Shown here piece after piece: positions 1 through 64,000 of a stretch of DNA of 64,000 nt. Below the pieces are notes generated by a model. It was not told the origin of the DNA, did no database searches, and saw nothing but the letters and a program-made list of their open reading frames with translations. This DNA comes from Thermoguttaceae bacterium. GTDB lineage: Bacteria; Planctomycetota; Planctomycetia; Pirellulales; Thermoguttaceae. Every line of letters begins with the position of its first letter. Position 1 is the stretch's first letter. The stretch covers positions 1-64,000 of the forward strand of contig JAFYQR010000203.1 in the NCBI GenBank assembly GCA_017559825.1, in the 5' to 3' direction. The position numbers and the translations under genes are program-made.

Positions 1-1
1 G

Positions 2-358
2 CCGCTTTGGGACGACGACGGTTTTACCTTGGAACGCCCGACGCCGGTCGAAAGTTACCCGCCGAACGCTTGGGGAATTTACGATATGCACGGCAATATT
101 TCGGAATGGGTCGCCGATTGGTATCCCGCCTACGAAGACTCTCCGGACTGTCCGGAGTTGTTCGCTGAATGGCGACTCCCCGATTCCACCGAGGAAAGCC
201 TCGCCCAAGAATTCCCGCGCGAAAGATACAAAATCTTCCGCGGCGGGAGTTGGCGCGAAGGGGCTTGGGCGGCAAGATCGGCGGCGCGAGGTTTTGTGTC
301 TGCCGACTTAAAAGACTGGAATTTTGGTTTTCGCGTCGTTTTACGCGACGTCGAGTAA
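2..358 (+). CDS. FGE-sulfatase-domain protein, C-terminal fragment (5' end outside window)
   Basis: The reading frame is open from the window edge, so this is the last ~118 residues of a longer protein. It carries the hallmarks of the formylglycine-generating-enzyme/sulfatase-modifying fold: NAWGIYDMHGNISEWVADWY, then FRGGSW, then a closing GFRVV. In true formylglycine-generating enzymes two cysteines follow the GGS motif; here that stretch reads GGSWREGAWAARSAAR and has none, so oxygen- or copper-dependent sulfatase activation is unlikely for this copy. Many planctomycete proteins use the fold for other purposes, often fused to kinases or lipoproteins. The missing N-terminus prevents a more specific call. 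Confidence 0.85.
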   Translation, partial: PLWDDDGFTLERPTPVESYPPNAWGIYDMHGNISEWVADWYPAYEDSPDCPELFAEWRLPDSTEESLAQEFPRERYKIFRGGSWREGAWAARSAARGFVSADLKDWNFGFRVVLRDVE

Positions 359-370
359 CAGTCGCGTTTC

Positions 371-405
371 AAAAAAGGGCGACGCTCTTTTCGTCGAGCG
401 TCGCC
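371..405 (-). terminator. Rho-independent terminator of the antiporter gene
   Basis: GGCGACGCTC (378-387) and GAGCGTCGCC (396-405) form a perfect 10-bp stem with an 8-nt loop. Read on the minus strand, the stem is followed by a T-run (the A-run at 371-376). It lies just past the stop of the minus-strand antiporter and could also stop the converging plus-strand gene. Confidence 0.85.
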
Positions 406-439
406 GTTCGTTCGTCCCGTTGACAAGCGTCGCAAACGC

Positions 440-2011
440 TTACGTCGCCGTCGGTTCCGACTTCCCTTCGTCCGTCGTTTCGCCGTTCGCTTCGGCGAGT
501 TCTTGCGCGACCGCCGCCGCTTTCGCCGCGTCCGCCGCCTCTTCGGCGCTCGTTTTCGCCAAGAGCGCTTCGATCTCCGGAACCGCGATCGGGTCGTAAA
601 AGAGGAGCAAATCGTCGCCGGCTTCGACGACCGTTTCGCCGCGCGGCACGACGAAGCGGTTGTCGCGACGAATCAAAAGGACGAGCGCGCCGCCCGGTAA
701 ACTCAACTGCGCCAACGACTTGCCGACGACCGCCAAATCTTCCGAAACCGGGAACTCGTACATCTTCTCGCGTCCGCCTTCGGTCTCCTCAAATTCGAGC
801 GGGGCCCGAACGCGGAACCGCTCGTCGCTCGCTAAACCGAGCGCCCGCGCCAGCGCCGGGAAGGTCTTCCCTTGAACGAAAATCGACACCAAGACGACGA
901 AAAAGACGAGATTGAAGAGCGACCGCGCCCCCTCGACGCCGGAAATCGCCGGGAAGGTCGCCAACACGATCGGCGCCGCGCCGCGGAACCCGCCCCACGA
1001 AATCGCCAGCCGCTCCTTCCACGTCCACGAACCGCCGAGAAGACACAGCTCGACCGCCAAGGGCCGCGCGACAAAAAGTAACGCCGCCGCGACCGCCAAG
1101 CCGTCCGGAATCCGTCCGACCAACTCCCTCGGCGTTACGAGAAGCCCTAACATCAAGAAAACGGTCGCTTGCATCAGCCAAGCGATCCCGTCGTTGAAGC
1201 GCGCGAGGCCGTGTCGGTACGGAAAACGCCGATTGCCGAGCGCCATTCCGCCGACGTAAGCGGCCATAAACCCGTTTCCGCCCGCGAACTCGGCCAAGCT
1301 GTACAGGAGGAAAACAGTCGCGATTCCGAAGACGTAATAAAGGCCCTCGTACTCGAGTCGGAGCCGCTTAAACAACGTCGCCGCGCCCTTTGCGATCAAG
1401 AGCCCCGCCGCGACGCCGACGGCCATTCGCAAGAGGAACATCGGCAGAATCGTCAAATAACCGAGCGCCGACGTATCGCCGGACAAAATCTTCTCGATCA
1501 TAAAGAGCGTCAAAAACGCCGCCATCGGGTCGTTCGCGCCGGACTCGAACTCCAACATCGGGCGCAGATTCCCCTTCAAGCCGAAACCGCGCGACCGGAA
1601 AATCGCGAAGACCGCCGCCGCGTCCGTCGAGGAAACGACCGCCCCGCCCAAAAGCGCGTATTCGAGCGGAACTTTGAGCGCCCAGTGAATGAAAAAGCCA
1701 AGAAACGCCGCCGTCGCTAAAACGCCTAAACTCGCGAGCGCCGTCCCGCGGAAAAGAACGCGCTTCGCCGAACTCCACTGGGCGTCGTACCCGCCGGAAA
1801 ACAAAATGAACGCCAGCGCCAAGGAACCGACGAAGTTCGAGAGCGCAAAGTCGTCAAATTCAATCTTTAGGAACCCGTCCGTCCCGGCGAGCATTCCAAC
1901 CGCCAAAAAGACGAGAAGCGTCGGCGCGCGCAAAATCGTCGAAATTTTACTCGCCAAAATCCCGGCGAAAAGGAAAAAACCGGCGACAAAAAAGATCTGC
2001 GTCGTTTCCAA
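440..2011 (-). CDS. nhaP2: CPA1-family K+(Na+)/H+ antiporter with C-terminal TrkA-C domain (NhaP2/CvrA type)
   Basis: A 523-residue inner-membrane protein with about 12 hydrophobic segments through residue ~400, then a soluble RCK_C/TrkA-C-like domain (~410-490). Ion-binding motifs of the CPA1 family are visible: SSTDAAAVF with D130 and ESGANDPMA (156-164) with D161. NhaP2-type proteins exchange cytoplasmic K+ (or Na+) for H+ and are gated by the C-terminal domain. The C-terminus is rich in Ala/Glu and probably disordered. The start is TTG (GAA ACG follows), chosen because AAGGGAG lies about 8 nt upstream and no better ATG exists. It stands alone between two minus-strand housekeeping genes. 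Ion preference cannot be read from sequence. Confidence 0.88.
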   Translation of the reverse strand: METTQIFFVAGFFLFAGILASKISTILRAPTLLVFLAVGMLAGTDGFLKIEFDDFALSNFVGSLALAFILFSGGYDAQWSSAKRVLFRGTALASLGVLATAAFLGFFIHWALKVPLEYALLGGAVVSSTDAAAVFAIFRSRGFGLKGNLRPMLEFESGANDPMAAFLTLFMIEKILSGDTSALGYLTILPMFLLRMAVGVAAGLLIAKGAATLFKRLRLEYEGLYYVFGIATVFLLYSLAEFAGGNGFMAAYVGGMALGNRRFPYRHGLARFNDGIAWLMQATVFLMLGLLVTPRELVGRIPDGLAVAAALLFVARPLAVELCLLGGSWTWKERLAISWGGFRGAAPIVLATFPAISGVEGARSLFNLVFFVVLVSIFVQGKTFPALARALGLASDERFRVRAPLEFEETEGGREKMYEFPVSEDLAVVGKSLAQLSLPGGALVLLIRRDNRFVVPRGETVVEAGDDLLLFYDPIAVPEIEALLAKTSAEEAADAAKAAAVAQELAEANGETTDEGKSEPTAT

Positions 2012-2082
2012 ACGTCGACTCCCTTCGTTCGTTTGTTAAATTGTTAGGCGTTAAATCGTTGTTGTTCGGCGTTTAAGCGGCG

Positions 2083-2598
2083 TTAATTTTCGAGCGCGGC
2101 GAACGCTCGGCGGTACGCGTCGGCGGTCGTTTCGTCGAAGCAAACCATCGTCGCCCGTTCGACGCTCTTCGCTTGCGACACGAAGTCGCGGAACGTTTCG
2201 GCGACGATTCGCGCCGCGTCGTCCAACGGGAAGGCGTAAATTCCGGTCGAAATCGACGCGAACCCGACCGTTTTCAGGCCGCGTTCTTCGGCGATTTTGA
2301 GCGAATTCTCGTAACAGTTGCGCAACAGCCGCGCCGCTTCCTCCGGCTTGTACGAGCGGTAAACCGGCCCCGGCGTGTGAATTACGAACGACGCCGGAAG
2401 ACGATAGCCGCCGGTGATCTTCGCTTCGCCGGTCGCGCATCCGCCGAGCGTTTCGCATTCGGCCAACAACTCCGGGCCCGCCGCTCGGTGAATGGCGCCG
2501 TCGACGCCGCCTCCGCCGAGAAGCGTTCGGTTCGCCGCGTTAACGATCGCGTCCGCCGCAAACTTAGTAATATCGCCGATTACGACGTCGAACTTCAT
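2083..2598 (-). CDS. Macrodomain protein, O-acetyl-ADP-ribose deacetylase (YmdB type)
   Basis: 171 residues, essentially one macrodomain. The ADP-ribose pocket is intact: IVNAANRTLLGGGGVDGAIH (residues 18-37) provides the catalytic Asn20/Asn23 and Asp33, and STGIYAFPLDDAA supplies the diphosphate loop with Tyr121. These match the residues of E. coli YmdB. Members hydrolyse O-acetyl-ADP-ribose or remove mono-ADP-ribose from proteins in the cytoplasm. The ATG start has GGAAAA just upstream. It lies between the antiporter and NrnA on the same strand with a ~120-bp gap to NrnA, so co-transcription is possible but not shown. Whether the substrate is a metabolite or a modified protein is unknown. 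Confidence 0.93.
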   Translation of the reverse strand: MKFDVVIGDITKFAADAIVNAANRTLLGGGGVDGAIHRAAGPELLAECETLGGCATGEAKITGGYRLPASFVIHTPGPVYRSYKPEEAARLLRNCYENSLKIAEERGLKTVGFASISTGIYAFPLDDAARIVAETFRDFVSQAKSVERATMVCFDETTADAYRRAFAALEN

Positions 2599-2720
2599 CG
2601 CGTTTTCCTCCGTTTTCTTTCGTTTTTCCGCTCGCGTTTCTCCGCTTTTTTTACCGTCCGTTCAAAACGCCGAAACGGACGCGCATCGAACTCTTGCGAA
2701 CGCGGCGTTTACGTCGTCGC

Positions 2721-3737
2721 TCAACCAAGCGCGGCGTACATTTCGACGGTCTTCGCGGTCATTTGCGCCAACGCTTCGTCGAGTCCGCAATCGAACGTCG
2801 CGCCCGCCGCCGCTTTGTGCCCGCCGCCGCCAAACGCCGCCGCAAGTTGGGAACAGTCGAGCGCGCAACGACTGCGGAAACTCGACTTAACGCTTCCGTC
2901 CGTTTGCTCGATGGCGATTTCCGCGACCTCGACGCCCGCGACTTGCAGCGCCATATTGACAATGTCTTCGCTATCCGACGGGAGCGCGCCCGCGTCGTCG
3001 AAATCCTTGCGGCGCAACGACGTAACGATTCCCTTGCCGTCGAGGAAGCGTTCGCAACGGCTCAACGCGGCGCCGACCAGCTTCAGCCGCCCGAAGGACT
3101 CTTGCTCGTAAAGAATCTTGTAAACGAAATCGACCGCGACGCCCGCGTCGATCAGCTCCGCGACGCGGCGGAAAGTCGCCGCTTTCGTCGACGCGAAGCG
3201 GAACCAGCCGGTGTCGGTCGAAATCGCGACGAAAATCGGAAGCGCGATCTCCGGCGTCAACTCGACGCCGAGCGCCTTAACCGCTTGGAAGACAATACTT
3301 CCGGTCGAATCGGCGTTCGTGTCGACGAAACGTCGGTCGCCGATGGGATCGCTCTTCGCGTGGTGGTCGATCACCGCCTTGAGGCTTCCGGGCGCCTTGA
3401 AGAGTTCGCCGGAGTCGCCGAGCTGCGCCCAGGCGCTCGTGTCGAGCGAAACGCGGAGGTCGGCGGACGCGATAAAGGCGCGCTCTTCGTCGGTCAGCTC
3501 CGAGAATTTGCGGACTTCGTTCGCCGGGTCGAGGAACGCGAGATTCGGCGGAACCGCGTGTCCGTTGACGAGCAAAACCGTTTTACCGAGCGACTTTAGA
3601 GCGCGCCCAAACGCGACGACGCTTCCGATCGCGTCGCCGTCCGGACGGATGTGCCCGGTCAAAACGACCGTTCGCGCGGCGTCGAACGTTTCCTTAAAAA
3701 GAGCCCAATCGATCGGCGACGCGTTTTCAACGGTCAT
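2721..3737 (-). CDS. nrnA: DHH/DHHA1 phosphoesterase, NrnA-type oligoribonuclease / pAp phosphatase
   Basis: 338 residues. The N-terminal DHH domain shows GHIRPDGDAIGS (28-39), a central Asp in SLDTSAW (D99) and the family-defining VIDHHAKSD (122-130), which coordinate two Mn2+ ions. The DHHA1 domain ends with the substrate-binding GGGGHKAAAG near residue 310. NrnA proteins degrade 2-5-nt RNAs in bacteria lacking Orn and dephosphorylate 3'-phosphoadenosine 5'-phosphate. Length and motif order match the family. ATG start with GAGGAAGTT directly upstream. A pAp- versus c-di-NMP/pGpG-directed role cannot be separated by sequence alone. Confidence 0.9.
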   Translation of the reverse strand: MTVENASPIDWALFKETFDAARTVVLTGHIRPDGDAIGSVVAFGRALKSLGKTVLLVNGHAVPPNLAFLDPANEVRKFSELTDEERAFIASADLRVSLDTSAWAQLGDSGELFKAPGSLKAVIDHHAKSDPIGDRRFVDTNADSTGSIVFQAVKALGVELTPEIALPIFVAISTDTGWFRFASTKAATFRRVAELIDAGVAVDFVYKILYEQESFGRLKLVGAALSRCERFLDGKGIVTSLRRKDFDDAGALPSDSEDIVNMALQVAGVEVAEIAIEQTDGSVKSSFRSRCALDCSQLAAAFGGGGHKAAAGATFDCGLDEALAQMTAKTVEMYAALG

Positions 3738-3903
3738 AACTTCCTCGTTTTCTCGGTTTGCGGGTGTTGCGGTAAATCAAATGCGACTAAAAAAACGACG
3801 GCGAACGCAAACGCGCCGTCCTCTTTATTTTAGCTTCGCGCCCGGGAAAGTCAACCGGGGGCGTCGCCTTTACCGGCTTCTCGTCCGCTCGAAAAGGGGC
3901 GAC

Positions 3904-3944
3904 AAAAAAACGTCGACGACTTCCGAAGAAAGCCGCCGACGTTT
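3904..3944 (-). terminator. Rho-independent terminator of the GH127 gene
   Basis: On the minus strand AAACGTCGGCGGCTT pairs with AAGTCGTCGACGTTT (15 bp, two G-T wobbles) around a TCTTCGG loop, followed by a T-run. It lies ~40 nt past the GH127 stop codon. Confidence 0.85.
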
Positions 3945-3980
3945 CGTCGTTAAAACGCTAACTCGTTAGCGCGTCGCAAC

Positions 3981-6497
3981 TTATTTGAAGTCCATTTTCA
4001 GAACGCCGCCGGAGAGGCCGTCTTGAAGTTGAACTTCGACGCGAACGCGAATCGCTTCGACTTCCGCGAAATTGACGACGATTTCCTTGTCGCGCTCGAC
4101 CGAGTAAGCGTCGGTCGTTTCGACTTCTTGCCAGTCGGCGCCGTCGGCGGTTTGGTACGTCAGTTTCCACGACTTCGGCGTCGCGCAACCGCCGCGTTCC
4201 TTAGTGTCGTCGAACCAGTAAATCGTCGCGCTCTTGATCTTACGGGCTTTCGGGTATTCGATTTGGAACCATTCTTTCGAGCCCTTGCGCGGCCACCAGG
4301 TCGCGCGCGGAACGTTTTGGTCGCCCGAGTTTTTCGGATTTCCGGCGTTCGTTCCGTCGAAGAGGGAGCGTTCGTCGGTGAAGAAGGAACCGGTAAGTTC
4401 CGGCGAGTTCGCGACTTGCGGGACTTCGTCCGTCAGGAGCGACGCGTCGAGCGGTTTGTACAGAATCGGCAGACCTTCGGCGTCAATCCAGTTCGCCTCT
4501 TTGCCGAGTTCGGAATCGGCGGCGGGCGCGTCGGTCAAACCGACTTGGCGAACCCAAACGGCCATTTTACCGGCGGCGCGGTTGTCCCAAACGCAGTACG
4601 GAATCGCGACGAGCGTTCGGCCTTCGTAATCCTTCGCGAGGATAACGTCGACTTTGCGGGCGGCGCTGTTTTTCGTCGCGGCGTTGGCGTTCCCGGAAAT
4701 AACGCGTTCTTCGATCTTGAATTGCGGGTCTTTCGCGAGGATAATGCGGTCGACGCGGACGCCCGGGTTGTCGACTTGTTCGAAGCAGTAAACGATCGGG
4801 CCGCGTTTCAGCGCGACGCGACCGAGGTCGTCTTTCACTTTCGGATTCGCGATCGTGCGGACGACCGGCGTTTCGAAAACGAGCGCTTCGACGGCGCCGT
4901 CGAAGGCGTCGACGCCGCGAGCGAAGGAGCGGTAACCGTCCGCTTCGGCTTCGGCTTGCGCCCAACCGGGGACGCGAACTTTCAGCGTAAAGGGCGTTTT
5001 TTCGGCGTTTTCGTCCTTCATACGAGCGGTCGTTTTGATGAAAACTTTGCCGTCGTACGGGTAACGGGTCGTTTGCGCGATTTCGACGATTTTGTCGGCG
5101 AGTTCGACGGTCGCTTTCCCTTCGACGAACATATTGACGACGACCGTGTCGTCGGCGCCGTTGTCCTTCGAGGAAGCGGTCGCGTAAACGTAACCCGGGA
5201 GCGACGGAAGCGCGCGGATGACGTTCGACGGGCAGCAGGCGCAACCGAAGAACGGTTGACGGTGGTGTCCGCCGTCCGACGCGAGCGGGTTGACGTAGAA
5301 ATAGGAGTCGCCGTTCAGGCCGTACCCGGACATAAAGCCGTTGTACATCGAAAGTTCCATCACGTCGGCGTATTGCGCTTCGCCGGTCGCGAGGTTCATG
5401 CGGTGCGCCCAGAACATCATCCCGATGGCGGCGCAGGTTTCGCAGTACGCGCTTTTGTTCGGGAGCTTGAAGTTTTCTTCAAAACCTTCGTTCGAGGCCG
5501 AGGAGCCGATCCCGCCGGTGACGTACATCTTGTGGCGCGTCACGTTGTTGAAGATGCGCTTCATCGCGGCCATCAGCTCCGGATCGCGGTAGTAACCGGC
5601 GACGTCGGTGGCGCCGCAATACAGATACATCGCGCGGACGGCGTGCCCGACGATTTCCGATTGCTCGCGAACCGGCATATGGTCTTGGCAGTATTCGCCG
5701 AAGAGACCGTTTCGGCTGTTCTTTTCAAGTTGGCGACCGTCCGCGACGCCGCGGACGTCGACGAAGAATTTCGCTTGGTCGAGGTACTTGCGTTCGCCGG
5801 TCAGTTGGTACATTTTGACGAGCGCGAGTTCGATTTCTTCGTGTCCCGGGACGTTTTTCAGTTGGCCTTCGTTCGGGCCGTAACGCTTGCAGATCAGGTC
5901 GAGAACGCGACGGTTGATTTGCAGGAACTTATCGTCGCCGGTCGCGCGGTAGTAGGCGACCGCCGCTTCGGCCATATGCCCGGCGCAGTAAAGTTCGTGC
6001 ATATGCGCGAGGTTCGTCCACTTTTCTTCCGGCTTCATCAGCGTGAAGTACGCCATCAGGTAGCCGTCTTCTTCTTGAGCGGAACCGATCGCGGCGATCC
6101 ATTCGTCGGCTTTCTTTTGAAGTTCCGGATCCGGGTGCGCGGAAAGGGAGTACGCGAACCCTTCGAGAATCTTGTAAACGTCGGAATCGTCGAAGTAAAT
6201 GCCGCCGAAGTCGCCGTGTTCTTTGCCTTGCAACTTGGCGCCGGCGTTGCGGAAGTTGGCGATGCGCGGCGTCTCGGTTTCGCACCACTTAATATTGTGC
6301 GGGACGGAAACGACGCGGTTCGCTTCAATGCGCGGCGCCCAGAAGTCGTCCGTCAACTTGACTTCGGTGAACGGGACCGCCGTCAACGCTTGCTTCGGAC
6401 GGTCGGCTTGCGCCGCGTCTTGGGCGAAAGCGGTCGCCGTCGAAACGACGCAGGCGCCGAGAAGAGCGCAGGTCGTTAAAAGAGAAAAACGTTTCAT
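3981..6497 (-). CDS. Secreted GH127 beta-L-arabinofuranosidase with C-terminal discoidin-like domain
   Basis: 838 residues with a signal peptide (1-26, ending ATAFAQ). The (alpha/alpha)6 catalytic core shows the GH127 zinc/cysteine active site: AYCETCAA with E353 and C355, GCACCPSN with C421 and C422, and an upstream acidic residue in GFEENF. These correspond to the Glu-Cys-Cys-Cys ligands of Bifidobacterium HypBA1, in which a cysteine is the nucleophile. A beta-sandwich follows, and residues ~700-838 look like an F5/8-type C (CBM32-like) module. The enzyme would release terminal beta-L-arabinofuranose from plant glycans or hydroxyproline-rich glycoproteins, outside the cytoplasm. RBS AGGAGA precedes the ATG. 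It is the last gene of a minus-strand carbohydrate cluster. GH146 is the main alternative. Confidence 0.9.
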   Translation of the reverse strand: MKRFSLLTTCALLGACVVSTATAFAQDAAQADRPKQALTAVPFTEVKLTDDFWAPRIEANRVVSVPHNIKWCETETPRIANFRNAGAKLQGKEHGDFGGIYFDDSDVYKILEGFAYSLSAHPDPELQKKADEWIAAIGSAQEEDGYLMAYFTLMKPEEKWTNLAHMHELYCAGHMAEAAVAYYRATGDDKFLQINRRVLDLICKRYGPNEGQLKNVPGHEEIELALVKMYQLTGERKYLDQAKFFVDVRGVADGRQLEKNSRNGLFGEYCQDHMPVREQSEIVGHAVRAMYLYCGATDVAGYYRDPELMAAMKRIFNNVTRHKMYVTGGIGSSASNEGFEENFKLPNKSAYCETCAAIGMMFWAHRMNLATGEAQYADVMELSMYNGFMSGYGLNGDSYFYVNPLASDGGHHRQPFFGCACCPSNVIRALPSLPGYVYATASSKDNGADDTVVVNMFVEGKATVELADKIVEIAQTTRYPYDGKVFIKTTARMKDENAEKTPFTLKVRVPGWAQAEAEADGYRSFARGVDAFDGAVEALVFETPVVRTIANPKVKDDLGRVALKRGPIVYCFEQVDNPGVRVDRIILAKDPQFKIEERVISGNANAATKNSAARKVDVILAKDYEGRTLVAIPYCVWDNRAAGKMAVWVRQVGLTDAPAADSELGKEANWIDAEGLPILYKPLDASLLTDEVPQVANSPELTGSFFTDERSLFDGTNAGNPKNSGDQNVPRATWWPRKGSKEWFQIEYPKARKIKSATIYWFDDTKERGGCATPKSWKLTYQTADGADWQEVETTDAYSVERDKEIVVNFAEVEAIRVRVEVQLQDGLSGGVLKMDFK

Positions 6498-6603
6498 TAA
6501 AATCTCCTAAATCGAGGTAAAAATTTAATCGATTTCGTCGTTATATTAATTAAGCGAGGGGAAAACGACCGAAAACCGGCCCTTTCCGCCTCTTGCTTTT
6601 CGC

Positions 6604-7572
6604 TTATTCGCCGGTCGAGAAACCGAGGTCTTCGCCGTCGTGGGTAACGACGCCGATTTGCTCGACGCCCCCGTTGCGCCCGTTGTACCAAAGAATCCAG
6701 CGGTCGGCTTCTTCGTCGTACATCGCGAACGGTTTGTAACAGGCGGACGCGTCCCACGTTCCCTTGTCGGGGCCGATAATCGGATTGGCCGCGAGGCGTT
6801 CCCAACCGGTTACGCCGTCCTTCGAACGGGCGATTCCGATGCGCGCGAGCTGTTCGTTTTCAAAGCCGATGTAGAACATCAGGTAGTCGCCCTTCCACGG
6901 GAAGACTTGACACGCCGTAACTTTGTGCTGTTCCCAAGCGGAGTTTTTGTCCGCCGCGAAAATCGGGTTGGCGGCGAACTTTTTCCACTCGACGCCGTCG
7001 ACGCTTTCGGCGTACCCGATCGCGTTCGGCTCGTTTTGTTCGCCGGCGGAGTACCACATTTGGAAGACTTTTTTCTCGTCGTTCCAAAGGACGTGCGGGC
7101 ACATCGCGGAGCCCTTTTCCCACGCTTCGTCCGAAACCAAGACCGGTTCGCTCTTGACGCGCTTCCACTCGATTCCGTCGGCGCTCGTCGCCAAACCGAT
7201 GAAGGAACGGTCTTTAGTTTGCCCGGTGTGCCACATGTAGTACAAGCCGTCTTTTTTCAGGACGGACGCTCGGTTGACGCGGATTTGCCAACCGCAATCC
7301 GGATCCGGCGCCAAAACGACGCGCGGCTGCGACCACTTCACGCCGTCGCGGCTCTCCGTATAACCGATCGATTCTTTCGTCCGCCACGAGAACCACATCT
7401 TGTACGTATCGCCTTCTTTGAGAAGCGTTACGTCGAAACAGACGCCCAAATCGCCGCCGAGGACCGGATTCGCCGGATGCTTGACCCAACCGCCCGCCGT
7501 TTCAGCGTAAAGTCGCGACGCGCCGAAGCAAACGCAAACGAGAAACGCCAACGTTAAAGCGAGTCTTTTCAT
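6604..7572 (-). CDS. Secreted five-bladed beta-propeller glycosidase (GH43/GH32-superfamily-like)
   Basis: 322 residues with a signal peptide ending SRLYAE (~residue 24). The rest is a run of propeller blades, each with a YKMWFSW/YYMWHTG/QMWYSAG/LMFYIGF/ILWYNGR strand and a following Gly-x-Ala/Thr-x-Ser-x-Asp-Gly repeat (IGYTESRDGVKW, IGLATSADGIEW, IGYAESVDGVEW, IGIARSKDGVTGW). This five-fold pattern is typical of GH43/GH32/GH62/GH117/GH130-like proteins. The specific family is not assignable by eye. It lies ~100 bp upstream of GH127 on the same strand and has a very strong GAGGAGG ribosome-binding site. An arabinan- or arabinoside-related activity is an inference from that neighbour. Both secreted proteins could act on the same substrate. 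Confidence 0.75.
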   Translation of the reverse strand: MKRLALTLAFLVCVCFGASRLYAETAGGWVKHPANPVLGGDLGVCFDVTLLKEGDTYKMWFSWRTKESIGYTESRDGVKWSQPRVVLAPDPDCGWQIRVNRASVLKKDGLYYMWHTGQTKDRSFIGLATSADGIEWKRVKSEPVLVSDEAWEKGSAMCPHVLWNDEKKVFQMWYSAGEQNEPNAIGYAESVDGVEWKKFAANPIFAADKNSAWEQHKVTACQVFPWKGDYLMFYIGFENEQLARIGIARSKDGVTGWERLAANPIIGPDKGTWDASACYKPFAMYDEEADRWILWYNGRNGGVEQIGVVTHDGEDLGFSTGE

Positions 7573-7605
7573 CGTTTAACCTCCTCTTGCGAAGAAACCG
7601 ATTCG

Positions 7606-7638
7606 AAAACGGCGCTCCGAGCGTTCCCCGAAGCGCCG
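7606..7638 (-). terminator. Putative terminator between the MBL-fold and propeller genes
   Basis: GGCGCT (7611-7616) and AGCGCC (7632-7637) form a short stem. On the minus strand it is followed by GTTTTCG. The stem is short, so the call is tentative. Confidence 0.45.
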
Positions 7639-7655
7639 CCGCTTTTTTGCGTCGC

Positions 7656-8975
7656 TCAAACGGCGCCGCGCGAGTCGAACGGGCCGTAAACCGCCGTAAC
7701 GGTCATACTTTCGTCTTCGGCGGTCAGGTAGTACACCTTGTACTTTTTGCCGCCGTCGTAAACCTTCACGACGACGGTGCCGGTGCGCTCGACGAGGTTT
7801 TTAAGCCAAGGTTTTCCCGCCATCATCTCGGCGTTCCCCGGGTGAATCGTCGTCGGGCAAATGAGACGGTCGCCCGGATACGACGCTTCGTCGGTCATCG
7901 CCGACGCGGTGTTGTTTTGCAGGTGCCAACGGTCCCAAACGCAAGTAACGTAAACGCGCGGTTTGGTCGCCTTAACGAACCCCGGCGACATCGCGTCTTT
8001 ATACGAGTGGTGGTTCGACTTGCAAACGTCGACCGGCCCGGCCGCGCGCCCGACGGCGCCTTCGTAGTCGACCGGATTGCCGTCTTCGTCGAGGAGCGGG
8101 CAGCTGACGTCGCCGCCGCTGAAGAAACGGAACGGCCCGAACGACGTAACGGTCGCCACGCTGCAGGTGTTTTCGTTGATCGCTCCGGCGGTGTTTTTCG
8201 GGTTTTTCGCGTAATAGTCGACCGTTTCGTCCCCTTGCCCGGTCCAAACGACGCCGTTGCGGCAGATGTTGCGGACGTGGAAGTCGTATTTTTCCGGTTC
8301 GTTGACCAACTTGATTTGGTCGAGCGCGCCGACGACGAACGCCTCGCGCTTAAGGCCTTCGTTCTTTTCCTTGTAATCCAAGAACTTGCGCCAGTTTTCG
8401 CGGTCGCGCGGCGCTTTGTCGATCGGTTGTTGGTAGTCCGGATAGCCGCGGTCGAACGCCGCGCCGATCGCGTAATATTCGGCGACTTGCGTAATCCCGC
8501 TGATTTGGTAATCGCCGCGCCCCTCGGCGACGCCGACGCCGTGTCGCCAGCTGCCGATATGGTCGTCGTGGAAGTGCGACGCGAGAACGTAATCGATTTT
8601 CTTAATCCCCGGCTTGGCGCGACCGATGTAACGAGCGATCCACTCGCCCGGGCGGCGCGATTCGTTCGGCTTGATCGCGACTTTTTCCTTATACGACGCC
8701 GCATCGCGGTCGCCCGCGTCGGTCAGAATCGTCGTGCCGTCCGGGCAGATTTGGAAGCAGCTTTCGCCGACGCCGGTGTGAATGAAGTTCAGGTCGTATT
8801 CGCCTTCTTGCCAACCGCGATACGGCTTGCCGACTTCGCCGTCCGGGTCGGAACCGGCGACCTCGAGTAGGTTCGCCAATTGCGCGGCTCCGGCGTTTTG
8901 CGCGTTCGCGCTCAGCAGCCCCGCGACGCTAAACAAAGCCGCCGCGCCCATAAACTCTCTGCGATTCGTTTTCAT
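7656..8975 (-). CDS. Tat-exported metallo-beta-lactamase-fold hydrolase
   Basis: 439 residues from the ATG at 8975, chosen over an upstream in-frame start because GGGAGAACGTCGAG precedes it and the protein then opens with a Tat-type signal (MKTNRREFMGAAALFSVAG). The metallo-beta-lactamase zinc motif SHFHDDH (H134, H136, D138, H139) is intact, and downstream His residues (KSNHHSY) fit metal binding. The arrangement GVGESCFQICPDGTTILTDAG followed by HFHDDH resembles the C-terminal hydrolase domain of ComEC-like proteins and related secreted phosphodiesterase-type MBL proteins. Its substrate is unknown. It sits in the minus-strand cluster with the propeller glycosidase, so a role in glycan or phosphodiester turnover outside the cytoplasm is possible. 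Confidence 0.8.
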   Translation of the reverse strand: MKTNRREFMGAAALFSVAGLLSANAQNAGAAQLANLLEVAGSDPDGEVGKPYRGWQEGEYDLNFIHTGVGESCFQICPDGTTILTDAGDRDAASYKEKVAIKPNESRRPGEWIARYIGRAKPGIKKIDYVLASHFHDDHIGSWRHGVGVAEGRGDYQISGITQVAEYYAIGAAFDRGYPDYQQPIDKAPRDRENWRKFLDYKEKNEGLKREAFVVGALDQIKLVNEPEKYDFHVRNICRNGVVWTGQGDETVDYYAKNPKNTAGAINENTCSVATVTSFGPFRFFSGGDVSCPLLDEDGNPVDYEGAVGRAAGPVDVCKSNHHSYKDAMSPGFVKATKPRVYVTCVWDRWHLQNNTASAMTDEASYPGDRLICPTTIHPGNAEMMAGKPWLKNLVERTGTVVVKVYDGGKKYKVYYLTAEDESMTVTAVYGPFDSRGAV

Positions 8976-9149
8976 CTCGACGTTCTCCCAAATGCGATAA
9001 CCACTAAACTTCACTCCGCGCCGACAAACGAACGCTCGACGGCGCGCTTTCCCGACATTGTACCAAATCGGCGGCGCGAACGCAAGAAACCGCCGACGAT
9101 TTTCGCGAAAAAACCCGATTTTCGCCGACGTTCGTCCTTAAACGCTAAC

Positions 9150-9187
9150 AAAAAACGCGCTCCGACGTTTCGCCGTCGGGGCGCGCT
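9150..9187 (-). terminator. Rho-independent terminator of the lipoprotein gene
   Basis: On the minus strand CGCGCCCCGACG pairs with CGTCGGAGCGCG (one mismatch) around a GCGAAA loop and is followed by TTTTTTG. It lies ~30 nt past the stop of the small lipoprotein gene. Confidence 0.85.
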
Positions 9188-9215
9188 TGCGTTTCGTCGA
9201 TTTAAACGCCGAAAA

Positions 9216-9644
9216 TTACTCTTCGTCGCTCGTCAGTTCGAAATCGACAGGGTCTTTTTGCCCTTCGGCGACCGTCGCTTCCAACGTCGATTGAGTGTTG
9301 TATTTCGCCGGAATGAAGCTAACGGAAACTTCAGTGATCCCGCGTTCGATTTGCTCTTGCGTCGGGTTCTCGATCTTTTCTTTTTTGTCCGCCGTGATCG
9401 CGACGCCGAGCGTGCCCGGAGTAACGCGCGCTTCGTATTTGCCGTCGACGATTTGAGCGCCGGAAGTCGTCCCGGCTCCGCCCTTCGGCGCGAACGTAAT
9501 GTAACCTTCTTTGACCGGTTCGCCGTCGAAGGTAACCGTTCCTTTGACCGCCGTGAAGCCGTCTTTCGGTTCGCAACCGCAGAACGCGACGCAGCAGATC
9601 GCCAACGTCGTCGCGAAAATCGCTTTCCAACTCGCTTTCAACAT
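9216..9644 (-). CDS. Small lipoprotein with transthyretin-like beta-sandwich domain
   Basis: 142 residues from the ATG at 9644, which has AAAGGAGATTTTAACG upstream. A much longer in-frame extension exists but runs through the neighbouring gene and lacks an RBS. The N-terminus is a lipoprotein signal (ICCVAFCGC, lipidated Cys24). The mature part begins VKGTVTFDGEPVKEGYITF, the pattern of the carboxypeptidase-regulatory-like/transthyretin-like domain found in hundreds of small planctomycete lipoproteins. Such genes commonly sit beside DUF1559 genes, as here (110 bp downstream of one). The function is unknown; a structural or surface-binding role in the planctomycete envelope is an inference. 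Confidence 0.85.
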   Translation of the reverse strand: MLKASWKAIFATTLAICCVAFCGCEPKDGFTAVKGTVTFDGEPVKEGYITFAPKGGAGTTSGAQIVDGKYEARVTPGTLGVAITADKKEKIENPTQEQIERGITEVSVSFIPAKYNTQSTLEATVAEGQKDPVDFELTSDEE

Positions 9645-9754
9645 CGTTAAAATCTCCTTTCTTAGTCGAGATTTTGCAACGCGCCCCCGCTCCGCCGCGC
9701 CTTTTCGAAGCCGCGACGAAACCGGAGCGCGATATTGTTCAAACGTCGCCCAAC

Positions 9755-10768
9755 TCAGTCGATATTGGTTTCGCCGCCGTCGGACGTCGAGAGCGCGCGC
9801 CAAGTTTGCAGGTTGACCGTGTCGCTGAAGTAACGGACGGAACCGTCGCACATCGAAGCGTTGACGCCGCCGGAGTGGTGCGATTTCGCCGGGAAGGTCG
9901 CGCCAAACCAGTTGCCGGCGCCGTGGTGCGGGAACGGCGGGTTGAAGTCGTTCATATCCCAACCGGCGCGGCCGTGGTCGGTCGAGGCGGTCGTGTTCGG
10001 GCCGTTGTAGGTGGTGAACCCGGCGCCGTTCGAGAAGATAACGCAACCGTAGTTCCCTTTGTAACCGCTGGTGTTCGGGTTGACGACCGCTTCCGACATG
10101 CAGAGCGTGTTCGACGTGCCGTCGGTGAGCGCGGCCAATTTGACCGCTTCGTTATGGGTGAACGGCGCTTTGCGCGCTTTGTACGATTCGCGACCGTCCC
10201 AGTTGACGACTTCGTCTTTACGGTAGTTCGAGTTCCCGAGGTTGACGACGTAGCAGGAACGACGGTGGCACCAGTTTTCCGCCGACGCTTCGCCGATCGC
10301 TTCCGGTTCGCTCGGGCATTGGTGGCCCGAAATCAACGCGGTGCGATATTCGTAGTGGCCCGGATTGTCGTTTTTCGATTGGCCGTTGACGCGCGTCGTG
10401 TCTTGGTTGTTGTTGTACCCTTTACCGGTGCCGGTAAAGGCCAAGCCGCTGTAAAGAGCCGTTTGTTCGATGAACGGCAGCGTGCGAGCGTGCCAAGAGA
10501 AGCGGTCGCAGTCCCCGTCGGCGCTGTTCGGATTCAGAACGAGCATCGCCATCGGGAAACGGTCTTGGTTTTGGTCGGCGTAGGTTTGGCAAGCCAACGC
10601 GAGTTGTTTCAGGTTGTTCGTGCATTGCATGCGACGCGCCGCTTCGCGAGCCGCTTGAACCGCCGGCAAAAGCAAACCGATAAGAATACCGATGATCGCG
10701 ATAACGACCAACAATTCGACGAGCGTAAAACCTTCTTTACGACCCGTTCCGATAACGTTCGATTTCAT
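9755..10768 (-). CDS. DUF1559 prepilin-like protein (type IV pilin N-terminus, H-X9-DG C-terminus)
   Basis: 337 residues. The N-terminus is a class III prepilin signal: cleavage after G13, methylated F14, E18, in GFTLVELLVVIAIIGILIGL, followed by AVQAAREAARRMQCTNN, the invariant DUF1559 signature. The C-terminus contains HHSGGVNASMCDGSV, the H-X9-DG motif. This family is greatly expanded in Planctomycetota and is thought to form pseudopilin-like envelope structures, each protein having its own globular domain. The RBS (AAGGGTTGAG) is acceptable. A promoter with a 17-bp spacer is readable ~145 nt upstream. The associated small lipoprotein gene follows. The exact role is not established for any member. 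Confidence 0.95.
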   Translation of the reverse strand: MKSNVIGTGRKEGFTLVELLVVIAIIGILIGLLLPAVQAAREAARRMQCTNNLKQLALACQTYADQNQDRFPMAMLVLNPNSADGDCDRFSWHARTLPFIEQTALYSGLAFTGTGKGYNNNQDTTRVNGQSKNDNPGHYEYRTALISGHQCPSEPEAIGEASAENWCHRRSCYVVNLGNSNYRKDEVVNWDGRESYKARKAPFTHNEAVKLAALTDGTSNTLCMSEAVVNPNTSGYKGNYGCVIFSNGAGFTTYNGPNTTASTDHGRAGWDMNDFNPPFPHHGAGNWFGATFPAKSHHSGGVNASMCDGSVRYFSDTVNLQTWRALSTSDGGETNID

Positions 10769-11240
10769 TTCTCAACCCTTGTAAGTAAAATAAAAAATGG
10801 TTGCGTATGTTTTTCGCGTCGTCGACGCGTCGTTTACCTCCGCAAGAAAAAGACGAAACGAAAACCGACGTCAAACGCGCCTGTTTTCGCTCTCAACTCC
10901 TTGTTTTCTCCAATATATCGTCAAACCCAATATTTCGCAAGAGGCCCCCGCGTTAAAAAATTTTTCAAACGTTAAAAAACGTCGAAAAAGCCGTCCGCGC
11001 AACCGGCGTTCTCCTTCCACGCTCCCTTAATCGCCTATTTTAACGAGACTTAAACTCAACCAAACCAGTCGACAACAAGTCGGCGTTCCGTTATTTTTTT
11101 TCGTCAAAGCGTCCCGTTTGGGACAATTCGCGTCGGCGTTCCGTCTTGTCGCGAAGTCGCGTTGTCTTCCCTTAATATATTAATGGCGGCCCAAACAATA
11201 AAACGCCGAAACGAACGCGTCGCCGACCGATTAAATTCGA
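10769..11240. other. Intergenic region, 472 bp
   Basis: No convincing gene. It holds the candidate promoter of the DUF1559 gene, AT-rich patches (AATATATCG, TTAATATATTAATGG), a small hairpin GTCCC-GTTT-GGGAC (11111-11124) and a 13-bp direct repeat GTCGGCGTTCCGT (11079 and 11132). No clear terminator for the downstream end of the minus-strand lnt gene was seen. Confidence 0.6.
10912..10940 (-). promoter_or_regulatory. Candidate sigma70-type promoter of the DUF1559 gene
   Basis: On the minus strand TTGCGA (10940-10935), a 17-bp spacer and TATATT (10917-10912). The spacing equals that of other readable promoters in this window. The implied leader is ~135 nt. Confidence 0.4.
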
Positions 11241-13628
11241 TTAACTTTCCGCTCTCGACCGCCGTCCGCCAACCTTTCGAGCGACGAACGCCCCCAAACC
11301 GAGTAAAACGCAACCGAGCGCGAGCGTTTCCGCAAGGTCGCGCCCGCCGAGAAGCGCCGTTCGCCCGAGCCGTTCGCAGTCGACCGGCCAAACCTCCGCC
11401 GCGACGACTTCAGTTCCGCGTCGAGCGCCGCGACTCCGAACTCGCCCCGCTTGGTCGACGTGCGCCGAGAACCCGCCGTGCGTCGCGGCGACGACCGGCT
11501 TGCGATTCTCGACGGCGCGGAAAACTTGCGTCGCGAGGTGCCCGTCCGTCTGCGAACCGTTGCGGAACCAACCGTCGTTCGAAAGGCAAACCAAGACGTC
11601 CGGCTCCGCGCCGACGGCGGTCAACTCGCGGACTTGCTCTTTGACGTAATGCGGAATCGAACTTTCGAAGCATATATGCGGCGCGAAAAGAAGCGGCCCG
11701 GCTTGCTCATTTTGCTCATTTTCGCCGGTTTTCGCCGCTCCGCCGCGTCGAGCGACCGGGAAAACGACCGGGCCGACCCCGCGTTCGAGCGAAAAATCGG
11801 CGCAAACCGCCTTCAACGGAAACCAATCGGGAAGCAAGTCGGCGCCGGGAATATATTCGCCGCAAACAACGAGCCGCCGCTTCCCGTAAAGCCGAAACGC
11901 AAGCGGATTCGGGTCGTTCGGCGCGGTCGAAGCGGGCGTTTGCCAGTCGACGTATTTCGCCCAACCCTCCTCTTTCTCCAATTCCCCCGCTTTTCTCGTT
12001 TCCTCCGCTTCGTTTGCGGAAATCGGAGCCGGAACCGTCGCGTTAAAGCCGACGTATTTTTCCCCAAGCGCCGCGACGGTCGTCGAATCGAAACGCGGCG
12101 CGAAGACGGCGGCGTTGAAAACGGTCGTTTCGTCCTCGGCGTCGACGTCGACGAGAAGCGCGGTCGTCCCCAAAATCGCCGACGCGCCGAGCCGTTCCGT
12201 CAACTTTGCCGCGTCGCGCCGCGACCGAGCAAGCGCTCGCGACTTTTCCGCCCGCGCGATTCGCTCGACTTCCGCCGTCGCCGCGCTTGCCGATTCCGCC
12301 GTCGTTTTCTCGTCCCAAAAGACGTCGAAGCAACTTTCCGGCCAAACGACGACGTCGAACGGCGTTTCGAAACGCGCCGCCTCCGCCGCAAGCGCCAGAT
12401 AAGTTTCCGCAACCTTCCTATTTTGATAATCGGGAACCGGGAAGCGATACGTCGTTCCGTCTTGCAAGAGCGCGACCCGGCAAGGAACCGCGCCCGCTTC
12501 GAGCGCCGCCCGCTCCGCCGCGTCGAAAAATTCGAGTCGCCGAACGCCGAAACCGACGACGGCGCCGAAAATCGCGCCCGCCCCGCAAAGCGAAAGCGCG
12601 ACGCTCCCCCAATTCGCGCCGCTTGCCGACTCGCCGCGACTCTCCGCGCTTTCCGTTTTTGCGCAATTTCGCGAAACCGCCGCCGCGACCGCCGTTCCGA
12701 GGAGCGTTCCGATCGCGACGATCGCCGCGCCGACTCCGTATTCGCCGAACGGCTCGGCAATTTGGATAAATTGAGGAAAGTCGTAAAGAGAGTGCGAAAG
12801 CCCCGCGAAAGAAAAACCGCCGAGACCGCGGTTGCGCGCCCATTCGACCGCCGTCCAAGCGATCGGCGCCGCCAACCAAAGCGGAAATCCGAACCGTTTC
12901 GCCGTCCGCCGATTTCGCGCCGTTTCGCCGACTTGCTCGCCCTGCGCCGTTTGCCAATTTTGCGCTTTCCGCGTCGTTTGTCGAACTCGAAGCGTCAACG
13001 TCGGCGGCGTTTTTTTATTCCCCGCGTTTTCTTTATTTTGCGCGGTTTCCGCAATTCTCGCCGTCGCGACGCTCTCCGTCGTTAAAGTCGCCGCGTTTCG
13101 CGCCGTTTCTCCGTTTTGAGCGACGTCCGAACAATTTCGCTCCGGTCGAACGCCGGTCAACGCTCGAGTTGCCGCGACGAAAAGCGGAAAATAAATCGCC
13201 AAATACGCCGACGCCGCCAACCAGCCGAGCGTCGTCGCCGGGTGCGGATAGGAAATCCAAACGACCGTCGCCGCCCAAAAACAAAACGCCGCCGTCCAAT
13301 ATTGCCGATACTCGCCGCCGAAAAAGACGCGACCGATAAACCGCGCGAAGCGCCGAGTTCGCCGAAACCGCCGTTTTTCTCCGCCTTGACGAGACTTGTC
13401 GTTTTCCCTCGACTCTCCGTTTTGACGTCCAAAAGGGAACGCGCCGCCCGACGAACGGCGGCGCCAAGCGGCGAACTCGGGATTGAAGACGGTCGCGGCC
13501 CAAACGGCCGGAACGAAAAAGACCGCCCAACCGCTCCAAGACGGCGGCAGCGCGGCCCAATAAAGAAAAAACGCCCCGAACGCGGCGACGAACGGCGCGA
13601 ACCGTCCGACGTTAAATTTCGACGACAT
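11241..13628 (-). CDS. lnt: Apolipoprotein N-acyltransferase, enlarged by low-complexity insertions
   Basis: 795 residues; typical Lnt proteins are 500-550. The N-terminal half is multi-spanning membrane protein and the C-terminal half is a periplasmic nitrilase domain. The catalytic triad is visible: E431 in VVWPESCF, K583 in LYGKRRLVV and C653 in HICFESSIP, with GEYIPGADLLPDW and CLSNDGWFRNGSQTDGHL also matching the family. Lnt adds the third acyl chain to lipoproteins. Odd features: a charged segment (~residues 60-100) and a Gln/Thr/Asn/Arg-rich segment (~165-240, with TAQNKENAGNKK and similar repeats) are inserted between membrane spans. The final span (ETLALGCVLLGLGAFVAR) is present. RBS GAGGAA. 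Confidence 0.9.
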   Translation of the reverse strand: MSSKFNVGRFAPFVAAFGAFFLYWAALPPSWSGWAVFFVPAVWAATVFNPEFAAWRRRSSGGAFPFGRQNGESRENDKSRQGGEKRRFRRTRRFARFIGRVFFGGEYRQYWTAAFCFWAATVVWISYPHPATTLGWLAASAYLAIYFPLFVAATRALTGVRPERNCSDVAQNGETARNAATLTTESVATARIAETAQNKENAGNKKTPPTLTLRVRQTTRKAQNWQTAQGEQVGETARNRRTAKRFGFPLWLAAPIAWTAVEWARNRGLGGFSFAGLSHSLYDFPQFIQIAEPFGEYGVGAAIVAIGTLLGTAVAAAVSRNCAKTESAESRGESASGANWGSVALSLCGAGAIFGAVVGFGVRRLEFFDAAERAALEAGAVPCRVALLQDGTTYRFPVPDYQNRKVAETYLALAAEAARFETPFDVVVWPESCFDVFWDEKTTAESASAATAEVERIARAEKSRALARSRRDAAKLTERLGASAILGTTALLVDVDAEDETTVFNAAVFAPRFDSTTVAALGEKYVGFNATVPAPISANEAEETRKAGELEKEEGWAKYVDWQTPASTAPNDPNPLAFRLYGKRRLVVCGEYIPGADLLPDWFPLKAVCADFSLERGVGPVVFPVARRGGAAKTGENEQNEQAGPLLFAPHICFESSIPHYVKEQVRELTAVGAEPDVLVCLSNDGWFRNGSQTDGHLATQVFRAVENRKPVVAATHGGFSAHVDQAGRVRSRGARRGTEVVAAEVWPVDCERLGRTALLGGRDLAETLALGCVLLGLGAFVARKVGGRRSRAES

Positions 13629-13688
13629 TCAAATTTCCTCGAAGAACAAGATTAACGGCGCCGGTTTCAAAAACGACGCGCCGTCACG

Positions 13689-13723
13689 ACGGTTCGAGCG
13701 TCCGTTTTCGACGCTCGAACCGT
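13689..13723 (-). terminator. Perfect 14-bp hairpin downstream of the Hcp-like gene
   Basis: ACGGTTCGAGCGTC (13689-13702) and GACGCTCGAACCGT (13710-13723) pair perfectly around CGTTTTC. It lies ~65 nt past the stop of the minus-strand Hcp-like gene. No strong T-run follows, so it may be a weak terminator or an mRNA end-protecting stem. Confidence 0.55.
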
Positions 13724-13787
13724 TGATAAAAGCGCGACGGAATCGCCCAACCGGCTCCGCCGCGCGTTAAAATCGGCGAACTCGCCG

Positions 13788-15605
13788 TCAATTCAACGCC
13801 GCGGCGACGTCGGCGGCCGGTTCGTCGACGACGCGGACGCCCAAACGCTCGGCGAAGAGCGCGGCCAATTCCGGCGACCAAGCCGCGGTCGAGCTCGGCC
13901 CGACGAAAACGCGGCGATAACCGAGTCCGACCGCCGCCAAAAACGCCGCCGTCGACGTTTCGTCGAAACGACTAAAGAAGAACGCGACCGGCGAAACGGC
14001 GGGCTCGCGGTCGAGCTCGGCGCCGAGTTTTTCGGCGAATCGGAAAACGGCGCCCGCGTCGCAAACCCGCCCCAAATCGAGCGTTTTCGGCGTTCCGAAC
14101 GCGGTCGGCGCGGCCGGCTTGCGGTTGAAACGGAACTTCGCGTCGCCGAACGAAACGACCGTCGACTCCGCCGGAATCGCGTCGAAAAGACTCGCGAAAT
14201 AATCGCTTCCGTCCGGCGCGTCCTCGCCGCCGACGACGAAAACGCGTTTCGTTCTATCTTGTCGGAACGCTCGCGCCAGCTTGTCGATCATTCCGTCGAG
14301 CCCGTCGCCGCCGAATCCGACCGCGATCTTTTCAACCGCGGTCTTTCCGCGCGAATCGGCGAAACCGGGCGAATCGACCGCCGCTCGAATCAACGCCGAG
14401 AAGTCGAGTTTGCCGGCTCCGTCGCGCTCCAACGAAGCGACGCCGTCCGCTCGAGTCGCTCCGGAGGCGAAAATATAGTCGCGGTACGACTCGTCCGGCG
14501 TTTCGAGCGGCGTCGACGCGACGAGAATCGCGCCCGGAAACGCGCCGAACTCGCGTTGTTGGCCGAGCCAAGAGCCGCCGTAATGCCCGGCCAGTCGCTT
14601 GAACTTTTTAAACGCCGGGAACGAGTGCGCCGCGACCGCTTCGCCTCGCGTCCAAACGTTCAGCTCGCGCACTTCCGCCCGCTCGAGCAACTCGAGAAGA
14701 ACGTCGAAGTCGTCGCCGCTGAAGAGGACGCATTTGCCCGGCGCCGCCGACGCGCGAACGACCGTCGGGCTCGGCGTTCCGTATTCGAGAAACGTCCCGG
14801 TTTCGACGAGCCCGAGCGCGAGCGCCGCCAAACGGCCGGTCGTTTCGACCGCTCCGAACAACGCGTCGACGTCGGTCGACTCCGCCGCCAACAGCGCGAG
14901 CGTTTCGACGACGCCGTCGACGACGGAACGCTCGTTTTCGCGCCAAGTCGCGACTTCGGCTTCAATTCTTTCCGCCTCGGCGACGAGCGCGGCCTTCGCC
15001 TCTTTTTCCTTCGCGTCGCGAGCTCGCGTTTCCTTGACGCGGGCTCGAATCCCTTGCCCCTCGAACTCGCGCCGAGGAAGCGTTCGCTCGCCGAGTTCCG
15101 TCGCTCGGCGCAGAAGCGTCGCGACGCCCTTCAAGCCGTCGACGATCGTTTCGCGCAAACCGAACGCGGTCGCGCCGAGTCGGTCGAGCTCCGCCGTCGC
15201 GTCGTATTCCTCGCCTTGCGCCGCGAGTTCGTCGATCGTCGCGTCGTCGGGCTCGGCGGCGGCGAGCTCCTGTTCGCGGAGCTGATTTTCCAAACTTTCT
15301 TGATACTCCGGCTCTTGTTCGGCGCCCAAATATTCCGCCAACTGAAAAACGAGGTCGGCCTTCAAAATAAGGCGGGTCAGCTCCCGCGCGTTCGCGCTCG
15401 ACGCTCTCGACGCGGCTTCCAACGCTTCGAGCAGGAACCGCTCGACCGGAACGCTGCGATTCCCCCAAGCGAGCGCTTTCGCCGCTTCGGTCGCGATATG
15501 TTTGCACCAAGCGAGCAACTGATTCCGAAGACGCGTCGTTTTCGGCTCCTCGGCGCCGCGCGCTTCGGACGTTCGTTCGTTTCGATTCTCAAACATTTCG
15601 TTCAC
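13788..15605 (-). CDS. Hybrid-cluster-protein (Hcp) homologue lacking nearly all Fe-S cluster ligands
   Basis: 605 residues. The C-terminal ~340 residues follow Hcp/hydroxylamine reductase closely: GKCVLFSGDDFDVLLELLE, AHSFPAFKKFKRLAGHYGGSW, FPGAILVAS, VGGEDAPDGSDYF, AKFRFN, LDLGR. By hand alignment to E. coli/Desulfovibrio Hcp, the hybrid-cluster ligands are replaced: His->D298, Cys->P366, Cys->E461, Cys->D488, Cys->V514 (with C515 next to it), Glu->D548; only the Glu of RGE (E322) remains. The N-terminal four-Cys [4Fe-4S]/[2Fe-2S] motif is also gone, leaving a Lys/Glu/Ala-rich helical N-terminus. The fold is probably kept but classical hydroxylamine or NO reduction is not expected. GTG start at 15605; an in-frame ATG at 15596 is equally plausible. 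It is cytoplasmic (no signal peptide). Confidence 0.85.
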   Translation of the reverse strand: MNEMFENRNERTSEARGAEEPKTTRLRNQLLAWCKHIATEAAKALAWGNRSVPVERFLLEALEAASRASSANARELTRLILKADLVFQLAEYLGAEQEPEYQESLENQLREQELAAAEPDDATIDELAAQGEEYDATAELDRLGATAFGLRETIVDGLKGVATLLRRATELGERTLPRREFEGQGIRARVKETRARDAKEKEAKAALVAEAERIEAEVATWRENERSVVDGVVETLALLAAESTDVDALFGAVETTGRLAALALGLVETGTFLEYGTPSPTVVRASAAPGKCVLFSGDDFDVLLELLERAEVRELNVWTRGEAVAAHSFPAFKKFKRLAGHYGGSWLGQQREFGAFPGAILVASTPLETPDESYRDYIFASGATRADGVASLERDGAGKLDFSALIRAAVDSPGFADSRGKTAVEKIAVGFGGDGLDGMIDKLARAFRQDRTKRVFVVGGEDAPDGSDYFASLFDAIPAESTVVSFGDAKFRFNRKPAAPTAFGTPKTLDLGRVCDAGAVFRFAEKLGAELDREPAVSPVAFFFSRFDETSTAAFLAAVGLGYRRVFVGPSSTAAWSPELAALFAERLGVRVVDEPAADVAAALN

Positions 15606-16347
15606 CGTTGTTCTTTCGTTTATAACAAATAAGGACGACGCCGACGCTCGCGGCGAAAAGCGGCCGCGTTAAACGCAAAAACGGTCGAACGAACGCGGCC
15701 CCCGCAGAGGCTCGCCTCGCCCTACCGTCCTCGACGCCGTCGAACGCGCCGACTTCGCCGCCGTCGCGTTCGCGATTTCTTCTGTCTTTTACCTAAATTA
15801 ACATCTCAAATTTTTACGTTTACTCCATTATAAGGCCTTCGACGCCAAAAAGCAACGCTTTTTAAAAATTTTTCGAAATTTTCTTCGCAAAAATCGCCAA
15901 GCGCGTCGAATCGTTCGCTTTTTTCGCCCCGTTCGACCGACCGAACGGCGTTTTTTTCTCGTTCCCCGTTTTGTCAACCGTTTTTCTTCGCAATTCCCGT
16001 TTTTCGTCGACGAATCGCGCCGAACGCAGCCTCCGCTAACGCTTGAAAATCGACGGAATTGTTTCCGAACGAAGCGTTAAAATAGCGAGTCTGCGCAAAG
16101 CGCGCGACTTACGGCGATTCCTCGAGCGAAAGGCGCGGAGAAATAGAAAAGAAGACCTGCCCCCCGCTTGCCAAGACTCGAAACTGGAGGTAGAATGAGG
16201 GCAAAAAATATAGGACGGGCTCGCCCGCCCCGCGCGGCGTCGAATCGCGACGTTTACGAACGTCTTTTTCGGCGAAACGACGCGACGCGCTTCCTTGCGA
16301 CGCTTTTATAGAGGCGTCCCGAACGAATATTTTACTAGGAGACTTAA
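15606..16347. other. Intergenic region, 742 bp, between the Hcp-like gene and nifJ
   Basis: Divergent control region. It holds a 9-bp perfect inverted repeat GGCCGCGTT/AACGCGGCC (15662-15700), two compact hairpins with the same GGCTCGCC-type core (GAGGC-TC-GCCTC at 15707 and CGGGC-TC-GCCCG at 16216), AT-rich stretches around 15785-15860, a TAAAAT box near 16078 and a short reading frame at 16195-16311. No tRNA or known riboswitch pattern was recognised. Confidence 0.6.
16195..16311 (+). CDS. Possible 38-residue small protein or leader peptide upstream of nifJ
   Basis: ATG at 16195 is preceded by a strong TGGAGGTAGA Shine-Dalgarno with ideal spacing. The frame reads MRAKNIGRARPP... and ends at TAG 16309-16311, 37 nt before the nifJ start. 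The product is Arg-rich and resembles nothing known. The frame also contains the CGGGC-TC-GCCCG hairpin (16216-16227), so translation could influence folding of the nifJ leader. It may equally be chance: the only support is the RBS and position. Confidence 0.3.
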   Translation: MRAKNIGRARPPRAASNRDVYERLFRRNDATRFLATLL

Positions 16348-19300
16348 ATGAGCGACGAAAAACGCTTCGTCATGTGCGACGGCAACGAAGCCGCCGCGAT
16401 GATCGCGCATCTTTGCAACGAAGTTATGGCCATTTACCCGATCACGCCGTCGTCGACGATGGGCGAATTGACCGACGATTGGGCCGCGAAAGGCAAAAAG
16501 AACCTCTTCGGAACGATTCCGCAAGTCGTTGAAATGCAAAGCGAAGCCGGGGCGGCGGGCGCTGTTCACGGCTCGTTGCAAGCGGGCGCGCTGACCTGTA
16601 CGTTTACGGCGTCGCAAGGTCTCCTCCTGATGATTCCGAATATGTTCAAGATCGCCGGCGAACAAACGCCGACCGTCTTCCACGTTACGGCTCGCTGCAT
16701 CGCCTCGCACGCGCTTTCGATCTTCGGCGACCACTCCGACGTTTTGGCGACCCGCTCCTGCGGTTGGGCGATGCTCTGCGGCGGCACGGTTCAAGAAACG
16801 CACGACATGGCGATGATCTCGTACTCCTCGACGCACCGCAGCCATATCCCGTTCCTCCACTTCTTCGACGGTTTCCGCACCTCGCACGAAGTCAACAAAC
16901 TGGAAAAACTTCCGGAATCGACCGTCCGCGAAATGATGGACCTCGACGCCGTCCGCAACTTCCGCGAACGCGCCCTCAATCCGCACAGCCCGGTCATCCG
17001 CGGCACCGCGCAAAACCCGGACGTTTTCTTCCAAGGTCGCGAAGCCTGCAACCCGGCTTACGACGCCGTTCCGGGTATCGTCCAAGAAGAAATGGACAAA
17101 TTCGCGAAACTGACCGGCCGCCAATACCGCATCTTCGACTACTACGGCGACCCGAACGCCGAAAACGTCGTTGTTATTATGGCGAGCGGTTCCGGTATCG
17201 TCGAAGAATATATCGACTTCATCGGTAAAGACAAAAACGTCGGTATGGTCAACGTCCGCCTCTACCGCCCGTTCGACGAAGCCGCGTTCGTCGCCGCGTT
17301 GCCGAAAACGACCAAGAAAATCGCCGTTCTCGACCGCACCAAGGAACCGGGCGCCGGCGGCGAACCGCTGTACCTCGACGTCGTTTCGGCTCTCGTTCGC
17401 AACTGGGAAGGCGCGCTTCCGTTCGTCGCCGCCGGTCGTTACGGCCTCGCGTCGAAAGACTTCACTCCGGCGATGGTCAAAGCGATCTACGACGAACTCG
17501 CGAAAGACGCTCCGAAGAAGAAGTTCACGATCGGTATCAAAGACGACCTCACCAACCTCAGCATCGACTACGATCCGACCTTCTCGACCGAAGCGGACGA
17601 CGTTCGTCGTTGCATCTTCTACGGTCTCGGTAGCGACGGCACCGTCGGCGCGAACAAAGAAACGACGAAAATCGTCGGCGAATACACCGAAAACTTCAGC
17701 CAAGGCTACTTCGTTTACGACTCGAAGAAAGCCGGCGCCGTCACGGTTTCGCACCTCCGCTTCTCGCCGCGCCCGATCAAGGGTTCGTACCTGATTTACC
17801 AAGCGAACTTCGTCGCGTGCCACCAATTCGTCTTCACGCAAAAGCTCGATATGCTCTCGACGATCGTCAAGGGCGGGACGTTCCTCCTGAACGCTCCGTA
17901 CAGCGCCGCGGAAGTTTGGGATCACCTCCCGATCGAACTCCAAAAAGAGATCGTCGAGAAGGAACTCGAATTCTACGTCGTCGACGCGGTCAAAGTCGCG
18001 AAAGCGGCGGGCATGGGCGGCCGTATCAACACCGTTATGGAAACCTGCTTCTTCAAGCTCGGCGAATTCATGCCGGTCGACGAAGGCATCGGCTACATCA
18101 AAGCCAGTATTAAGAAGGTTTACGGCAAGAAGGGCGACGAAATCGTTCAAAAGAACTACGCGGCGGTCGACTCGTCCCTCGCGGCGCTCGAAAAGGTCGA
18201 CTATCCGAAAGAAATCACGTCGACGTTCCACCGTCGCAACGGCGTCGTCGGCGACGCGCCGGAATTCGTCAAGAACGTTCTCGGCGAAATCTTGGCCTCG
18301 CGCGGCGAAGAACTCACCGTCAAAGACATGCTCCCGACGGCGGACGGCACGTTCCCGGTCGGCACGACGAAATACGAAAAACGCGGCATCGCGATCGACA
18401 TTCCGATTTGGGACAGCGAACTCTGCATCCAATGCGGCAACTGCTCGCTCGTCTGCCCGCACGCCGCCATCCGTATGAAGATTTACGACGCCGCGAACGG
18501 CGCGCCGGAATCGTTCAAGTCGGTCGACGCGAAAACGAAGGAATTCGAAGGCAAGAAATTCACGCTCCAAGTCGCGCCGGACGACTGCACCGGCTGCGGT
18601 ATGTGCGTTTACGTCTGCCCGGCCAAGAGCAAGACGGAAGAAGGTAAGAAAGCGATCAACCTCGAAAACAAGATCGCCAACGAAGCCGCCGAACGCGCCA
18701 ACTGGGATTACTTCCTCACGATTCCGGACTACGACCGCTCCAAAGCGAAGGTCGACACCGTCAAGGGTTCGCAACTCTTGCTCCCGCTCTTCGAGTTCTC
18801 GGGCTCCTGCGCGGGTTGCGGCGAAACGCCTTACGTCAAACTCGTTACGCAACTCTTCGGCGACCGTATGCTGATCGCGAACGCGACCGGTTGCTCCTCG
18901 ATTTACGGCGGCAACCTCCCGACGACGCCGTACACGACGAACGCGGAAGGTTGCGGTCCGGCTTGGGCGAACTCCTTGTTCGAAGACAACGCCGAATTCG
19001 GTCTCGGCATGCGCGCGGCGGTCGACCAACAAGTCGGCTTCATGAAGGAAATCCTCGTCGCGAAGAAAGACCAACTCGGCGACGCGTTGGTCGAAAACCT
19101 CCTCGGCAACAAACAAGAAACCGAAGGCGAAATCGCGCAACAACGCGCTTGGGTCAAAGAACTTAAAGCGAAACTCGCGGAACTTAACTGCGACTGCGAA
19201 CAAGCGAAGCTCCTCGAAATGTCGGCCGACTACCTCGTTCGCCGCAGCGCGTGGATCATCGGCGGCGACGGTTGGGCTTACGACATCGGCTACGGCGGTC

Positions 19301-19878
19301 TCGACCACGTCGTCGCGTCGACAAAGGACGTCAACATCCTCGTCCTCGACACCGAAGTTTACTCGAACACCGGCGGTCAAGCGTCGAAATCGACGCCGAA
19401 GGGCGCGGTCGCGAAATTCGCCGCGGGCGGTAAAGCGACGGGTAAAAAAGACCTCGGCATGATGGCCGTTTCGTACGGCACCTGCTTCGTCGGTCAAATT
19501 TCGCTCGGCGCGAACCCGGCGCACGCGATCAAAACGCTCGTCGCGGCGGAATCGTACAAGGGCCCGTCGCTCGTCATCGCGTACTCGCACTGCATCGCGC
19601 AAGGCGTCGATATGAAGACCGGTATGGAACTTCAAAAAGAAGCCGTCAAGTGCGGTTACTGGCCGCTTTGGTCGTACGACCCGCGTTTGGAAAAACCGTT
19701 CCAACTCGCCAGCAAGGCTCCGGAAGGCGCGTTGAAAGACTTCGAAGCGAAGCAAAACCGCTTCAAGTCCTTGAAACGTATCAATCCGGAAGCCGCCGCC
19801 GCTTACGAAGCGCAAGCGCAAGAAGATATTTACAAGCGCTACGAATACTACAAAGCGCTGACCGAAGTCCAAAAATGA
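16348..19878 (+). CDS. nifJ: Pyruvate:ferredoxin (flavodoxin) oxidoreductase, single-chain
   Basis: 1176 residues, full length for the homodimeric NifJ/PFOR type. Domain order is complete: N-terminal pyruvate-binding/transketolase domain (AIYPITPSSTMGEL), domain II, gamma domain (VTVSHLRFSPRPI), two-[4Fe-4S] ferredoxin domain (CIQCGNCSLVCP from C693 and CTGCGMCVYVCP from C747), and the C-terminal thiamine-pyrophosphate domain with the cluster-binding SCAGCGETPY, GCSSIYGG and GDGWAYDIGYGGLDH. It converts pyruvate and CoA to acetyl-CoA and CO2, reducing ferredoxin or flavodoxin, in anaerobic metabolism. The ATG follows ACTAGGAGACTTAA. It is monocistronic: a strong terminator follows. Codon use is highly biased (CTC, GTC, ATC, CGC), consistent with high expression. 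Confidence 0.97.
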   Translation: MSDEKRFVMCDGNEAAAMIAHLCNEVMAIYPITPSSTMGELTDDWAAKGKKNLFGTIPQVVEMQSEAGAAGAVHGSLQAGALTCTFTASQGLLLMIPNMFKIAGEQTPTVFHVTARCIASHALSIFGDHSDVLATRSCGWAMLCGGTVQETHDMAMISYSSTHRSHIPFLHFFDGFRTSHEVNKLEKLPESTVREMMDLDAVRNFRERALNPHSPVIRGTAQNPDVFFQGREACNPAYDAVPGIVQEEMDKFAKLTGRQYRIFDYYGDPNAENVVVIMASGSGIVEEYIDFIGKDKNVGMVNVRLYRPFDEAAFVAALPKTTKKIAVLDRTKEPGAGGEPLYLDVVSALVRNWEGALPFVAAGRYGLASKDFTPAMVKAIYDELAKDAPKKKFTIGIKDDLTNLSIDYDPTFSTEADDVRRCIFYGLGSDGTVGANKETTKIVGEYTENFSQGYFVYDSKKAGAVTVSHLRFSPRPIKGSYLIYQANFVACHQFVFTQKLDMLSTIVKGGTFLLNAPYSAAEVWDHLPIELQKEIVEKELEFYVVDAVKVAKAAGMGGRINTVMETCFFKLGEFMPVDEGIGYIKASIKKVYGKKGDEIVQKNYAAVDSSLAALEKVDYPKEITSTFHRRNGVVGDAPEFVKNVLGEILASRGEELTVKDMLPTADGTFPVGTTKYEKRGIAIDIPIWDSELCIQCGNCSLVCPHAAIRMKIYDAANGAPESFKSVDAKTKEFEGKKFTLQVAPDDCTGCGMCVYVCPAKSKTEEGKKAINLENKIANEAAERANWDYFLTIPDYDRSKAKVDTVKGSQLLLPLFEFSGSCAGCGETPYVKLVTQLFGDRMLIANATGCSSIYGGNLPTTPYTTNAEGCGPAWANSLFEDNAEFGLGMRAAVDQQVGFMKEILVAKKDQLGDALVENLLGNKQETEGEIAQQRAWVKELKAKLAELNCDCEQAKLLEMSADYLVRRSAWIIGGDGWAYDIGYGGLDHVVASTKDVNILVLDTEVYSNTGGQASKSTPKGAVAKFAAGGKATGKKDLGMMAVSYGTCFVGQISLGANPAHAIKTLVAAESYKGPSLVIAYSHCIAQGVDMKTGMELQKEAVKCGYWPLWSYDPRLEKPFQLASKAPEGALKDFEAKQNRFKSLKRINPEAAAAYEAQAQEDIYKRYEYYKALTEVQK

Positions 19879-19955
19879 CAAAGGTTTAACCGCAAGCCGA
19901 CGCAAAGCGCGAGTCGAAACGCCGATTCGCGCTTTGGTCGACCTACAAAAGAAAA

Positions 19956-20001
19956 GGACGCCGAGAAAAGTCTAAGCGATTCTCGGCGTCCTTATTTTAT
20001 T
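19956..20001 (+). terminator. Rho-independent terminator of nifJ
   Basis: GGACGCCGAGA (19956-19966) and TCTCGGCGTCC (19981-19991) form a perfect 11-bp stem followed by TTATTTTATT. It lies ~80 nt past the nifJ stop. Confidence 0.9.
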
Positions 20002-20040
20002 CCCTAAAATCCGCGCCGACGCGTTTTCTTCTTCGACGCC

Positions 20041-20140
20041 AACCGGCTTAAACGCTCAAATAAAAATTCTCCTCGGGCAAACCGAATTAACGCTCAACGA
20101 AAATTATCCTCGGCGCCAACCGACTTAAACGCTCAAGCAA
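20041..20140. repeat. Degenerate tandem repeat, period 38-39 bp, about 2.5 copies
   Basis: The block AACCGnnTTAAaCGCTCAA followed by AAAATTnTCCTCGG begins at about 20041, 20080 and 20118. The third, partial copy runs over the stop codon of azlD. Copies differ at a few bases and small indels. It lies between two convergent genes, so it may be a duplicated 3'-UTR segment. Confidence 0.6.
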
Positions 20141-20465
20141 AGACGCGTTGCAGGAGCGCCATATACAAAAGCGTTCCGCCGCCGGCGCTTAGGAGCATAT
20201 TCTTTTTCCAAGCGTGCAGAATCGCGACGGCGACGCCGGCGATCAGCTCCGGAAGCGCGAACGGATACCGCGTCGGCGTCGCGTGTCTAAAGCAATAAAC
20301 GACAAGCATTGCGATGATCGCCGGCGGAAGCGCGACGCCGAGATACGAAACGACCTCCGGCGTCTTCCGCTTCCCGCCGAAAACGAAAAACGGAAAAAAG
20401 CGGAGCCCCGCCGTTACCGCCGCGACAACCGCGACGATCGCGACCGAATGCGAAAAATCGATCAT
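20133..20465 (-). CDS. azlD: AzlD-family small subunit of a branched-chain amino-acid exporter
   Basis: 110 residues with three to four hydrophobic segments. The family pattern is clear: VTAGLRFFPFFVF, VSYLGVALPPAIIAMLVVYCFRH, and a C-terminal WKKNMLLSAGGGTLLYMALLQ. AzlD works with AzlC in the inner membrane; the pair (like E. coli YgaZH) exports branched-chain amino acids. The ATG overlaps the azlC stop (ATGA, 4 bp), indicating translational coupling. Length is normal. Its last codons fall in the short tandem repeat at 20041-20140. Confidence 0.93.
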   Translation of the reverse strand: MIDFSHSVAIVAVVAAVTAGLRFFPFFVFGGKRKTPEVVSYLGVALPPAIIAMLVVYCFRHATPTRYPFALPELIAGVAVAILHAWKKNMLLSAGGGTLLYMALLQRVFA

Positions 20466-21208
20466 CGTCCCCCCTCCTTCTCCGCCGCGTCGTTCGCAAC
20501 CGCTTGCGCCGTCGGAGTTTCCATTTCATTCTTCGTTTCGAAAAAGCGTCGTCCGCCGATCAAAACCACGCAAATCCCGAGCGTCGCCGGAATGAGGAAA
20601 CTGTCCGGGCCGAACGCGAGCAAGGCCAAAACCGAAACCGCGACGCCGACCAACGCCGGTCGATGGCGCCGCGTTCCTTTCCACTGCTCGACGAAAACCG
20701 CGACGAAAAGCGCCGTCATCGCGAAATCGACGCCCCGCGAATCGAACTCGACAAGCGTCCCGACGACCGCGCCGAGAACGCACCCGGCGATCCAATACAA
20801 ATGGTCGAATAGCGTCAGCCAAAAAGCAAAGCGCGGAAAATCGGTTCCCTCCGGCGACTTGCCATCGCAGGTAAGCGAGTACGTCTCGTCGGTCATTCCG
20901 AAAACGATGTAAGGCTTGTATTTACCGGCGTTTCGATATTTATCGATCATCGTAACGCCGTAAAAGATATGGCGCGCGTTGACCATAAAGGTCGCGACCG
21001 CCGTCGCGACGAGCGTCGCGTGATTCGCTAGCAAATCGACGGCGAGATACTGCATCGCTCCGGCGTAAATCGTTACGCTCATCGCCAGCACCCAAAGCGG
21101 CCCGTACCCGGCCTGCGCGGCCAAAACGCCGAACCCGAACCCGAGCGCAAGATACCCCGCCATCACCGGCAAAGATTTTACAAACGCCGTCCGAATCGTC
21201 TTCTCCAT
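20462..21208 (-). CDS. azlC: AzlC-family large subunit of a branched-chain amino-acid exporter
   Basis: 248 residues with about seven hydrophobic spans. The N-terminal block is typical of AzlC: FVKSLPVMAGYLALGFGFG, then GPLWVLAMSVTIYAGAMQY and NARHIFYGVTM, DETYSL. With AzlD it forms the inner-membrane exporter (LIV-E family). It is the first gene of the azlCD pair, with 4-bp overlap. The ATG has only a weak GGAAAA upstream. The C-terminus adds a polar tail (ETPTAQAVANDAAEKEGGR). No adjacent Lrp- or GntR-type regulator is present. Confidence 0.93.
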   Translation of the reverse strand: MEKTIRTAFVKSLPVMAGYLALGFGFGVLAAQAGYGPLWVLAMSVTIYAGAMQYLAVDLLANHATLVATAVATFMVNARHIFYGVTMIDKYRNAGKYKPYIVFGMTDETYSLTCDGKSPEGTDFPRFAFWLTLFDHLYWIAGCVLGAVVGTLVEFDSRGVDFAMTALFVAVFVEQWKGTRRHRPALVGVAVSVLALLAFGPDSFLIPATLGICVVLIGGRRFFETKNEMETPTAQAVANDAAEKEGGR

Positions 21209-21550
21209 CGCTATTTTCCGAAATTACGTCGTTTACATCCAACGCCGCCGTCGAACGGCGCGCCCTTTCTCCCGTTCGCTTCGCCGTCGCGTCGTTTGCA
21301 CCCGAGAAAGTTCGCTTTCATCATACCGCAAAATCCGATTTTTTGAACCCCCGGCGCCGAAAATTCGACGTTCCGCCCTCCCGCGGTCGAATTTGTTTCG
21401 CTCGGGCTTGCGGCGTTCGACGTTTAACGTTAAAATAAAGGCGCTCGACAGTGTTTCGTCCGCTTGACTTTACGCCGTCTTCCCATTTTCACCATTTTAT
21501 CGCCAAAACCATTGTCTTCCCGCCGCGTCGTTCGACCAAGGAGCGTTCCG
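21209..21550. other. Intergenic region, 342 bp, divergent azlC / yhaO promoter region
   Basis: No gene is supported. The right half contains the candidate promoter of the plus-strand nuclease gene. A reading frame starting at 21464 continues into that nuclease gene, but its N-terminal extension lacks an RBS and matches nothing. Confidence 0.6.
21408..21436 (+). promoter_or_regulatory. Candidate sigma70-type promoter of the intact yhaO gene
   Basis: TTGCGG (21408-21413), 17-bp spacer, TAAAAT (21431-21436). The spacing and -10 match the P-ATPase promoter in the same window. The implied leader is ~105 nt. Confidence 0.5.
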
Positions 21551-22984
21551 ATGTCGTTAAAGTTTATCCATTGCGCCGATCTTCACCTCGATTCGCCGAT
21601 GCGCGGTCTCGGAACAACCGATCCGGAAATCGCCGCGACGATTCGCGACGCGTCGCGTCGGGCGTTCGAGCGGCTAATCGACGTCGCGCTCGAAGAGAAC
21701 GTCGCGTTCGTTGTCGTCGCGGGCGACCTTTTCGACGGCGATTGGGACGACCTCGCGACCGGACTTTGGACGATTCGCCAACTCCGACGTCTCGACGCGC
21801 GCCGCGTTTCGGTTTTTATCTCGTTGGGAAATCACGACTTGCAGAACAAGACGTTGCCGAAGTTGACTTGGCCGAAAAACGTCAAAATTTTCAGCGCGAA
21901 AAAACCGGAAACCTTCCTTTATCCGGACGACTTGCCGACGCTCTTCGACGACGCCCCGAAACGCGCTCGCAAAACCGCCGCACGTTCCGTCGCAACGCAA
22001 GAAAAAACCTTATTTAGCGCCGTTTCCGAAACCGCGTCTTCTCTCGTCGACGCCGCTTCGGAACGCGTCGCCTTGACCGGCCAAAGTTTCCGCGCTCAAT
22101 TTTGTCCGGAAAACTTAGCGGAAAACTTCCCGTCGGCGACGCCCAACGCGTTCAATATCGGCGTTTTACACACCGACGCAAGCGGAGACGGAGCCGCGTC
22201 GCGTTACGCCCCGACAAGTCTTGAAACGCTAAACGCCAAGCGTTACGATTATTGGGCGCTCGGGCACGTTCACCGCCGCCAAACGCTCCAAACGTCGCCC
22301 GCTTGGGTCGGTTATCCCGGCGTTTTGCAGGGGCGGCACATTCGCGAGCCGGAGCCGAAGGGTTTTTATGTCGTCGAAATTGAAAACGGCGCGTTGTCGC
22401 AAGAGCCGCGTTTCATCGCCGTCGACTCGCTGCGTTGGTTCGCGCTCGAACTTGATTTAACGCAAGTCAAGTCGGAAGAAGAGTTGCAACGCTCTTTTCT
22501 CGACGCGGCGCGGTCGGTCGTCGACAAAGCGGAGGAACGTTTCGCGGCGGTTCGACTTTCGCTCGTCGGTCGAACGGAAATGCACCAAGAATTGACGCGA
22601 CGCCGCGCTCAACAAACGCTCGGCGAAACCTTCCGTCCTTGGGCGCTCGAACTCGGCGACGCGTTTTGGCTCGAAGAAATCGAATTGAAAACGACGTCGC
22701 CCCGCCCCGCGACGCTCGGCGAAACCGGAATTCTCGGCGATCTCGCCGCCGACTTCGAACGCAAAATCGCCGAACTTTCCGCTCGACTTGCCGCCGAAGA
22801 AGCGTCGCAAACCGCCGAATCGCAAGCGTTAGACGAAACGGAACAACCGTTCGCCGACTTGGAAAAACGAGTCGGCGTTTATTGGCGGGAACTCGGAATC
22901 GACTTAAACGACCCGGCGACGCTCCGTCGTTGGCGCGAAGAAGCTCGCGAAATTTTGATCGACGCGTTCAACGACGCCGAGTAA
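21551..22984 (+). CDS. yhaO: YhaO/SbcD-type DNA repair exonuclease (calcineurin-like phosphoesterase), intact
   Basis: 477 residues from the ATG at 21551, chosen because AAGGAG lies upstream and the protein then opens with the canonical MSLKFIHCADLHLDSP. All Mre11-family metal motifs are intact: D10-L-H12, AGDLFDGDW, SLGNHDLQN, the His of GVLHTDAS and GHVHRRQ. The C-terminal ~150 residues form the capping region seen in YhaO-type nucleases, which partner YhaN rather than SbcC. No YhaN gene is adjacent; the only YhaN in the window (56354-60856) is coupled to a degenerate paralogue. The enzyme is predicted to be a Mn2+-dependent nuclease in DNA end processing. Confidence 0.88.
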   Translation: MSLKFIHCADLHLDSPMRGLGTTDPEIAATIRDASRRAFERLIDVALEENVAFVVVAGDLFDGDWDDLATGLWTIRQLRRLDARRVSVFISLGNHDLQNKTLPKLTWPKNVKIFSAKKPETFLYPDDLPTLFDDAPKRARKTAARSVATQEKTLFSAVSETASSLVDAASERVALTGQSFRAQFCPENLAENFPSATPNAFNIGVLHTDASGDGAASRYAPTSLETLNAKRYDYWALGHVHRRQTLQTSPAWVGYPGVLQGRHIREPEPKGFYVVEIENGALSQEPRFIAVDSLRWFALELDLTQVKSEEELQRSFLDAARSVVDKAEERFAAVRLSLVGRTEMHQELTRRRAQQTLGETFRPWALELGDAFWLEEIELKTTSPRPATLGETGILGDLAADFERKIAELSARLAAEEASQTAESQALDETEQPFADLEKRVGVYWRELGIDLNDPATLRRWREEAREILIDAFNDAE

Positions 22985-23020
22985 CGCCGCGCCCGTCTTT
23001 TCGCCGATTTCGCAATAAAA

Positions 23021-23052
23021 AAGCGCGGCCGAGGTTTCGCCCGGTCGCGCTT
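23021..23052. terminator. Bidirectional terminator between the converging yhaO and serine hydrolase genes
   Basis: AAGCGCGGCCG (23021-23031) and CGGTCGCGCTT (23042-23052) pair with one G-T wobble. An A-run precedes and a T-rich stretch follows, so it can act on both converging transcripts. Confidence 0.85.
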
Positions 23053-23078
23053 CTTCGTTTTGGCGCTAACGCAATTCG

Positions 23079-25100
23079 TTATTTCGCAGGCGTTTGCCAA
23101 ATAAACTCAAACGCGAGCGGAGCCGATTCGCGCCAATATTTCCAATTGTGCGCGCCGTCGCGAACGCGGTATTCGCAGGCGACGCCCGCCGCTTTCGCTT
23201 CGTTGTGGAACGCGTGCGCGCCCGGCGTCAAATAATCGTCGTCGCCGCAGTCGAGGCAGAAGCGAATCGACTTTTTCGCGTCGTCCGACAACTTCTTAAC
23301 AAGCGTATGCGGATCGTTCGCGAAGAAGTAATCGTCGAGCCGCTCGGCGTTTTCGTCGACGGAAGCCGCTTTGCGATAACGACTTACAAAGTCTTTAAAC
23401 GACGCCGCGGCGACCTCTTCTTGCGTCCGAATCGCCGGACTCATCGCGAAGCAGGCGCTAAACATATCGGGACGGCGCAACGCGTAAAGGAGCGAGCCGT
23501 ACCCGCCCATCGAAAGCCCGGCGATCGAGCGGTTTTCTTTGCCGGTTTTGCAGCGGTAAAACGTTTCAATCGCGGGAATTAGCTCGTCGAAGAAGAACGT
23601 TTCGTACTTGCACGAATCGTCGGCGCTGTCGCGGTACCAACAGCTTTGCGCGTCCGGCATAACGACAATCGCCTTTTTCGTCGGATTCTTCGCAAACCAT
23701 TCGTCCGCAATCTTTTGCAGATTCCCTTGTTTCGGGTCGGTCCAATCTTTTTCGCTGCCGCCCATCCCGTGCAGGAGGTAAAGAACCGGGTACGAAAACG
23801 ACGTCGTGCGGTACTCGTTCGGGAGGTAAATTCGGTACTTCACCTCGCGTTTAAGCGCTTTGCTGTAAAGGGTTTGCTCGCGAACGTCGCTGCCGGACGT
23901 CCCTTCTTTCGGTTGAAGCGATTTTTCGGTTTCGCGCAACTTCGCCAACCCCTCCGCGTTCTCCGGAAGCGCTTCGTTTTTCAGCGCCGGAAGCAAAATA
24001 TCGTAAAGCGCGTTCAGTTGACCTTGGTAGTCGTTTCCGTCGGAAGTCATTGCGACGACGACGTTTTGGTCGGGCATAACGACGCAAAATTGGACGTAGG
24101 CCCCATCCCCGCGATAAATATTTTTGCGGCAGCGCCAAAATTGGAAGCAGTACCCTTGCGCCCAGTCGCTATTCGGATCCGTCCCATTCGATACCTTGTA
24201 GCTAGTCGCCAAATCGACCCAATCGGCGCTTAAAATTTGCTTGTCGTTCCAGCGCCCGCGTTGGAGATAAAGCTGGCCGAACTTCGCGATATCCTCGGTG
24301 CGCAAGTACAGGCCGGTTCCGCCTTTAGAAATACCTTCGGGCGAGTTCTCCCAATACGGCGTTTCAATGTGCAACGGCTCGAACAGACGCGGAACGAGGT
24401 AATCGCGGGTCGTTTCGCCAACCGTTTTTTGGAGCGCGGCCGAGAGCATGTACGTGCCCGGCGTGTTGTAGCGGAAGTGCGTTCCCGGCTCGCGCGGAAC
24501 CGGATGCGCCAAAAACGCTTGCACCCAAGTCGGCTCGCCCGGTTTGAGCGGTTGTTTTTCGAGCCCGTAAGTCGCTCTAACCATATTCGGCAGCGAGACT
24601 TCCGTCTCGTGTCCGCAACTCATCGAGAGGAGGTCGGCGAGCGTCATCTTCTTCAAATTTTCGGACGGTTCGGGCGGCAAATCGTCCGGGAAAATGTCGA
24701 CGACCTTTTGATCGATACTCAATTTGCCCTCTTGCACCGCGAACCCGATCGCCGTCGAGGTAAAACTTTTGCTCAACGAATACATCGCGTGCGGCGCCTC
24801 GGCCGAGTTCGGCGCGCGCCAACATTCGGCGATCACCTTGCCGTCGCGCAAAACCATTAAACTATCCAAACGATTGAACTTAACGTCGAGCGTTTGAATC
24901 AGCTCGACCAACGCTTGCGACGGGACGCCGACCGACTCCGGGGTAGCGCGCGGCAGAGCGCCGTTTTCGTCGAGGTTTTGCGTCGGATTGCAAGTCGCGA
25001 CGCCGACGGACTTTGCTTCTTGCGCGGCGACAAACGCCGGGGTTCCGCTCAACGTTCCGAGAAGGAGCGTCGCGGCGAAAAGATTAAAAAAACGTTTCAT
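23079..25100 (-). CDS. Secreted fusion: class C beta-lactamase-like serine hydrolase + feruloyl-esterase-like esterase
   Basis: 673 residues with a signal peptide (~1-26). Domain 1 (~45-370) is a penicillin-binding/beta-lactamase-fold hydrolase: SLSK (S108, K111) is the nucleophile motif, HFRYNTPGTYML carries the second motif, and GGTGLYLRTEDIAKFG is typical of the esterase/6-aminohexanoate-hydrolase branch. Domain 2 (~400-673) is an alpha/beta-hydrolase of the esterase D/feruloyl-esterase type: YLLHGMGGSEKDW, the nucleophile elbow GLSMGGYGS, an acid near CGDDDY and DGAHNWKYW with the catalytic His. Two hydrolase active sites on one chain, beside two rhamnosidase genes, suggest removal of ester decorations from plant polysaccharide (inference). 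RBS AAGGAG is 13 nt from the ATG. Confidence 0.85.
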   Translation of the reverse strand: MKRFFNLFAATLLLGTLSGTPAFVAAQEAKSVGVATCNPTQNLDENGALPRATPESVGVPSQALVELIQTLDVKFNRLDSLMVLRDGKVIAECWRAPNSAEAPHAMYSLSKSFTSTAIGFAVQEGKLSIDQKVVDIFPDDLPPEPSENLKKMTLADLLSMSCGHETEVSLPNMVRATYGLEKQPLKPGEPTWVQAFLAHPVPREPGTHFRYNTPGTYMLSAALQKTVGETTRDYLVPRLFEPLHIETPYWENSPEGISKGGTGLYLRTEDIAKFGQLYLQRGRWNDKQILSADWVDLATSYKVSNGTDPNSDWAQGYCFQFWRCRKNIYRGDGAYVQFCVVMPDQNVVVAMTSDGNDYQGQLNALYDILLPALKNEALPENAEGLAKLRETEKSLQPKEGTSGSDVREQTLYSKALKREVKYRIYLPNEYRTTSFSYPVLYLLHGMGGSEKDWTDPKQGNLQKIADEWFAKNPTKKAIVVMPDAQSCWYRDSADDSCKYETFFFDELIPAIETFYRCKTGKENRSIAGLSMGGYGSLLYALRRPDMFSACFAMSPAIRTQEEVAAASFKDFVSRYRKAASVDENAERLDDYFFANDPHTLVKKLSDDAKKSIRFCLDCGDDDYLTPGAHAFHNEAKAAGVACEYRVRDGAHNWKYWRESAPLAFEFIWQTPAK

Positions 25101-25174
25101 CGTTAAAACGCAACTCCTTGCGCGGCCGACGGTTGCGTTCCGTCGTAACGCGCCGTTAAAGGGTCGTTTCGATT

Positions 25175-25210
25175 TAAAAAATCGCGCCGCGTTATTAATA
25201 AGAGCGGCGC
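25175..25210 (-). terminator. Rho-independent terminator of the GH78 gene
   Basis: On the minus strand GCGCCGC pairs with GCGGCGC, with an inner TTATT/AATAA extension, followed by GATTTTTT. It lies ~75 nt past the GH78 stop. Confidence 0.8.
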
Positions 25211-25285
25211 TTAAAAGGAAACGCGACGCCGCTCGACGCGCTCCGTTAAGAAACGCGCCGAGAATCGCCGCCGTAAATCCCGTCG

Positions 25286-28051
25286 TTACTTGCTTTCCTT
25301 AAAGAAGAACGAGCCGGACGGAACTTCGAAAACACCGAAACCGTCGACGTCGCCGACGTATTTCGCTCCGCGCGGCGCTTCGATCTTGCCGTTTTCCAAC
25401 GACTTAGGAACGTAAATCGTCGCCGACGTGTTCGGCGGAACGACGACCGAGAGTTCGAAACCGGTCGGTTTCTTCTCCCAACTCGACTTGATTTCGCCAA
25501 CGATCGAGCGGTACGCGCCCTTGGCGAAGGTCAAATCAGTCGCGTCGACTTTCGGCGGTCGAACCGTAAATTTTTTGAACGCAACCACTTCGGAATCGCG
25601 TTGAATCCCGAGAACGTTCGAAACGTACCAAGCGACCGGGAACAAATACGAGCTGTGCATCAGCGAGTGGCCCGGACGGTCGAGTTCCCACGCTTCCCAA
25701 TACGTCGTCGCGTCGTGCGCCCGCATGAAACCCCAACTCGGGTATTCCGTTTGCTTTAGCGTCGAGTAAACCAAGTCGTCGCGGTTATTGTAACGCAGGT
25801 AACGGAAGAGGAGCCCGCCGCCGGTTATGCCCGCGCCGATATGGCCTTGGGAGTCGACGTAAATCGCTTTTTCGAGCCGTTTAACGACGCGTTCGGCGTC
25901 CGCGGCGGTCGGCGCGATTTCCGTCAAGAGCGCGAGCCCCAAAATCGCTTGCGCGTCGTCGAAATACGAGCCTTCCTCCGGCTTGAAGTATTTGGCGTTA
26001 ATCGCTTTACGAGCAGCTTCCGCTTTCGCTTCCCACTCGGCGGCGCGGTCTTCGCGACCGATAACGCGAGCGATCCTCGCGGCGGTCTTCAGGTTGAAAA
26101 CGCGATAGATGTTGTTTAAGCACAACGCTTGCGGCGTGTCGGAGTTCGGCCCGTCCGGCGCGCCCGGCCAGAGCCAGTCGCCGAGGAAGCGCCACTCGTC
26201 GCCGTATTGCTTCAACAAGTCGTTTTCGACGTGCAAGTCGAGGAACGCCAACCACTTCTCAATCATACCGAAGTTTTCTTCGAGAATGCGGACGTCGCCG
26301 TACTGCATGTAGTACGTCCACGGCAACGTGATGACGATACCGCCCCACGACGGGCCGCCGCCGCCCCAATACGTCGGCGCGGTGCAAGGCAAGCAGCCGT
26401 CCGCGTAGTCTTTTTGGCAGTCGCGCCAGTCTTCTAACCACTTATAATAGAAGGCTTCGAGCGCGTAGTTGTACATGCCGGACTCCGACGTGGCGTGCGC
26501 GTCGCCGCCGTATCCCATCCGTTCGCGTTGCGAACAGTCGACGACGTAACCGCCGACCGACAGGTTCTCGAACGTCCAGGTTCCGACGTTGTAAATCCAG
26601 TTTTGAAGGTCGTTAGACGTTTCGAAGTCGGCCGCGTCGGCGTAACCGGTGCGAACGTGCCAACCTCTAACGTCTTCCAATTTCGGCGCTTCAGTCAAAC
26701 CGTGCACGGTGATCCAACGCCCGGAGCTGTAATTGAAGCGATTTTTGAAAACGCCTTCGCCGCTCGGACCGATCACGTAAGCGCTGTTGAGTCCAAAGGT
26801 TCGCGCGTCTTGGTTGCGCTCCGAATATTCGAAACGAATTTCCGTTCCAGGTTCCCCCTTCACTTTGAACTCCGTCCAACCGGCGAAGTTGACGCCCATA
26901 TCGACGCGCCACACGTTGTCGCCCTTCATCTCGATCTTGACCGGCTTGATTTCCGCGCCGAGGATGTTGCGCTCGGTCGCTTGCGCGCTAAGTTCAAGTT
27001 TCGGCGCGAATTCCGTCGCGTTCTTCCAAGCGGAATCGTCAAAATTGGCCTTATTCCAATCGGCGTTTTCGAGGTTCGCGTCGTAACGTTCGCCGCCGAA
27101 ACGATGGAAGTTCCATTCGCCGATCAGCGAGTTCGGGCTCTTCGCCCACTTCCAAGTTTTGTCGGTAACGAGGCGCGTCGACGTTCCGTCGGCAAAACGT
27201 AAGTCCGCTTGCGCAATAACGATAGGAGTCTTCGGTTTATCCGGCGTCGCGTACTCGGAATAAACCGACCAAGAGTTTCCGAGCCAAAGCGCGACGACGT
27301 TTTTCCCTTTGCGCAACAACGGTTTAAGGTCGTAAGCAAGGTAACGGGCGCGGTACTTGTGGTTCGAAACGTTCGGCGCCAAAACCGACTCTTTGTCGAC
27401 CTGCTCGCCGTTAACGTAAACTTCGTGATAACCGACGCTTGCGACGAACATCGTCGCGCGCTCCGGAATCGAATCGAGTTCGAACGTTTTGCGCAGCCAA
27501 GGGTCGTTGCGCGTTCCGGTTTGCGGATCGAGCGTCGTCGTTTCGAGAACGCCCTTCTTATCGGCCGGAATTTCGCCCGCGCCGATCCACTTCGCCGACC
27601 ACTCTGACGCGTTGAGAAGCCCGGTCGTCCAGGTCGCGACCTCCGACGGCGCCGACATAACCCCTTCTTGATCCTTGACTTGCACCGTCCAATAGTACGT
27701 TGAATCGGATTTCAGCGCGGCGCCGTCGAAGTCGATCGGCGTCGACCGATCTGACTCAACCCAACCGCTGTCCCAAACCTTCCCGGCGCCGGCTTTCGCG
27801 TCCGCTTCGACCGCGTCGACCTTCAAGCGGTAAGCCGTTTGCGCAAGCCCGATTAGGTCGGCGTCTTTCGTTTCGAGAATCCAACCGAAACGCGGTTTTT
27901 CGGCGTCGAGACCGGTCGGATTCGTCAAATATTCGCAACGCAAATTCGTCGGAACGAGCGGCGAAACGTCGGCCGCGCGACTCGTCGACGCAAAAAACGT
28001 CGCGCCGACAAGCGTTAGCAGAAACGCGGCGCTCCAAAACGTTTTCTTCAT
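25286..28051 (-). CDS. Secreted GH78 alpha-L-rhamnosidase
   Basis: 921 residues with a signal peptide (~1-26, ending STSRAAD). Order: an N-terminal fibronectin-III-like strand domain (NLRCEYLTNPTGLDAEKPRFGW), a rhamnosidase N domain (RKTFELDSIPERATMFVASVGYHEVYVNG), a second beta domain, then the (alpha/alpha)6 catalytic domain with the GH78 hallmark VDCSQRERMGYGGDAH (around residue 505) and YWEAWELDRPGHSLMH near 800, and a C-terminal beta domain. It cleaves terminal alpha-L-rhamnose from rhamnogalacturonan, flavonoid glycosides or similar. It lies directly downstream of a GH106 gene on the same strand (155 bp), so the two rhamnosidase families are likely co-expressed. RBS GAGGAA. Confidence 0.95.
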   Translation of the reverse strand: MKKTFWSAAFLLTLVGATFFASTSRAADVSPLVPTNLRCEYLTNPTGLDAEKPRFGWILETKDADLIGLAQTAYRLKVDAVEADAKAGAGKVWDSGWVESDRSTPIDFDGAALKSDSTYYWTVQVKDQEGVMSAPSEVATWTTGLLNASEWSAKWIGAGEIPADKKGVLETTTLDPQTGTRNDPWLRKTFELDSIPERATMFVASVGYHEVYVNGEQVDKESVLAPNVSNHKYRARYLAYDLKPLLRKGKNVVALWLGNSWSVYSEYATPDKPKTPIVIAQADLRFADGTSTRLVTDKTWKWAKSPNSLIGEWNFHRFGGERYDANLENADWNKANFDDSAWKNATEFAPKLELSAQATERNILGAEIKPVKIEMKGDNVWRVDMGVNFAGWTEFKVKGEPGTEIRFEYSERNQDARTFGLNSAYVIGPSGEGVFKNRFNYSSGRWITVHGLTEAPKLEDVRGWHVRTGYADAADFETSNDLQNWIYNVGTWTFENLSVGGYVVDCSQRERMGYGGDAHATSESGMYNYALEAFYYKWLEDWRDCQKDYADGCLPCTAPTYWGGGGPSWGGIVITLPWTYYMQYGDVRILEENFGMIEKWLAFLDLHVENDLLKQYGDEWRFLGDWLWPGAPDGPNSDTPQALCLNNIYRVFNLKTAARIARVIGREDRAAEWEAKAEAARKAINAKYFKPEEGSYFDDAQAILGLALLTEIAPTAADAERVVKRLEKAIYVDSQGHIGAGITGGGLLFRYLRYNNRDDLVYSTLKQTEYPSWGFMRAHDATTYWEAWELDRPGHSLMHSSYLFPVAWYVSNVLGIQRDSEVVAFKKFTVRPPKVDATDLTFAKGAYRSIVGEIKSSWEKKPTGFELSVVVPPNTSATIYVPKSLENGKIEAPRGAKYVGDVDGFGVFEVPSGSFFFKESK

Positions 28052-28206
28052 CGCAATTCCTCTATTTTCAAGATGTTAAAGCAACGCGCCGCCCGTCGTT
28101 GCGACGAATCGACGCGCAAAATTTATTTTTAACTCGCGGTTTTACGACGCGATTCCGTCTTTTTTACCGAACGTCGCCGCTTCTTAAACCGCTGCGTCGA
28201 CTTATG

Positions 28207-31200
28207 TTAGCGCGACGACGTCGAAATCGTTACCGGCCCGAGCAAACCGGAGCGTTTCAGCGGCGAATTCGCGTTGTAACCGTTGACCGGGCACCACGTT
28301 TTGCGCTCCGCTTCCGGCAGGCTCGCGTCGCCAATCAAACGGTTGACCCAGCAGTTGACGACTTCGATTTCGACTTCGTTTTTGCCGGCTTTCGCAAAGT
28401 CTGTAATATCAAGGCGATACGGAGCCGTCCAAACGCCGCCGACGTACTCGCCGTTGACCTTCACTTTCGCCATTTCCGAAACGGCGCCAAGCGACAAGAA
28501 GACGCGCTCGCCTTCCGCGACTTTCGGCAATTCGCAAGTCGTTTTATATACGGCGGTTCCGGAGTAATATTTAATCGCCGCGTCGTCCGCTTGCGTCCAG
28601 TCGATCAGTTTGTCGAAAACGACCGGGTCTTTCGGACCGCGCGCGATTTCGCCGGAATCAAACGAAACCGTCCAAGGCCCGGCGAGCGTCGCGATTTCCT
28701 TCGTTTCGTCGGAAACCGTTTTCTTATCGCCGTTTGCGAAAACAACGAAAACGCTTTCTTGCGCCGCGAAGTCGAGCGTCGCCGTCGTTCGCCCGTTTTC
28801 CGAACGCCAAGCGTCGACGCTCGCCGTTTCGCCGGTCGTCGGGAACCAAATTTCAGGCGTTTTACCGTCGACGCGGAAGGTAATTTCGATGTTTTCGAGC
28901 GTCTTATCCGATTGATTCGCAAGGAAATAGACGTCCGAATCTTTCAAGGTTCGGCGGCAGTAAACGAGCGGCGTTCCGGTCGGAATTTCGCAGTCCGACG
29001 CGCATTTGAGTTCGGCGAAGATTTCGTCAAGCGTTAGGCCCCAAGCGATCGTTCCTTTGCCGAACTTACGCGATTTCACGGATTTACCGTCGACGTCGCC
29101 CCAAAGTTCGTCCGCCAGTTTCTTGACGTCGGCGTCGGCTTGCGGTTGATTTTGCAAACTCGGCGAGCGCAACGGTTTAGGCCCAAGAACGTAAGCGCCG
29201 TCCGCGACGAGTTGTTTGATCTTCGCGAGCAATTCCGGGCGCATCGTTTCGAGCTTCGGCAAGACGAGAACTTTGTAAGTCGTTCCGTGCGGCAGAATTA
29301 ACTCGCCGTTTTCGTTGACGCTAGTCGTTTCGCGCAAGACTTCGGCGTTGATGAAGTCGAACTGACGGCCCGCCGGGAGCGCCGGGTCGACCGCGCCCAT
29401 CATCTTCGGCGCGTCTTCGCCGATGAAGTAAGCGACGTCCGCGACGTTCAAGCCTTGTTGCAGCATGTAGTTGCAGCGTTTCAAATAATCGACGTAAAGG
29501 TCGAGCTGTTTGAACCAAGTGTTATGACGGTTGAACTCGTTGCCAAACCAAGCGTTAAAGCCCGGAACGCGTTCGTCCGGCTGCATGACGTAAAGGTGCA
29601 ACAGCGTGTTGTTGATCCCTTGCGAGAAGAAGAGGTCGGTGCGCTTCTTCATATCGACCGGGCTGCGACCGTAAGGGTTGCCCGCGCACGTGTTAGACTC
29701 GGCCCAAATCTTCGTCTTGCCGTAAGTATGCCCGCACGACGACGCAAGACGGTTCTCGACGTCGCCGAGCGTCCCTTCGCTCCAATATTCGCCGGCGATT
29801 TCGTTCGATTGGCCGCCGTATTGCAGGAATTCGCCCGGGAAGCCCCAGTGTCCGTAACATTCGAGCCAAGTTCTTTTACCTTTCGACATACTCGCGTCGC
29901 GCAACCCGCCGACGTACGAGTAAGCGACCTCGTCCGCGATGAAGCGTCGCACGTCCCAAAGGAAGCGGTCGGACGTTTCTTGGTCTTTCACAACCGTCCC
30001 AAAATAAACGGGCAAGAACGGCGACGGGTCGTAACCGAACGACTTCTCAAACTTCGCCGCAAAGTCGTCGGTGAAGTTTTGCCCGCCGACTTCGTAACTG
30101 TCGAGAACGACGGTCGAGAACGACTTGCCGTCTTCCGGCCCGAGCGTGTCGATCAGCTTGCTCATATAAGCGTCGAAGTGTTCTAAAACGCGCTCTTTGC
30201 TCATTTTATCGACTTCGTAACCGGTCGCTTCCGGGACGGCCGGCGCGTTCGTCGTTCCGGTCGGCGTCGTTCCGAAGCGCTCGACGATCCATTCGCCTTC
30301 CGGAACGTTCCAAGTCAATACGCCGTCGGAGTTTAGTTTGTCGGTCAAGTCGACGACTTTCGTCGGGTCGACGGCAAGCGACGCGTCGTCAATTTCCGGC
30401 GACGGCGCCCATTGGTACTCAGTCCACATCGGCTGCGGCGTCTCGTGCATCTTCGCGAGCGTCTTATCGTAAACGGCGGCGACTTTCGGCGCGGCGCTCA
30501 ACTCGACCGACGCGATTCCGGCGCCGTTGCGATCGCTCGTTACAACCAGTTGAAATTCGGTTGCTTGCGTCGCGTCGAAGGCGGCGACAACCGGCGCGTA
30601 CGGCATGAAGCCGACGTTGATTTCCGGGTTGTAACGGCTGATCTTGAATTCGCAAATCTTCTTCGACGCCCCGTCGATTTTCGCGAACAATTCGGCTTTT
30701 CCGGCGATCGGGCTTTCTTTGAAGCGGAGGGAAACGGCGCGAGCGGTAAACGGTTGTTCCGACTTGATTTCGATCGTCGCCGGTTTATTCGCTTGCAACT
30801 CGAAAAAGCCCTTTTCCGGCTTGCTAACGAGCGTCGCGTTGAAGTCTTTCGGCGCCGGATACGCCAAGACGCGGACGTCTTGGTATTCGTCTTTTTTCTC
30901 GCTTCTAAACTCCGGTTTCGGCAGCGTTTGCGCAAACTTCGCCGGGCCCTTAACGACCGTTTTGCTCGACGTCAAGTAACGCATTGCTTGGTCGTGCTTG
31001 ACCCAAGGCCCGCCCGATTGGCTCCAACCCGGCGAGTTGAAAATCCCCATCTCGACGTCGAGTTCGGACGCGGTCTTAAACGCCGCTCTCACCGTCTCGT
31101 ACCACTCCGGACTGAAGGTCCGCACGGCGCCGCGCGGCACGGCGTCGACGCCGATGTCGCCGATGTACGCTCGGTCGATCCCGACCGACTTCATCGCGGT

Positions 31201-31500
31201 TACGTCCTTGACGGCGCCCTCGGGGGAGAGGTTGCCGGAAAGCCAGTACCAATACGCGCCGGTGCGGACGGCCCCCTCCGGATTTTGGAAGGTTTTCAGA
31301 AGTTCGGCGCGCGCCGGATTCGTCGGAAGTTGGTTCGTTTCCGGCGGCATTTCGCGAGAAAACGTCAAATTATTCGCTCGTTCCTGCGCCCAAGCGTCGT
31401 TCGAAACGAACGAATCGAAAACGCCGCTCGCGGACGCGCCAAGGAGGGCGGCGCCGAAAAGCGCGTCGAAAAGAAGCCGTCGTCGTTTTTGTTTTAACAT
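28207..31500 (-). CDS. Secreted GH106 alpha-L-rhamnosidase
   Basis: 1097 residues with an N-terminal signal (1-~35; RRRLLFDALFGAALLGASASG). Family features are clear: an opening FQNPEGAVRTGAYWYWLSGN, then MKSVGIDRAYIGDIGV, MGIFNSPGWSQSGGPWV, a long TIM-barrel region with VLDSYEVGGQNFT and KIWAESNTCAGNPYG, and C-terminal beta domains including a galactose-binding-like jelly roll (VFLSLGAVSEMAKVKVNG, VEIEVVNCWVNRLIGD). GH106 enzymes such as Bacteroides BT0986 act on rhamnogalacturonan II and related pectin side chains. It is the first gene of a minus-strand GH106-GH78-esterase run with AAAGGAC as RBS. No SusC/SusD-type partner is nearby, as expected for planctomycetes. Confidence 0.92.
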   Translation of the reverse strand: MLKQKRRRLLFDALFGAALLGASASGVFDSFVSNDAWAQERANNLTFSREMPPETNQLPTNPARAELLKTFQNPEGAVRTGAYWYWLSGNLSPEGAVKDVTAMKSVGIDRAYIGDIGVDAVPRGAVRTFSPEWYETVRAAFKTASELDVEMGIFNSPGWSQSGGPWVKHDQAMRYLTSSKTVVKGPAKFAQTLPKPEFRSEKKDEYQDVRVLAYPAPKDFNATLVSKPEKGFFELQANKPATIEIKSEQPFTARAVSLRFKESPIAGKAELFAKIDGASKKICEFKISRYNPEINVGFMPYAPVVAAFDATQATEFQLVVTSDRNGAGIASVELSAAPKVAAVYDKTLAKMHETPQPMWTEYQWAPSPEIDDASLAVDPTKVVDLTDKLNSDGVLTWNVPEGEWIVERFGTTPTGTTNAPAVPEATGYEVDKMSKERVLEHFDAYMSKLIDTLGPEDGKSFSTVVLDSYEVGGQNFTDDFAAKFEKSFGYDPSPFLPVYFGTVVKDQETSDRFLWDVRRFIADEVAYSYVGGLRDASMSKGKRTWLECYGHWGFPGEFLQYGGQSNEIAGEYWSEGTLGDVENRLASSCGHTYGKTKIWAESNTCAGNPYGRSPVDMKKRTDLFFSQGINNTLLHLYVMQPDERVPGFNAWFGNEFNRHNTWFKQLDLYVDYLKRCNYMLQQGLNVADVAYFIGEDAPKMMGAVDPALPAGRQFDFINAEVLRETTSVNENGELILPHGTTYKVLVLPKLETMRPELLAKIKQLVADGAYVLGPKPLRSPSLQNQPQADADVKKLADELWGDVDGKSVKSRKFGKGTIAWGLTLDEIFAELKCASDCEIPTGTPLVYCRRTLKDSDVYFLANQSDKTLENIEITFRVDGKTPEIWFPTTGETASVDAWRSENGRTTATLDFAAQESVFVVFANGDKKTVSDETKEIATLAGPWTVSFDSGEIARGPKDPVVFDKLIDWTQADDAAIKYYSGTAVYKTTCELPKVAEGERVFLSLGAVSEMAKVKVNGEYVGGVWTAPYRLDITDFAKAGKNEVEIEVVNCWVNRLIGDASLPEAERKTWCPVNGYNANSPLKRSGLLGPVTISTSSR

Positions 31501-31948
31501 GCAAACGTCCTTTCTCGAACGTTTTCCGCCGAGGCGTCGCTATGAGAACGACGCGAACCAAGCCGCGCCGCCGACGCTGAATCGACGCGCTCGCCTCCGG
31601 CCGAAAACCGACTAACTAAACAAAAAGGATAAACCGCGAAAGGCGCGCCGACTTTAACGATCAAAACGCCGCGTACGCCGACGTTTCTCGCCTCGACGGC
31701 GCGATTTGCGTCATTATACCAGACGCGTCGAGGCGGCGTCCAGCGTTTTTTCCGAATTTTCTTCAAAAAATTTCGTCGCCGCTTGCGAAGCCGAAAATTT
31801 TCCGCTCAAAAAGTCGCGTCCAAGTAAAAAAACAATTGACGCGCCCGAACGCCGCCCGTATAATAAAAGGGCGAAACGGACGTTCGCCGCAACGCGCGCC
31901 CGCTTTTCCGCATTCCTTGTTCCCACGTCCAACATAAGGAACGTCCGT
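31501..31948. other. Intergenic region, 448 bp, divergent GH106 / acyltransferase
   Basis: No gene is supported. It contains the consensus plus-strand promoter at 31836-31864. A TATAAT box also lies on the minus strand (31718-31713) but no matching -35 stands 17 bp upstream of it. In-frame upstream extension of the acyltransferase to 31706 is possible but has no RBS. Confidence 0.6.
31836..31864 (+). promoter_or_regulatory. Consensus sigma70-type promoter of the HGSNAT-like gene
   Basis: TTGACG (31836-31841), exactly 17 bp, TATAAT (31859-31864). Five of six -35 and all -10 positions match consensus. The implied leader to the ATG at 31949 is ~78 nt. Confidence 0.75.
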
Positions 31949-33256
31949 ATGACGCGCTCGAATTCTGAAATCCGCTCCGAAATTCCGGCGAAAAATAACG
32001 CGAAATCGTCGGAAACTTACCCGCTTGCCGCCGAAAAGCCTAAAGCGGAGCCGAAGGTCGTTTCCAACGACGCGAAAGTTCGCGCCTCGAAACGGCTCAT
32101 GTCGCTCGACGCTTTGAGGGGCCTGAACATGCTCTTCATCGTCGGCCTCTCGGCGGTGATCGTCGACCTCTGCAACCTTTGGCCCGGCGCGGTTTCCGAC
32201 GTAATCAAAACGCAAATGACGCACGTCGATTGGAACGGAATCCGCCACCACGACACGATTTTCCCGCTCTTCCTTTTCTTGGCCGGCGCGTCCTTTCCGT
32301 TCTCGTTGGCCAAGGCGCGAGCGAATGGTCTTCCGACTTGGCGAATCGTCCTAAAGGTTGTCTTTCGTGGACTTGCGCTCGTACTTCTTGGCGTAATTTA
32401 CAACAACGGCGTCAACTTTGACTTTGCGAACTTGCGATACGGCAGCGTTCTCGGGCACATCGGGCTCGGTTGGATGTTTGCCGCGCTTCTCTTTATGTCG
32501 TTGCGTCGTCGTTGGTTAATAGCGCTTTCCGCCGTTATTTTAGTCGGTTGCTGGCTCGCGTTGGCGTTGATTCCCGCGCCGGACGTCAACCCGCCGGAAG
32601 CCTTTACGAAAGCAGCGTTTGCGGAGCGTTTTGTAAACCTGTTGACGCCGGAAAATTCGGAGTCGATTCAGAAAAACTTTTCGATGGAAGGCTCGCTCGT
32701 CGGGTACGTCGACCGAACCGTTATGCCGGGCAAACTTTACAAAAAAGTCCACGATCCGGAGGGCCTTGCGTCGACGCTTCCGGCGATCGTAACCGCGCTC
32801 CTTGGCATGCTTTTCGGCTCCGTTTTGCGTTCCGAGAAGACCGACGAACGCCTTAAAGTTTTGACGTTAATCGGTTTCGGAATCGCGTTAAGCGCCGTCG
32901 GCTGGCTCTGGAACGACGTTTTTCCGATTAACAAAAACCTTTGGAACAGTTCGTTCGTTTGCTTCGTCGGCGGTTGCTCCGCGATCGCGCTCGGCGTATT
33001 TTATTTAATCATCGACGTTTGGGGCTTACGCCGTTGGGCGTTCGCGTTTGTCGTCGTCGGCGCGAATCCGTTGGCGATTTATCTCGGTCGTAAATTTTTC
33101 GACTTAGGACACACTCGCGACTTTTTCTTTGGCGACGCGATAAACCGTTTCGTTCCGGAGACTTGCCAAACGCTCGCGACCTCGTTCGCCGGGCTTCTTG
33201 TCGGTTGGCTGATTCTCCTTTGGCTCTATCGCCGCCGAATTTACATCAAGATTTAA
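31949..33256 (+). CDS. HGSNAT-like (DUF5009/DUF1624) membrane acyltransferase
   Basis: 435 residues from the ATG at 31949, chosen because AAGGA lies 8 nt upstream and a consensus promoter precedes it. A ~50-residue charged, Ser/Lys-rich cytoplasmic N-terminus is followed by about ten to eleven membrane spans. Family motifs: SLDALRGLNMLFIVG (first span), HVDWNGIRHHDTIFPLFLFLAGASFPFS, and NPLAIYLGRKFF. Relatives include lysosomal heparan-alpha-glucosaminide N-acetyltransferase and NagX, which move acetyl groups across the membrane from acetyl-CoA to sugars. Its substrate here is unknown; acetylating or deacetylated sugars released by the neighbouring glycosidases is a speculation from context. 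Confidence 0.85.
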   Translation: MTRSNSEIRSEIPAKNNAKSSETYPLAAEKPKAEPKVVSNDAKVRASKRLMSLDALRGLNMLFIVGLSAVIVDLCNLWPGAVSDVIKTQMTHVDWNGIRHHDTIFPLFLFLAGASFPFSLAKARANGLPTWRIVLKVVFRGLALVLLGVIYNNGVNFDFANLRYGSVLGHIGLGWMFAALLFMSLRRRWLIALSAVILVGCWLALALIPAPDVNPPEAFTKAAFAERFVNLLTPENSESIQKNFSMEGSLVGYVDRTVMPGKLYKKVHDPEGLASTLPAIVTALLGMLFGSVLRSEKTDERLKVLTLIGFGIALSAVGWLWNDVFPINKNLWNSSFVCFVGGCSAIALGVFYLIIDVWGLRRWAFAFVVVGANPLAIYLGRKFFDLGHTRDFFFGDAINRFVPETCQTLATSFAGLLVGWLILLWLYRRRIYIKI

Positions 33257-33305
33257 CGCGCAACCCCTTATAAAACGTCGTTTACAGCGAAGAAAGGCTA
33301 GTAAA

Positions 33306-34331
33306 TTGACCGACGCTTGGCGCTTAAAAACGCGAACGCTTCCGCTCGACCGCCCCGTTTTGGTCGGAATTATCAATGCGACGCCCGATAGTTTTTCGGA
33401 CGGCGGGCAGTTTGCCGTCGACGCTAACGCGTTGTTCCGCGTCGACTTAAACGCCGTCGTCGACAAAGCGCGCCAACTTGTTCGCGACGGCGCGAGAATG
33501 CTCGACGTCGGCGGCGAAAGCACGCGCCCCGGTTCGGAACCCGTCGGCGAAGCTGAGGAAATTCGCCGAGTCGTTCCGGTTGTAAAAGCTTTAACCGAGG
33601 CGTTTTCCGTTCCAATTTCGATCGATACGTACCGCCCCGCCGTCGCCGACGCAGCGCTCGAGGCGGGCGCGGAAATCGTCAACGACATAAGCGGCGGTCG
33701 TTACATCGCTTCGCAAAACCGCTTTGCGGACGAAAACGAAACGAACTTCCCCGAAGAGATGGCGAGCGTTGTTCGGCGACGCGAAGCGGCCGTTGTGTTG
33801 ACGCACATGCGCGGAACGCCGCGAACGATGCAAATATCGCCGAGATACGACTTAGGCGTTTTCAACGAAGTGTTCGAGCATTTGCGCCGCCGACGCGACC
33901 GCTTCGTCGAAATCGGAGTCGAACGCGAAAAAATCGCGCTCGATCCCGGCGTCGGATTCGGAAAAACGTTCGAGCAAAATTGGGAGCTAATTCGCCGCGC
34001 CGCCGAGTTTTCCGCGCTATCGCAACCGCTTTATTACGGCTGTTCGCGCAAACGCTTTTTAACCGAAACGCTGCGTCGCGCCGACGCCGACCGTCAAACG
34101 GAAACGCCTTTAACCGATGAAACAAACCGACGTTACGAATCGTTCGAACCGGAGAGCGTCGTCGAACGCGACGTTGCGACCGCCGCGACGACGCTTTTTC
34201 TCGCCGAGCGCGGCGTTCGTATTTTCCGCGTTCACAACGTTTTCCGCAACGCCGTCGCGCTAAAATTTGCCGACGCGCTCGCCGGTTCCGCCGCTAAATT
34301 CTCGCAAAACGTCGGAAGAGACCGCCGATGA
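33306..34331 (+). CDS. folP: Dihydropteroate synthase
   Basis: 341 residues, TTG start at 33306 supported by AAAGG upstream and by the native N-terminus preceding LVGIINATPDSFSDGG. The TIM-barrel motifs are in order: GARMLDVGGESTRPGSEPV, EIVNDISGGRY, VVLTHMRGTPRTMQ, IALDPGVGFGKTFEQNW, YYGCSRKRF and the C-terminal RIFRVHNV. It condenses p-aminobenzoate with hydroxymethyldihydropterin diphosphate in folate synthesis. A ~25-residue insertion separates NDISGG from THMRG, and another charged stretch (RRADADRQTETPLTDETNRR) precedes the last strands; both are surface loops. The stop overlaps the start of the next gene by 4 bp (ATGA). Confidence 0.95.
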   Translation: MTDAWRLKTRTLPLDRPVLVGIINATPDSFSDGGQFAVDANALFRVDLNAVVDKARQLVRDGARMLDVGGESTRPGSEPVGEAEEIRRVVPVVKALTEAFSVPISIDTYRPAVADAALEAGAEIVNDISGGRYIASQNRFADENETNFPEEMASVVRRREAAVVLTHMRGTPRTMQISPRYDLGVFNEVFEHLRRRRDRFVEIGVEREKIALDPGVGFGKTFEQNWELIRRAAEFSALSQPLYYGCSRKRFLTETLRRADADRQTETPLTDETNRRYESFEPESVVERDVATAATTLFLAERGVRIFRVHNVFRNAVALKFADALAGSAAKFSQNVGRDRR

Positions 34332-35692
34332 CGCCGCGTATTGACAATTCGAAAACAACAACTTACGTCATCGGAACAGACGAAGCGGGCTACGGTCCAA
34401 ACTTGGGCCCGCTTCTTGTCGCCGCGTCGTGTTGGACGATTTCGCCCGAATCGCTCGGCTCCGCCGAAATATTGCGCCGCGCTTTTTCGCCGTCGCCGGC
34501 CCCCCCCGACGACGAATCGCAATCCTCCGCGTCGTCGAACGTTAAGAAACCGACAAAGCGCCGCGATTCGAAAAAACAGCCCGACGTTGGCGCCGCGTCG
34601 CTTTTCGACTTTTTACCCGACGCCGAGACGCCCGTCGCGGCGCCCAAACGTTTGAACGACAGCGCGTCGGAAATTAACGGCGTTTCGCTCGGAATCGACG
34701 CGGTCGTTCCGCTCTTAAACGATTCTCTTGCCGAACTTTGCGCGCGACGCGGCGTTTTTCCATTGGTCGACTCAAAAAAATTATACGGTCCGTCAAAATC
34801 TTTGGCGGCCCTGGAACGCTCCTTTTGGCTTGCGCTAGGAACGACGCGCCGCGTTGCGCAAACCGTTAAACGTTCAGAACTTGCCAACGTCGCGACTTGG
34901 CGTTCGACGCTCGCGCTCTTTTGCGACGAAACCGCTTCCGCCGACGCCGACACGATTCCGCCTTGGGAGCGCGACGTCGATTTTCCGCTCCCTCGCGACG
35001 CTAAAACCGGTTCGTTCGCCAACCTAGAACCGACGTTGGCGCAGATCGACGCAACCTTCGAAGCGGCGGGCGTTTCGCTCGTCGACGTCGCCGCGCGTCG
35101 CGTTCAACCGTTGGAATTTAACAACTTAATAGCGCGTTTAGGATTAAAAAGCGACTTGATCGCCGACGTAACGACGTCGCTCGTCGTTGAAATGATTTTG
35201 CGCGCGCTCCAAACGCAACCGCCTACGACGCAAGGAATTGAAACCGACGACGCGCTTCCCGTTTTTATCGTTCTTTGCGATAAACTCGGCGGTCGCGACC
35301 GTTACGCGCCGCTTCTCGCCGCCCGTTTTCCCGACGCCGACGTCAAAACGCTCGCTGAATCCCGCGCCGCGAGCGTTTACCGTTTTTGCGCTCGACACGG
35401 CGTCGTTCGCGACGGTTCGACGGTCGACTTTCCAACGGAAACAGCGGTCGAAATTCGATTTACGGCCAAGGGCGAAGCGAACGTTCCGACCGCGCTCGCG
35501 TCGATTTGCGCTAAATATTTCCGCGAATTGTCGATGATTCCGTTCAACGATTTTTGGCGACGCGCCGTCAACGACGCGAACCTCCGTCCGACCGCGGGTT
35601 ATCCGCTCGACGCGAAGCGTTTTCGCGCCGAAGTCGACGAAACGCGGCGCCGTTTAAATATTTCCGACTCCGTTTTTTGGCGCGAACGCTGA
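34328..35692 (+). CDS. RNase HII-like protein, enlarged and atypical
   Basis: 454 residues; RNase HII is usually 190-260. The N-terminus has the RNase H2-type active-site opening IGTDEAGYGPNLGPL (D18, E19), where classical enzymes read DEAGRGPLAGP. PLVDSKKLYGPSK (D148) matches the DSK motif, and later VLCDKLGGRDRY (D318) and ASICAKYFRE parallel the third acidic residue and the ASI-AK motif. A Pro/Ser/Lys-rich linker fills residues ~52-115, and further insertions separate the motifs. It may remove ribonucleotides from DNA or act on another nucleic acid. It is translationally coupled to folP. RNase HII proper versus a distinct RNase H-fold family cannot be settled by eye. Confidence 0.65.
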   Translation: MTPRIDNSKTTTYVIGTDEAGYGPNLGPLLVAASCWTISPESLGSAEILRRAFSPSPAPPDDESQSSASSNVKKPTKRRDSKKQPDVGAASLFDFLPDAETPVAAPKRLNDSASEINGVSLGIDAVVPLLNDSLAELCARRGVFPLVDSKKLYGPSKSLAALERSFWLALGTTRRVAQTVKRSELANVATWRSTLALFCDETASADADTIPPWERDVDFPLPRDAKTGSFANLEPTLAQIDATFEAAGVSLVDVAARRVQPLEFNNLIARLGLKSDLIADVTTSLVVEMILRALQTQPPTTQGIETDDALPVFIVLCDKLGGRDRYAPLLAARFPDADVKTLAESRAASVYRFCARHGVVRDGSTVDFPTETAVEIRFTAKGEANVPTALASICAKYFRELSMIPFNDFWRRAVNDANLRPTAGYPLDAKRFRAEVDETRRRLNISDSVFWRER

Positions 35693-35727
35693 CCGCGTCG
35701 TCCTTTTCAACAACGCAATAAACGTCA

Positions 35728-36630
35728 ATGAAACAACGACTTGCCCAACTTTTTCGCCGACCGAAAAACGTCGCCGCGCTTCTCGTCGCGTTACTCGGAG
35801 TCGCGCTCTTTTTCCGTTGGCAAAACGATTCGATTCAAGTCGAGCGTTTCGAATGCGTTAACGTAAAAATCCCGGAGAGGTTCAACGGTTTTGTCGTCGT
35901 TTGCGTCGCCGACCTGCACGAAAAGGAATTCGGCCCGAACAACGCGCGACTTTTCGCCGCGATTCGCGCCGCAACCCCCGACGCGATCGCGATTTCCGGC
36001 GATTTGCTCGTAGACCCGCCGTTAAACGTCGATTTTGCGCGTCGTTTTATCGTCGACGCCGCGAAAATCGCCCCGGTTTATTACGTTTCAGGCAACCACG
36101 AAGCGATCGCGCCGACGCAAACCGAGTATTTGCCGTTCCTTAAAGCGCTCGAAGAAGCGGGAGCGACCGTCCTCGACGGCGAAAAAGCCGAATTGAAACG
36201 CGGCTCCGATTCGATAATTATTGCGGGCGTCGCCGACCCGCTCCTTGAACTTAAAGACGACGAATGCTTGACTTCCGAACCAATCGTCGCCGAGAAACTA
36301 CGCCGCCTTTTTCCGGACGAGCGGTTTGCCCTCCTGATTTCGCATCGTCCGGAATTAGCGGAACTTTACGCCAAACACGGCGTTGACCTCGCGCTAACCG
36401 GACACGCTCACGGCGGGCAAATTCGGTTTCCGTTCGTCGGCGGTTTAGTCGCGCCAAACCAAGGAGTTTTCCCGCGTTACGACGGCGGCGCTTATCGAAT
36501 CGGCAAGTCGACGACAATCGTTTCGCGCGGCCTCGGCCCGAGCATTTTTCCGACGCGTTTGTTCAACCGTCCGCATCTCGTCGTTTGCGAATTGAAATCG
36601 CCGCCCTCGACGCAACCCGCCGATAATTAA
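35728..36630 (+). CDS. Membrane-anchored calcineurin-like phosphoesterase (YaeI/YkuE type)
   Basis: 300 residues. One N-terminal hydrophobic anchor (~15-30) is followed by a complete metallophosphoesterase domain: CVADLHEKEFG, ISGDLLVDPP, YVSGNHEA, LLISHRPE and LTGHAHGGQIRFP. The AHGGQ ending and overall length match the YaeI/YkuE/LpxG branch. E. coli YaeI is a poorly defined phosphodiesterase; LpxG of Chlamydia hydrolyses UDP-2,3-diacylglucosamine in lipid A synthesis, a possible role since planctomycetes make lipid A genes. The start has no clear RBS. It lies 35 bp after the RNase HII-like gene on the same strand, probably in one transcript with folP. Confidence 0.85.
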   Translation: MKQRLAQLFRRPKNVAALLVALLGVALFFRWQNDSIQVERFECVNVKIPERFNGFVVVCVADLHEKEFGPNNARLFAAIRAATPDAIAISGDLLVDPPLNVDFARRFIVDAAKIAPVYYVSGNHEAIAPTQTEYLPFLKALEEAGATVLDGEKAELKRGSDSIIIAGVADPLLELKDDECLTSEPIVAEKLRRLFPDERFALLISHRPELAELYAKHGVDLALTGHAHGGQIRFPFVGGLVAPNQGVFPRYDGGAYRIGKSTTIVSRGLGPSIFPTRLFNRPHLVVCELKSPPSTQPADN

Positions 36631-36729
36631 CGTTTCCTTTATCGATTACGCGTTTTGGCGATTTCGACGCGTTTTACTTTATCGACACTGTGTCAAACGT
36701 TTGTTTTTAATTGAGTTAAGAGTTTGAGA

Positions 36730-37587
36730 ATGCCATACTTCGGAGTTCACGAATCGATTTCCGGCGGCGTCGAAAACGCCGTTTTCGCGGCGGCGGCCCA
36801 CGGTTTCGCTTGCGTTCAAATTTTTTCGAAAAACAGTAATCGCTGGGCCGCGAAACCGCTCGAGCCGAAAGCGGCGCAAAAGTTCCGCGAAGCGATGACG
36901 CAAACCGGCCTTATCGCTCCTCTTATCCACGATTCCTACCTGATTAACTTAGCGTCGCCGGAAGCGGAGCAGCTCGAAAAATCGCGCGTCGCCTTTATGG
37001 ACGAACTTGTTCGAGCGGACGTTCTCGGCGTCCCGAACGTTGTGATGCATCCCGGCGCGGCCAAAGAAGATACGCGCGAAAACGGCTTGCGCCGCGTCGC
37101 CGAGTCGCTCGACGGCATTTTCGCGTCGCTTCCGGAAACGAACCGCGTTCGCGTTCTCCTCGAAACGACCGCCGGTCAGGGCACGTACCTCGGCTCGCGC
37201 TTCGAAGAATTGGCGCAAATCATTGAGTTTTCGTCGTTTAAAGAACGACTCGGCGTTTGTTTCGACACGTGTCATACTTTCGCCGCCGGGTACGACTTCG
37301 GAACTCCGGAAAAATACGACGCAGTTTTCGCCGATTTCGACAAAATTATCGGGCTCGACCGACTTTGCGCGTTCCACCTAAACGACTCCGCCAAAGGACT
37401 TGGAAGCAAAGTCGACCGCCACGCGCACATTGGTCGCGGCGAGCTCGGGCTCGAACCGTTCCGCTTTATTGTCAACGACTCGCGCTTCGCCGATTTGCCG
37501 ATGTACCTCGAAACGCCGAAAGGCGAAACCAACGAAGGCGATTGGGACGTCGTCAACTTGAAAACGCTCCAAGATTTAATCGAATAA
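36730..37587 (+). CDS. nfo: Endonuclease IV (AP endonuclease)
   Basis: 285 residues from the ATG at 36730 (an in-frame TTG lies 6 nt earlier; AAGAG is upstream of both). The TIM barrel and trinuclear zinc ligands are all visible: IHDSYLINLAS, MHPGA, LLETTAGQG (Glu), CFDTCHTFAAGYD (Asp, His), FHLNDSAKGLGSKVDRHAHIGRG (two His, Asp) and YLETPKGE (Glu). It cuts 5' of abasic sites in base excision repair. Length is typical. The gene follows yaeI by 100 bp and precedes a run of three esterase genes with its own RBSs. Confidence 0.96.
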   Translation: MPYFGVHESISGGVENAVFAAAAHGFACVQIFSKNSNRWAAKPLEPKAAQKFREAMTQTGLIAPLIHDSYLINLASPEAEQLEKSRVAFMDELVRADVLGVPNVVMHPGAAKEDTRENGLRRVAESLDGIFASLPETNRVRVLLETTAGQGTYLGSRFEELAQIIEFSSFKERLGVCFDTCHTFAAGYDFGTPEKYDAVFADFDKIIGLDRLCAFHLNDSAKGLGSKVDRHAHIGRGELGLEPFRFIVNDSRFADLPMYLETPKGETNEGDWDVVNLKTLQDLIE

Positions 37588-37670
37588 CGCAAAATTTTCG
37601 CGATTTTTATCGCTTGTTTCATCGACGCAACTCGCGTCAAACCAAGCCTTTATTACGAAAGGAAATAACC

Positions 37671-38516
37671 ATGAAAAAGAACCTGCTGACGGCGGCGCTC
37701 GCCCTCGTTTTCGCGGCGGCGACCGCGGTTTCGAGCTTCGCGTTCGACGAATACAACGTGTGGCCCGGCGTCGCGCCCGGCGAAAAAGCGGACGCGAAAA
37801 AGCCGACTTACGAATATTGGAAGCCGGAGAAAAAAACGACCGACGCTTGTCTCGTCGTCTGCCCGGGCGGCGCCTACAACGGGCTCGCTTACGGGCACGA
37901 AGGGGACAAAATCGCGAAATTCTTTACAAGCAAAGGGATTACGGTCGTCGTGTTGAAGTACCGCGTCCCCCGTCGCGAAGGTCTTCCGAAACATATGGCC
38001 GCTTGGCAAGACGCGCAACGTATGATCCGCGTCGTCCGCAGTCGCGCCGACGAATGGGAAATCAATCCGGAAAAAATCGGGATTCTCGGCTTCTCCGCGG
38101 GCGGGCACCTCACGCTGATGACCTCGACGACGAGCCAAACGGCGTCCTACGAAGCGGTCGACGACGTCGATAAACTCCCGTGCCACGTCAACTTCGCGGT
38201 TCCGGTCTACCCGGCTTACGTCCTCGAAGACGGCGCCGACGGGCCGAACGCCGGCAAAGGTAACGATTCGACGATGGTCGGCGACTTCGCGTTCGACGAC
38301 AAGACGCCGCCGATGTGCTTAATCCACGGCGATAACGACGTTTATTCTCCGATGGGCTCGGTCGCGGTCTACTCGAAACTGCGTAAGATGAACATTCCGG
38401 CGGAGATGCATATTTACGCCAACATCGCGCACGGTTTTGGCGGCAACCCGACCGACAATCACGTCGGCGACTGGATGAACCGCGTCGCCGCTTGGATGAA
38501 ATCGCTCGGTTTCTAA
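37671..38516 (+). CDS. Secreted alpha/beta hydrolase, probable carbohydrate esterase (tandem copy 1 of 3)
   Basis: 281 residues from the ATG at 37671 (GAAAGGAAATAACC upstream). A longer in-frame extension runs back into nfo and is not supported. Signal peptide ~1-23 (ATAVSSFAF). The catalytic triad of an alpha/beta hydrolase is clear: nucleophile elbow GFSAGGHL, acid in HGDNDVYSP and His in IAHGF; VCPGGAYNGLAYGHEG forms the oxyanion loop. The architecture matches xylan/pectin acetyl-esterase-like dienelactone-hydrolase relatives (BD-FAE group). Two close paralogues follow in tandem. A loop-rich terminator-like stem lies after it. Substrate: probably acetylated or feruloylated plant polysaccharide (inference). 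Confidence 0.88.
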   Translation: MKKNLLTAALALVFAAATAVSSFAFDEYNVWPGVAPGEKADAKKPTYEYWKPEKKTTDACLVVCPGGAYNGLAYGHEGDKIAKFFTSKGITVVVLKYRVPRREGLPKHMAAWQDAQRMIRVVRSRADEWEINPEKIGILGFSAGGHLTLMTSTTSQTASYEAVDDVDKLPCHVNFAVPVYPAYVLEDGADGPNAGKGNDSTMVGDFAFDDKTPPMCLIHGDNDVYSPMGSVAVYSKLRKMNIPAEMHIYANIAHGFGGNPTDNHVGDWMNRVAAWMKSLGF

Positions 38517-38528
38517 CGTTTGTCGCAC

Positions 38529-38602
38529 AAAACGCCGCGCCGCTTCGTTCGACGCTTAACCATTTGTCGTCGTTGCGTTTGCGCGGCGTTTTCTATTTTT
38601 TA
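38529..38602 (+). terminator. Putative terminator after hydrolase copy 1 (long loop)
   Basis: AAAACGCCGCGC (38529-38540) and GCGCGGCGTTTT (38581-38592) pair perfectly over 12 bp but with a 40-nt loop; a T-rich stretch (CTATTTTTTAATTT) follows. It may be only partial, since two paralogues follow on the same strand. Confidence 0.5.
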
Positions 38603-38639
38603 ATTTGCCTTTTTTCTTACCGTTCGACGAGAGAATCCG

Positions 38640-39479
38640 ATGAAAAAACAACTTTTAGCGGCAATTTTTGTCGTCGCGGCGACATTTTGCAGCGGCGTCT
38701 CGGCGTTCGACGAATTCAACGTTTGGCCCGGCGTCGCGCCAGGCGCCGCAAACAACGACGTCAAACCGACTTACGAATATTGGAAACCGGAGAAAAAAAC
38801 GTCCGACGCTTGCCTCGTTGTTTGCCCGGGCGGCGCTTACAACCGCCTCGCTTACGACCACGAAGGCAAGAAAATCGCGCAATTCTTTAACAAACAAGGC
38901 GTTACGGTCGTCGTTTTAAAGTATCGCGTTCCCCGCCCGAAAAACGCGCCGAAACACCTCGCCGCTTGGCGGGACGCGCAACGAACGCTACGCGTTGTCC
39001 GCAGTCGCGCCGCCGAGTGGGAAATCGATCCTGAAAAAATCGGAATCCTCGGTTTTTCGGCGGGCGGGCATTTGACGCTGATGACCGCGACGTCGAGTCA
39101 AACCGCGTCTTACGAACCGCTCGACGACGTCGATAAACTCCCTTGCCACGCCAACTTCGCGGTTCCGGTCTACCCGGCTTACGTTATCCAAGGCGGCGAA
39201 AACGGCTCGAATCCGGGCATTCGCAACAAGACGGATATGGTCGCCGACTTCGCGTTCGACGACAAGACGCCGCCGATGTGTTTCATTCACGGCGACGCGG
39301 ACGTTTGCTCGTCGACCGGCTCGATCGCGGTTTATTCGAAACTACGTAAGATGAATATTCCGGCGGAGTTGCACATTTACGCCAACGCGCCGCACGGCTT
39401 CGGCGGCAATCCGACCGACGACCACCTCGGCGATTGGTTAAACCGCGTCGACGCTTGGATGAAGTCGCTCGGACTTTAA
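38640..39479 (+). CDS. Secreted alpha/beta hydrolase, probable carbohydrate esterase (tandem copy 2 of 3)
   Basis: 279 residues with signal peptide (SGVSAF). It is strikingly close to copy 1: the same FDEFNVWPGVAPG opening, PTYEYWKPEKKTSDACLVVC, GFSAGGHLTLMTATSSQTAS, HGDADVCSSTGSIAVYSKLR and a C-terminal WMKSLGL. The triad Ser-Asp-His is intact. The start is ATG 38640 with weak GAGAG upstream. The gene arose by tandem duplication. Conserved catalytic residues and different surface loops suggest either dosage or diverging substrate preference. Expression is probably read through from copy 1, given the imperfect terminator between them. Confidence 0.88.
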   Translation: MKKQLLAAIFVVAATFCSGVSAFDEFNVWPGVAPGAANNDVKPTYEYWKPEKKTSDACLVVCPGGAYNRLAYDHEGKKIAQFFNKQGVTVVVLKYRVPRPKNAPKHLAAWRDAQRTLRVVRSRAAEWEIDPEKIGILGFSAGGHLTLMTATSSQTASYEPLDDVDKLPCHANFAVPVYPAYVIQGGENGSNPGIRNKTDMVADFAFDDKTPPMCFIHGDADVCSSTGSIAVYSKLRKMNIPAELHIYANAPHGFGGNPTDDHLGDWLNRVDAWMKSLGL

Positions 39480-39537
39480 CATTTGTCGCCGCGTCTTTTA
39501 CGTTGCTTTTATTTTTAATGTTTAGGGAAAAATTCCG

Positions 39538-40386
39538 ATGAAAAAACACCTTTTGACCGCGGCGGCGTTCGTTTTCGCGGCGGCGACTTTTGCTTCGTCG
39601 GCCCTCGCCGAAGAAAAATTTCCGCTTTGGCCCGACGTCGCGCCGGGCGCCGCAAGTTCCGACGTTAAGCCGACATACGAATACTGGAAGCCCGAAAATA
39701 AAACGAGCGACTCCTGCGTAATCGTTTTCCCGGGCGGCGCTTACGAGTATTTGACGCTTGGTCGCGACGCCAAGCAACTAACGCGCTTCTTTAACGAACG
39801 CGGCGTTACGGTCGTCGTCCTGAATTACCGCGTCCCCCGTCCGAAAAACGCGCCGAAACACCTTCTCGCTTGGCAGGACGCTCAGCGCGTTATCCGCGTC
39901 GTTCGCAGTCGCGCCGCCGAATGGGGCCTCGACCCGGAAAAAATCGGCGCGCTCGGGCTCTCGGCAGGCGGACACCTAACGCTGATGGCGGCGACGTCGA
40001 GTCAAACCGCGTCTTACGAAGCCGTCGACGAAATCGATAAACTCCCGAGCCATCTCAACTTCGCGATTCCGGTCTATCCGGCTTACGTCCTCGAAGACGG
40101 AGCGAACGGCCCAAACGCCAACCGCGGAATCGACTCGCCGACGGTCGCCGATTTCGCGTTCGACGACATGACGCCGCCGATGATTCTATTGCACGGCGAC
40201 GCGGACGCTTACTCGCCGAACGGATCGATCGCCGTTTACGCTAAACTACGTAAGATGGGAATTCCGGCGGAGTTACATATTTACGCCAACGTTCCGCACG
40301 GATTCGTCGGCAATCCGCCGAGCGGCAAACCGGTCGACGATTGGCTGAATCGCGTCGACGCTTGGATGAAAAAACTCGGTTTTTGA
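39538..40386 (+). CDS. Secreted alpha/beta hydrolase, probable carbohydrate esterase (tandem copy 3 of 3)
   Basis: 282 residues, signal peptide ending SSALAE. It keeps the same blocks as copies 1 and 2 (PLWPDVAPGAASSDVKPTYE, YRVPRPKNAPKHL, LSAGGHLTLM, HGDADAYSP, WMKKLGF) but is the most diverged: the oxyanion loop reads VFPGGAYEYLTLGRDAKQ instead of VCPGGAYNRLAYDHEG, and the C-terminus has GNPPSGKPVDDW. The triad is intact. RBS AGGGAAAAA precedes the ATG at 39538. No strong terminator follows. A divergent acceptor or ester specificity relative to copies 1/2 is likely. Confidence 0.88.
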   Translation: MKKHLLTAAAFVFAAATFASSALAEEKFPLWPDVAPGAASSDVKPTYEYWKPENKTSDSCVIVFPGGAYEYLTLGRDAKQLTRFFNERGVTVVVLNYRVPRPKNAPKHLLAWQDAQRVIRVVRSRAAEWGLDPEKIGALGLSAGGHLTLMAATSSQTASYEAVDEIDKLPSHLNFAIPVYPAYVLEDGANGPNANRGIDSPTVADFAFDDMTPPMILLHGDADAYSPNGSIAVYAKLRKMGIPAELHIYANVPHGFVGNPPSGKPVDDWLNRVDAWMKKLGF

Positions 40387-40589
40387 CCGAAAATTGGGCG
40401 CGCGGGTTTTTCAAAAAATTTTAGAAAATTTACAAAAAACGAAAACCAATTTTTCTTTCGTTCGTCTCTATCAATGAGAGGCGGTTTCGTCGATTTTCCG
40501 CGAATCGCCGCTCCGACGTTCGCTCGGCGTCGCGCTTCCATCCATTTCGGCGGCTAAGCGCCGTCGTTTCACCCGATAAGGAGACCGTT

Positions 40590-43016
40590 ATGTCCGCGTT
40601 TTCGTTAGCGTTCCGGCGTTTCGCAGCGTCGACGCTCGCCGTCGTTTTTGGCGCGACGACTTTTATCGCGTCGTCGCAACCCGCGTTTTCGCAAGGTTTT
40701 CTCGCCGACGTTAAGGTTCCGCCGAGTTCGGTTCCAACCCCGCCGCGTCCGACGTTCGAACGTTCGATTCGCCTCGAATCGCTTTCCGTCGACGCGGAAA
40801 TCGAAAACTCGGTCGCGCAAGTCGTCGTTTCGCAAACGTTTAACAACGTCGGCGCGACGACGTTGGAGGCGTCGTTCGTTTTCCCAATTCCTTACGACGG
40901 AGCCGTCGATTCGCTAACGTTTCTCGTTGAAGGCAAAGAGTTTGCGGGCGAACTCCTCGACGCGTCGAAAGCTCGCGAGCGCTACGAGGCGATCGTTCGC
41001 CAAAATCGCGATCCGGCGCTTCTTGAATGCGTCGGAACGGGCCTGTACCAAACGAGCGTCTTCCCGATTCCTCCCGGGCAGGCGCGAACGGTCGAACTCC
41101 GTTATACGCAACTCCTTCGCCGACAAGACGGTTTGACCGAATTTTACTTTCCGATTCGCGGAGCTCGACAAAACGTCGCTCCGGGAAAAACGACCTTCGC
41201 GACAAAAATCGTCGGCGAAACGGAAATCAAAAACGTTTACTCGCCGACGTTTGACGTCCAAATCGAACGCGTCGCAAACAACGTTGTTAAAACGACTTGC
41301 GTCCTTGAAAACCAAGCTCCGTCCCGCGATTTCCGCTTGTTCTTCGATCAAAACGCCGACGACCTTTCCGCGAAAATCCAAAGTTACCGTCCTAACCCCA
41401 ACGAAGACGGCTACTTCCTGCTTCTCGCGTCGCCGAAAATCGTCGCCGCCGAAGAAACGCGTTCGGCGAAGACGGTTGTTTTCGCGCTCGATATTTCCGG
41501 CAGCATGTCGGGCCCCAAAATCGCGCAGGCTCGCGAATCGTTAAAGTTCGTTTTGGAAAGACTTAACGACGGCGACAAATTCAACGTCGTTTTGTTCGGA
41601 ACCGACGTTCGCTCGTTCGCCGAAACGTTGCAAACAGTCGACGCCGCGTCGCGAAGCCAAGTTCTCGCGTTCGTCGATTCCGTTCGCTCGCGCGGTTCGA
41701 CGAATATCGAAGGCGCGTTAAACGCCGCTTTCTCGCAACTTAAGCAAGACGAATCGGCGAATCCTAAATATCTCTTCTTTCTGAGCGACGGCGAGCCGAC
41801 GACCGGCGAAACAAACGAAATGAAGTTGGCCGAACTCGCTCGACAAAAGAACGACGGCGGCGCGCGTTTCTTCTCGTTCGGTCTTGGTTACGACGTAAAC
41901 TCCCGTCTTCTCGACCGTTTTGTGCGAGACGGCCGCGGTCAAGGCGAGTACGTGAAGCCGGACGAAGATATCGAAGAACGCGTCGCGGCGCTTTACAATC
42001 GCGTTGGAGCGCCGATTTTCACCGACGTCGAATTCTCGTTCAAATTAAAGGAAGACGAATCGGCGCAATACTTTACGAACCAAATTTACCCGAGCGGAAA
42101 AATCGACGTTTACGCCGGAGAGCAGCTGGTCGTCGTCGGGCGCTACGCGAAGTCGGGCCCGATTGAAATCAAGGCGAACGGCCAAGTCGACGGAAACGCC
42201 GTCGCGTTTTCGTTCGACGGAACGCTTGCAAACGAAGGAGTCGACTCGACTTACGCTTTCGTCGAACGTCTTTGGGCGACGCGGCGAGTCGGCGAAATCG
42301 TCGACCGGCTCGACCTTGAAGGTTCCAACGACGAATTAATGAACGAGTTGCTCGAACTCTCGAAAAAACACGGAATTATGACGCCGTACACCGCGTTTTT
42401 AGCCGACGATTCCGTCGCTCTCGACGCAACCGCCGAGAACGTTCGTCGCGCCGCCGGAAATTTCAAGCAGCTTGCGTCGCAAACGTCGAATATGTCGGGA
42501 TTTGCGCAACGTTCGTTAAAGCAGTCGTTCCGTCGAGCGGACAATCTCGCGGTAGAAGCGAACTCGGACGGCGCGATGGCGATGGCGGCGGCTCCGGTTC
42601 GCGCGGGTTCCGCGATGGGCGGCGCGGCGGGTTCGTCTCGACTTCGCGGGCTTCGTAATTCGGCGAAAACGTTCGCGGCTCCTAGGCGAACGGCTCCGGC
42701 GCTCGAAGCCGATTTCGGAGCCGTCGTCGACGAAAGGAGCGAAACGGAAGAAGCGGATTCGTCTCCGCGCGAAAAAGTCCGAAACATCGCCGGCAAAACG
42801 TTTTACTTTAAAGGCGGTCGCTGGGTCGACGCGTCGATCGACGTCGAGTCGCAGGCCGCGCAAACGCCGATCGTCGTCAAGCAATTCGACGACCAATATT
42901 TCGAACTCGTCGGAAAACTCGGCCGCGAATTTTCGCAATATCTCGTTTTCGACGAGCCGACGACGTTGGCGTTTCAAGGACAAATTTATCGAATCGACGC
43001 GCCGACCGACAATTAA
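40590..43016 (+). CDS. Secreted VIT + von Willebrand A domain protein
   Basis: 808 residues with an N-terminal signal (AVVFGATTFIASSQPAFSQ). The VIT domain (~45-170) shows SLSVDAEIENSVAQVVVSQTF and ASFVFPIPYDGAVDSLTF. The VWA domain (~292-460) has a complete MIDAS: DISGSMSG (D301, S303, S305), GSTNIEGALNAAF and FLSDGEPTTGE. The rest is mostly beta structure plus an Ala/Met/Arg-rich segment (~650-690). The pair is the architecture of inter-alpha-trypsin inhibitor heavy chains and of bacterial surface adhesion proteins. It may bind metal-dependent ligands at the cell surface. RBS AAGGAG. A strong terminator follows, so it is probably monocistronic. Confidence 0.9.
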   Translation: MSAFSLAFRRFAASTLAVVFGATTFIASSQPAFSQGFLADVKVPPSSVPTPPRPTFERSIRLESLSVDAEIENSVAQVVVSQTFNNVGATTLEASFVFPIPYDGAVDSLTFLVEGKEFAGELLDASKARERYEAIVRQNRDPALLECVGTGLYQTSVFPIPPGQARTVELRYTQLLRRQDGLTEFYFPIRGARQNVAPGKTTFATKIVGETEIKNVYSPTFDVQIERVANNVVKTTCVLENQAPSRDFRLFFDQNADDLSAKIQSYRPNPNEDGYFLLLASPKIVAAEETRSAKTVVFALDISGSMSGPKIAQARESLKFVLERLNDGDKFNVVLFGTDVRSFAETLQTVDAASRSQVLAFVDSVRSRGSTNIEGALNAAFSQLKQDESANPKYLFFLSDGEPTTGETNEMKLAELARQKNDGGARFFSFGLGYDVNSRLLDRFVRDGRGQGEYVKPDEDIEERVAALYNRVGAPIFTDVEFSFKLKEDESAQYFTNQIYPSGKIDVYAGEQLVVVGRYAKSGPIEIKANGQVDGNAVAFSFDGTLANEGVDSTYAFVERLWATRRVGEIVDRLDLEGSNDELMNELLELSKKHGIMTPYTAFLADDSVALDATAENVRRAAGNFKQLASQTSNMSGFAQRSLKQSFRRADNLAVEANSDGAMAMAAAPVRAGSAMGGAAGSSRLRGLRNSAKTFAAPRRTAPALEADFGAVVDERSETEEADSSPREKVRNIAGKTFYFKGGRWVDASIDVESQAAQTPIVVKQFDDQYFELVGKLGREFSQYLVFDEPTTLAFQGQIYRIDAPTDN

Positions 43017-43056
43017 CGCGCCGCAACATTGAACCCCTTTGATTCGCTAAACTTAG

Positions 43057-43093
43057 CTCGACTGAAACAACGCCGTTTCGGTCGAGTTTTTTT
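43057..43093 (+). terminator. Rho-independent terminator of the VIT/VWA gene
   Basis: CTCGACTGAAAC (43057-43068) and GTTTCGGTCGAG (43075-43086) form a 12-bp stem with one wobble and a 6-nt loop, followed by TTTTTTT. Confidence 0.93.
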
Positions 43094-43114
43094 ACGTCTC
43101 TATTAAAATAGCTC

Positions 43115-43143
43115 TTGCGCGATCGCCCAAACCGCGTTAAAAT
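43115..43143 (+). promoter_or_regulatory. Candidate sigma70-type promoter of the P-ATPase gene
   Basis: TTGCGC (43115-43120), 17-bp spacer, TAAAAT (43138-43143). It sits right after the terminator of the upstream gene, and the implied leader is ~107 nt. Confidence 0.6.
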
Positions 43144-43256
43144 AAAAACGGCAAACCAAATTTGCTACACAACTACGCAAACCATATCGACTCCAAGGCA
43201 ACGGCTCGCAACGCCGCGTTTCGTCGTAACTCTCGATTATCAAAAACTATAAAACA

Positions 43257-46022
43257 ATGCAACTTAACGGTTTAACTACGCAAGAAGTCGAAAGAAGCCG
43301 CCGCGAAAACGGTTCCAACGCATTGACGCAAATCCCGCCGGAACCGCTTTGGGCAAAAATTCTTCGCGGTTTCCAAGACCCGATGATCATGATTTTGTTG
43401 GTCGCGCTGGCGGTTCAGCTCGTCCTTTTGGCGCTCGGCGAAACCGAGTGGTACGAACCGCTCGGCGTTCTCGCCGCGATTTTGATCGCCAACCTTGCCG
43501 CCGCGCTCAGCGAAAACCGCCAACAGGGGAAAGCCTCCGCGCTCAAAGCCGAGGAAGAAGCAAAAGAAACGACGAAAGTCCTTCGAAACGGTCAACTTGC
43601 GGAAATTCACGTCAACGAAATCGTTGTCGGCGACATTGTGTATTTGCAAGCGGGCGACAAAATCCCGGCGGACGGCGGCGTCGTCGCGGGCTCGATTAAA
43701 GTCGATCAATCCCCGCTCAACGGCGAAACGGTCGAGGCGACGAAACGACCGCTCGAACCGGGCGAAACTTTCGACGCGAAAGACACGCATAACGAGCATT
43801 ACGGTTATCGCGGTTCCGTCGTTTGCGGCGGCGAAGGGCATATGGAAATTAAGGTCGTCGGCGACGCGACAGTTTTTGGCCAAATCGCGGCGGAGCTGCA
43901 AGAAAAAATCAACCGTAAAACGCCGCTACAAGTGAAGTTAGGCAAGCTCGCCCAACATATTTCGCAGTTCGGTTACATTGGCGCGTCGGCGATCGTTGTC
44001 GGCGTCTTGGCGCGAACGCTCGTTAGCGGCGAGGCGCCGACGGACGCGATGGGGTGGGTGCATTTGCTGATGAACGCGATCACGGTCGCCGTTACGATTA
44101 TCGTTTGCGCGGTGCCGGAAGGCTTGCCGATGCTGACGTCTCTTTTGCAGTCCTTCCAAAGCCTTAAAATGGTGCGCGACAACGTTTTAGTCCGCAAAAT
44201 CCACGGTCTTGAAACGGCGGGTAGTTTGAGCCTTTTATACAGCGACAAGACCGGCACGATTACCGAAGGGCGCCTCTCCGTCGAAGAGTTGGCGCTCGGC
44301 GACGCGACAACGTTCGGCTCGTTAAAGGAAGCGTCGTCTTGGTTTACGTCGGAATTTATTGTCGGAGTCGGAGTCAACAACAGCGCGACGGTCGGCGCGG
44401 AAAACGCGATTCTCGGCGGGAACAGTTCCGACCGAGCCTTATTGACGTTCCTCGCCGAATCGGGCGTCGCCGGTTTGATCGACAAATCGCAAACGTTGCA
44501 ATTTAACGCGTTCGACTCCGAAAAGAAAAAGTCGAGCGTCGTCGTTAAGGGCGAAAACGGCCCGGTCGTTTACGTCAAGGGCGCGGCGGAACGCGTCGTC
44601 GAACAGTGCGCCCGTTACCTCGACGCAAACGGCGTCGAACAAGCGTTTACGGACAAAAGCGCGATTGAAAAATACTCGCTCGAACAAGCGGCGCGTTCGA
44701 TGCGCCTTCTCGCGGTCGCGAAAGCGAACGGCGAAAGCGACGAAGCGCCCCTTACGCTAATCGGCGTCATCGGGATTCGCGACGCCGTTCGCAAGGAAGC
44801 GGCGGAAGCGATCGCCGTCGCGCAAAACGCCGGAATCCAAGTCGTTATGATCACCGGCGACCGCAAGGAAACCGCCGTCGCCATCGCGAAAGAATCCGGT
44901 TTGTTACATTCCGACGACGAAATCGCGTTGACGTCCGCCGAACTCGGCGCCAAATCGGACGACGAAGTGAAAGCGCTCCTGCCGAAATTACGCGTCGTCG
45001 CCCGAGCTTTGCCGAGCGACAAAAGCCGCTTAGTTACGTTGGCGCAAGAACTTAACCACGTCGTCGGGATGACCGGCGACGGCGTCAACGACTCCCCGGC
45101 GCTCAAAAAAGCGGACGTTGGTTTCGCGATGGGGAGCGGCACCGAAGTCGCGAAGGAAGCGGGCGAAATCACGATTCTCGACGATAATTTCCAATCGATC
45201 GGCAAGGCGATTCTTTACGGTCGCACGATCTTCAAAAGCATCCGAAAGTTTTTGATTTTCCAACTTACGGTCAACGTCGCGGCGGTTTTGACCTGCTTCC
45301 TCGGCCCGATGTTCGGCGTCAACGTCGTCTTGACGGTCGTTCAGCTACTCCTTGTCAACTTGGTGATGGACACCTTGGCGGCTCTGGCGTTCGGCGCGGA
45401 ACCTGCGTTGGCCGAGTATATGAAGGAGAAGCCGATTCCGCGTTCCGAGAAAATAGTTACGCGTCCGATGTTCTCGCAAATCCTTTTCGGCTCGCTGTTT
45501 ATCACCGCGATTAGTTTGTCGATTCTCTTCGTTCCGCCGATTCGCGGACTCTTCGAAGGGGACGCGAAGAAAGCGGCGTTAAGGACGGTTGATATTCAAA
45601 TTTACTACATAGACGACACGGCGTCAACAACCGACGTCGCGTCGTTCGACGCGCACACCGACGAATCGCAAAACGCGCCGGTTAAAAAATTTGGAACGCT
45701 GGACGAAGTCGACGCCGCGCATCGGGAAGCCCAACTCGACTACCTGCGTTCCGCCGTTTTCGCGTTCTTTATGATGGCGATCTCGTTCAACGGCTTCAAC
45801 GCTCGCACGACTAAGACGAACGTTTTCAGCGGTTTGCGCAAAAACCCGACGTTCCTTTGGGTCTTCGCCGGCGTCTTCGCGCTGCAATTCCTTGTCGTTA
45901 CGTTCGGCGGCCCGGCGTTGCACGTTCAACCGTTGAGCGCGACGAGTTGGTTCTGGTGCGCGCTCTTCGCGTTCGCGATTATCCCGCTCGACCTCCTTCG
46001 CAAGATCGCGTTTACTCGTTAA
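43257..46022 (+). CDS. Calcium-transporting P-type ATPase (type IIB/PMCA-like)
   Basis: 921 residues with the full P-type plan: N-terminal cation-ATPase domain, actuator motif SPLNGETVEA (TGE-equivalent NGE), phosphorylation site SDKTGT (D330), nucleotide domain with KGAAERV, hinge MTGDGVNDSPALK, and ten membrane spans. Transport-site residues VPEGLP (span 4) and NLVMDTLAAL (span 6) are those of Ca2+ pumps of the PMCA group. It would export Ca2+ (possibly Mn2+) from the cytoplasm. A ~50-residue polar loop (VDIQIYYIDDTASTTDV... to DEVDAAH) is inserted between C-terminal spans. No Shine-Dalgarno precedes the ATG, unlike most neighbours. Confidence 0.92.
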   Translation: MQLNGLTTQEVERSRRENGSNALTQIPPEPLWAKILRGFQDPMIMILLVALAVQLVLLALGETEWYEPLGVLAAILIANLAAALSENRQQGKASALKAEEEAKETTKVLRNGQLAEIHVNEIVVGDIVYLQAGDKIPADGGVVAGSIKVDQSPLNGETVEATKRPLEPGETFDAKDTHNEHYGYRGSVVCGGEGHMEIKVVGDATVFGQIAAELQEKINRKTPLQVKLGKLAQHISQFGYIGASAIVVGVLARTLVSGEAPTDAMGWVHLLMNAITVAVTIIVCAVPEGLPMLTSLLQSFQSLKMVRDNVLVRKIHGLETAGSLSLLYSDKTGTITEGRLSVEELALGDATTFGSLKEASSWFTSEFIVGVGVNNSATVGAENAILGGNSSDRALLTFLAESGVAGLIDKSQTLQFNAFDSEKKKSSVVVKGENGPVVYVKGAAERVVEQCARYLDANGVEQAFTDKSAIEKYSLEQAARSMRLLAVAKANGESDEAPLTLIGVIGIRDAVRKEAAEAIAVAQNAGIQVVMITGDRKETAVAIAKESGLLHSDDEIALTSAELGAKSDDEVKALLPKLRVVARALPSDKSRLVTLAQELNHVVGMTGDGVNDSPALKKADVGFAMGSGTEVAKEAGEITILDDNFQSIGKAILYGRTIFKSIRKFLIFQLTVNVAAVLTCFLGPMFGVNVVLTVVQLLLVNLVMDTLAALAFGAEPALAEYMKEKPIPRSEKIVTRPMFSQILFGSLFITAISLSILFVPPIRGLFEGDAKKAALRTVDIQIYYIDDTASTTDVASFDAHTDESQNAPVKKFGTLDEVDAAHREAQLDYLRSAVFAFFMMAISFNGFNARTTKTNVFSGLRKNPTFLWVFAGVFALQFLVVTFGGPALHVQPLSATSWFWCALFAFAIIPLDLLRKIAFTR

Positions 46023-46053
46023 ATTTCAACGCTTACAAGCAACGCGTTACATT

Positions 46054-46106
46054 GCGCCGTCTTCATGCTTTCGCTTCGCCGAAAGCGACGAAGGCGGCGC
46101 GTTTTT
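46054..46106 (+). terminator. Rho-independent terminator of the P-ATPase gene
   Basis: GCGCCGTCTTC pairs with GAAGGCGGCGC (one wobble), with an inner GCTTTCG/CGAAAGC stem, followed by GTTTTTCC. It lies ~30 nt past the P-ATPase stop and before the GH51 start. Confidence 0.85.
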
Positions 46107-46147
46107 CCTTTTACTTTTCCCTTTCCTTTTTACGAAAACGTTCCTTT

Positions 46148-47785
46148 ATGTCGCCTCTTGCAACGTTACCCATGTTTTCACGCGCTTTACGTTCCGTTTT
46201 AACGTCGTTAATTTGCGTCGCGACGCCGGTCGTTTTCGCGCAAAACGCTTCGCCCGAACCGACGCGAATCGTCGTTTCGCTTCCGGAAAAACCGGTCGAA
46301 ATCGCGCCGACGATTTACGGGCAAATGCTCGAAGACTGCAACGACCGCGTTATTTACGACGGCGCCGTCGGGAAAAACGGCGAAGCGCGACCGCATGTCG
46401 ACCGACTTTTGCGCGACCTCGAAATTCCGGTCGTCCGCTGGCCAGGCGGCACGTTCGTCCTCGAATACCAATGGGAGCGCGGCGTCGGCCCGGTCGACGA
46501 ACGCCCGACCGTCCCGGTTCGCTGTTGGGGAGGCGTCGAAAACCACCGCTTCGGCACGGACGAGTTCCTCGCTTGGTGCGAGCGCGTCGACACGGCGCCG
46601 TATATCAACCTGAACGCGAATCTTCACCCCGATCCGGAGATCGGCGGCTCGCTCGAAAAGTCGCTCGCTTGGATCGAATACGTCGTCGGCGACGCGTCGA
46701 CGCAGGGCGGTCAAGAACGCGCAAAGAACGGTCGCGTCGAACCTTACGACGTTCGTTACTGGTGCGTCGGGAACGAAGAATGGGGCGGGTTCGGCCAAGG
46801 CGTTCGGCTGAACGCCGAGCAATACGCCGCGCTTTTGGACGTTTGGGCGACGGCGATTCGCGCACGTTTTCCCGACTTGGAACTCCTCGGCGTCGGGCAC
46901 GGAACCGCTTGGAACAAAACCGTTTTGAACCGTTGCGGCGAAAAAATCGACTGGTTGACGCAACATTATTACGTCAACGCCCGCGTCGTCGACGGCAAAC
47001 TCGTTTCGCCGGACTCGACGCTCTTCGCCCCGGCGCAAACGGAGGGGCGTCTGCGCAAACTCGCGGAAATCGTCGAGGCGGCGAACGTTCGTTTGAACCG
47101 AAAAAACCGCCCGATTCGGCTCGCCGTCGACGAGTGGAACTGCCGCCACTCCGTTAGCCAAAACGGTTCGTCGTCGAGGTTTACGCGCCAAGACGATCGC
47201 CGTCTTTACGACTGCGTCGTCGTCGCCGGGACGCTGAACGCGTTCGTCCGCGCGAGCCCAACGGTCGCGATGGGGACGTACATTTTCCCGGTCAACGGAC
47301 ACGGCGTCGTCAAAACGGTCGGCGAAAACGACGCGTACCCGACGGCGCTTTACCCGATTTTCCAAACTTACCGCCAAAAAATCGTCGGCGTCCGTTGCGA
47401 CGCGACGGTTTCCGGCCCCGGCGTTCGCTCGGCGGACGTTAAATTCGCGCTCGAAGGCGACGCAAACGGCGAAAAGACGGCGCTTCCGGAAACGTTGCCT
47501 TATCTCGACGCCGTCGCCGCGACGCCGGACGCGACGTCGCTTAACGTTGTTGTCGTCAACCGCTCCGCGACGAAGGCGCAAATCGCAAACGTCAAGCTTC
47601 CCCTAGGTTATATTCCCGTCGCTAAGAGCGAGCTCGTCGCCGACGGAATCGACGCGGCCAACGACGCCGAAAAGCGCGACGCGGTCGTTTTGAAGTCGAG
47701 CCCGGTCGACGCCGCCGAACGCTCGTTTACCGTCGAACCTTGCGGTTTCCTCCTCCTCGAATGCCGCCGCGACGCCGCGAAGTAA
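46148..47785 (+). CDS. Secreted GH51 alpha-L-arabinofuranosidase
   Basis: 545 residues from the ATG at 46148 (a longer frame runs back into the P-ATPase gene and has no support; a second ATG at 46172 is possible). Signal peptide to about residue 32 (VATPVVFAQ). The GH51 barrel shows IYGQMLEDCNDRVIYDGAVG, VVRWPGGTFVLEYQW, acid/base E210 in VGNEEWGG, GHGTAWNK, and the nucleophile E329 in AVDEWNCRH; a C-terminal beta-sandwich follows. It removes alpha-L-arabinofuranose from arabinan or arabinoxylan. Many GH51 enzymes are intracellular; a signal peptide here implies extracytoplasmic action. The next gene begins 63 bp downstream and is probably co-transcribed. Confidence 0.93.
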   Translation: MSPLATLPMFSRALRSVLTSLICVATPVVFAQNASPEPTRIVVSLPEKPVEIAPTIYGQMLEDCNDRVIYDGAVGKNGEARPHVDRLLRDLEIPVVRWPGGTFVLEYQWERGVGPVDERPTVPVRCWGGVENHRFGTDEFLAWCERVDTAPYINLNANLHPDPEIGGSLEKSLAWIEYVVGDASTQGGQERAKNGRVEPYDVRYWCVGNEEWGGFGQGVRLNAEQYAALLDVWATAIRARFPDLELLGVGHGTAWNKTVLNRCGEKIDWLTQHYYVNARVVDGKLVSPDSTLFAPAQTEGRLRKLAEIVEAANVRLNRKNRPIRLAVDEWNCRHSVSQNGSSSRFTRQDDRRLYDCVVVAGTLNAFVRASPTVAMGTYIFPVNGHGVVKTVGENDAYPTALYPIFQTYRQKIVGVRCDATVSGPGVRSADVKFALEGDANGEKTALPETLPYLDAVAATPDATSLNVVVVNRSATKAQIANVKLPLGYIPVAKSELVADGIDAANDAEKRDAVVLKSSPVDAAERSFTVEPCGFLLLECRRDAAK

Positions 47786-47848
47786 CGCCGCGTTTTCCCT
47801 TTCGCTTTCGTTTTTATTTGCTTCTAGCGTTTTCAGAGAAAGGACTTT

Positions 47849-50539
47849 ATGTCTCGACGTTTCCTCCGCCGCCGCGCCGCGACGCTCGCCGTTGTTTCGC
47901 TCGCCGCCGCGCTCGGCGTCCCCTCGATTTTCGCCGACGACGCCAAGTCGCCGACGCCCGAATCCGCCGACGCTTCCGCCGTCGTCAAACCGGACGCGCC
48001 GCCGACGCCGCTCGCGCTAAAACGTTCGTTCGGCGGCGTTTATCCGCGTCTCGCTTGGTTCAACGACGAAAACGAATGCGGAACCGGCGCGGTCGTTCCT
48101 TGGGCCGGCCGCCTTTGGACGATCACCTACGGGCCGCACCTTCCCAACGGTTCCAGCGACAAGCTTTACGAAATCGACGCCGACTTGAACCGAACGACGC
48201 GCCCGGAGAGCGTCGGCGGCACAAACGCCAACCGGCTGATTCATCGCGACTCAAACCAGCTTTTCATCGGGTCGCACGCGATCGCCGCCGACGGAACCGT
48301 CCGGACGATTCCGCATTCGCAAATGTTCGGGCGGCACACCGCCGTCGCGACGCACCTAACCGACCAGAAAAACAAGGTTTACTTCCTCACGATGGAGGAA
48401 GGTCTTTACGAAGTCGACGTGAACACGCTCGAAGTGAAAGAGCTTTATACCGACGGCAATCGCCCGCGTCCGGACGGCGCCGACGTTCTTCCCGGCTATC
48501 ACGGCAAGGGCGGGTATACGTCGCAGGGCCGGCTCGTTTACGCAAACAACGGCGAAGACTCAGCCGAAGCGCGCGTCAATCCGAACGTTCCGTCCGGCTG
48601 CCTCGCGGAAAAGACGGCGGACGGCGATTGGAAAGTCGTTTTGCGCAAACAGTTTACCGAAGTAACGACGAAGGGCGGAATCGACGGCGCGGACTCGGAA
48701 AACGACCCGCTTTGGTCGCTCGGCTGGGATTATCGTTCGGTTATTCTCGCGCTTCTCGACGACGGCGAGTGGAGCTTTTACCGCCTCCCGAAAGCGTCGC
48801 ACTGTTACGACGGGGCGCACGGCTGGAACACCGAATGGCCGCGCATTCGCGAAATCGACTCGCCGACCGACTTTTTGGCGACGATGCACGGACATTTTTG
48901 GCGTTTTCCGAGCGATTTCAGCGCGAAAAACGCCCGCGGAATCCGTCCGCGCTCGACGTATCTTAAAGTTATCGGCGACTTTGCGCTTTGGAACGGACGA
49001 ATCGCGTTCGGTTGCGACGACGCGGCGAAGAGCGAATTTTTGAACAAATCGCCGCTCAAAGGCGAGGTCGCGGGCCCGGGGCGCTCGAACTCGAACCTTT
49101 GGTTCGTCGAGCCGGACAAACTCGATTCGTTCGGCCCGGCGCTTGGGCGCGGCGCGGTTTGGTTCGACGAAGCGGTCGAGCGCGACGCGGCGTCGGACGC
49201 TTACCTTTTCGCCGGGTTCGACCGTCGGAGCGCGTTCGTCGATTTTGCCGACGCGACGCTTCCGGAAGACGTTGAAAACGTTGAGATTACCTTTGAAGTC
49301 GACCGCGACGGAACCGGCGCTTGGGCGCCGTTGAAAACGGTCGTCGTCCCGAAAAACGCCGCTCCGCTTAGCGCGAACGCCGACGCAAACGCCGCCCAGC
49401 CGTCCGACGCAAACCGCCGCGGCGGAACCGTTTGGGTTGATTTTTCGGAAACCGACGCCGGCGAATGGATTCGCGTCCGCTCGAACGCCGCTCTTGTCGA
49501 CGCGACCTGCTTCTTCCATTACAAGAACGCCGACGACCGCCCGACGCAAGCCGCGCCGATTTTCGACGGAATCGCTTCTCCCGCCGACGTTTCCGAGTTC
49601 CTCGGCGCTCGTATGTGGGCGCGCGCCGATAACGACCGTCTCGCCGTCGTTTCGTCGATCGTCAAAAACGGAAAGGTCGCCGAGGAACGGTATTACGAAC
49701 TAACCGAAGACGGGCGCCTCGAACGTGTTCCCTGCCGTTTCGAAGGAGGCGAACCCGGAACGATTAACCGCGTCAAAGCGATGGTCGAACCGCGACTTCC
49801 GGCGTCGGAAGTCTTTTCCGTCGACGAGTTAAGCGCGCTCGTCGTCTTGAACGGGAACCGCTATCGCCTCCCGCTCGGCTCGGAGGAAGCGGCCCGCGTC
49901 GCGTCCCCGCTCGCTTGCCGACTCGCCCGCGAAACGGCGACCGAGCGCGACTTATTCCATTGCGCCGGAACGTTTTACGAACTTCCCGCTCAAAACGCGG
50001 GCGGCTTCGCGAAGATTCGTCCGATCGCGACCGACGGACGGCTGATCGTCGATTACGTTTCGTACCGCGGCTTGCTCGTTCTCGCGGGCGTCGCGCCGCA
50101 AAGCGTTCAAAATTCGACGGATAACGCCGTCGATTCGACCGAAAAAACGTCGACGACCGGGCGAATCGTCCGCTCCGACGACGGCGGCGCCGCGCTTTGG
50201 CTCGGCTCGCTCGACGATCTTTGGGCGTTCGGCAAAGCGGTCGGTCGCGGCTCCGTTTGGCGCGAAACTTCCGTCGCGGCGGGAGTTCCGTCCGATTCGT
50301 TCCTCGCGACCGGCTTCGACCGCAAAACGCTCGTTCTCGAAAATCACTCGGACGCCGACGTCGAAATCGCGTTGGAAGCCGACGCGACCGCAAGCGGCGA
50401 TTGGCGGGAATACCGTCGTTTCCAAGTTCCGGCGGGACAAAAGGTTGAGTTCGATTTCCCGGAATCGTTCCAAGCGTATTGGCTCCGAACGGTCGCCGAC
50501 CGCGCCGCGACGTTGAGCGCGACCTTTATTTACCGTTGA
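47849..50539 (+). CDS. Large secreted protein of unknown function, propeller-like N-terminal part
   Basis: 896 residues with a signal peptide (~1-28; LAAALGVPSIFA). No family was recognised. The N-terminal half contains repeated short strands (VVPWAGRLWTITYG, NQLFIGSHAIAADG, NKVYFLTMEEGLYEVD, GRLVYANNGEDS) like a quinoprotein- or kelch-type beta-propeller. The C-terminal half contains two copies of a YLFAGFDRRSAFVDF / FLATGFDRKTLVLEN block followed by a jelly-roll-like segment (VEIALEADATASGDWREY), an internal duplication. It directly follows the GH51 gene (63 bp, RBS AGAAAGGAC), so a role in binding or processing arabinose-containing glycans is plausible but not shown. A hairpin follows. Confidence 0.75.
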   Translation: MSRRFLRRRAATLAVVSLAAALGVPSIFADDAKSPTPESADASAVVKPDAPPTPLALKRSFGGVYPRLAWFNDENECGTGAVVPWAGRLWTITYGPHLPNGSSDKLYEIDADLNRTTRPESVGGTNANRLIHRDSNQLFIGSHAIAADGTVRTIPHSQMFGRHTAVATHLTDQKNKVYFLTMEEGLYEVDVNTLEVKELYTDGNRPRPDGADVLPGYHGKGGYTSQGRLVYANNGEDSAEARVNPNVPSGCLAEKTADGDWKVVLRKQFTEVTTKGGIDGADSENDPLWSLGWDYRSVILALLDDGEWSFYRLPKASHCYDGAHGWNTEWPRIREIDSPTDFLATMHGHFWRFPSDFSAKNARGIRPRSTYLKVIGDFALWNGRIAFGCDDAAKSEFLNKSPLKGEVAGPGRSNSNLWFVEPDKLDSFGPALGRGAVWFDEAVERDAASDAYLFAGFDRRSAFVDFADATLPEDVENVEITFEVDRDGTGAWAPLKTVVVPKNAAPLSANADANAAQPSDANRRGGTVWVDFSETDAGEWIRVRSNAALVDATCFFHYKNADDRPTQAAPIFDGIASPADVSEFLGARMWARADNDRLAVVSSIVKNGKVAEERYYELTEDGRLERVPCRFEGGEPGTINRVKAMVEPRLPASEVFSVDELSALVVLNGNRYRLPLGSEEAARVASPLACRLARETATERDLFHCAGTFYELPAQNAGGFAKIRPIATDGRLIVDYVSYRGLLVLAGVAPQSVQNSTDNAVDSTEKTSTTGRIVRSDDGGAALWLGSLDDLWAFGKAVGRGSVWRETSVAAGVPSDSFLATGFDRKTLVLENHSDADVEIALEADATASGDWREYRRFQVPAGQKVEFDFPESFQAYWLRTVADRAATLSATFIYR

Positions 50540-50551
50540 CGTTTTCGAGCC

Positions 50552-50585
50552 GAGCGAACGCGTCTCGTTTCCGACGCGTTCGCTC
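50552..50585 (+). terminator. Perfect hairpin downstream of the GH51 / unknown-protein pair
   Basis: GAGCGAACGCGTC (50552-50564) and GACGCGTTCGCTC (50573-50585) pair perfectly over 13 bp. A T-rich stretch starts ~10 nt later, so terminator activity is likely but not certain. Confidence 0.6.
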
Positions 50586-50662
50586 GACGAAGTCGTTTTC
50601 TTTTCTTCGCTCGTTCCTGTCGATAAATCCGTCAAAAAACGGCTCGCGCTCTCAAGAAAATC

Positions 50663-50691
50663 TTGACGCCGCGTTTTTTCCACGTTATAAT
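50663..50691 (+). promoter_or_regulatory. Consensus sigma70-type promoter of the response-regulator operon
   Basis: TTGACG (50663-50668), exactly 17 bp, TATAAT (50686-50691); boxes are identical to those of the HGSNAT-like promoter. The implied leader to the ATG at 50771 is ~73 nt. Confidence 0.8.
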
Positions 50692-50770
50692 ATTGGAAAA
50701 CGTTCCGCTTGGAAACGATTTCGTTCGTTCCGTTCGAACCGCTTCCGCGTCGTTGAATCAAGGAAATTTT

Positions 50771-51406
50771 ATGTCCGTTCGCCTCGTCGTCGCCGACCCG
50801 CACCCCGTCGTTCGCGCCGGTCTCGTCGCTTTTTTCGCCGACGCCGACGCGCAAATCGTCGACGAAGCGCAAACCGGCGAACAACTCGTCGCCAAGACGC
50901 TCGCCGCTTGGCCGGACGTCGTTTTACTCGACGTTAAGTTTCCGGATCAAACGGGTTTTGAAGCGGTTGAAACGCTCCGAGCGCGTCGATACGACGGACG
51001 GATCGTTTTCTTTTCCGACGTCGATCAACAAGCGAGTTTCGCCCGCGCGCTCGCGGTCGGCGCCGACTCGTATTTGCTGAAGAAAACATCGCGAGCCGAG
51101 CTTTGCCGCGTTGTGCGAGCGCTTGTCGCCGACTCGGACGCCGGGCTCGAACGTTCCGGCGAACTGCGTCGCGTCGCGTCGCTCGTTCGTCGTCGAACGG
51201 TCGATCCGACGAATCCGCTGACGCCGCGCGAAACCCAAGTGCTTCGTTGTATCGCGCTCGGGTTGAGCAACAAGGAAATCGCCGCGTCGCTGAGGTTAAG
51301 CCTCGACACGATCAAGGAACACGTGCAGAATATTCTGCGCAAACTCGACGCTCGCGACCGCGCGCAGGCCGCCGTTTGGGCCGTTCGCAACAAATTGATT
51401 CCCTAA
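50771..51406 (+). CDS. LuxR/NarL-family response regulator
   Basis: 211 residues from the ATG at 50771 (AAGGAAATTTT upstream). Receiver domain 1-~120: acidic D9, phospho-acceptor D54 in VLLDVKFPDQTG, and K104 in YLLKKTSRAE, all conserved. A GerE/LuxR helix-turn-helix occupies ~147-211 (PLTPRETQVLRCIALGLSNK, then SLDTIKEHVQNILRKL). It should bind DNA upon phosphorylation, but no sensor kinase is in the window. It is followed by a STAS-domain and RsbW-like pair on the same strand, which suggests a joint stress-response or partner-switch output (inference). Confidence 0.93.
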   Translation: MSVRLVVADPHPVVRAGLVAFFADADAQIVDEAQTGEQLVAKTLAAWPDVVLLDVKFPDQTGFEAVETLRARRYDGRIVFFSDVDQQASFARALAVGADSYLLKKTSRAELCRVVRALVADSDAGLERSGELRRVASLVRRRTVDPTNPLTPRETQVLRCIALGLSNKEIAASLRLSLDTIKEHVQNILRKLDARDRAQAAVWAVRNKLIP

Positions 51407-51488
51407 ACTCGTCGCGCCGAGCGCCGAGTTCGACTTTGCCACTTTTTTGCGCCCGTCCGACCGACGGCGCGCCTAAGGACGCTAACTT

Positions 51489-51851
51489 ATGAGCGACTCT
51501 AAAGTCCATTTGATGGTTCGTTACGTAGACGACGCGGCGATCGCCGACTGCCTCGACGTTAAATTGAACGAGGAGCTTAGCATTCAATCTTGGGGCGACG
51601 AGATTTACGCGCTGATCCAAAGTTGCAACGAAGAAAAACGCGTCGTCGTCAACTTTTCCAACGTCAAGTTTATGTCGAGCTCGGCGTTGCGCGTCCTCAT
51701 CACCGCGAACACAAAGGCGAAAGCCAAAGGAATTACGCTTTTCCTCTGCGGCGTCGACGAAAATATTCTTGAAGTTTTCAAGATCACGAAACTCGACACT
51801 ATTTTCAAAATTCGTCCGTCCGAAGTCGAAGCGCTTCATTCGCTACTTTGA
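51489..51851 (+). CDS. STAS-domain anti-sigma-factor antagonist (RsbV/SpoIIAA type)
   Basis: 120 residues, one STAS domain: an N-terminal strand pair, VVVNFSNVKFMSSSALRVLI and LFLCGVDENILEVFKITKLDTIF. Alignment to SpoIIAA places the phosphorylatable serine at S64; the preceding Asp of the usual FMDSSGL reads S63 here. The protein would bind the kinase-type anti-sigma factor when unphosphorylated. A short N-terminal addition (MSDSKVHLMVRYV) precedes the domain. Spacing of 59 bp to the RsbW-like gene suggests an operon. Which sigma factor is controlled is unknown, as none lies nearby. Confidence 0.85.
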   Translation: MSDSKVHLMVRYVDDAAIADCLDVKLNEELSIQSWGDEIYALIQSCNEEKRVVVNFSNVKFMSSSALRVLITANTKAKAKGITLFLCGVDENILEVFKITKLDTIFKIRPSEVEALHSLL

Positions 51852-51910
51852 CCTTGAACGCGAAATCGAGTTTTCTCTCGGTTTGCGTTTCCGTTTTCGC
51901 GAGAACCGTT

Positions 51911-52342
51911 ATGTCGTCGCACCCGAACAGCGTTTGGCGTTTTACGACGTCGTTTCCTAGCGTTTCCGGCGCCGGCGAGGCGTTCGTCGACGCGGTCGTC
52001 GAAGAGTTGGAACGGCGCGCTTGGATTCCTAAAGACTTGTTCGCCGTCCGTTTAGCGTTGGAAGAAGCGATCGCGAACGCCGTCGAACACGGCAACGGTC
52101 GCGATCCCTCGAAGAAGGTCGACGTTTCTGCGGAAGTCGCCGTCGAACGCGTTCTTTTGTCGGTTCGCGACGAAGGCGAGGGGTTCGACGAAGCCGCGGC
52201 GCCCAATCCGCTTCTCGCCGAGAACTTGGAGGAGCCGAACGGACGCGGCCTTCTGTTGATTCGCAGTTTTATGACGAACGTTTGGCGCGCGTCCGGGGGC
52301 GCCGAAATCGTTATGGAAAAAACGCCGACGCCGCTCTCCTAA
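51911..52342 (+). CDS. RsbW-like serine-protein kinase / anti-sigma factor (HATPase_c)
   Basis: 143 residues from the ATG at 51911. A TTG codon overlapping the STAS stop (51848) would add 21 residues, but these look unlike the family, so the internal ATG with GAGAACC upstream is preferred. GHKL ATPase motifs are present: N-box EEAIANAVEHGNG, G1 DEGEGFD, G2 GRGLLLIRSF. In partner-switch systems the kinase phosphorylates the STAS antagonist and sequesters a sigma factor or another target. Two overlapping terminator hairpins follow. A cognate sigma factor or PP2C phosphatase is not in the window. Confidence 0.85.
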   Translation: MSSHPNSVWRFTTSFPSVSGAGEAFVDAVVEELERRAWIPKDLFAVRLALEEAIANAVEHGNGRDPSKKVDVSAEVAVERVLLSVRDEGEGFDEAAAPNPLLAENLEEPNGRGLLLIRSFMTNVWRASGGAEIVMEKTPTPLS

Positions 52343-52372
52343 AGCGGGTCGCGACGTTGTTTCGTTTTTGAG

Positions 52373-52407
52373 CGTCGCGTTTTCTTTTCGAGAACGCGAC
52401 GTTTTTT
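52373..52407 (+). terminator. Rho-independent terminator of the RR-STAS-RsbW operon, with an alternative hairpin
   Basis: CGTCGCGTT (52373-52381) and AACGCGACG (52393-52401) pair perfectly, followed by TTTTTT. The left arm can alternatively pair with CGCGACG at 52350-52356, giving a second hairpin followed by TTTTCTTTT. Tandem terminators or an alternative fold are both possible. Confidence 0.85.
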
Positions 52408-52428
52408 ATCGTCGACCGTCGTTTTCGC

Positions 52429-52465
52429 AAAAAAAGCCGAGTCGTCCGAAAGTCCGACTCGGCTT
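52429..52465 (-). terminator. Rho-independent terminator of the LEPR-XLL protein gene
   Basis: AAGCCGAGTCG (52434-52444) and CGACTCGGCTT (52455-52465) form a perfect 11-bp stem. On the minus strand a T-run (A-run 52429-52435) follows. Confidence 0.88.
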
Positions 52466-52514
52466 GCGTCGCGCCGCCGTTCCAACGACGCGCAATCTTC
52501 TATTTTACGACGAC

Positions 52515-55500
52515 TTAGAACTTAACCGTCAATTCGACGTCGAACGCGAAAGCGTCCTCCTCGTCGTCTTCCGAAACGTCGAACGCCCAAACGTCGTCCG
52601 TTTCCGAAGTATCGGCGACCGCGGCGAAGGTTTCGACCAACGCGCCTCGTTCGTCGTCGGTCGTTTCGTTCGCGGCTTGCGTTTCGGCGACCGTTTCGAC
52701 CACCGCGAAGGAAACGTCGTCCTCGTCGCCGAACTCTTCGGCGACCAACGCGGCGTCGACGGCGGCTTCTTGCGCGACTTTCGCGGAGACGACGACTTCC
52801 GACGGATTCGCGAGCGAGCAAACTTCGCCGTCGACCTCGACTTCCGAGGCGAGAACGGCGCTCGACGTCGCGACGACCGGTTCCGTCGCGTAATACGAAT
52901 CGGAAACGCCGTCGGCCCGCGCGTTAAACGCCGCTAAGAAGGGCGTAAAGTCGCGCAAGTTAATCTTTTGATCGCCGTCGTAATCAAAGACGCCGCAATA
53001 CTTAAGGTTGGCCGGCAAATCGGCGACATTGTAATTGAAGCCTTGCAAGAACTGGCTAAAGTCTTCCAAGTTGACGGAACCGTTGTCGTTCGAGTCGGCG
53101 TTGACCGGATAAACGACGAGGTCGGTCGGCGCGGCGACGCTCGCGACGGCGGCGCCGTTGACCGATTGCGACGCGACGGCGGCGGAAAATTCGGCCGAAA
53201 CGCTCGCGAAAACGCCGTCTTGCGGGAACGCGACGCCGCCCTTATATTGCGAAGGGTTCGTATCGCTGACTTTCGGCGAAAAACGAACTCGCGCGACGAG
53301 AGCCCAACCGTCGTTCGCGGCCTTGCCGTTCGCGGAAACGGTCGCGACGCCGTTCGCAACGGACAGACTCGCTTCGAAACCGGTCGCGGCCTCGACGCCG
53401 ACGAGCGTAAAGTATTCCGGATTAAACTTTAACGCGGCGGTCGCGGTCGTTACGACGCCGGCGCCGTCGGTCGTCGCCCACACGTCGATATAGAAGTTCG
53501 ACCACTCGTCGAGCCAAGTTCGCTCGGTCGAAAGCGCGGCGTTCAAATTCGCGCCCGCCTCGGAGGAGGCGGATTGGCAGACGAACTTCACCGATCCGCC
53601 GGAACTCTCGCTCTCGTCGGCGTTTAAGAAGACGCCGACTTGCTTTCCGCTCGCAAAAACGACGTCGGGCGACGCGTCGTCGTTAAAGCGTCCGACGGTC
53701 AGCGACGCGCTCGAAGCGGCTCCGGTCGTCGTTTCGCCCCATTGGGCCCCGGCGCCGAAAATCGCGCTCGTTCCGGTTCCTAAGAAACCGTAAATATAGG
53801 ACTTGCCGCCGGTCGTGTTTTGCGTCGTCGCGACGTCAAGCTTGCCGTCGACGTTAAAGTCGGCGAGAATCAAGCCGGTCGGAGCGACGCCGAGAACGCC
53901 AAGTTCCGATTTCGACGCGACTTTCGACAATCCGGTCGCCGTTTGGAGATAATAGGCGATATGCGCGCGGTTCGAACCGGACGCCGAGTTCAAAACAACG
54001 ACGTCGGCCAATCCGTCGCCGTTAATATCGCCGATCGCGGCGGCGGTCGGATTGTAGACGCCGGAAGAAGCGTTCAAACCGGTCTCCGTCGTCAACGTCG
54101 TCGCGGCAAAGGTCGTTCCGGCGTTTTTCAAAACGGAAATCGAGTTTTTCTGGGAGTTTACCGCGACGACGTCGTCGAGCCCGCCGCCGTAAATCGAGCC
54201 GACGGTCAGCGCGGTCGCGCCAAGCGAACCCAAGCGATACGAACGAGTTTGGTTCAACGTCGTCGAACCGGCGGAAACGCTCAAACGCAACGCGTCGACG
54301 TATTGAACGCCGGACGTCGTTTGCGACAAGACGACGATTTCGTCGACGCCCGCTTGCGAAATCGAACCGACCGACAAATCGACGATCGTTCCCATAACGG
54401 CGCGCGACGCGACCGGCGCGAACGAACCGTCCGAAATTTGTTGGAAAATTTGCAGGTTCGTCCCGACGCTTTGATAAAAGACCGCGACGTCGGTCAATCC
54501 GTCGCCGTTAAAGTCGCCGAAGACGGCCTTTTTCGCCGTTTGATTGAACGTCGCGACCGTTCGCTCGTTCGTCAAAGAACCGTCGAGCGACGCGTCGGCG
54601 ACGGTAATTTGCGTCGCGCCGACGAGAAGCGTCTCCGTCTCGCCGTCGCCGTCGACGTCGCCGACGTAAACCGAGCGATAGTCCGGCGTCGTCGAAACAA
54701 CGGCCGATTGCTCGAACTCAAAGCCGTAAGTTTTCGACGTTTCGCCTTGGAAAACGACGTAAGAAGAACCGTTGGCGACAAAAAGTTCCGGAGTCGCGAC
54801 CAAACCGCCCATATTGCCGAGCGCGGCGACCGAAGACGCGGTCAACGACAAACCTTCGCATTCCGTCCAATTCGAAGTATAACGCGCCTTTCCGTCGGCG
54901 AACGAAAATCCGCTTAACGTCAAAACGCCGAACTCCTTGTCGACTTTTCCGCCGACGACGAGAACGCCGTCCTTTTCCTCGACCCATTCGACGACGACCG
55001 AGCCAAGCGAGCTCAGATCGACGACGTACTTTTTCGGAGTCAATCCGCTAATATCGGTCAAAACGAGCGAGTTCGAGCCTTGCGACGACGCTTTATCAAT
55101 CGAAACGACGGTCTCTTTTCCGCCGATCGTCGCGACGTCGACCAAAACCGGGTCGTCGGTCGTCGAGGAGCCGGAAAGATTCAAAACCGTCGCCATCTTG
55201 CCGAAATTCGCTTCGCCGACGCCGGAGTAAATCAGCGTTTGACGCGGGGACGCGGAGCCGCTTCCCGCCGAAAGCGTCGAACCTTGAACGAGCAAGTCGG
55301 CGCCGGACGCGGTTTCGCGCAACGCGACGTCGAGCGAAAGGAACGCGAGCCCGGAACTCGGGAAATTCGAAACGTCGAGCGCCGTCGTCGTCGCTTTTTT
55401 AAACGTAAAATCGGCCAAACCTTGGTAAACGGTCGCCGTCAACGCGAGTTTCGTCCCGCTCGTCGTCTGCGAAACGACGACAAGATCCGCGATTTCGTCG

Positions 55501-55886
55501 CCGTCGACGTCTCCAAAAACGACCGGCGAATCGTTCGCGTTGGTCAACTCGGCGATCGCCGTCGATTTTTTCAAGACGTAGGCGCCGGTTCCGTCGTTGG
55601 CGTAAACGTCGAGCGTTTTGGAACTGTAATTAATCGTCAGCAGCTCGTCGGTTTCGTCGGCGTTCAGATCGGAAAGCTCGCAGAAGTTCGGCGCGCGTTG
55701 CGAAAGGTCGATCGAATATTCCGCCGCCGTCGACTCGAACTCGGTCGTTTTTTCCGGCGCGAAACCGCCCCAGTCGGCGTTCAACAGCTCGCGATTTTCC
55801 AACGCTTCAAGCGAAAGACGCCGCGCGCGCGGCAAAGAGCCGGTGTTTTTTCGTTCGAACATACGTTGAAAAAAGTCTTTTTTCAT
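52515..55886 (-). CDS. Secreted FG-GAP/VCBS-repeat protein with LEPR-XLL motif, cohesin-like and dockerin domains
   Basis: 1123 residues. The N-terminus has the planctomycete LEPR-XLL-type export motif SLEALENRELLNA (residues ~25-37). Residues ~50-770 are a seven-bladed-propeller-type series of VCBS/FG-GAP repeats with Asp-rich Ca2+ loops (DVDGDEIADLVVV, DFNGDGLTDVAVF, DINGDGLADVVVL, DFNVDGKLDVATT). Residues ~775-900 resemble a cohesin (FYIDVWATTDGAGVVTTAT, LKFNPEYFTLVGVEA, WALVARVRFSP). A two-repeat type I dockerin follows (~925-990: DSNDNGSVNLEDFSQFLQGF and DYDGDQKINLRDFTPFL), then an acidic tail. It is predicted to be surface or extracellular. Cohesin-like plus dockerin on one chain would allow self-association. 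RBS AAGGC. Confidence 0.88.
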   Translation of the reverse strand: MKKDFFQRMFERKNTGSLPRARRLSLEALENRELLNADWGGFAPEKTTEFESTAAEYSIDLSQRAPNFCELSDLNADETDELLTINYSSKTLDVYANDGTGAYVLKKSTAIAELTNANDSPVVFGDVDGDEIADLVVVSQTTSGTKLALTATVYQGLADFTFKKATTTALDVSNFPSSGLAFLSLDVALRETASGADLLVQGSTLSAGSGSASPRQTLIYSGVGEANFGKMATVLNLSGSSTTDDPVLVDVATIGGKETVVSIDKASSQGSNSLVLTDISGLTPKKYVVDLSSLGSVVVEWVEEKDGVLVVGGKVDKEFGVLTLSGFSFADGKARYTSNWTECEGLSLTASSVAALGNMGGLVATPELFVANGSSYVVFQGETSKTYGFEFEQSAVVSTTPDYRSVYVGDVDGDGETETLLVGATQITVADASLDGSLTNERTVATFNQTAKKAVFGDFNGDGLTDVAVFYQSVGTNLQIFQQISDGSFAPVASRAVMGTIVDLSVGSISQAGVDEIVVLSQTTSGVQYVDALRLSVSAGSTTLNQTRSYRLGSLGATALTVGSIYGGGLDDVVAVNSQKNSISVLKNAGTTFAATTLTTETGLNASSGVYNPTAAAIGDINGDGLADVVVLNSASGSNRAHIAYYLQTATGLSKVASKSELGVLGVAPTGLILADFNVDGKLDVATTQNTTGGKSYIYGFLGTGTSAIFGAGAQWGETTTGAASSASLTVGRFNDDASPDVVFASGKQVGVFLNADESESSGGSVKFVCQSASSEAGANLNAALSTERTWLDEWSNFYIDVWATTDGAGVVTTATAALKFNPEYFTLVGVEAATGFEASLSVANGVATVSANGKAANDGWALVARVRFSPKVSDTNPSQYKGGVAFPQDGVFASVSAEFSAAVASQSVNGAAVASVAAPTDLVVYPVNADSNDNGSVNLEDFSQFLQGFNYNVADLPANLKYCGVFDYDGDQKINLRDFTPFLAAFNARADGVSDSYYATEPVVATSSAVLASEVEVDGEVCSLANPSEVVVSAKVAQEAAVDAALVAEEFGDEDDVSFAVVETVAETQAANETTDDERGALVETFAAVADTSETDDVWAFDVSEDDEEDAFAFDVELTVKF

Positions 55887-56353
55887 TTTCGTTGCCTTCG
55901 TGTTGAGCTCAAACCGGGAAAACCGATCGTTTTAAAACCGACGCGAACCATTACGCTCGTCGGCGCCGAACGCGTTTCTCGTTTCGCGTTTGCCGAAACG
56001 ACCGTTCGATCGCTTCCGTCGCCGGCGCCAAACTTTAATTAATTAGGACGCGCGAATCGCGAAAAGGTTCGAGCGTTTCGCAAAAAAACAAGCGAACTTT
56101 GACGCGGACGTCGTTAAATTCGGAACGTCGACGCTCGAAACGCGAACGCTAACCGACGCTCCGACGGCAAAGTCTTCTCCGTCAATGATACCGGGACGAC
56201 GCCAAAAAAGCAAGAGACGTTTTTAAGAAAAATTCCCTTTTTATCGATTTTAAGACGTTTTTGTACGTCGAACGTCCGACGAACGCGTTTCCCTGCGCTC
56301 GCCGAACGTTCCCGAGTCCGCCGTTTTCGCCGTCGCGGCGTTCTTTCTTCAAG
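55887..56353. other. Intergenic region, 467 bp, between the LEPR-XLL gene and yhaN
   Basis: No gene is supported on either strand. It should contain the promoter of the minus-strand LEPR-XLL gene, but no consensus pair with 17-bp spacing was found. A run of A-rich and T-rich short tracts occurs at ~56205-56260. No clear terminator for yhaN was identified. Confidence 0.55.
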
Positions 56354-59300
56354 TTAAATCGACGTCGACGCGTCGTCCGTTTCGTCGAATTCGTCGTTTT
56401 CGTCGAATTCTTCCGACTCGTCGTCGTTTTCGTCGTCAAACTCGTCTTCGTCGTCGTATTCCTCGTCGTCCTCCCAATCTTCGTCGTCTTCGTCCTCGGC
56501 GTCTTCTTCGTCGTCGGACGTTTCGTCGAAGTAATCGAGGAAGGCTTCGTCGGCGTTTTCGTCGGCGCGAGCTTCGGCGTCGGCGAGGAAAACGGTCGCC
56601 CATTCGTCGTAATCGAGCGATTCGATCGCGTCTTCGTCGTCCTCTTCTTCGTCGTCGCCTTCGTCTTCTTCCGAGGGCGCGGCGTCGACGACGCTCGCTT
56701 CCGGCGCGACTTCAAACGGGCTTTCGATCGGCGTTTCGTCCGTCGAAAAAGTCGGACTGATTTCGGAAAGGGCTCGCAATTCGACGCGTTCGCTTTCGAG
56801 CGAAACGTTCTTCAACGCCTCGACGTATTCGGCGACCTGCGCGGCGCTCGCCGCGTCGTTCTCGTCGGAATCGACCGCGGAGGTCGAAAAGACGAACGAC
56901 GAAAAATCGGTCGCCTCGGGCGACGTTTCGTTCGCGTCGGCGTTCGTTTCCGCTTTCGCCGTCGAATCTTCCGTCGTTTCGATCTCTTCGCCGCCGACCG
57001 ACAGCGCGCCTTGCGTCGAGCGAAGATTTTCGGCGTCTTCGCTCAACTTCAACGCGGTTTCTTCGTCGGAACCGTCGACGACGAGATAGGGTTTGCGCGT
57101 CTTTTCGGTCGTTTCCGGCTCGCTTTCCGGAGTCGGCGGCGTCGGCTCCTCGCCCGGTTCGAGCGTTCGATACGCGCCGGAGTTCGCCGTTCCGTCGACG
57201 TCGATCGACGGCGCCGCGTCGGCGTTCGGACTCGGAGTCGCGAAGTTCGGCCCGACGTCCGTTTTTTCCGACGCGACCGAAACGAGCGTTTCCGCCGGAC
57301 TCTTGCGGCGACGCTTCGACTTCGGCGGAAGCAACACGCGAAACGCTCGACGCTTCGGTTCGTTCGACGTCGGCAACGCGCAAACCGGCACGTTCAAGCT
57401 CAGGAAAAGGCGGCAAATGTGCTCGTGGCAAGTAAAGAGGAAAATTTGCCGCCCGCTCTTCGCGAAATCGCAAAGAACCTTCGCCGCGAGCCCGGCCCGC
57501 TTGACGTCGAAGTTGACGAGCACGTCGTCCAAAATCAACGGCATTTGGATCCCATGTTTCTCGAACGAAACGACGAGCGCCAATCGAATCGCGATGAAAA
57601 GCTGCTCCCGAGTGCCGCGAGAAAGCGCGGCGACGTCGAGCGTTTCGCCGTCCGCCGCGTCGACGTAAAGCGCGTCCTCGCCGAGCGGCGTCCAAATATT
57701 AACGTAACGCGATTCCGTCAAGCGACGCAAATAACGCGACGCTTCGCGAAGCGTTTCCGGCTGCCGTTCGCGTTCGTAAGCGCGACGCACGTCTTCCATC
57801 GCTCGTCCGGCGATCGCTCGGCTTTGCCAAAGGTCGGCCATCTCGGCGATTCGCAAGTCGAGCGCCGCCGCTTCGAAACGACTGCGAATCGACTCTTTTT
57901 TCGCCGCGATCGCGTCCGCTTGTTGGCCGAGTCGCCCGGAAAGCTCGAGTTTGCCGCGAAGCTCGGCGTCGAGCCCTTCCAATCGGCGCTCCAAATTCTC
58001 GATCGCCGTCGGCAGTTCCTCGCGGACCTCCGGGTCGAGCAGGAGCGCGCCGAGTTCCTCCTCGGAGCAAAAGCCGCCGATACCGGCTTCCAAACGGCGT
58101 TGAACCTCGTCGAACGCGGCGTTCAAGCGGCGATACGTCGCGTAACGTTCGACCGCCTCGACGAGCGCTTCGGTCGTCTTGACGCGATATCCGGCCAAGA
58201 AGCGGCGAACTTCCTTCGCTTGAGCGCGACGCGCCAGAAAGCGGCGACGGTACTCTTTTTTCAGCGCGACCATCTCTTCCCAAAGCTCGGCGCGTCGTTT
58301 TTGCGACAAACCGTATTCTTCGGCGACGGCGCGGAGTTTCGGCGCCAGCTCGAACGGCGTCGCGTTTTTGTCGACGTCGAGTTTCGGCAGCAGCGCGACG
58401 GCGGCGTCGAAGCGGTCGACGATCCCTTGCCGCTCGCGCCCGAGGAAATCGATCTCGGCGGCGATCCCCTCGATTTGGCGGCGCCAATCTTCGGTCAAGC
58501 CGACGCGGTCGAGCAAGTCGCGCACCTGCGTCGGCTTAAGCGTCGTCGGAAGCCCCGCGTCGCGGAGCCAAGCCGTCCAGCGTTTGCGCGCTTTTTTCAG
58601 CGATTCCTCCGCCTTTTTAACGCGAGCTTCCTCGGCGCGGAAAAGTTTCGTCGCCTCGCGCCACTGCGCTTCGGCCGGAGCCAGCGACTCGAAAAACGCC
58701 AAATCGGTTTTCGCCTTTTGCAACCGCGCTTCGAGCGTCGCGGTCGAGTTCGGCGGCGCCGGAAAACGCTCGTCGAGCTTCTTCGTTTCCTCTTGCGCTT
58801 GTTCGAGTTGGCGCGTCAAGAGGCCGAGACGGCGCTGATTGTCTTCAAGCTTTTGATAATTTTTCTTTTCGACGGTCGTCTTGTAAAAAAGGCAAGCGAT
58901 CGTCGCCAAAAGCCCGATCAGCCCAACCGCCAACTCAAGGCGCCCGAAGAGCGACAACCCGAAAAGCAGTCCGCCGACGACGACCCCGGCGCCGAGCGCG
59001 TACAACGGCGCTCCGGTAATCGCTTGGTTTTCCGCCAACGTCTTGTTTTGTCGCTCGAGTTCCTTGCGATAGCGCGTCATTTCGACGACTCGGCGCTCGA
59101 CCTCGACGCGACGACGGAGCCCGCTCGCGAGCGCGCCGGTTTTCTCGATCGCTTCGGTCAAGTTGCGCTGCGAACGCGACGTCAGTCCTTGCTCGAGCCG
59201 CTCGACCAACTCGTTCAAACGCGTCCGAACGACTTCGAGTTCCTCGCGATATTTCTTCAGCTTCAAACGTCGACGTCGAACCGCTTTAGCCGGAATACGG

Positions 59301-60856
59301 AAGTCCTCGACCTCCTTGAACGACAAGCCCTCGTCGACCAATTTATTCGGCAAAACCGGCGTCGAGGGCGCGTTTTCCCCCGTTCCGGCGACGCCTTGCG
59401 GATTCGCTCCGAAGCGAGTCTCGGGCGCCAAATTCGCGGCGACGATGGCGGCGTTCACCGCGTCGAGCGCGGCGGGCGTCAGCGTCATTTTTCCGTCGCG
59501 AGCGCTCTTGACGCGAGCCTCCTCTTCGGCCAGCTTCGCGTTGAGCTCCGAAAGCTCGCCTTGGAGCCGCCCGACATCCTCGTCGATTTCGCGCAAACGC
59601 GGCAAGTCGTCTTCGAGAATCGAGACGCGGGGCGCCAACTCTTCCAACGCGGCGTCGACCGGAATCGCGTCCCGCTCGTCGCGAAGCGCTCGATATGCGT
59701 TTTTGATTTCCTTAATTTTCTTGCGCGTTTCCTCGACGACGTCGCAAAGAGCGGCGCATTCGTCGACGGCGCTTTGCTCGACCGCCGGAACGTCCCCCAT
59801 CTCGACGACTTGCCGGCGCGCTTCGTCTCGCTCGTCCCAAACGTCGGCGATTTGAACGGCCAGCTCGCGAACGCGTTTTTGCCGCGTCGTTTTGTCGAGC
59901 CGTTCCTGCAGGAGCTTCGTCGCTTCCAAGACGGCGCGACGCTCTTCGAGAAGGCGAGCGTATTCGCGCAGATTCCCCGCCGCTTCGCCGGATTTTCGCC
60001 GCGCTCGGTCGCGCTCGGCGAGCAGGTTTTCCAAAATCGACGGTTTCCCTTTAACGTCGAAGAGGTCGTTGCGCTCGGCGACGATTTGTTGGAAGACTTG
60101 CACGAACGCGCCGCGATCGACGCCGACGCTCAAGCGGTAAAGCATTTGCGCCGCCTCGGTTTCGTTCAACATTCCAAGCCGCTGCAACTCGTCGAGCCCG
60201 ATCGCGAAGACGCCGTTATACGTCGATTCGTCGAGGTTGCAAGTCAGCGATTTCGCGAAATAATCGCCGACGCGCGTCCCGTCCGGACCGACGACGACCA
60301 ACGATTCGGCGATCTTTTTTCCCGGCAGCGGATAGAAACGCCCGCTCCAGTTGATCAGCCCCTCGGCCGCGAGAAAACCGGACTTGCGCTCGATCGCGGA
60401 TTGCCACCCGGCGTCGCGCTTAACGTACCGTCGCTCGAGTCGATGGTCGCCGAACTCGGACGAAACGGTCGCCGCGCCGCCGATCCAAGCGCGGGCCGCG
60501 TCGCGAGCCGCCGTTTCCGCGTCGAGTTTCGTTTCCGCGTCGCCGTCTTTGCGCCGCTCGCCGTCGAGTATCCGTTTAAGTTCCGCCGACGCCGACGTTT
60601 CCATCGCTTCGTCGAATCGTTTTTCGCCGAACCCGGGCTTCTCGCCGCGCCGCGTTTTTCCGTCGAGCGCCATCTGAATGTAACGCGCTCGCTCCTCGTC
60701 GGCTCCGCCGTACAAGCAGGTGCGAATGAACTGCATCAACGTCGTCTTCCCCGCTTCGTTCGGGCCGTAAAAGACGTTGATTCCGCGCGAAACTTTCGGA
60801 AGGCTCAGCCCCTCCCAAACGCCGAAGCGTTCGATTTTAAGAGACGTAATTCTCAC
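56354..60856 (-). CDS. yhaN: YhaN-type AAA ATPase with long acidic C-terminal extension
   Basis: 1500 residues; YhaN proteins are usually ~900-1200. The N-terminal ATPase half has Walker A GPNEAGKTT (31-39). Two long coiled-coil arms flank a central pair of hydrophobic spans (~609-660; ALGAGVVVGGLLFG and LAVGLIGLLATIACLFY), a feature of membrane-anchored YhaN proteins. The signature LSRGTREQLF and Walker B LILDDVLVNFD lie at ~1078-1113. After ~1185 the protein adds a ~300-residue low-complexity extension, ending in a ~105-residue tail that is almost all Asp/Glu. The GTG start overlaps the partner's stop by 4 bp (GTGA). A DNA-end-linked SMC/Rad50-like function is expected. Confidence 0.9.
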   Translation of the reverse strand: MRITSLKIERFGVWEGLSLPKVSRGINVFYGPNEAGKTTLMQFIRTCLYGGADEERARYIQMALDGKTRRGEKPGFGEKRFDEAMETSASAELKRILDGERRKDGDAETKLDAETAARDAARAWIGGAATVSSEFGDHRLERRYVKRDAGWQSAIERKSGFLAAEGLINWSGRFYPLPGKKIAESLVVVGPDGTRVGDYFAKSLTCNLDESTYNGVFAIGLDELQRLGMLNETEAAQMLYRLSVGVDRGAFVQVFQQIVAERNDLFDVKGKPSILENLLAERDRARRKSGEAAGNLREYARLLEERRAVLEATKLLQERLDKTTRQKRVRELAVQIADVWDERDEARRQVVEMGDVPAVEQSAVDECAALCDVVEETRKKIKEIKNAYRALRDERDAIPVDAALEELAPRVSILEDDLPRLREIDEDVGRLQGELSELNAKLAEEEARVKSARDGKMTLTPAALDAVNAAIVAANLAPETRFGANPQGVAGTGENAPSTPVLPNKLVDEGLSFKEVEDFRIPAKAVRRRRLKLKKYREELEVVRTRLNELVERLEQGLTSRSQRNLTEAIEKTGALASGLRRRVEVERRVVEMTRYRKELERQNKTLAENQAITGAPLYALGAGVVVGGLLFGLSLFGRLELAVGLIGLLATIACLFYKTTVEKKNYQKLEDNQRRLGLLTRQLEQAQEETKKLDERFPAPPNSTATLEARLQKAKTDLAFFESLAPAEAQWREATKLFRAEEARVKKAEESLKKARKRWTAWLRDAGLPTTLKPTQVRDLLDRVGLTEDWRRQIEGIAAEIDFLGRERQGIVDRFDAAVALLPKLDVDKNATPFELAPKLRAVAEEYGLSQKRRAELWEEMVALKKEYRRRFLARRAQAKEVRRFLAGYRVKTTEALVEAVERYATYRRLNAAFDEVQRRLEAGIGGFCSEEELGALLLDPEVREELPTAIENLERRLEGLDAELRGKLELSGRLGQQADAIAAKKESIRSRFEAAALDLRIAEMADLWQSRAIAGRAMEDVRRAYERERQPETLREASRYLRRLTESRYVNIWTPLGEDALYVDAADGETLDVAALSRGTREQLFIAIRLALVVSFEKHGIQMPLILDDVLVNFDVKRAGLAAKVLCDFAKSGRQIFLFTCHEHICRLFLSLNVPVCALPTSNEPKRRAFRVLLPPKSKRRRKSPAETLVSVASEKTDVGPNFATPSPNADAAPSIDVDGTANSGAYRTLEPGEEPTPPTPESEPETTEKTRKPYLVVDGSDEETALKLSEDAENLRSTQGALSVGGEEIETTEDSTAKAETNADANETSPEATDFSSFVFSTSAVDSDENDAASAAQVAEYVEALKNVSLESERVELRALSEISPTFSTDETPIESPFEVAPEASVVDAAPSEEDEGDDEEEDDEDAIESLDYDEWATVFLADAEARADENADEAFLDYFDETSDDEEDAEDEDDEDWEDDEEYDDEDEFDDENDDESEEFDENDEFDETDDASTSI

Positions 60857-62412
60857 GAGAGACTCTCCTTTCCTTCAATATTCTTCTGCAAGTTTCGCAG
60901 TTCGGCGAGGACGTCGCGGTTCTTTTTCGGCGCGCCCTTCAAGCCGCCGACGATCGACGCGACCGTTTCGTTTTCCGAGAGCAAATCGACGCCGAGCGCC
61001 GACGCTTCGAGCAACGCCTTGCGACGCCGCGCCGCTCGGAGCCGCCCCCGCTCGACGTCCGCCGCGTCGCCGTTCGTCTCGCCGTCCTCCGCCGAATCGA
61101 GCGAGTCGAGCGCGAGCAAGTCGAAGATCGTCGGGAGTTCCGGACGGAAATCCTTCGCCTCCGCCGCGACGCGCAACGCTTCGGCGACTTCCGGGTCGTC
61201 GTCGTTTCGTCGGCGATTTTCGAGCGCTCGTTTCGCTCGTTCGCGAGCGGCCCAATCGCGCAATTCCTCGGAGAAAAATTGCTCGACGTCGATTTTTTCC
61301 CCCGGATTTTCCAAGTAATAGCGCAGCATTCGCAAGTAGTCGCCTAAAATCGTTTGCCGTTCGAACAGCTCTTCCGGCGCGTTTTCCGGGACGGTCGGCG
61401 CGAAGTCGACGGAGTAAACGACCGGCGCCGTTTTCCCGAAATCGGTTCGCAAGTCGCGCAGAAGCGTTTGCGCCAGCGTTCCGTATCGAAGCGCTTGAAA
61501 AACCGGCTCTTCCGCGTCGACTCGCCAAGAGACGAGCCAAACGTCGCCTTCGGGCGAGCGCCCCGCGAACGCCGCTTCTTCGGTCGCTTTTTCTTGCAGC
61601 GCCTTCAGCCGCGAACGCGCTTCGTTTAAAATCGCTTCTTCCGTTTCTTCCGATTTGACGACGAGCGTTTCGGTCGACCAACGCAACGGCGACGTTCTAA
61701 ACGGCGTCGCGGTCGTTCGTCCCGACTCCGCGACTTCGACCAACGTCGCGCCGAAATCGCCGGTTTCCTCGAAGTTGCGGGCCAACGTCGATCCGGCGTA
61801 AACGGCCAACGACGGACTGCGCGAAATCGTTTCGCGAACGCGACTTCCGCCGAGCGCCCAATAGCGAACCGCGTCGCTCTTCAACGCTTCGTTCGGGAGC
61901 TGACCGTTAAAAACGCCGATCGTGTAAAGGTCGTCCGCGCCTTCGACCGACTCGACGCCGCCGCGAGGCGCGACGCCCGCCTTGCCCCAACTCGTCCCGA
62001 GAAGTCGCGCGACCGGAACGCCTTCGCGAACGAAGAACGTCTCCTCGACCGTCCCGACCGGGAAAATCCGAACGTTTTCCGGGAAGCGGAACGCGGCCGG
62101 GACGACGTCCGGCGAGTCGTTTTTCCCGGCGGCCCAATAAACCGCGATCTTTTCCGACGCGAGCCGCTCGAACTGCTCGATCAAAAAGAGGAGCCCCCAA
62201 GGTCCGGTTTCGCGCGGCGAAAGCAAGTCGCCGCTCAAGACGACGAAGTCGACCTTTTCTTTAAGCGCCGTCGCGACCAACCGCTCGACCGCGACGCGGG
62301 GAGCGTCGAGAATCGCGCTTTCAAGGCGCTCCGGACATTCCGAAAGACCGTCGACCGGAAGTTCCAGGCGGAAATCCGACGCGTGTATAAATCGAAAGGC
62401 TTGCGACGTCAT
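60853..62412 (-). CDS. YhaO-like protein with degenerate nuclease motifs, partner of YhaN
   Basis: 519 residues from the ATG at 62412 (AAGAAGAG upstream; a TTG 30 nt earlier is less likely). The overall sequence follows YhaO/SbcD, but the metal ligands are mostly lost: the DxH motif reads SDFRL (D13, R15), GNHD reads GKNDS (K97, N98), the His of motif IV is Asn in GVFNGQ, and GHxH reads LGGSRV. Only D13 and D62 (SGDLL) remain. Nuclease activity by the usual two-metal mechanism is therefore unlikely. The gene overlaps yhaN by 4 bp, so the protein is probably a structural or regulatory YhaN partner. A full-length intact YhaO is encoded at 21551-22984. Confidence 0.85.
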   Translation of the reverse strand: MTSQAFRFIHASDFRLELPVDGLSECPERLESAILDAPRVAVERLVATALKEKVDFVVLSGDLLSPRETGPWGLLFLIEQFERLASEKIAVYWAAGKNDSPDVVPAAFRFPENVRIFPVGTVEETFFVREGVPVARLLGTSWGKAGVAPRGGVESVEGADDLYTIGVFNGQLPNEALKSDAVRYWALGGSRVRETISRSPSLAVYAGSTLARNFEETGDFGATLVEVAESGRTTATPFRTSPLRWSTETLVVKSEETEEAILNEARSRLKALQEKATEEAAFAGRSPEGDVWLVSWRVDAEEPVFQALRYGTLAQTLLRDLRTDFGKTAPVVYSVDFAPTVPENAPEELFERQTILGDYLRMLRYYLENPGEKIDVEQFFSEELRDWAARERAKRALENRRRNDDDPEVAEALRVAAEAKDFRPELPTIFDLLALDSLDSAEDGETNGDAADVERGRLRAARRRKALLEASALGVDLLSENETVASIVGGLKGAPKKNRDVLAELRNLQKNIEGKESLS

Positions 62413-62465
62413 ATTTCGGCTCTTCTTTGCGAAATTTTGCAAGTTTTAGCGGTTTTTGCGATTAA

Positions 62466-62517
62466 GCGAAATATCGGGGCAAACGCGCGTTTTTTCGACT
62501 CGAAACCGATATTTCGC
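62466..62517 (-). promoter_or_regulatory. Perfect 12-bp inverted repeat in the leader of the YhaO-like/yhaN operon
   Basis: GCGAAATATCGG (62466-62477) and CCGATATTTCGC (62506-62517), 28-nt spacer. It lies 54-105 nt upstream of the operon start. It could be an operator pair or an RNA stem at the 5' end of the message. Confidence 0.5.
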
Positions 62518-62615
62518 CGTCTACTATTGTACCTCAAAACCGGCGAAAGAGAAATTTATTTTGCCCGGAAATTGCGAAAATTTCCCTTACTAAATCTCAA
62601 AAGAAACAAGAAATT

Positions 62616-62688
62616 CCGGTTTTAACGGTTGCGCGTTAAACCGGAGTTTTCCCGACGCCGACGCAAGCGCCGAACGACGGGAAAACTC
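62616..62688 (-). terminator. Double hairpin terminator of the LamG-type gene
   Basis: On the minus strand GAGTTTTCCCG/CGGGAAAACTC (62688-62644) is followed at once by CCGGTTTAACG/CGTTAAAACCGG (62644-62616, one bulge) and then TTTCTTG and TTTCTTTT. It lies ~80 nt past the gene's stop. Confidence 0.65.
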
Positions 62689-62770
62689 GCGTCGCGGCGA
62701 TTATAGAAACCGCGCCGTTTAGGCGAGCGCCGCCGACTTTAACGCCGACGACGTTTCGACCGTTTCGCGC

Positions 62771-64000
62771 TCATTTCGAGAGGTTCGCGACCTGTTCCGC
62801 CGTCAGAGCCCAGGTGAAAATCCGCGCTCGGACGATCGAGCCCTTAAAGAACGCGTTCCCCTTGCCGTCTTTGCCAATATCGGAACCGACGCAGAACGCT
62901 TGCAGTTTTTCGTCGGTCGGGTGCGTCAGTTTCCCCGCTTTCGCCTTGCGAGCGACTTCCTTGCCGTCGACGTAAAGAATCAGCGTTTCGCCGTCGTAAG
63001 TCCCGAAAACGTCGTAAAATTTCCCGACTTCGATCGGCGTCGAAAGAATCTCGTACTTTCCGTCGACGCTCGCCCAAAATTCGAGCGTTTGGTTTTTGCC
63101 GTTGATTTCGAACGCGACGCCGCGTCCTTCGGTGTTCGCGAAGACGTCCGCGACGCCGCTCGGCCAAGAGTCGAGCTTAAACTTCGCGGCGAGCGTTCCG
63201 CGACGCAGTTTCGCGTAATCGTTTTTGTCGAACTTGATTTTAAGGTAATCGTCTTTGCCGTTGAAGATTCCGCGAACGACCGGGTAAACGGCGAACGTTT
63301 GCTTTCCGAAAACTTCGATCGCTTTTTGCGTTTCAAGCCCGTTCGTCGGCTTGTTGACCCATTTGCCTTGGCCGTCGGCGTATTCGACGAAGACGTCGAG
63401 CATATTCGCTTCCGGCGCCGGCGCGTTTTTGTCGACCGTTTCGGTCGGGTCGACCGGAGTCTTAATCTCGATTTCGAGCGACTTATCGCTTTCCTTAAAG
63501 AACGGGTTCAACGCCGAAACGCGGAGACGGTACGTCGAGTCGGCGTCGAGATCGACCAGCTCGACCCGCGTGTTCTCCGGCGCGTCGTTGAAGTAATATT
63601 GCGACCAAAAACGCTCTTCGCCGAACGGTTTCCAAGCGCCGTCAGCCTCGCGACGTTCGATAGCGACGCGGTACGAGTGAACGACGTCGTCGCACGTCGC
63701 TTGCGGAAATTCGAGCGTCGCGCCGTTCGCCAACGTTTCGACGCAAACAACTTGCGCGCCGTCTTTCCAAACCGGTTTTTTCGACGTCTTGTAACGCTCG
63801 TCGGTGTAAACGTAAGTCTCGACCGCGCCCGGTTTCGCAACGACGTAAACGAAGTCGAAGAAGGAGTTCGTGCGAAGGTCGTATGGCTTCAAAACGACGG
63901 AATTGTCGCGGCGAACTTCGACGACGTAAAACTCGGCGGCTTCGCGGTATCCGGGCGGGAATTTGTCGTATTTTCCGCCTTCGCCGCCCATTTCGTAATA
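62771..64000 (-). CDS. LamG/concanavalin-A-like domain protein, C-terminal part (5' end outside window)
   Basis: The frame is open to the window edge (YYEMGGEGG continues upstream), so this is the last ~409 residues. Three regions can be seen. Residues 1-~75 (FYVVEVRRDNSVVLKPYDL) resemble the C-terminal cap of secreted metallophosphoesterases or similar beta proteins; this is uncertain. Residues ~85-185 look like a fibronectin-III domain (SYRVAIERREADGAWKPFGE, DADSTYRLRVSALNP). Residues ~205-406 form a concanavalin-A/LamG jelly roll (LAAKFKLDSWPSG, FEINGKNQTLEFWAS, GETLILYVDGKEV, RARIFTWALTAEQVANL). This is a typical planctomycete secreted, carbohydrate-binding architecture. The catalytic domain, if any, is outside the window. 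Confidence 0.75.
   Translation of the reverse strand, partial: YYEMGGEGGKYDKFPPGYREAAEFYVVEVRRDNSVVLKPYDLRTNSFFDFVYVVAKPGAVETYVYTDERYKTSKKPVWKDGAQVVCVETLANGATLEFPQATCDDVVHSYRVAIERREADGAWKPFGEERFWSQYYFNDAPENTRVELVDLDADSTYRLRVSALNPFFKESDKSLEIEIKTPVDPTETVDKNAPAPEANMLDVFVEYADGQGKWVNKPTNGLETQKAIEVFGKQTFAVYPVVRGIFNGKDDYLKIKFDKNDYAKLRRGTLAAKFKLDSWPSGVADVFANTEGRGVAFEINGKNQTLEFWASVDGKYEILSTPIEVGKFYDVFGTYDGETLILYVDGKEVARKAKAGKLTHPTDEKLQAFCVGSDIGKDGKGNAFFKGSIVRARIFTWALTAEQVANLSK

Follow-up and report, generated by a model that had tools for sequence, protein, structure and literature searches.

Results

An HCP-like gene between PFOR and Lnt

The window (the whole stretch of 64,000 nucleotides that was analysed) carries on its minus strand, at 13788-15605, a gene for a protein that resembles the hybrid-cluster protein (Hcp) and has neither of its cluster sites. 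The reading frame is unbroken and encodes 605 amino acids from a GTG at 15605, in agreement with the original prediction of a full-length gene with an intact frame. Since the methionine at codon 4 is invariant or nearly so across the genus, the ATG at 15596 is probably the true start, which would give a protein of 602 amino acids. The protein has the Prismane domain of the HCP fold (Pfam, 123.5 bits; cut-off 27), and it scores 247 and 256 bits with the NCBIfam models TIGR01703 and NF003658, below the cut-offs of both (361 and 367). Residues 236-599 align to solved HCPs in the PDB, with no gap around any ligand. Even at E values up to 1, a search with the CODH model did not match the window protein, and the fold is also farther from CODH than from HCP. 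On the opposite strand, an ORF of 457 amino acids (14259-15632, plus strand) mirrors the gene and is probably a by-product of high-GC codon usage.

The divergent neighbour, named from its sequence, encodes pyruvate:ferredoxin oxidoreductase (PFOR; 16348-19878, plus strand), and the downstream neighbour encodes apolipoprotein N-acyltransferase (Lnt; 11241-13628, minus strand). In 16 of the 17 genus loci, PFOR is the immediate, divergently transcribed neighbour, the exception being a contig end. Likewise, Lnt lies downstream of the HCP-like gene in 14 of 17 loci, the others again reaching contig ends, and a GH97 gene intervenes in many relatives (8 loci). Because the Lnt side is equally conserved, the adjacency to PFOR may be plain local synteny within the genus. 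In several species, the HCP-like gene seems to come first in a run that continues with GH97, Lnt and NAGPA genes. Compared with its neighbourhood, the Lnt-like gene itself is fast-evolving (dN/dS about 0.5), and it contains long low-complexity stretches. An antisense ORF of 1199 amino acids (16306-19905, minus strand) mirrors PFOR and is probably another by-product of high-GC codon usage.

A candidate promoter, TTGCTT-17-TATAAT (15827-15855, minus strand), lies some 220 bp before the start. Its -10 element is identical in six related genomes and its -35 element is weak; a consensus promoter scan did not flag it. The Rfam search of the intergenic region was without a match for an RNA element. 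Between the HCP-like gene and Lnt, the search for a terminator gave weak consensus hits only, and a perfect 12-bp inverted repeat (GGTTCGAGCGTC / GACGCTCGAACC) lies there from 13691, without a clear T run.

Loss of the ligands of both clusters

An ordinary Hcp is encoded elsewhere in the genome of the window (G000:C74, L001), which makes the HCP-like protein a paralogue, and this Hcp served as the reference for the ligand comparison. The hybrid cluster is bound by one His, two Glu and four Cys; from the ordinary Hcp to the window protein these positions read H298D, E322E, C366P, C461E, C488D, C514V and E548D, so that one of the seven ligands (E322) is left. The six substitutions are exactly those listed in the original prediction. 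In D. vulgaris numbering, we take D298 to be His244, E322 to be Glu268, P366 to be Cys312, E461 to be the persulfide ligand Cys406, D488 to be Cys434, V514 to be Cys459 and D548 to be Glu494. The absence of the N-terminal Cys motif was also borne out: according to the alignment with the Hcp of the same genome and the Cys count, residues 1-26 (15528-15605, minus strand) lie opposite the [4Fe-4S] motif, the four-Cys motif is missing from the window protein, and there is no Cys in residues 1-33. The whole protein has three Cys residues (C34, C292 and C515).

Every one of the 20 genus genomes (Thermoguttaceae MAGs, mostly from ruminant gut) has the gene, although three copies are incomplete: a fragment that ends at residue 271 (G076), a C-terminal fragment (G058) and a copy with an internal deletion (G071). 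The same ligand and Cys losses recur in the 16 other full-length proteins of the genus, giving 17 of 17, and therefore they are not due to chance. In the copy from G071 (L025/L049, C12), about 115 residues including the arm described below are lost in frame between two short, similar ALDGVAD-like stretches, which is either a real deletion or an assembly collapse. Scanning GTDB genomes with two motifs gave 17 loci, every one of them labelled as Thermoguttaceae or planctomycete and most with ruminant hosts or samples, and did not find the same protein outside the genus. Among 397 genomes sampled from the order and 392 from the phylum, there was no further full-length member; in these samples, full-length matches with the arm from beyond the genus came only from g27 and g34, two genera of the same family.

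The HCP-like gene is constrained and under purifying selection. For pairs with dS below 1.1, its dN/dS is 0.09-0.24, compared with 0.08-0.10 for the neighbouring PFOR and 0.46-0.52 for Lnt. Among the closest six genomes, the former catalytic domains have the lowest dN/dS (0.150), followed by the arm (0.177) and the N-terminal part (0.235).

The former hybrid-cluster site

At the former site, acidic residues are kept at three positions (all coordinates on the minus strand). D298 (14712-14714) is D or E and E322 (14640-14642) is E or D in every genus member, and D488 (14142-14144) is Asp in all 17 full-length proteins and Glu in L025, which has the internal deletion. The other positions vary: P366 (14508-14510) is P or T, E461 (14223-14225) is E, D, Q or V, residue 514 is V, A, E or L, and D548 is D or G. 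C515, next to V514 (both at 14061-14066), is variable as well and is confined to the close subclade of the window. New invariant residues appear beside the lost ligands: R513 (14067-14069), next to the position of Cys459, and E549, next to D548 (both at 13959-13964), are each Gln in the ligand-bearing relatives, and the invariant S551 is Ala there. Eight positions are fixed differently between the genus and these relatives, and three of the eight are at or beside a ligand (488, 513 and 549). In addition, neighbours of the former site are bulkier in the genus (V295F/Y and Y318W; F295 and W318 in the window protein). Judged from these residues, the old hybrid-cluster site is rewired and not random.

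These patterns partly support an earlier suggestion that the acidic substitutions could form a different metal site: D298, E322 and D488 are always acidic, but positions 461 and 548 cannot be conserved ligands. That other Cys residues hold an alternative Fe-S cluster was considered and rejected: C292 alone is invariant and C34 nearly so, which makes such a cluster in the genus proteins very unlikely. No His is invariant among the 17 full-length proteins (H327 is found in 14 and H341 in 15).

Fold and helical arm

The AlphaFold2 models of the window protein (pLDDT 86.9, pTM 0.90) and of a 41%-identical genus member (pLDDT 86.3, pTM 0.88) both have HCPs as first-ranking Foldseek matches. The window protein shares the fold of the class I HCP of D. 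vulgaris (1e2u; TM-score 0.78), and the second member that of M. thermolithotrophicus (8cnr; TM-score 0.82). The C-terminal motifs are common to the window protein and class I HCPs (1e2u/1e1d, 8cnr; TIGR01703/NF003658), from which the window protein differs in the missing N-terminal Cys motif, the six changed ligands, the score below the NCBIfam cut-offs and an extra arm. Hence the predicted conservation of the rest of the fold applies to the C-terminal domains, whereas the N-terminal half has diverged and contains an insertion. The loops round the former cluster are less confident regions of the models (blocks of pLDDT 63-80), which is compatible with a plugged site, but equally with one that is open or stabilised by a ligand.

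The insertion spans about 50 residues (175-226; 14928-15083, minus strand) and is an antiparallel helix pair in the model, where it extends two helices (residues 145-192 and 198-240); it is seen again in the 41%-identical member. The original prediction had missed this arm, as well as the ordinary Hcp of the genome and the ligand-bearing relatives of the same branch. In class III HCPs (M. marburgensis), about 100 residues in the middle are missing and the protein is a homodimer (PMC10502027), whereas the middle region of the window protein is longer, not shorter. Charges at the turn of the arm are conserved among 27 arm-bearing proteins (R196 basic in 96%, E200 acidic in 89%, K201 basic in 100% and K204 basic in 85%). 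As the turn is conserved in ligand-bearing and ligand-free members alike, the arm predates the loss of the ligands. One genus member (L026, G066:C93) has a long PAEEQ tandem repeat inserted after the arm, in the linker past window residue 240 or so.

Relatives with complete and partial ligand sets

Five arm-bearing proteins from g34 (L020-L024) and two from g27 (L015 and L018) have the complete set of seven hybrid-cluster ligands together with the N-terminal Cys motif, of which the first part lies beyond a contig end in L021. They belong to the same branch as the window protein and have the same helical arm, but differ in owning both ligand sets and in another gene neighbourhood; neither PFOR nor Lnt was found beside their genes in the stretches read. 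A third g27 protein, a fragment, keeps the ligands from E268 onward. Two further g34 proteins (L029 from G083 and L030 from G078) have Ser for Glu494, and L030 additionally has Asp for Glu268, with the N-terminal Cys motif intact. In L019 (g27; G039), five of the seven hybrid ligands are gone (S/E/H/C/S/L/D) and all four N-terminal Cys are kept. With the NCBIfam Hcp model (cut-off 367), the ligand-bearing relatives pass at 627 and 641 bits and the genus members fail at 256, 233 and 240 bits. Proteins of the L019 and L029/L030 types share the arm with the window protein and differ from it in the intact N-terminal Cys motif and in passing this model (470 bits for L019 and 490 bits).

The genus members are monophyletic (support 100/100), and the arm-bearing proteins group in a single branch that excludes the ordinary HCPs, among them the ordinary Hcp of the genus itself (100/100 in a tree with ordinary HCPs as outgroup and L019 omitted; the grouping is the same with all rows). 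The search for homologues with a tree that had been proposed as a check thus returned the same losses in a single clade with low dN/dS. L019 came out as the sister of the genus clade (100/99), and grouping the g27 proteins in one clade was rejected (p = 0.0103); since L019 and the genus clade are both long branches, L019 may be an independent loss instead. Because L019, L029 and L030 keep the N-terminal Cys residues, loss can begin at the hybrid ligands and reach the N-terminal cluster afterwards, and this is apparently the order in which it happened.

Ordinary Hcp in the genus

An ordinary Hcp was found in 10 of the 20 genus genomes. The other 10 keep the HCP-like gene without it, and they include several that are about 90% complete (G067 and G073). 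Most of the Hcp-less genomes have a CODH-like gene; the one that was scored reached 457 bits over a partial stretch (cut-off 478).

Discussion

As far as sequences can tell, the lineage-wide, cluster-free HCP paralogue is real, and in this genus the protein has probably turned into something other than the known Hcp enzyme. The sequences show an arm-bearing HCP branch in Thermoguttaceae, whose members in related genera range from all ligands to partial loss of the hybrid site, and the genus of the window has lost both cluster sites and kept the fold. We consider it reasonably likely that the protein is a maintained, iron-free HCP paralogue (a pseudoenzyme) with a charge-network plug in place of the cluster and a binding or scaffold role. 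The cavity would be closed by D298, E322, D488 and E549 around R513, with help from the bulkier F295 and W318; the invariant Arg and the larger neighbours are why we favour a salt-bridged plug. A protein plugged in this way would fold without iron and would be unable to carry out the NO/hydroxylamine chemistry of Hcp. More tentatively, the protein might bind something through its surface and the arm's charged tip, as a scaffold, chaperone or regulator in anaerobic metabolism, for which the adjacent PFOR would be the first candidate partner. The earlier proposal of a maintained pseudoenzyme or a new function is upheld by the presence of the gene in every genome of a single clade, with intact frames, low dN/dS and the same fold. 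A decaying gene or a MAG artefact, for which the member with the long internal deletion might speak, is rejected on these grounds; the 17 genomes with intact frames, the dN/dS far below 1, the conserved candidate promoter and the invariant new residues make it extremely improbable.

The same four carboxylates might instead bind a redox-inactive or a mono- or dinuclear metal and so provide a new activity. The three acids kept in every member are former ligands of one cluster, which by homology with HCP should share one pocket, and E549 is invariant, but E461 and D548 are not conserved, the genus has no invariant His, and D488, E549 and E322 each stand at the beginning of a helix in the model and may be N-caps. 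The invariant R513 beside the site speaks for a charge that is balanced by Arg and not by a metal, and we regard a metal site as rather unlikely. A function together with PFOR, as redox partner or in its protection or assembly, seems less likely still. The two genes are adjacent and divergent in nearly all loci and PFOR is not adjacent in the ligand-bearing relatives, so that the association goes with the loss of the clusters; yet Lnt is equally conserved on the other side wherever contigs reach, and the run with GH97, Lnt and NAGPA genes points to the cell envelope. Pseudoenzymes often regulate active paralogues, and the genome of the window and nine others of the genus do encode an ordinary Hcp of which the protein could be a regulatory or chaperone subunit. 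The ten genomes that retain the gene without Hcp make such a role highly improbable.

In a broader reading, the protein would represent a new class built on the HCP fold: by way of intermediates that survive, the Fe-S-O site would have become a conserved site of carboxylates and arginine that has a non-redox chemistry or a ligand of its own, and the arm would dock a partner of anaerobic pyruvate metabolism. We hold this broader reading to be doubtful. The usual view of HCPs and CODHs is that they are metalloenzymes with ligands conserved in every class (PMC10502027), and in surveys ambiguous sequences are examined for the clusters (PMC13056359). A search of titles and abstracts in one open-access library found no description of cluster-free or ligand-deficient HCPs. 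CODH-V offers a precedent of a paralogue without the normal active site of its family (PMC10502027, PMC13056359). CODH-V (CooS-V of Carboxydothermus hydrogenoformans) and other CODHs have a fold related to that of the window protein, but CODH-V keeps a hybrid-type Fe-S-O cluster, whereas the window protein is without a ligand set for one. A cluster-less HCP throughout a genus, together with relatives that have full or partial ligand sets, provides a natural series for the order of metal loss under selection. It also carries a warning for annotation, in that proteins missing most hybrid-cluster ligands can still be scored as hydroxylamine reductase; L019 (G039:C51) is such a case, and its label is likely a misannotation.
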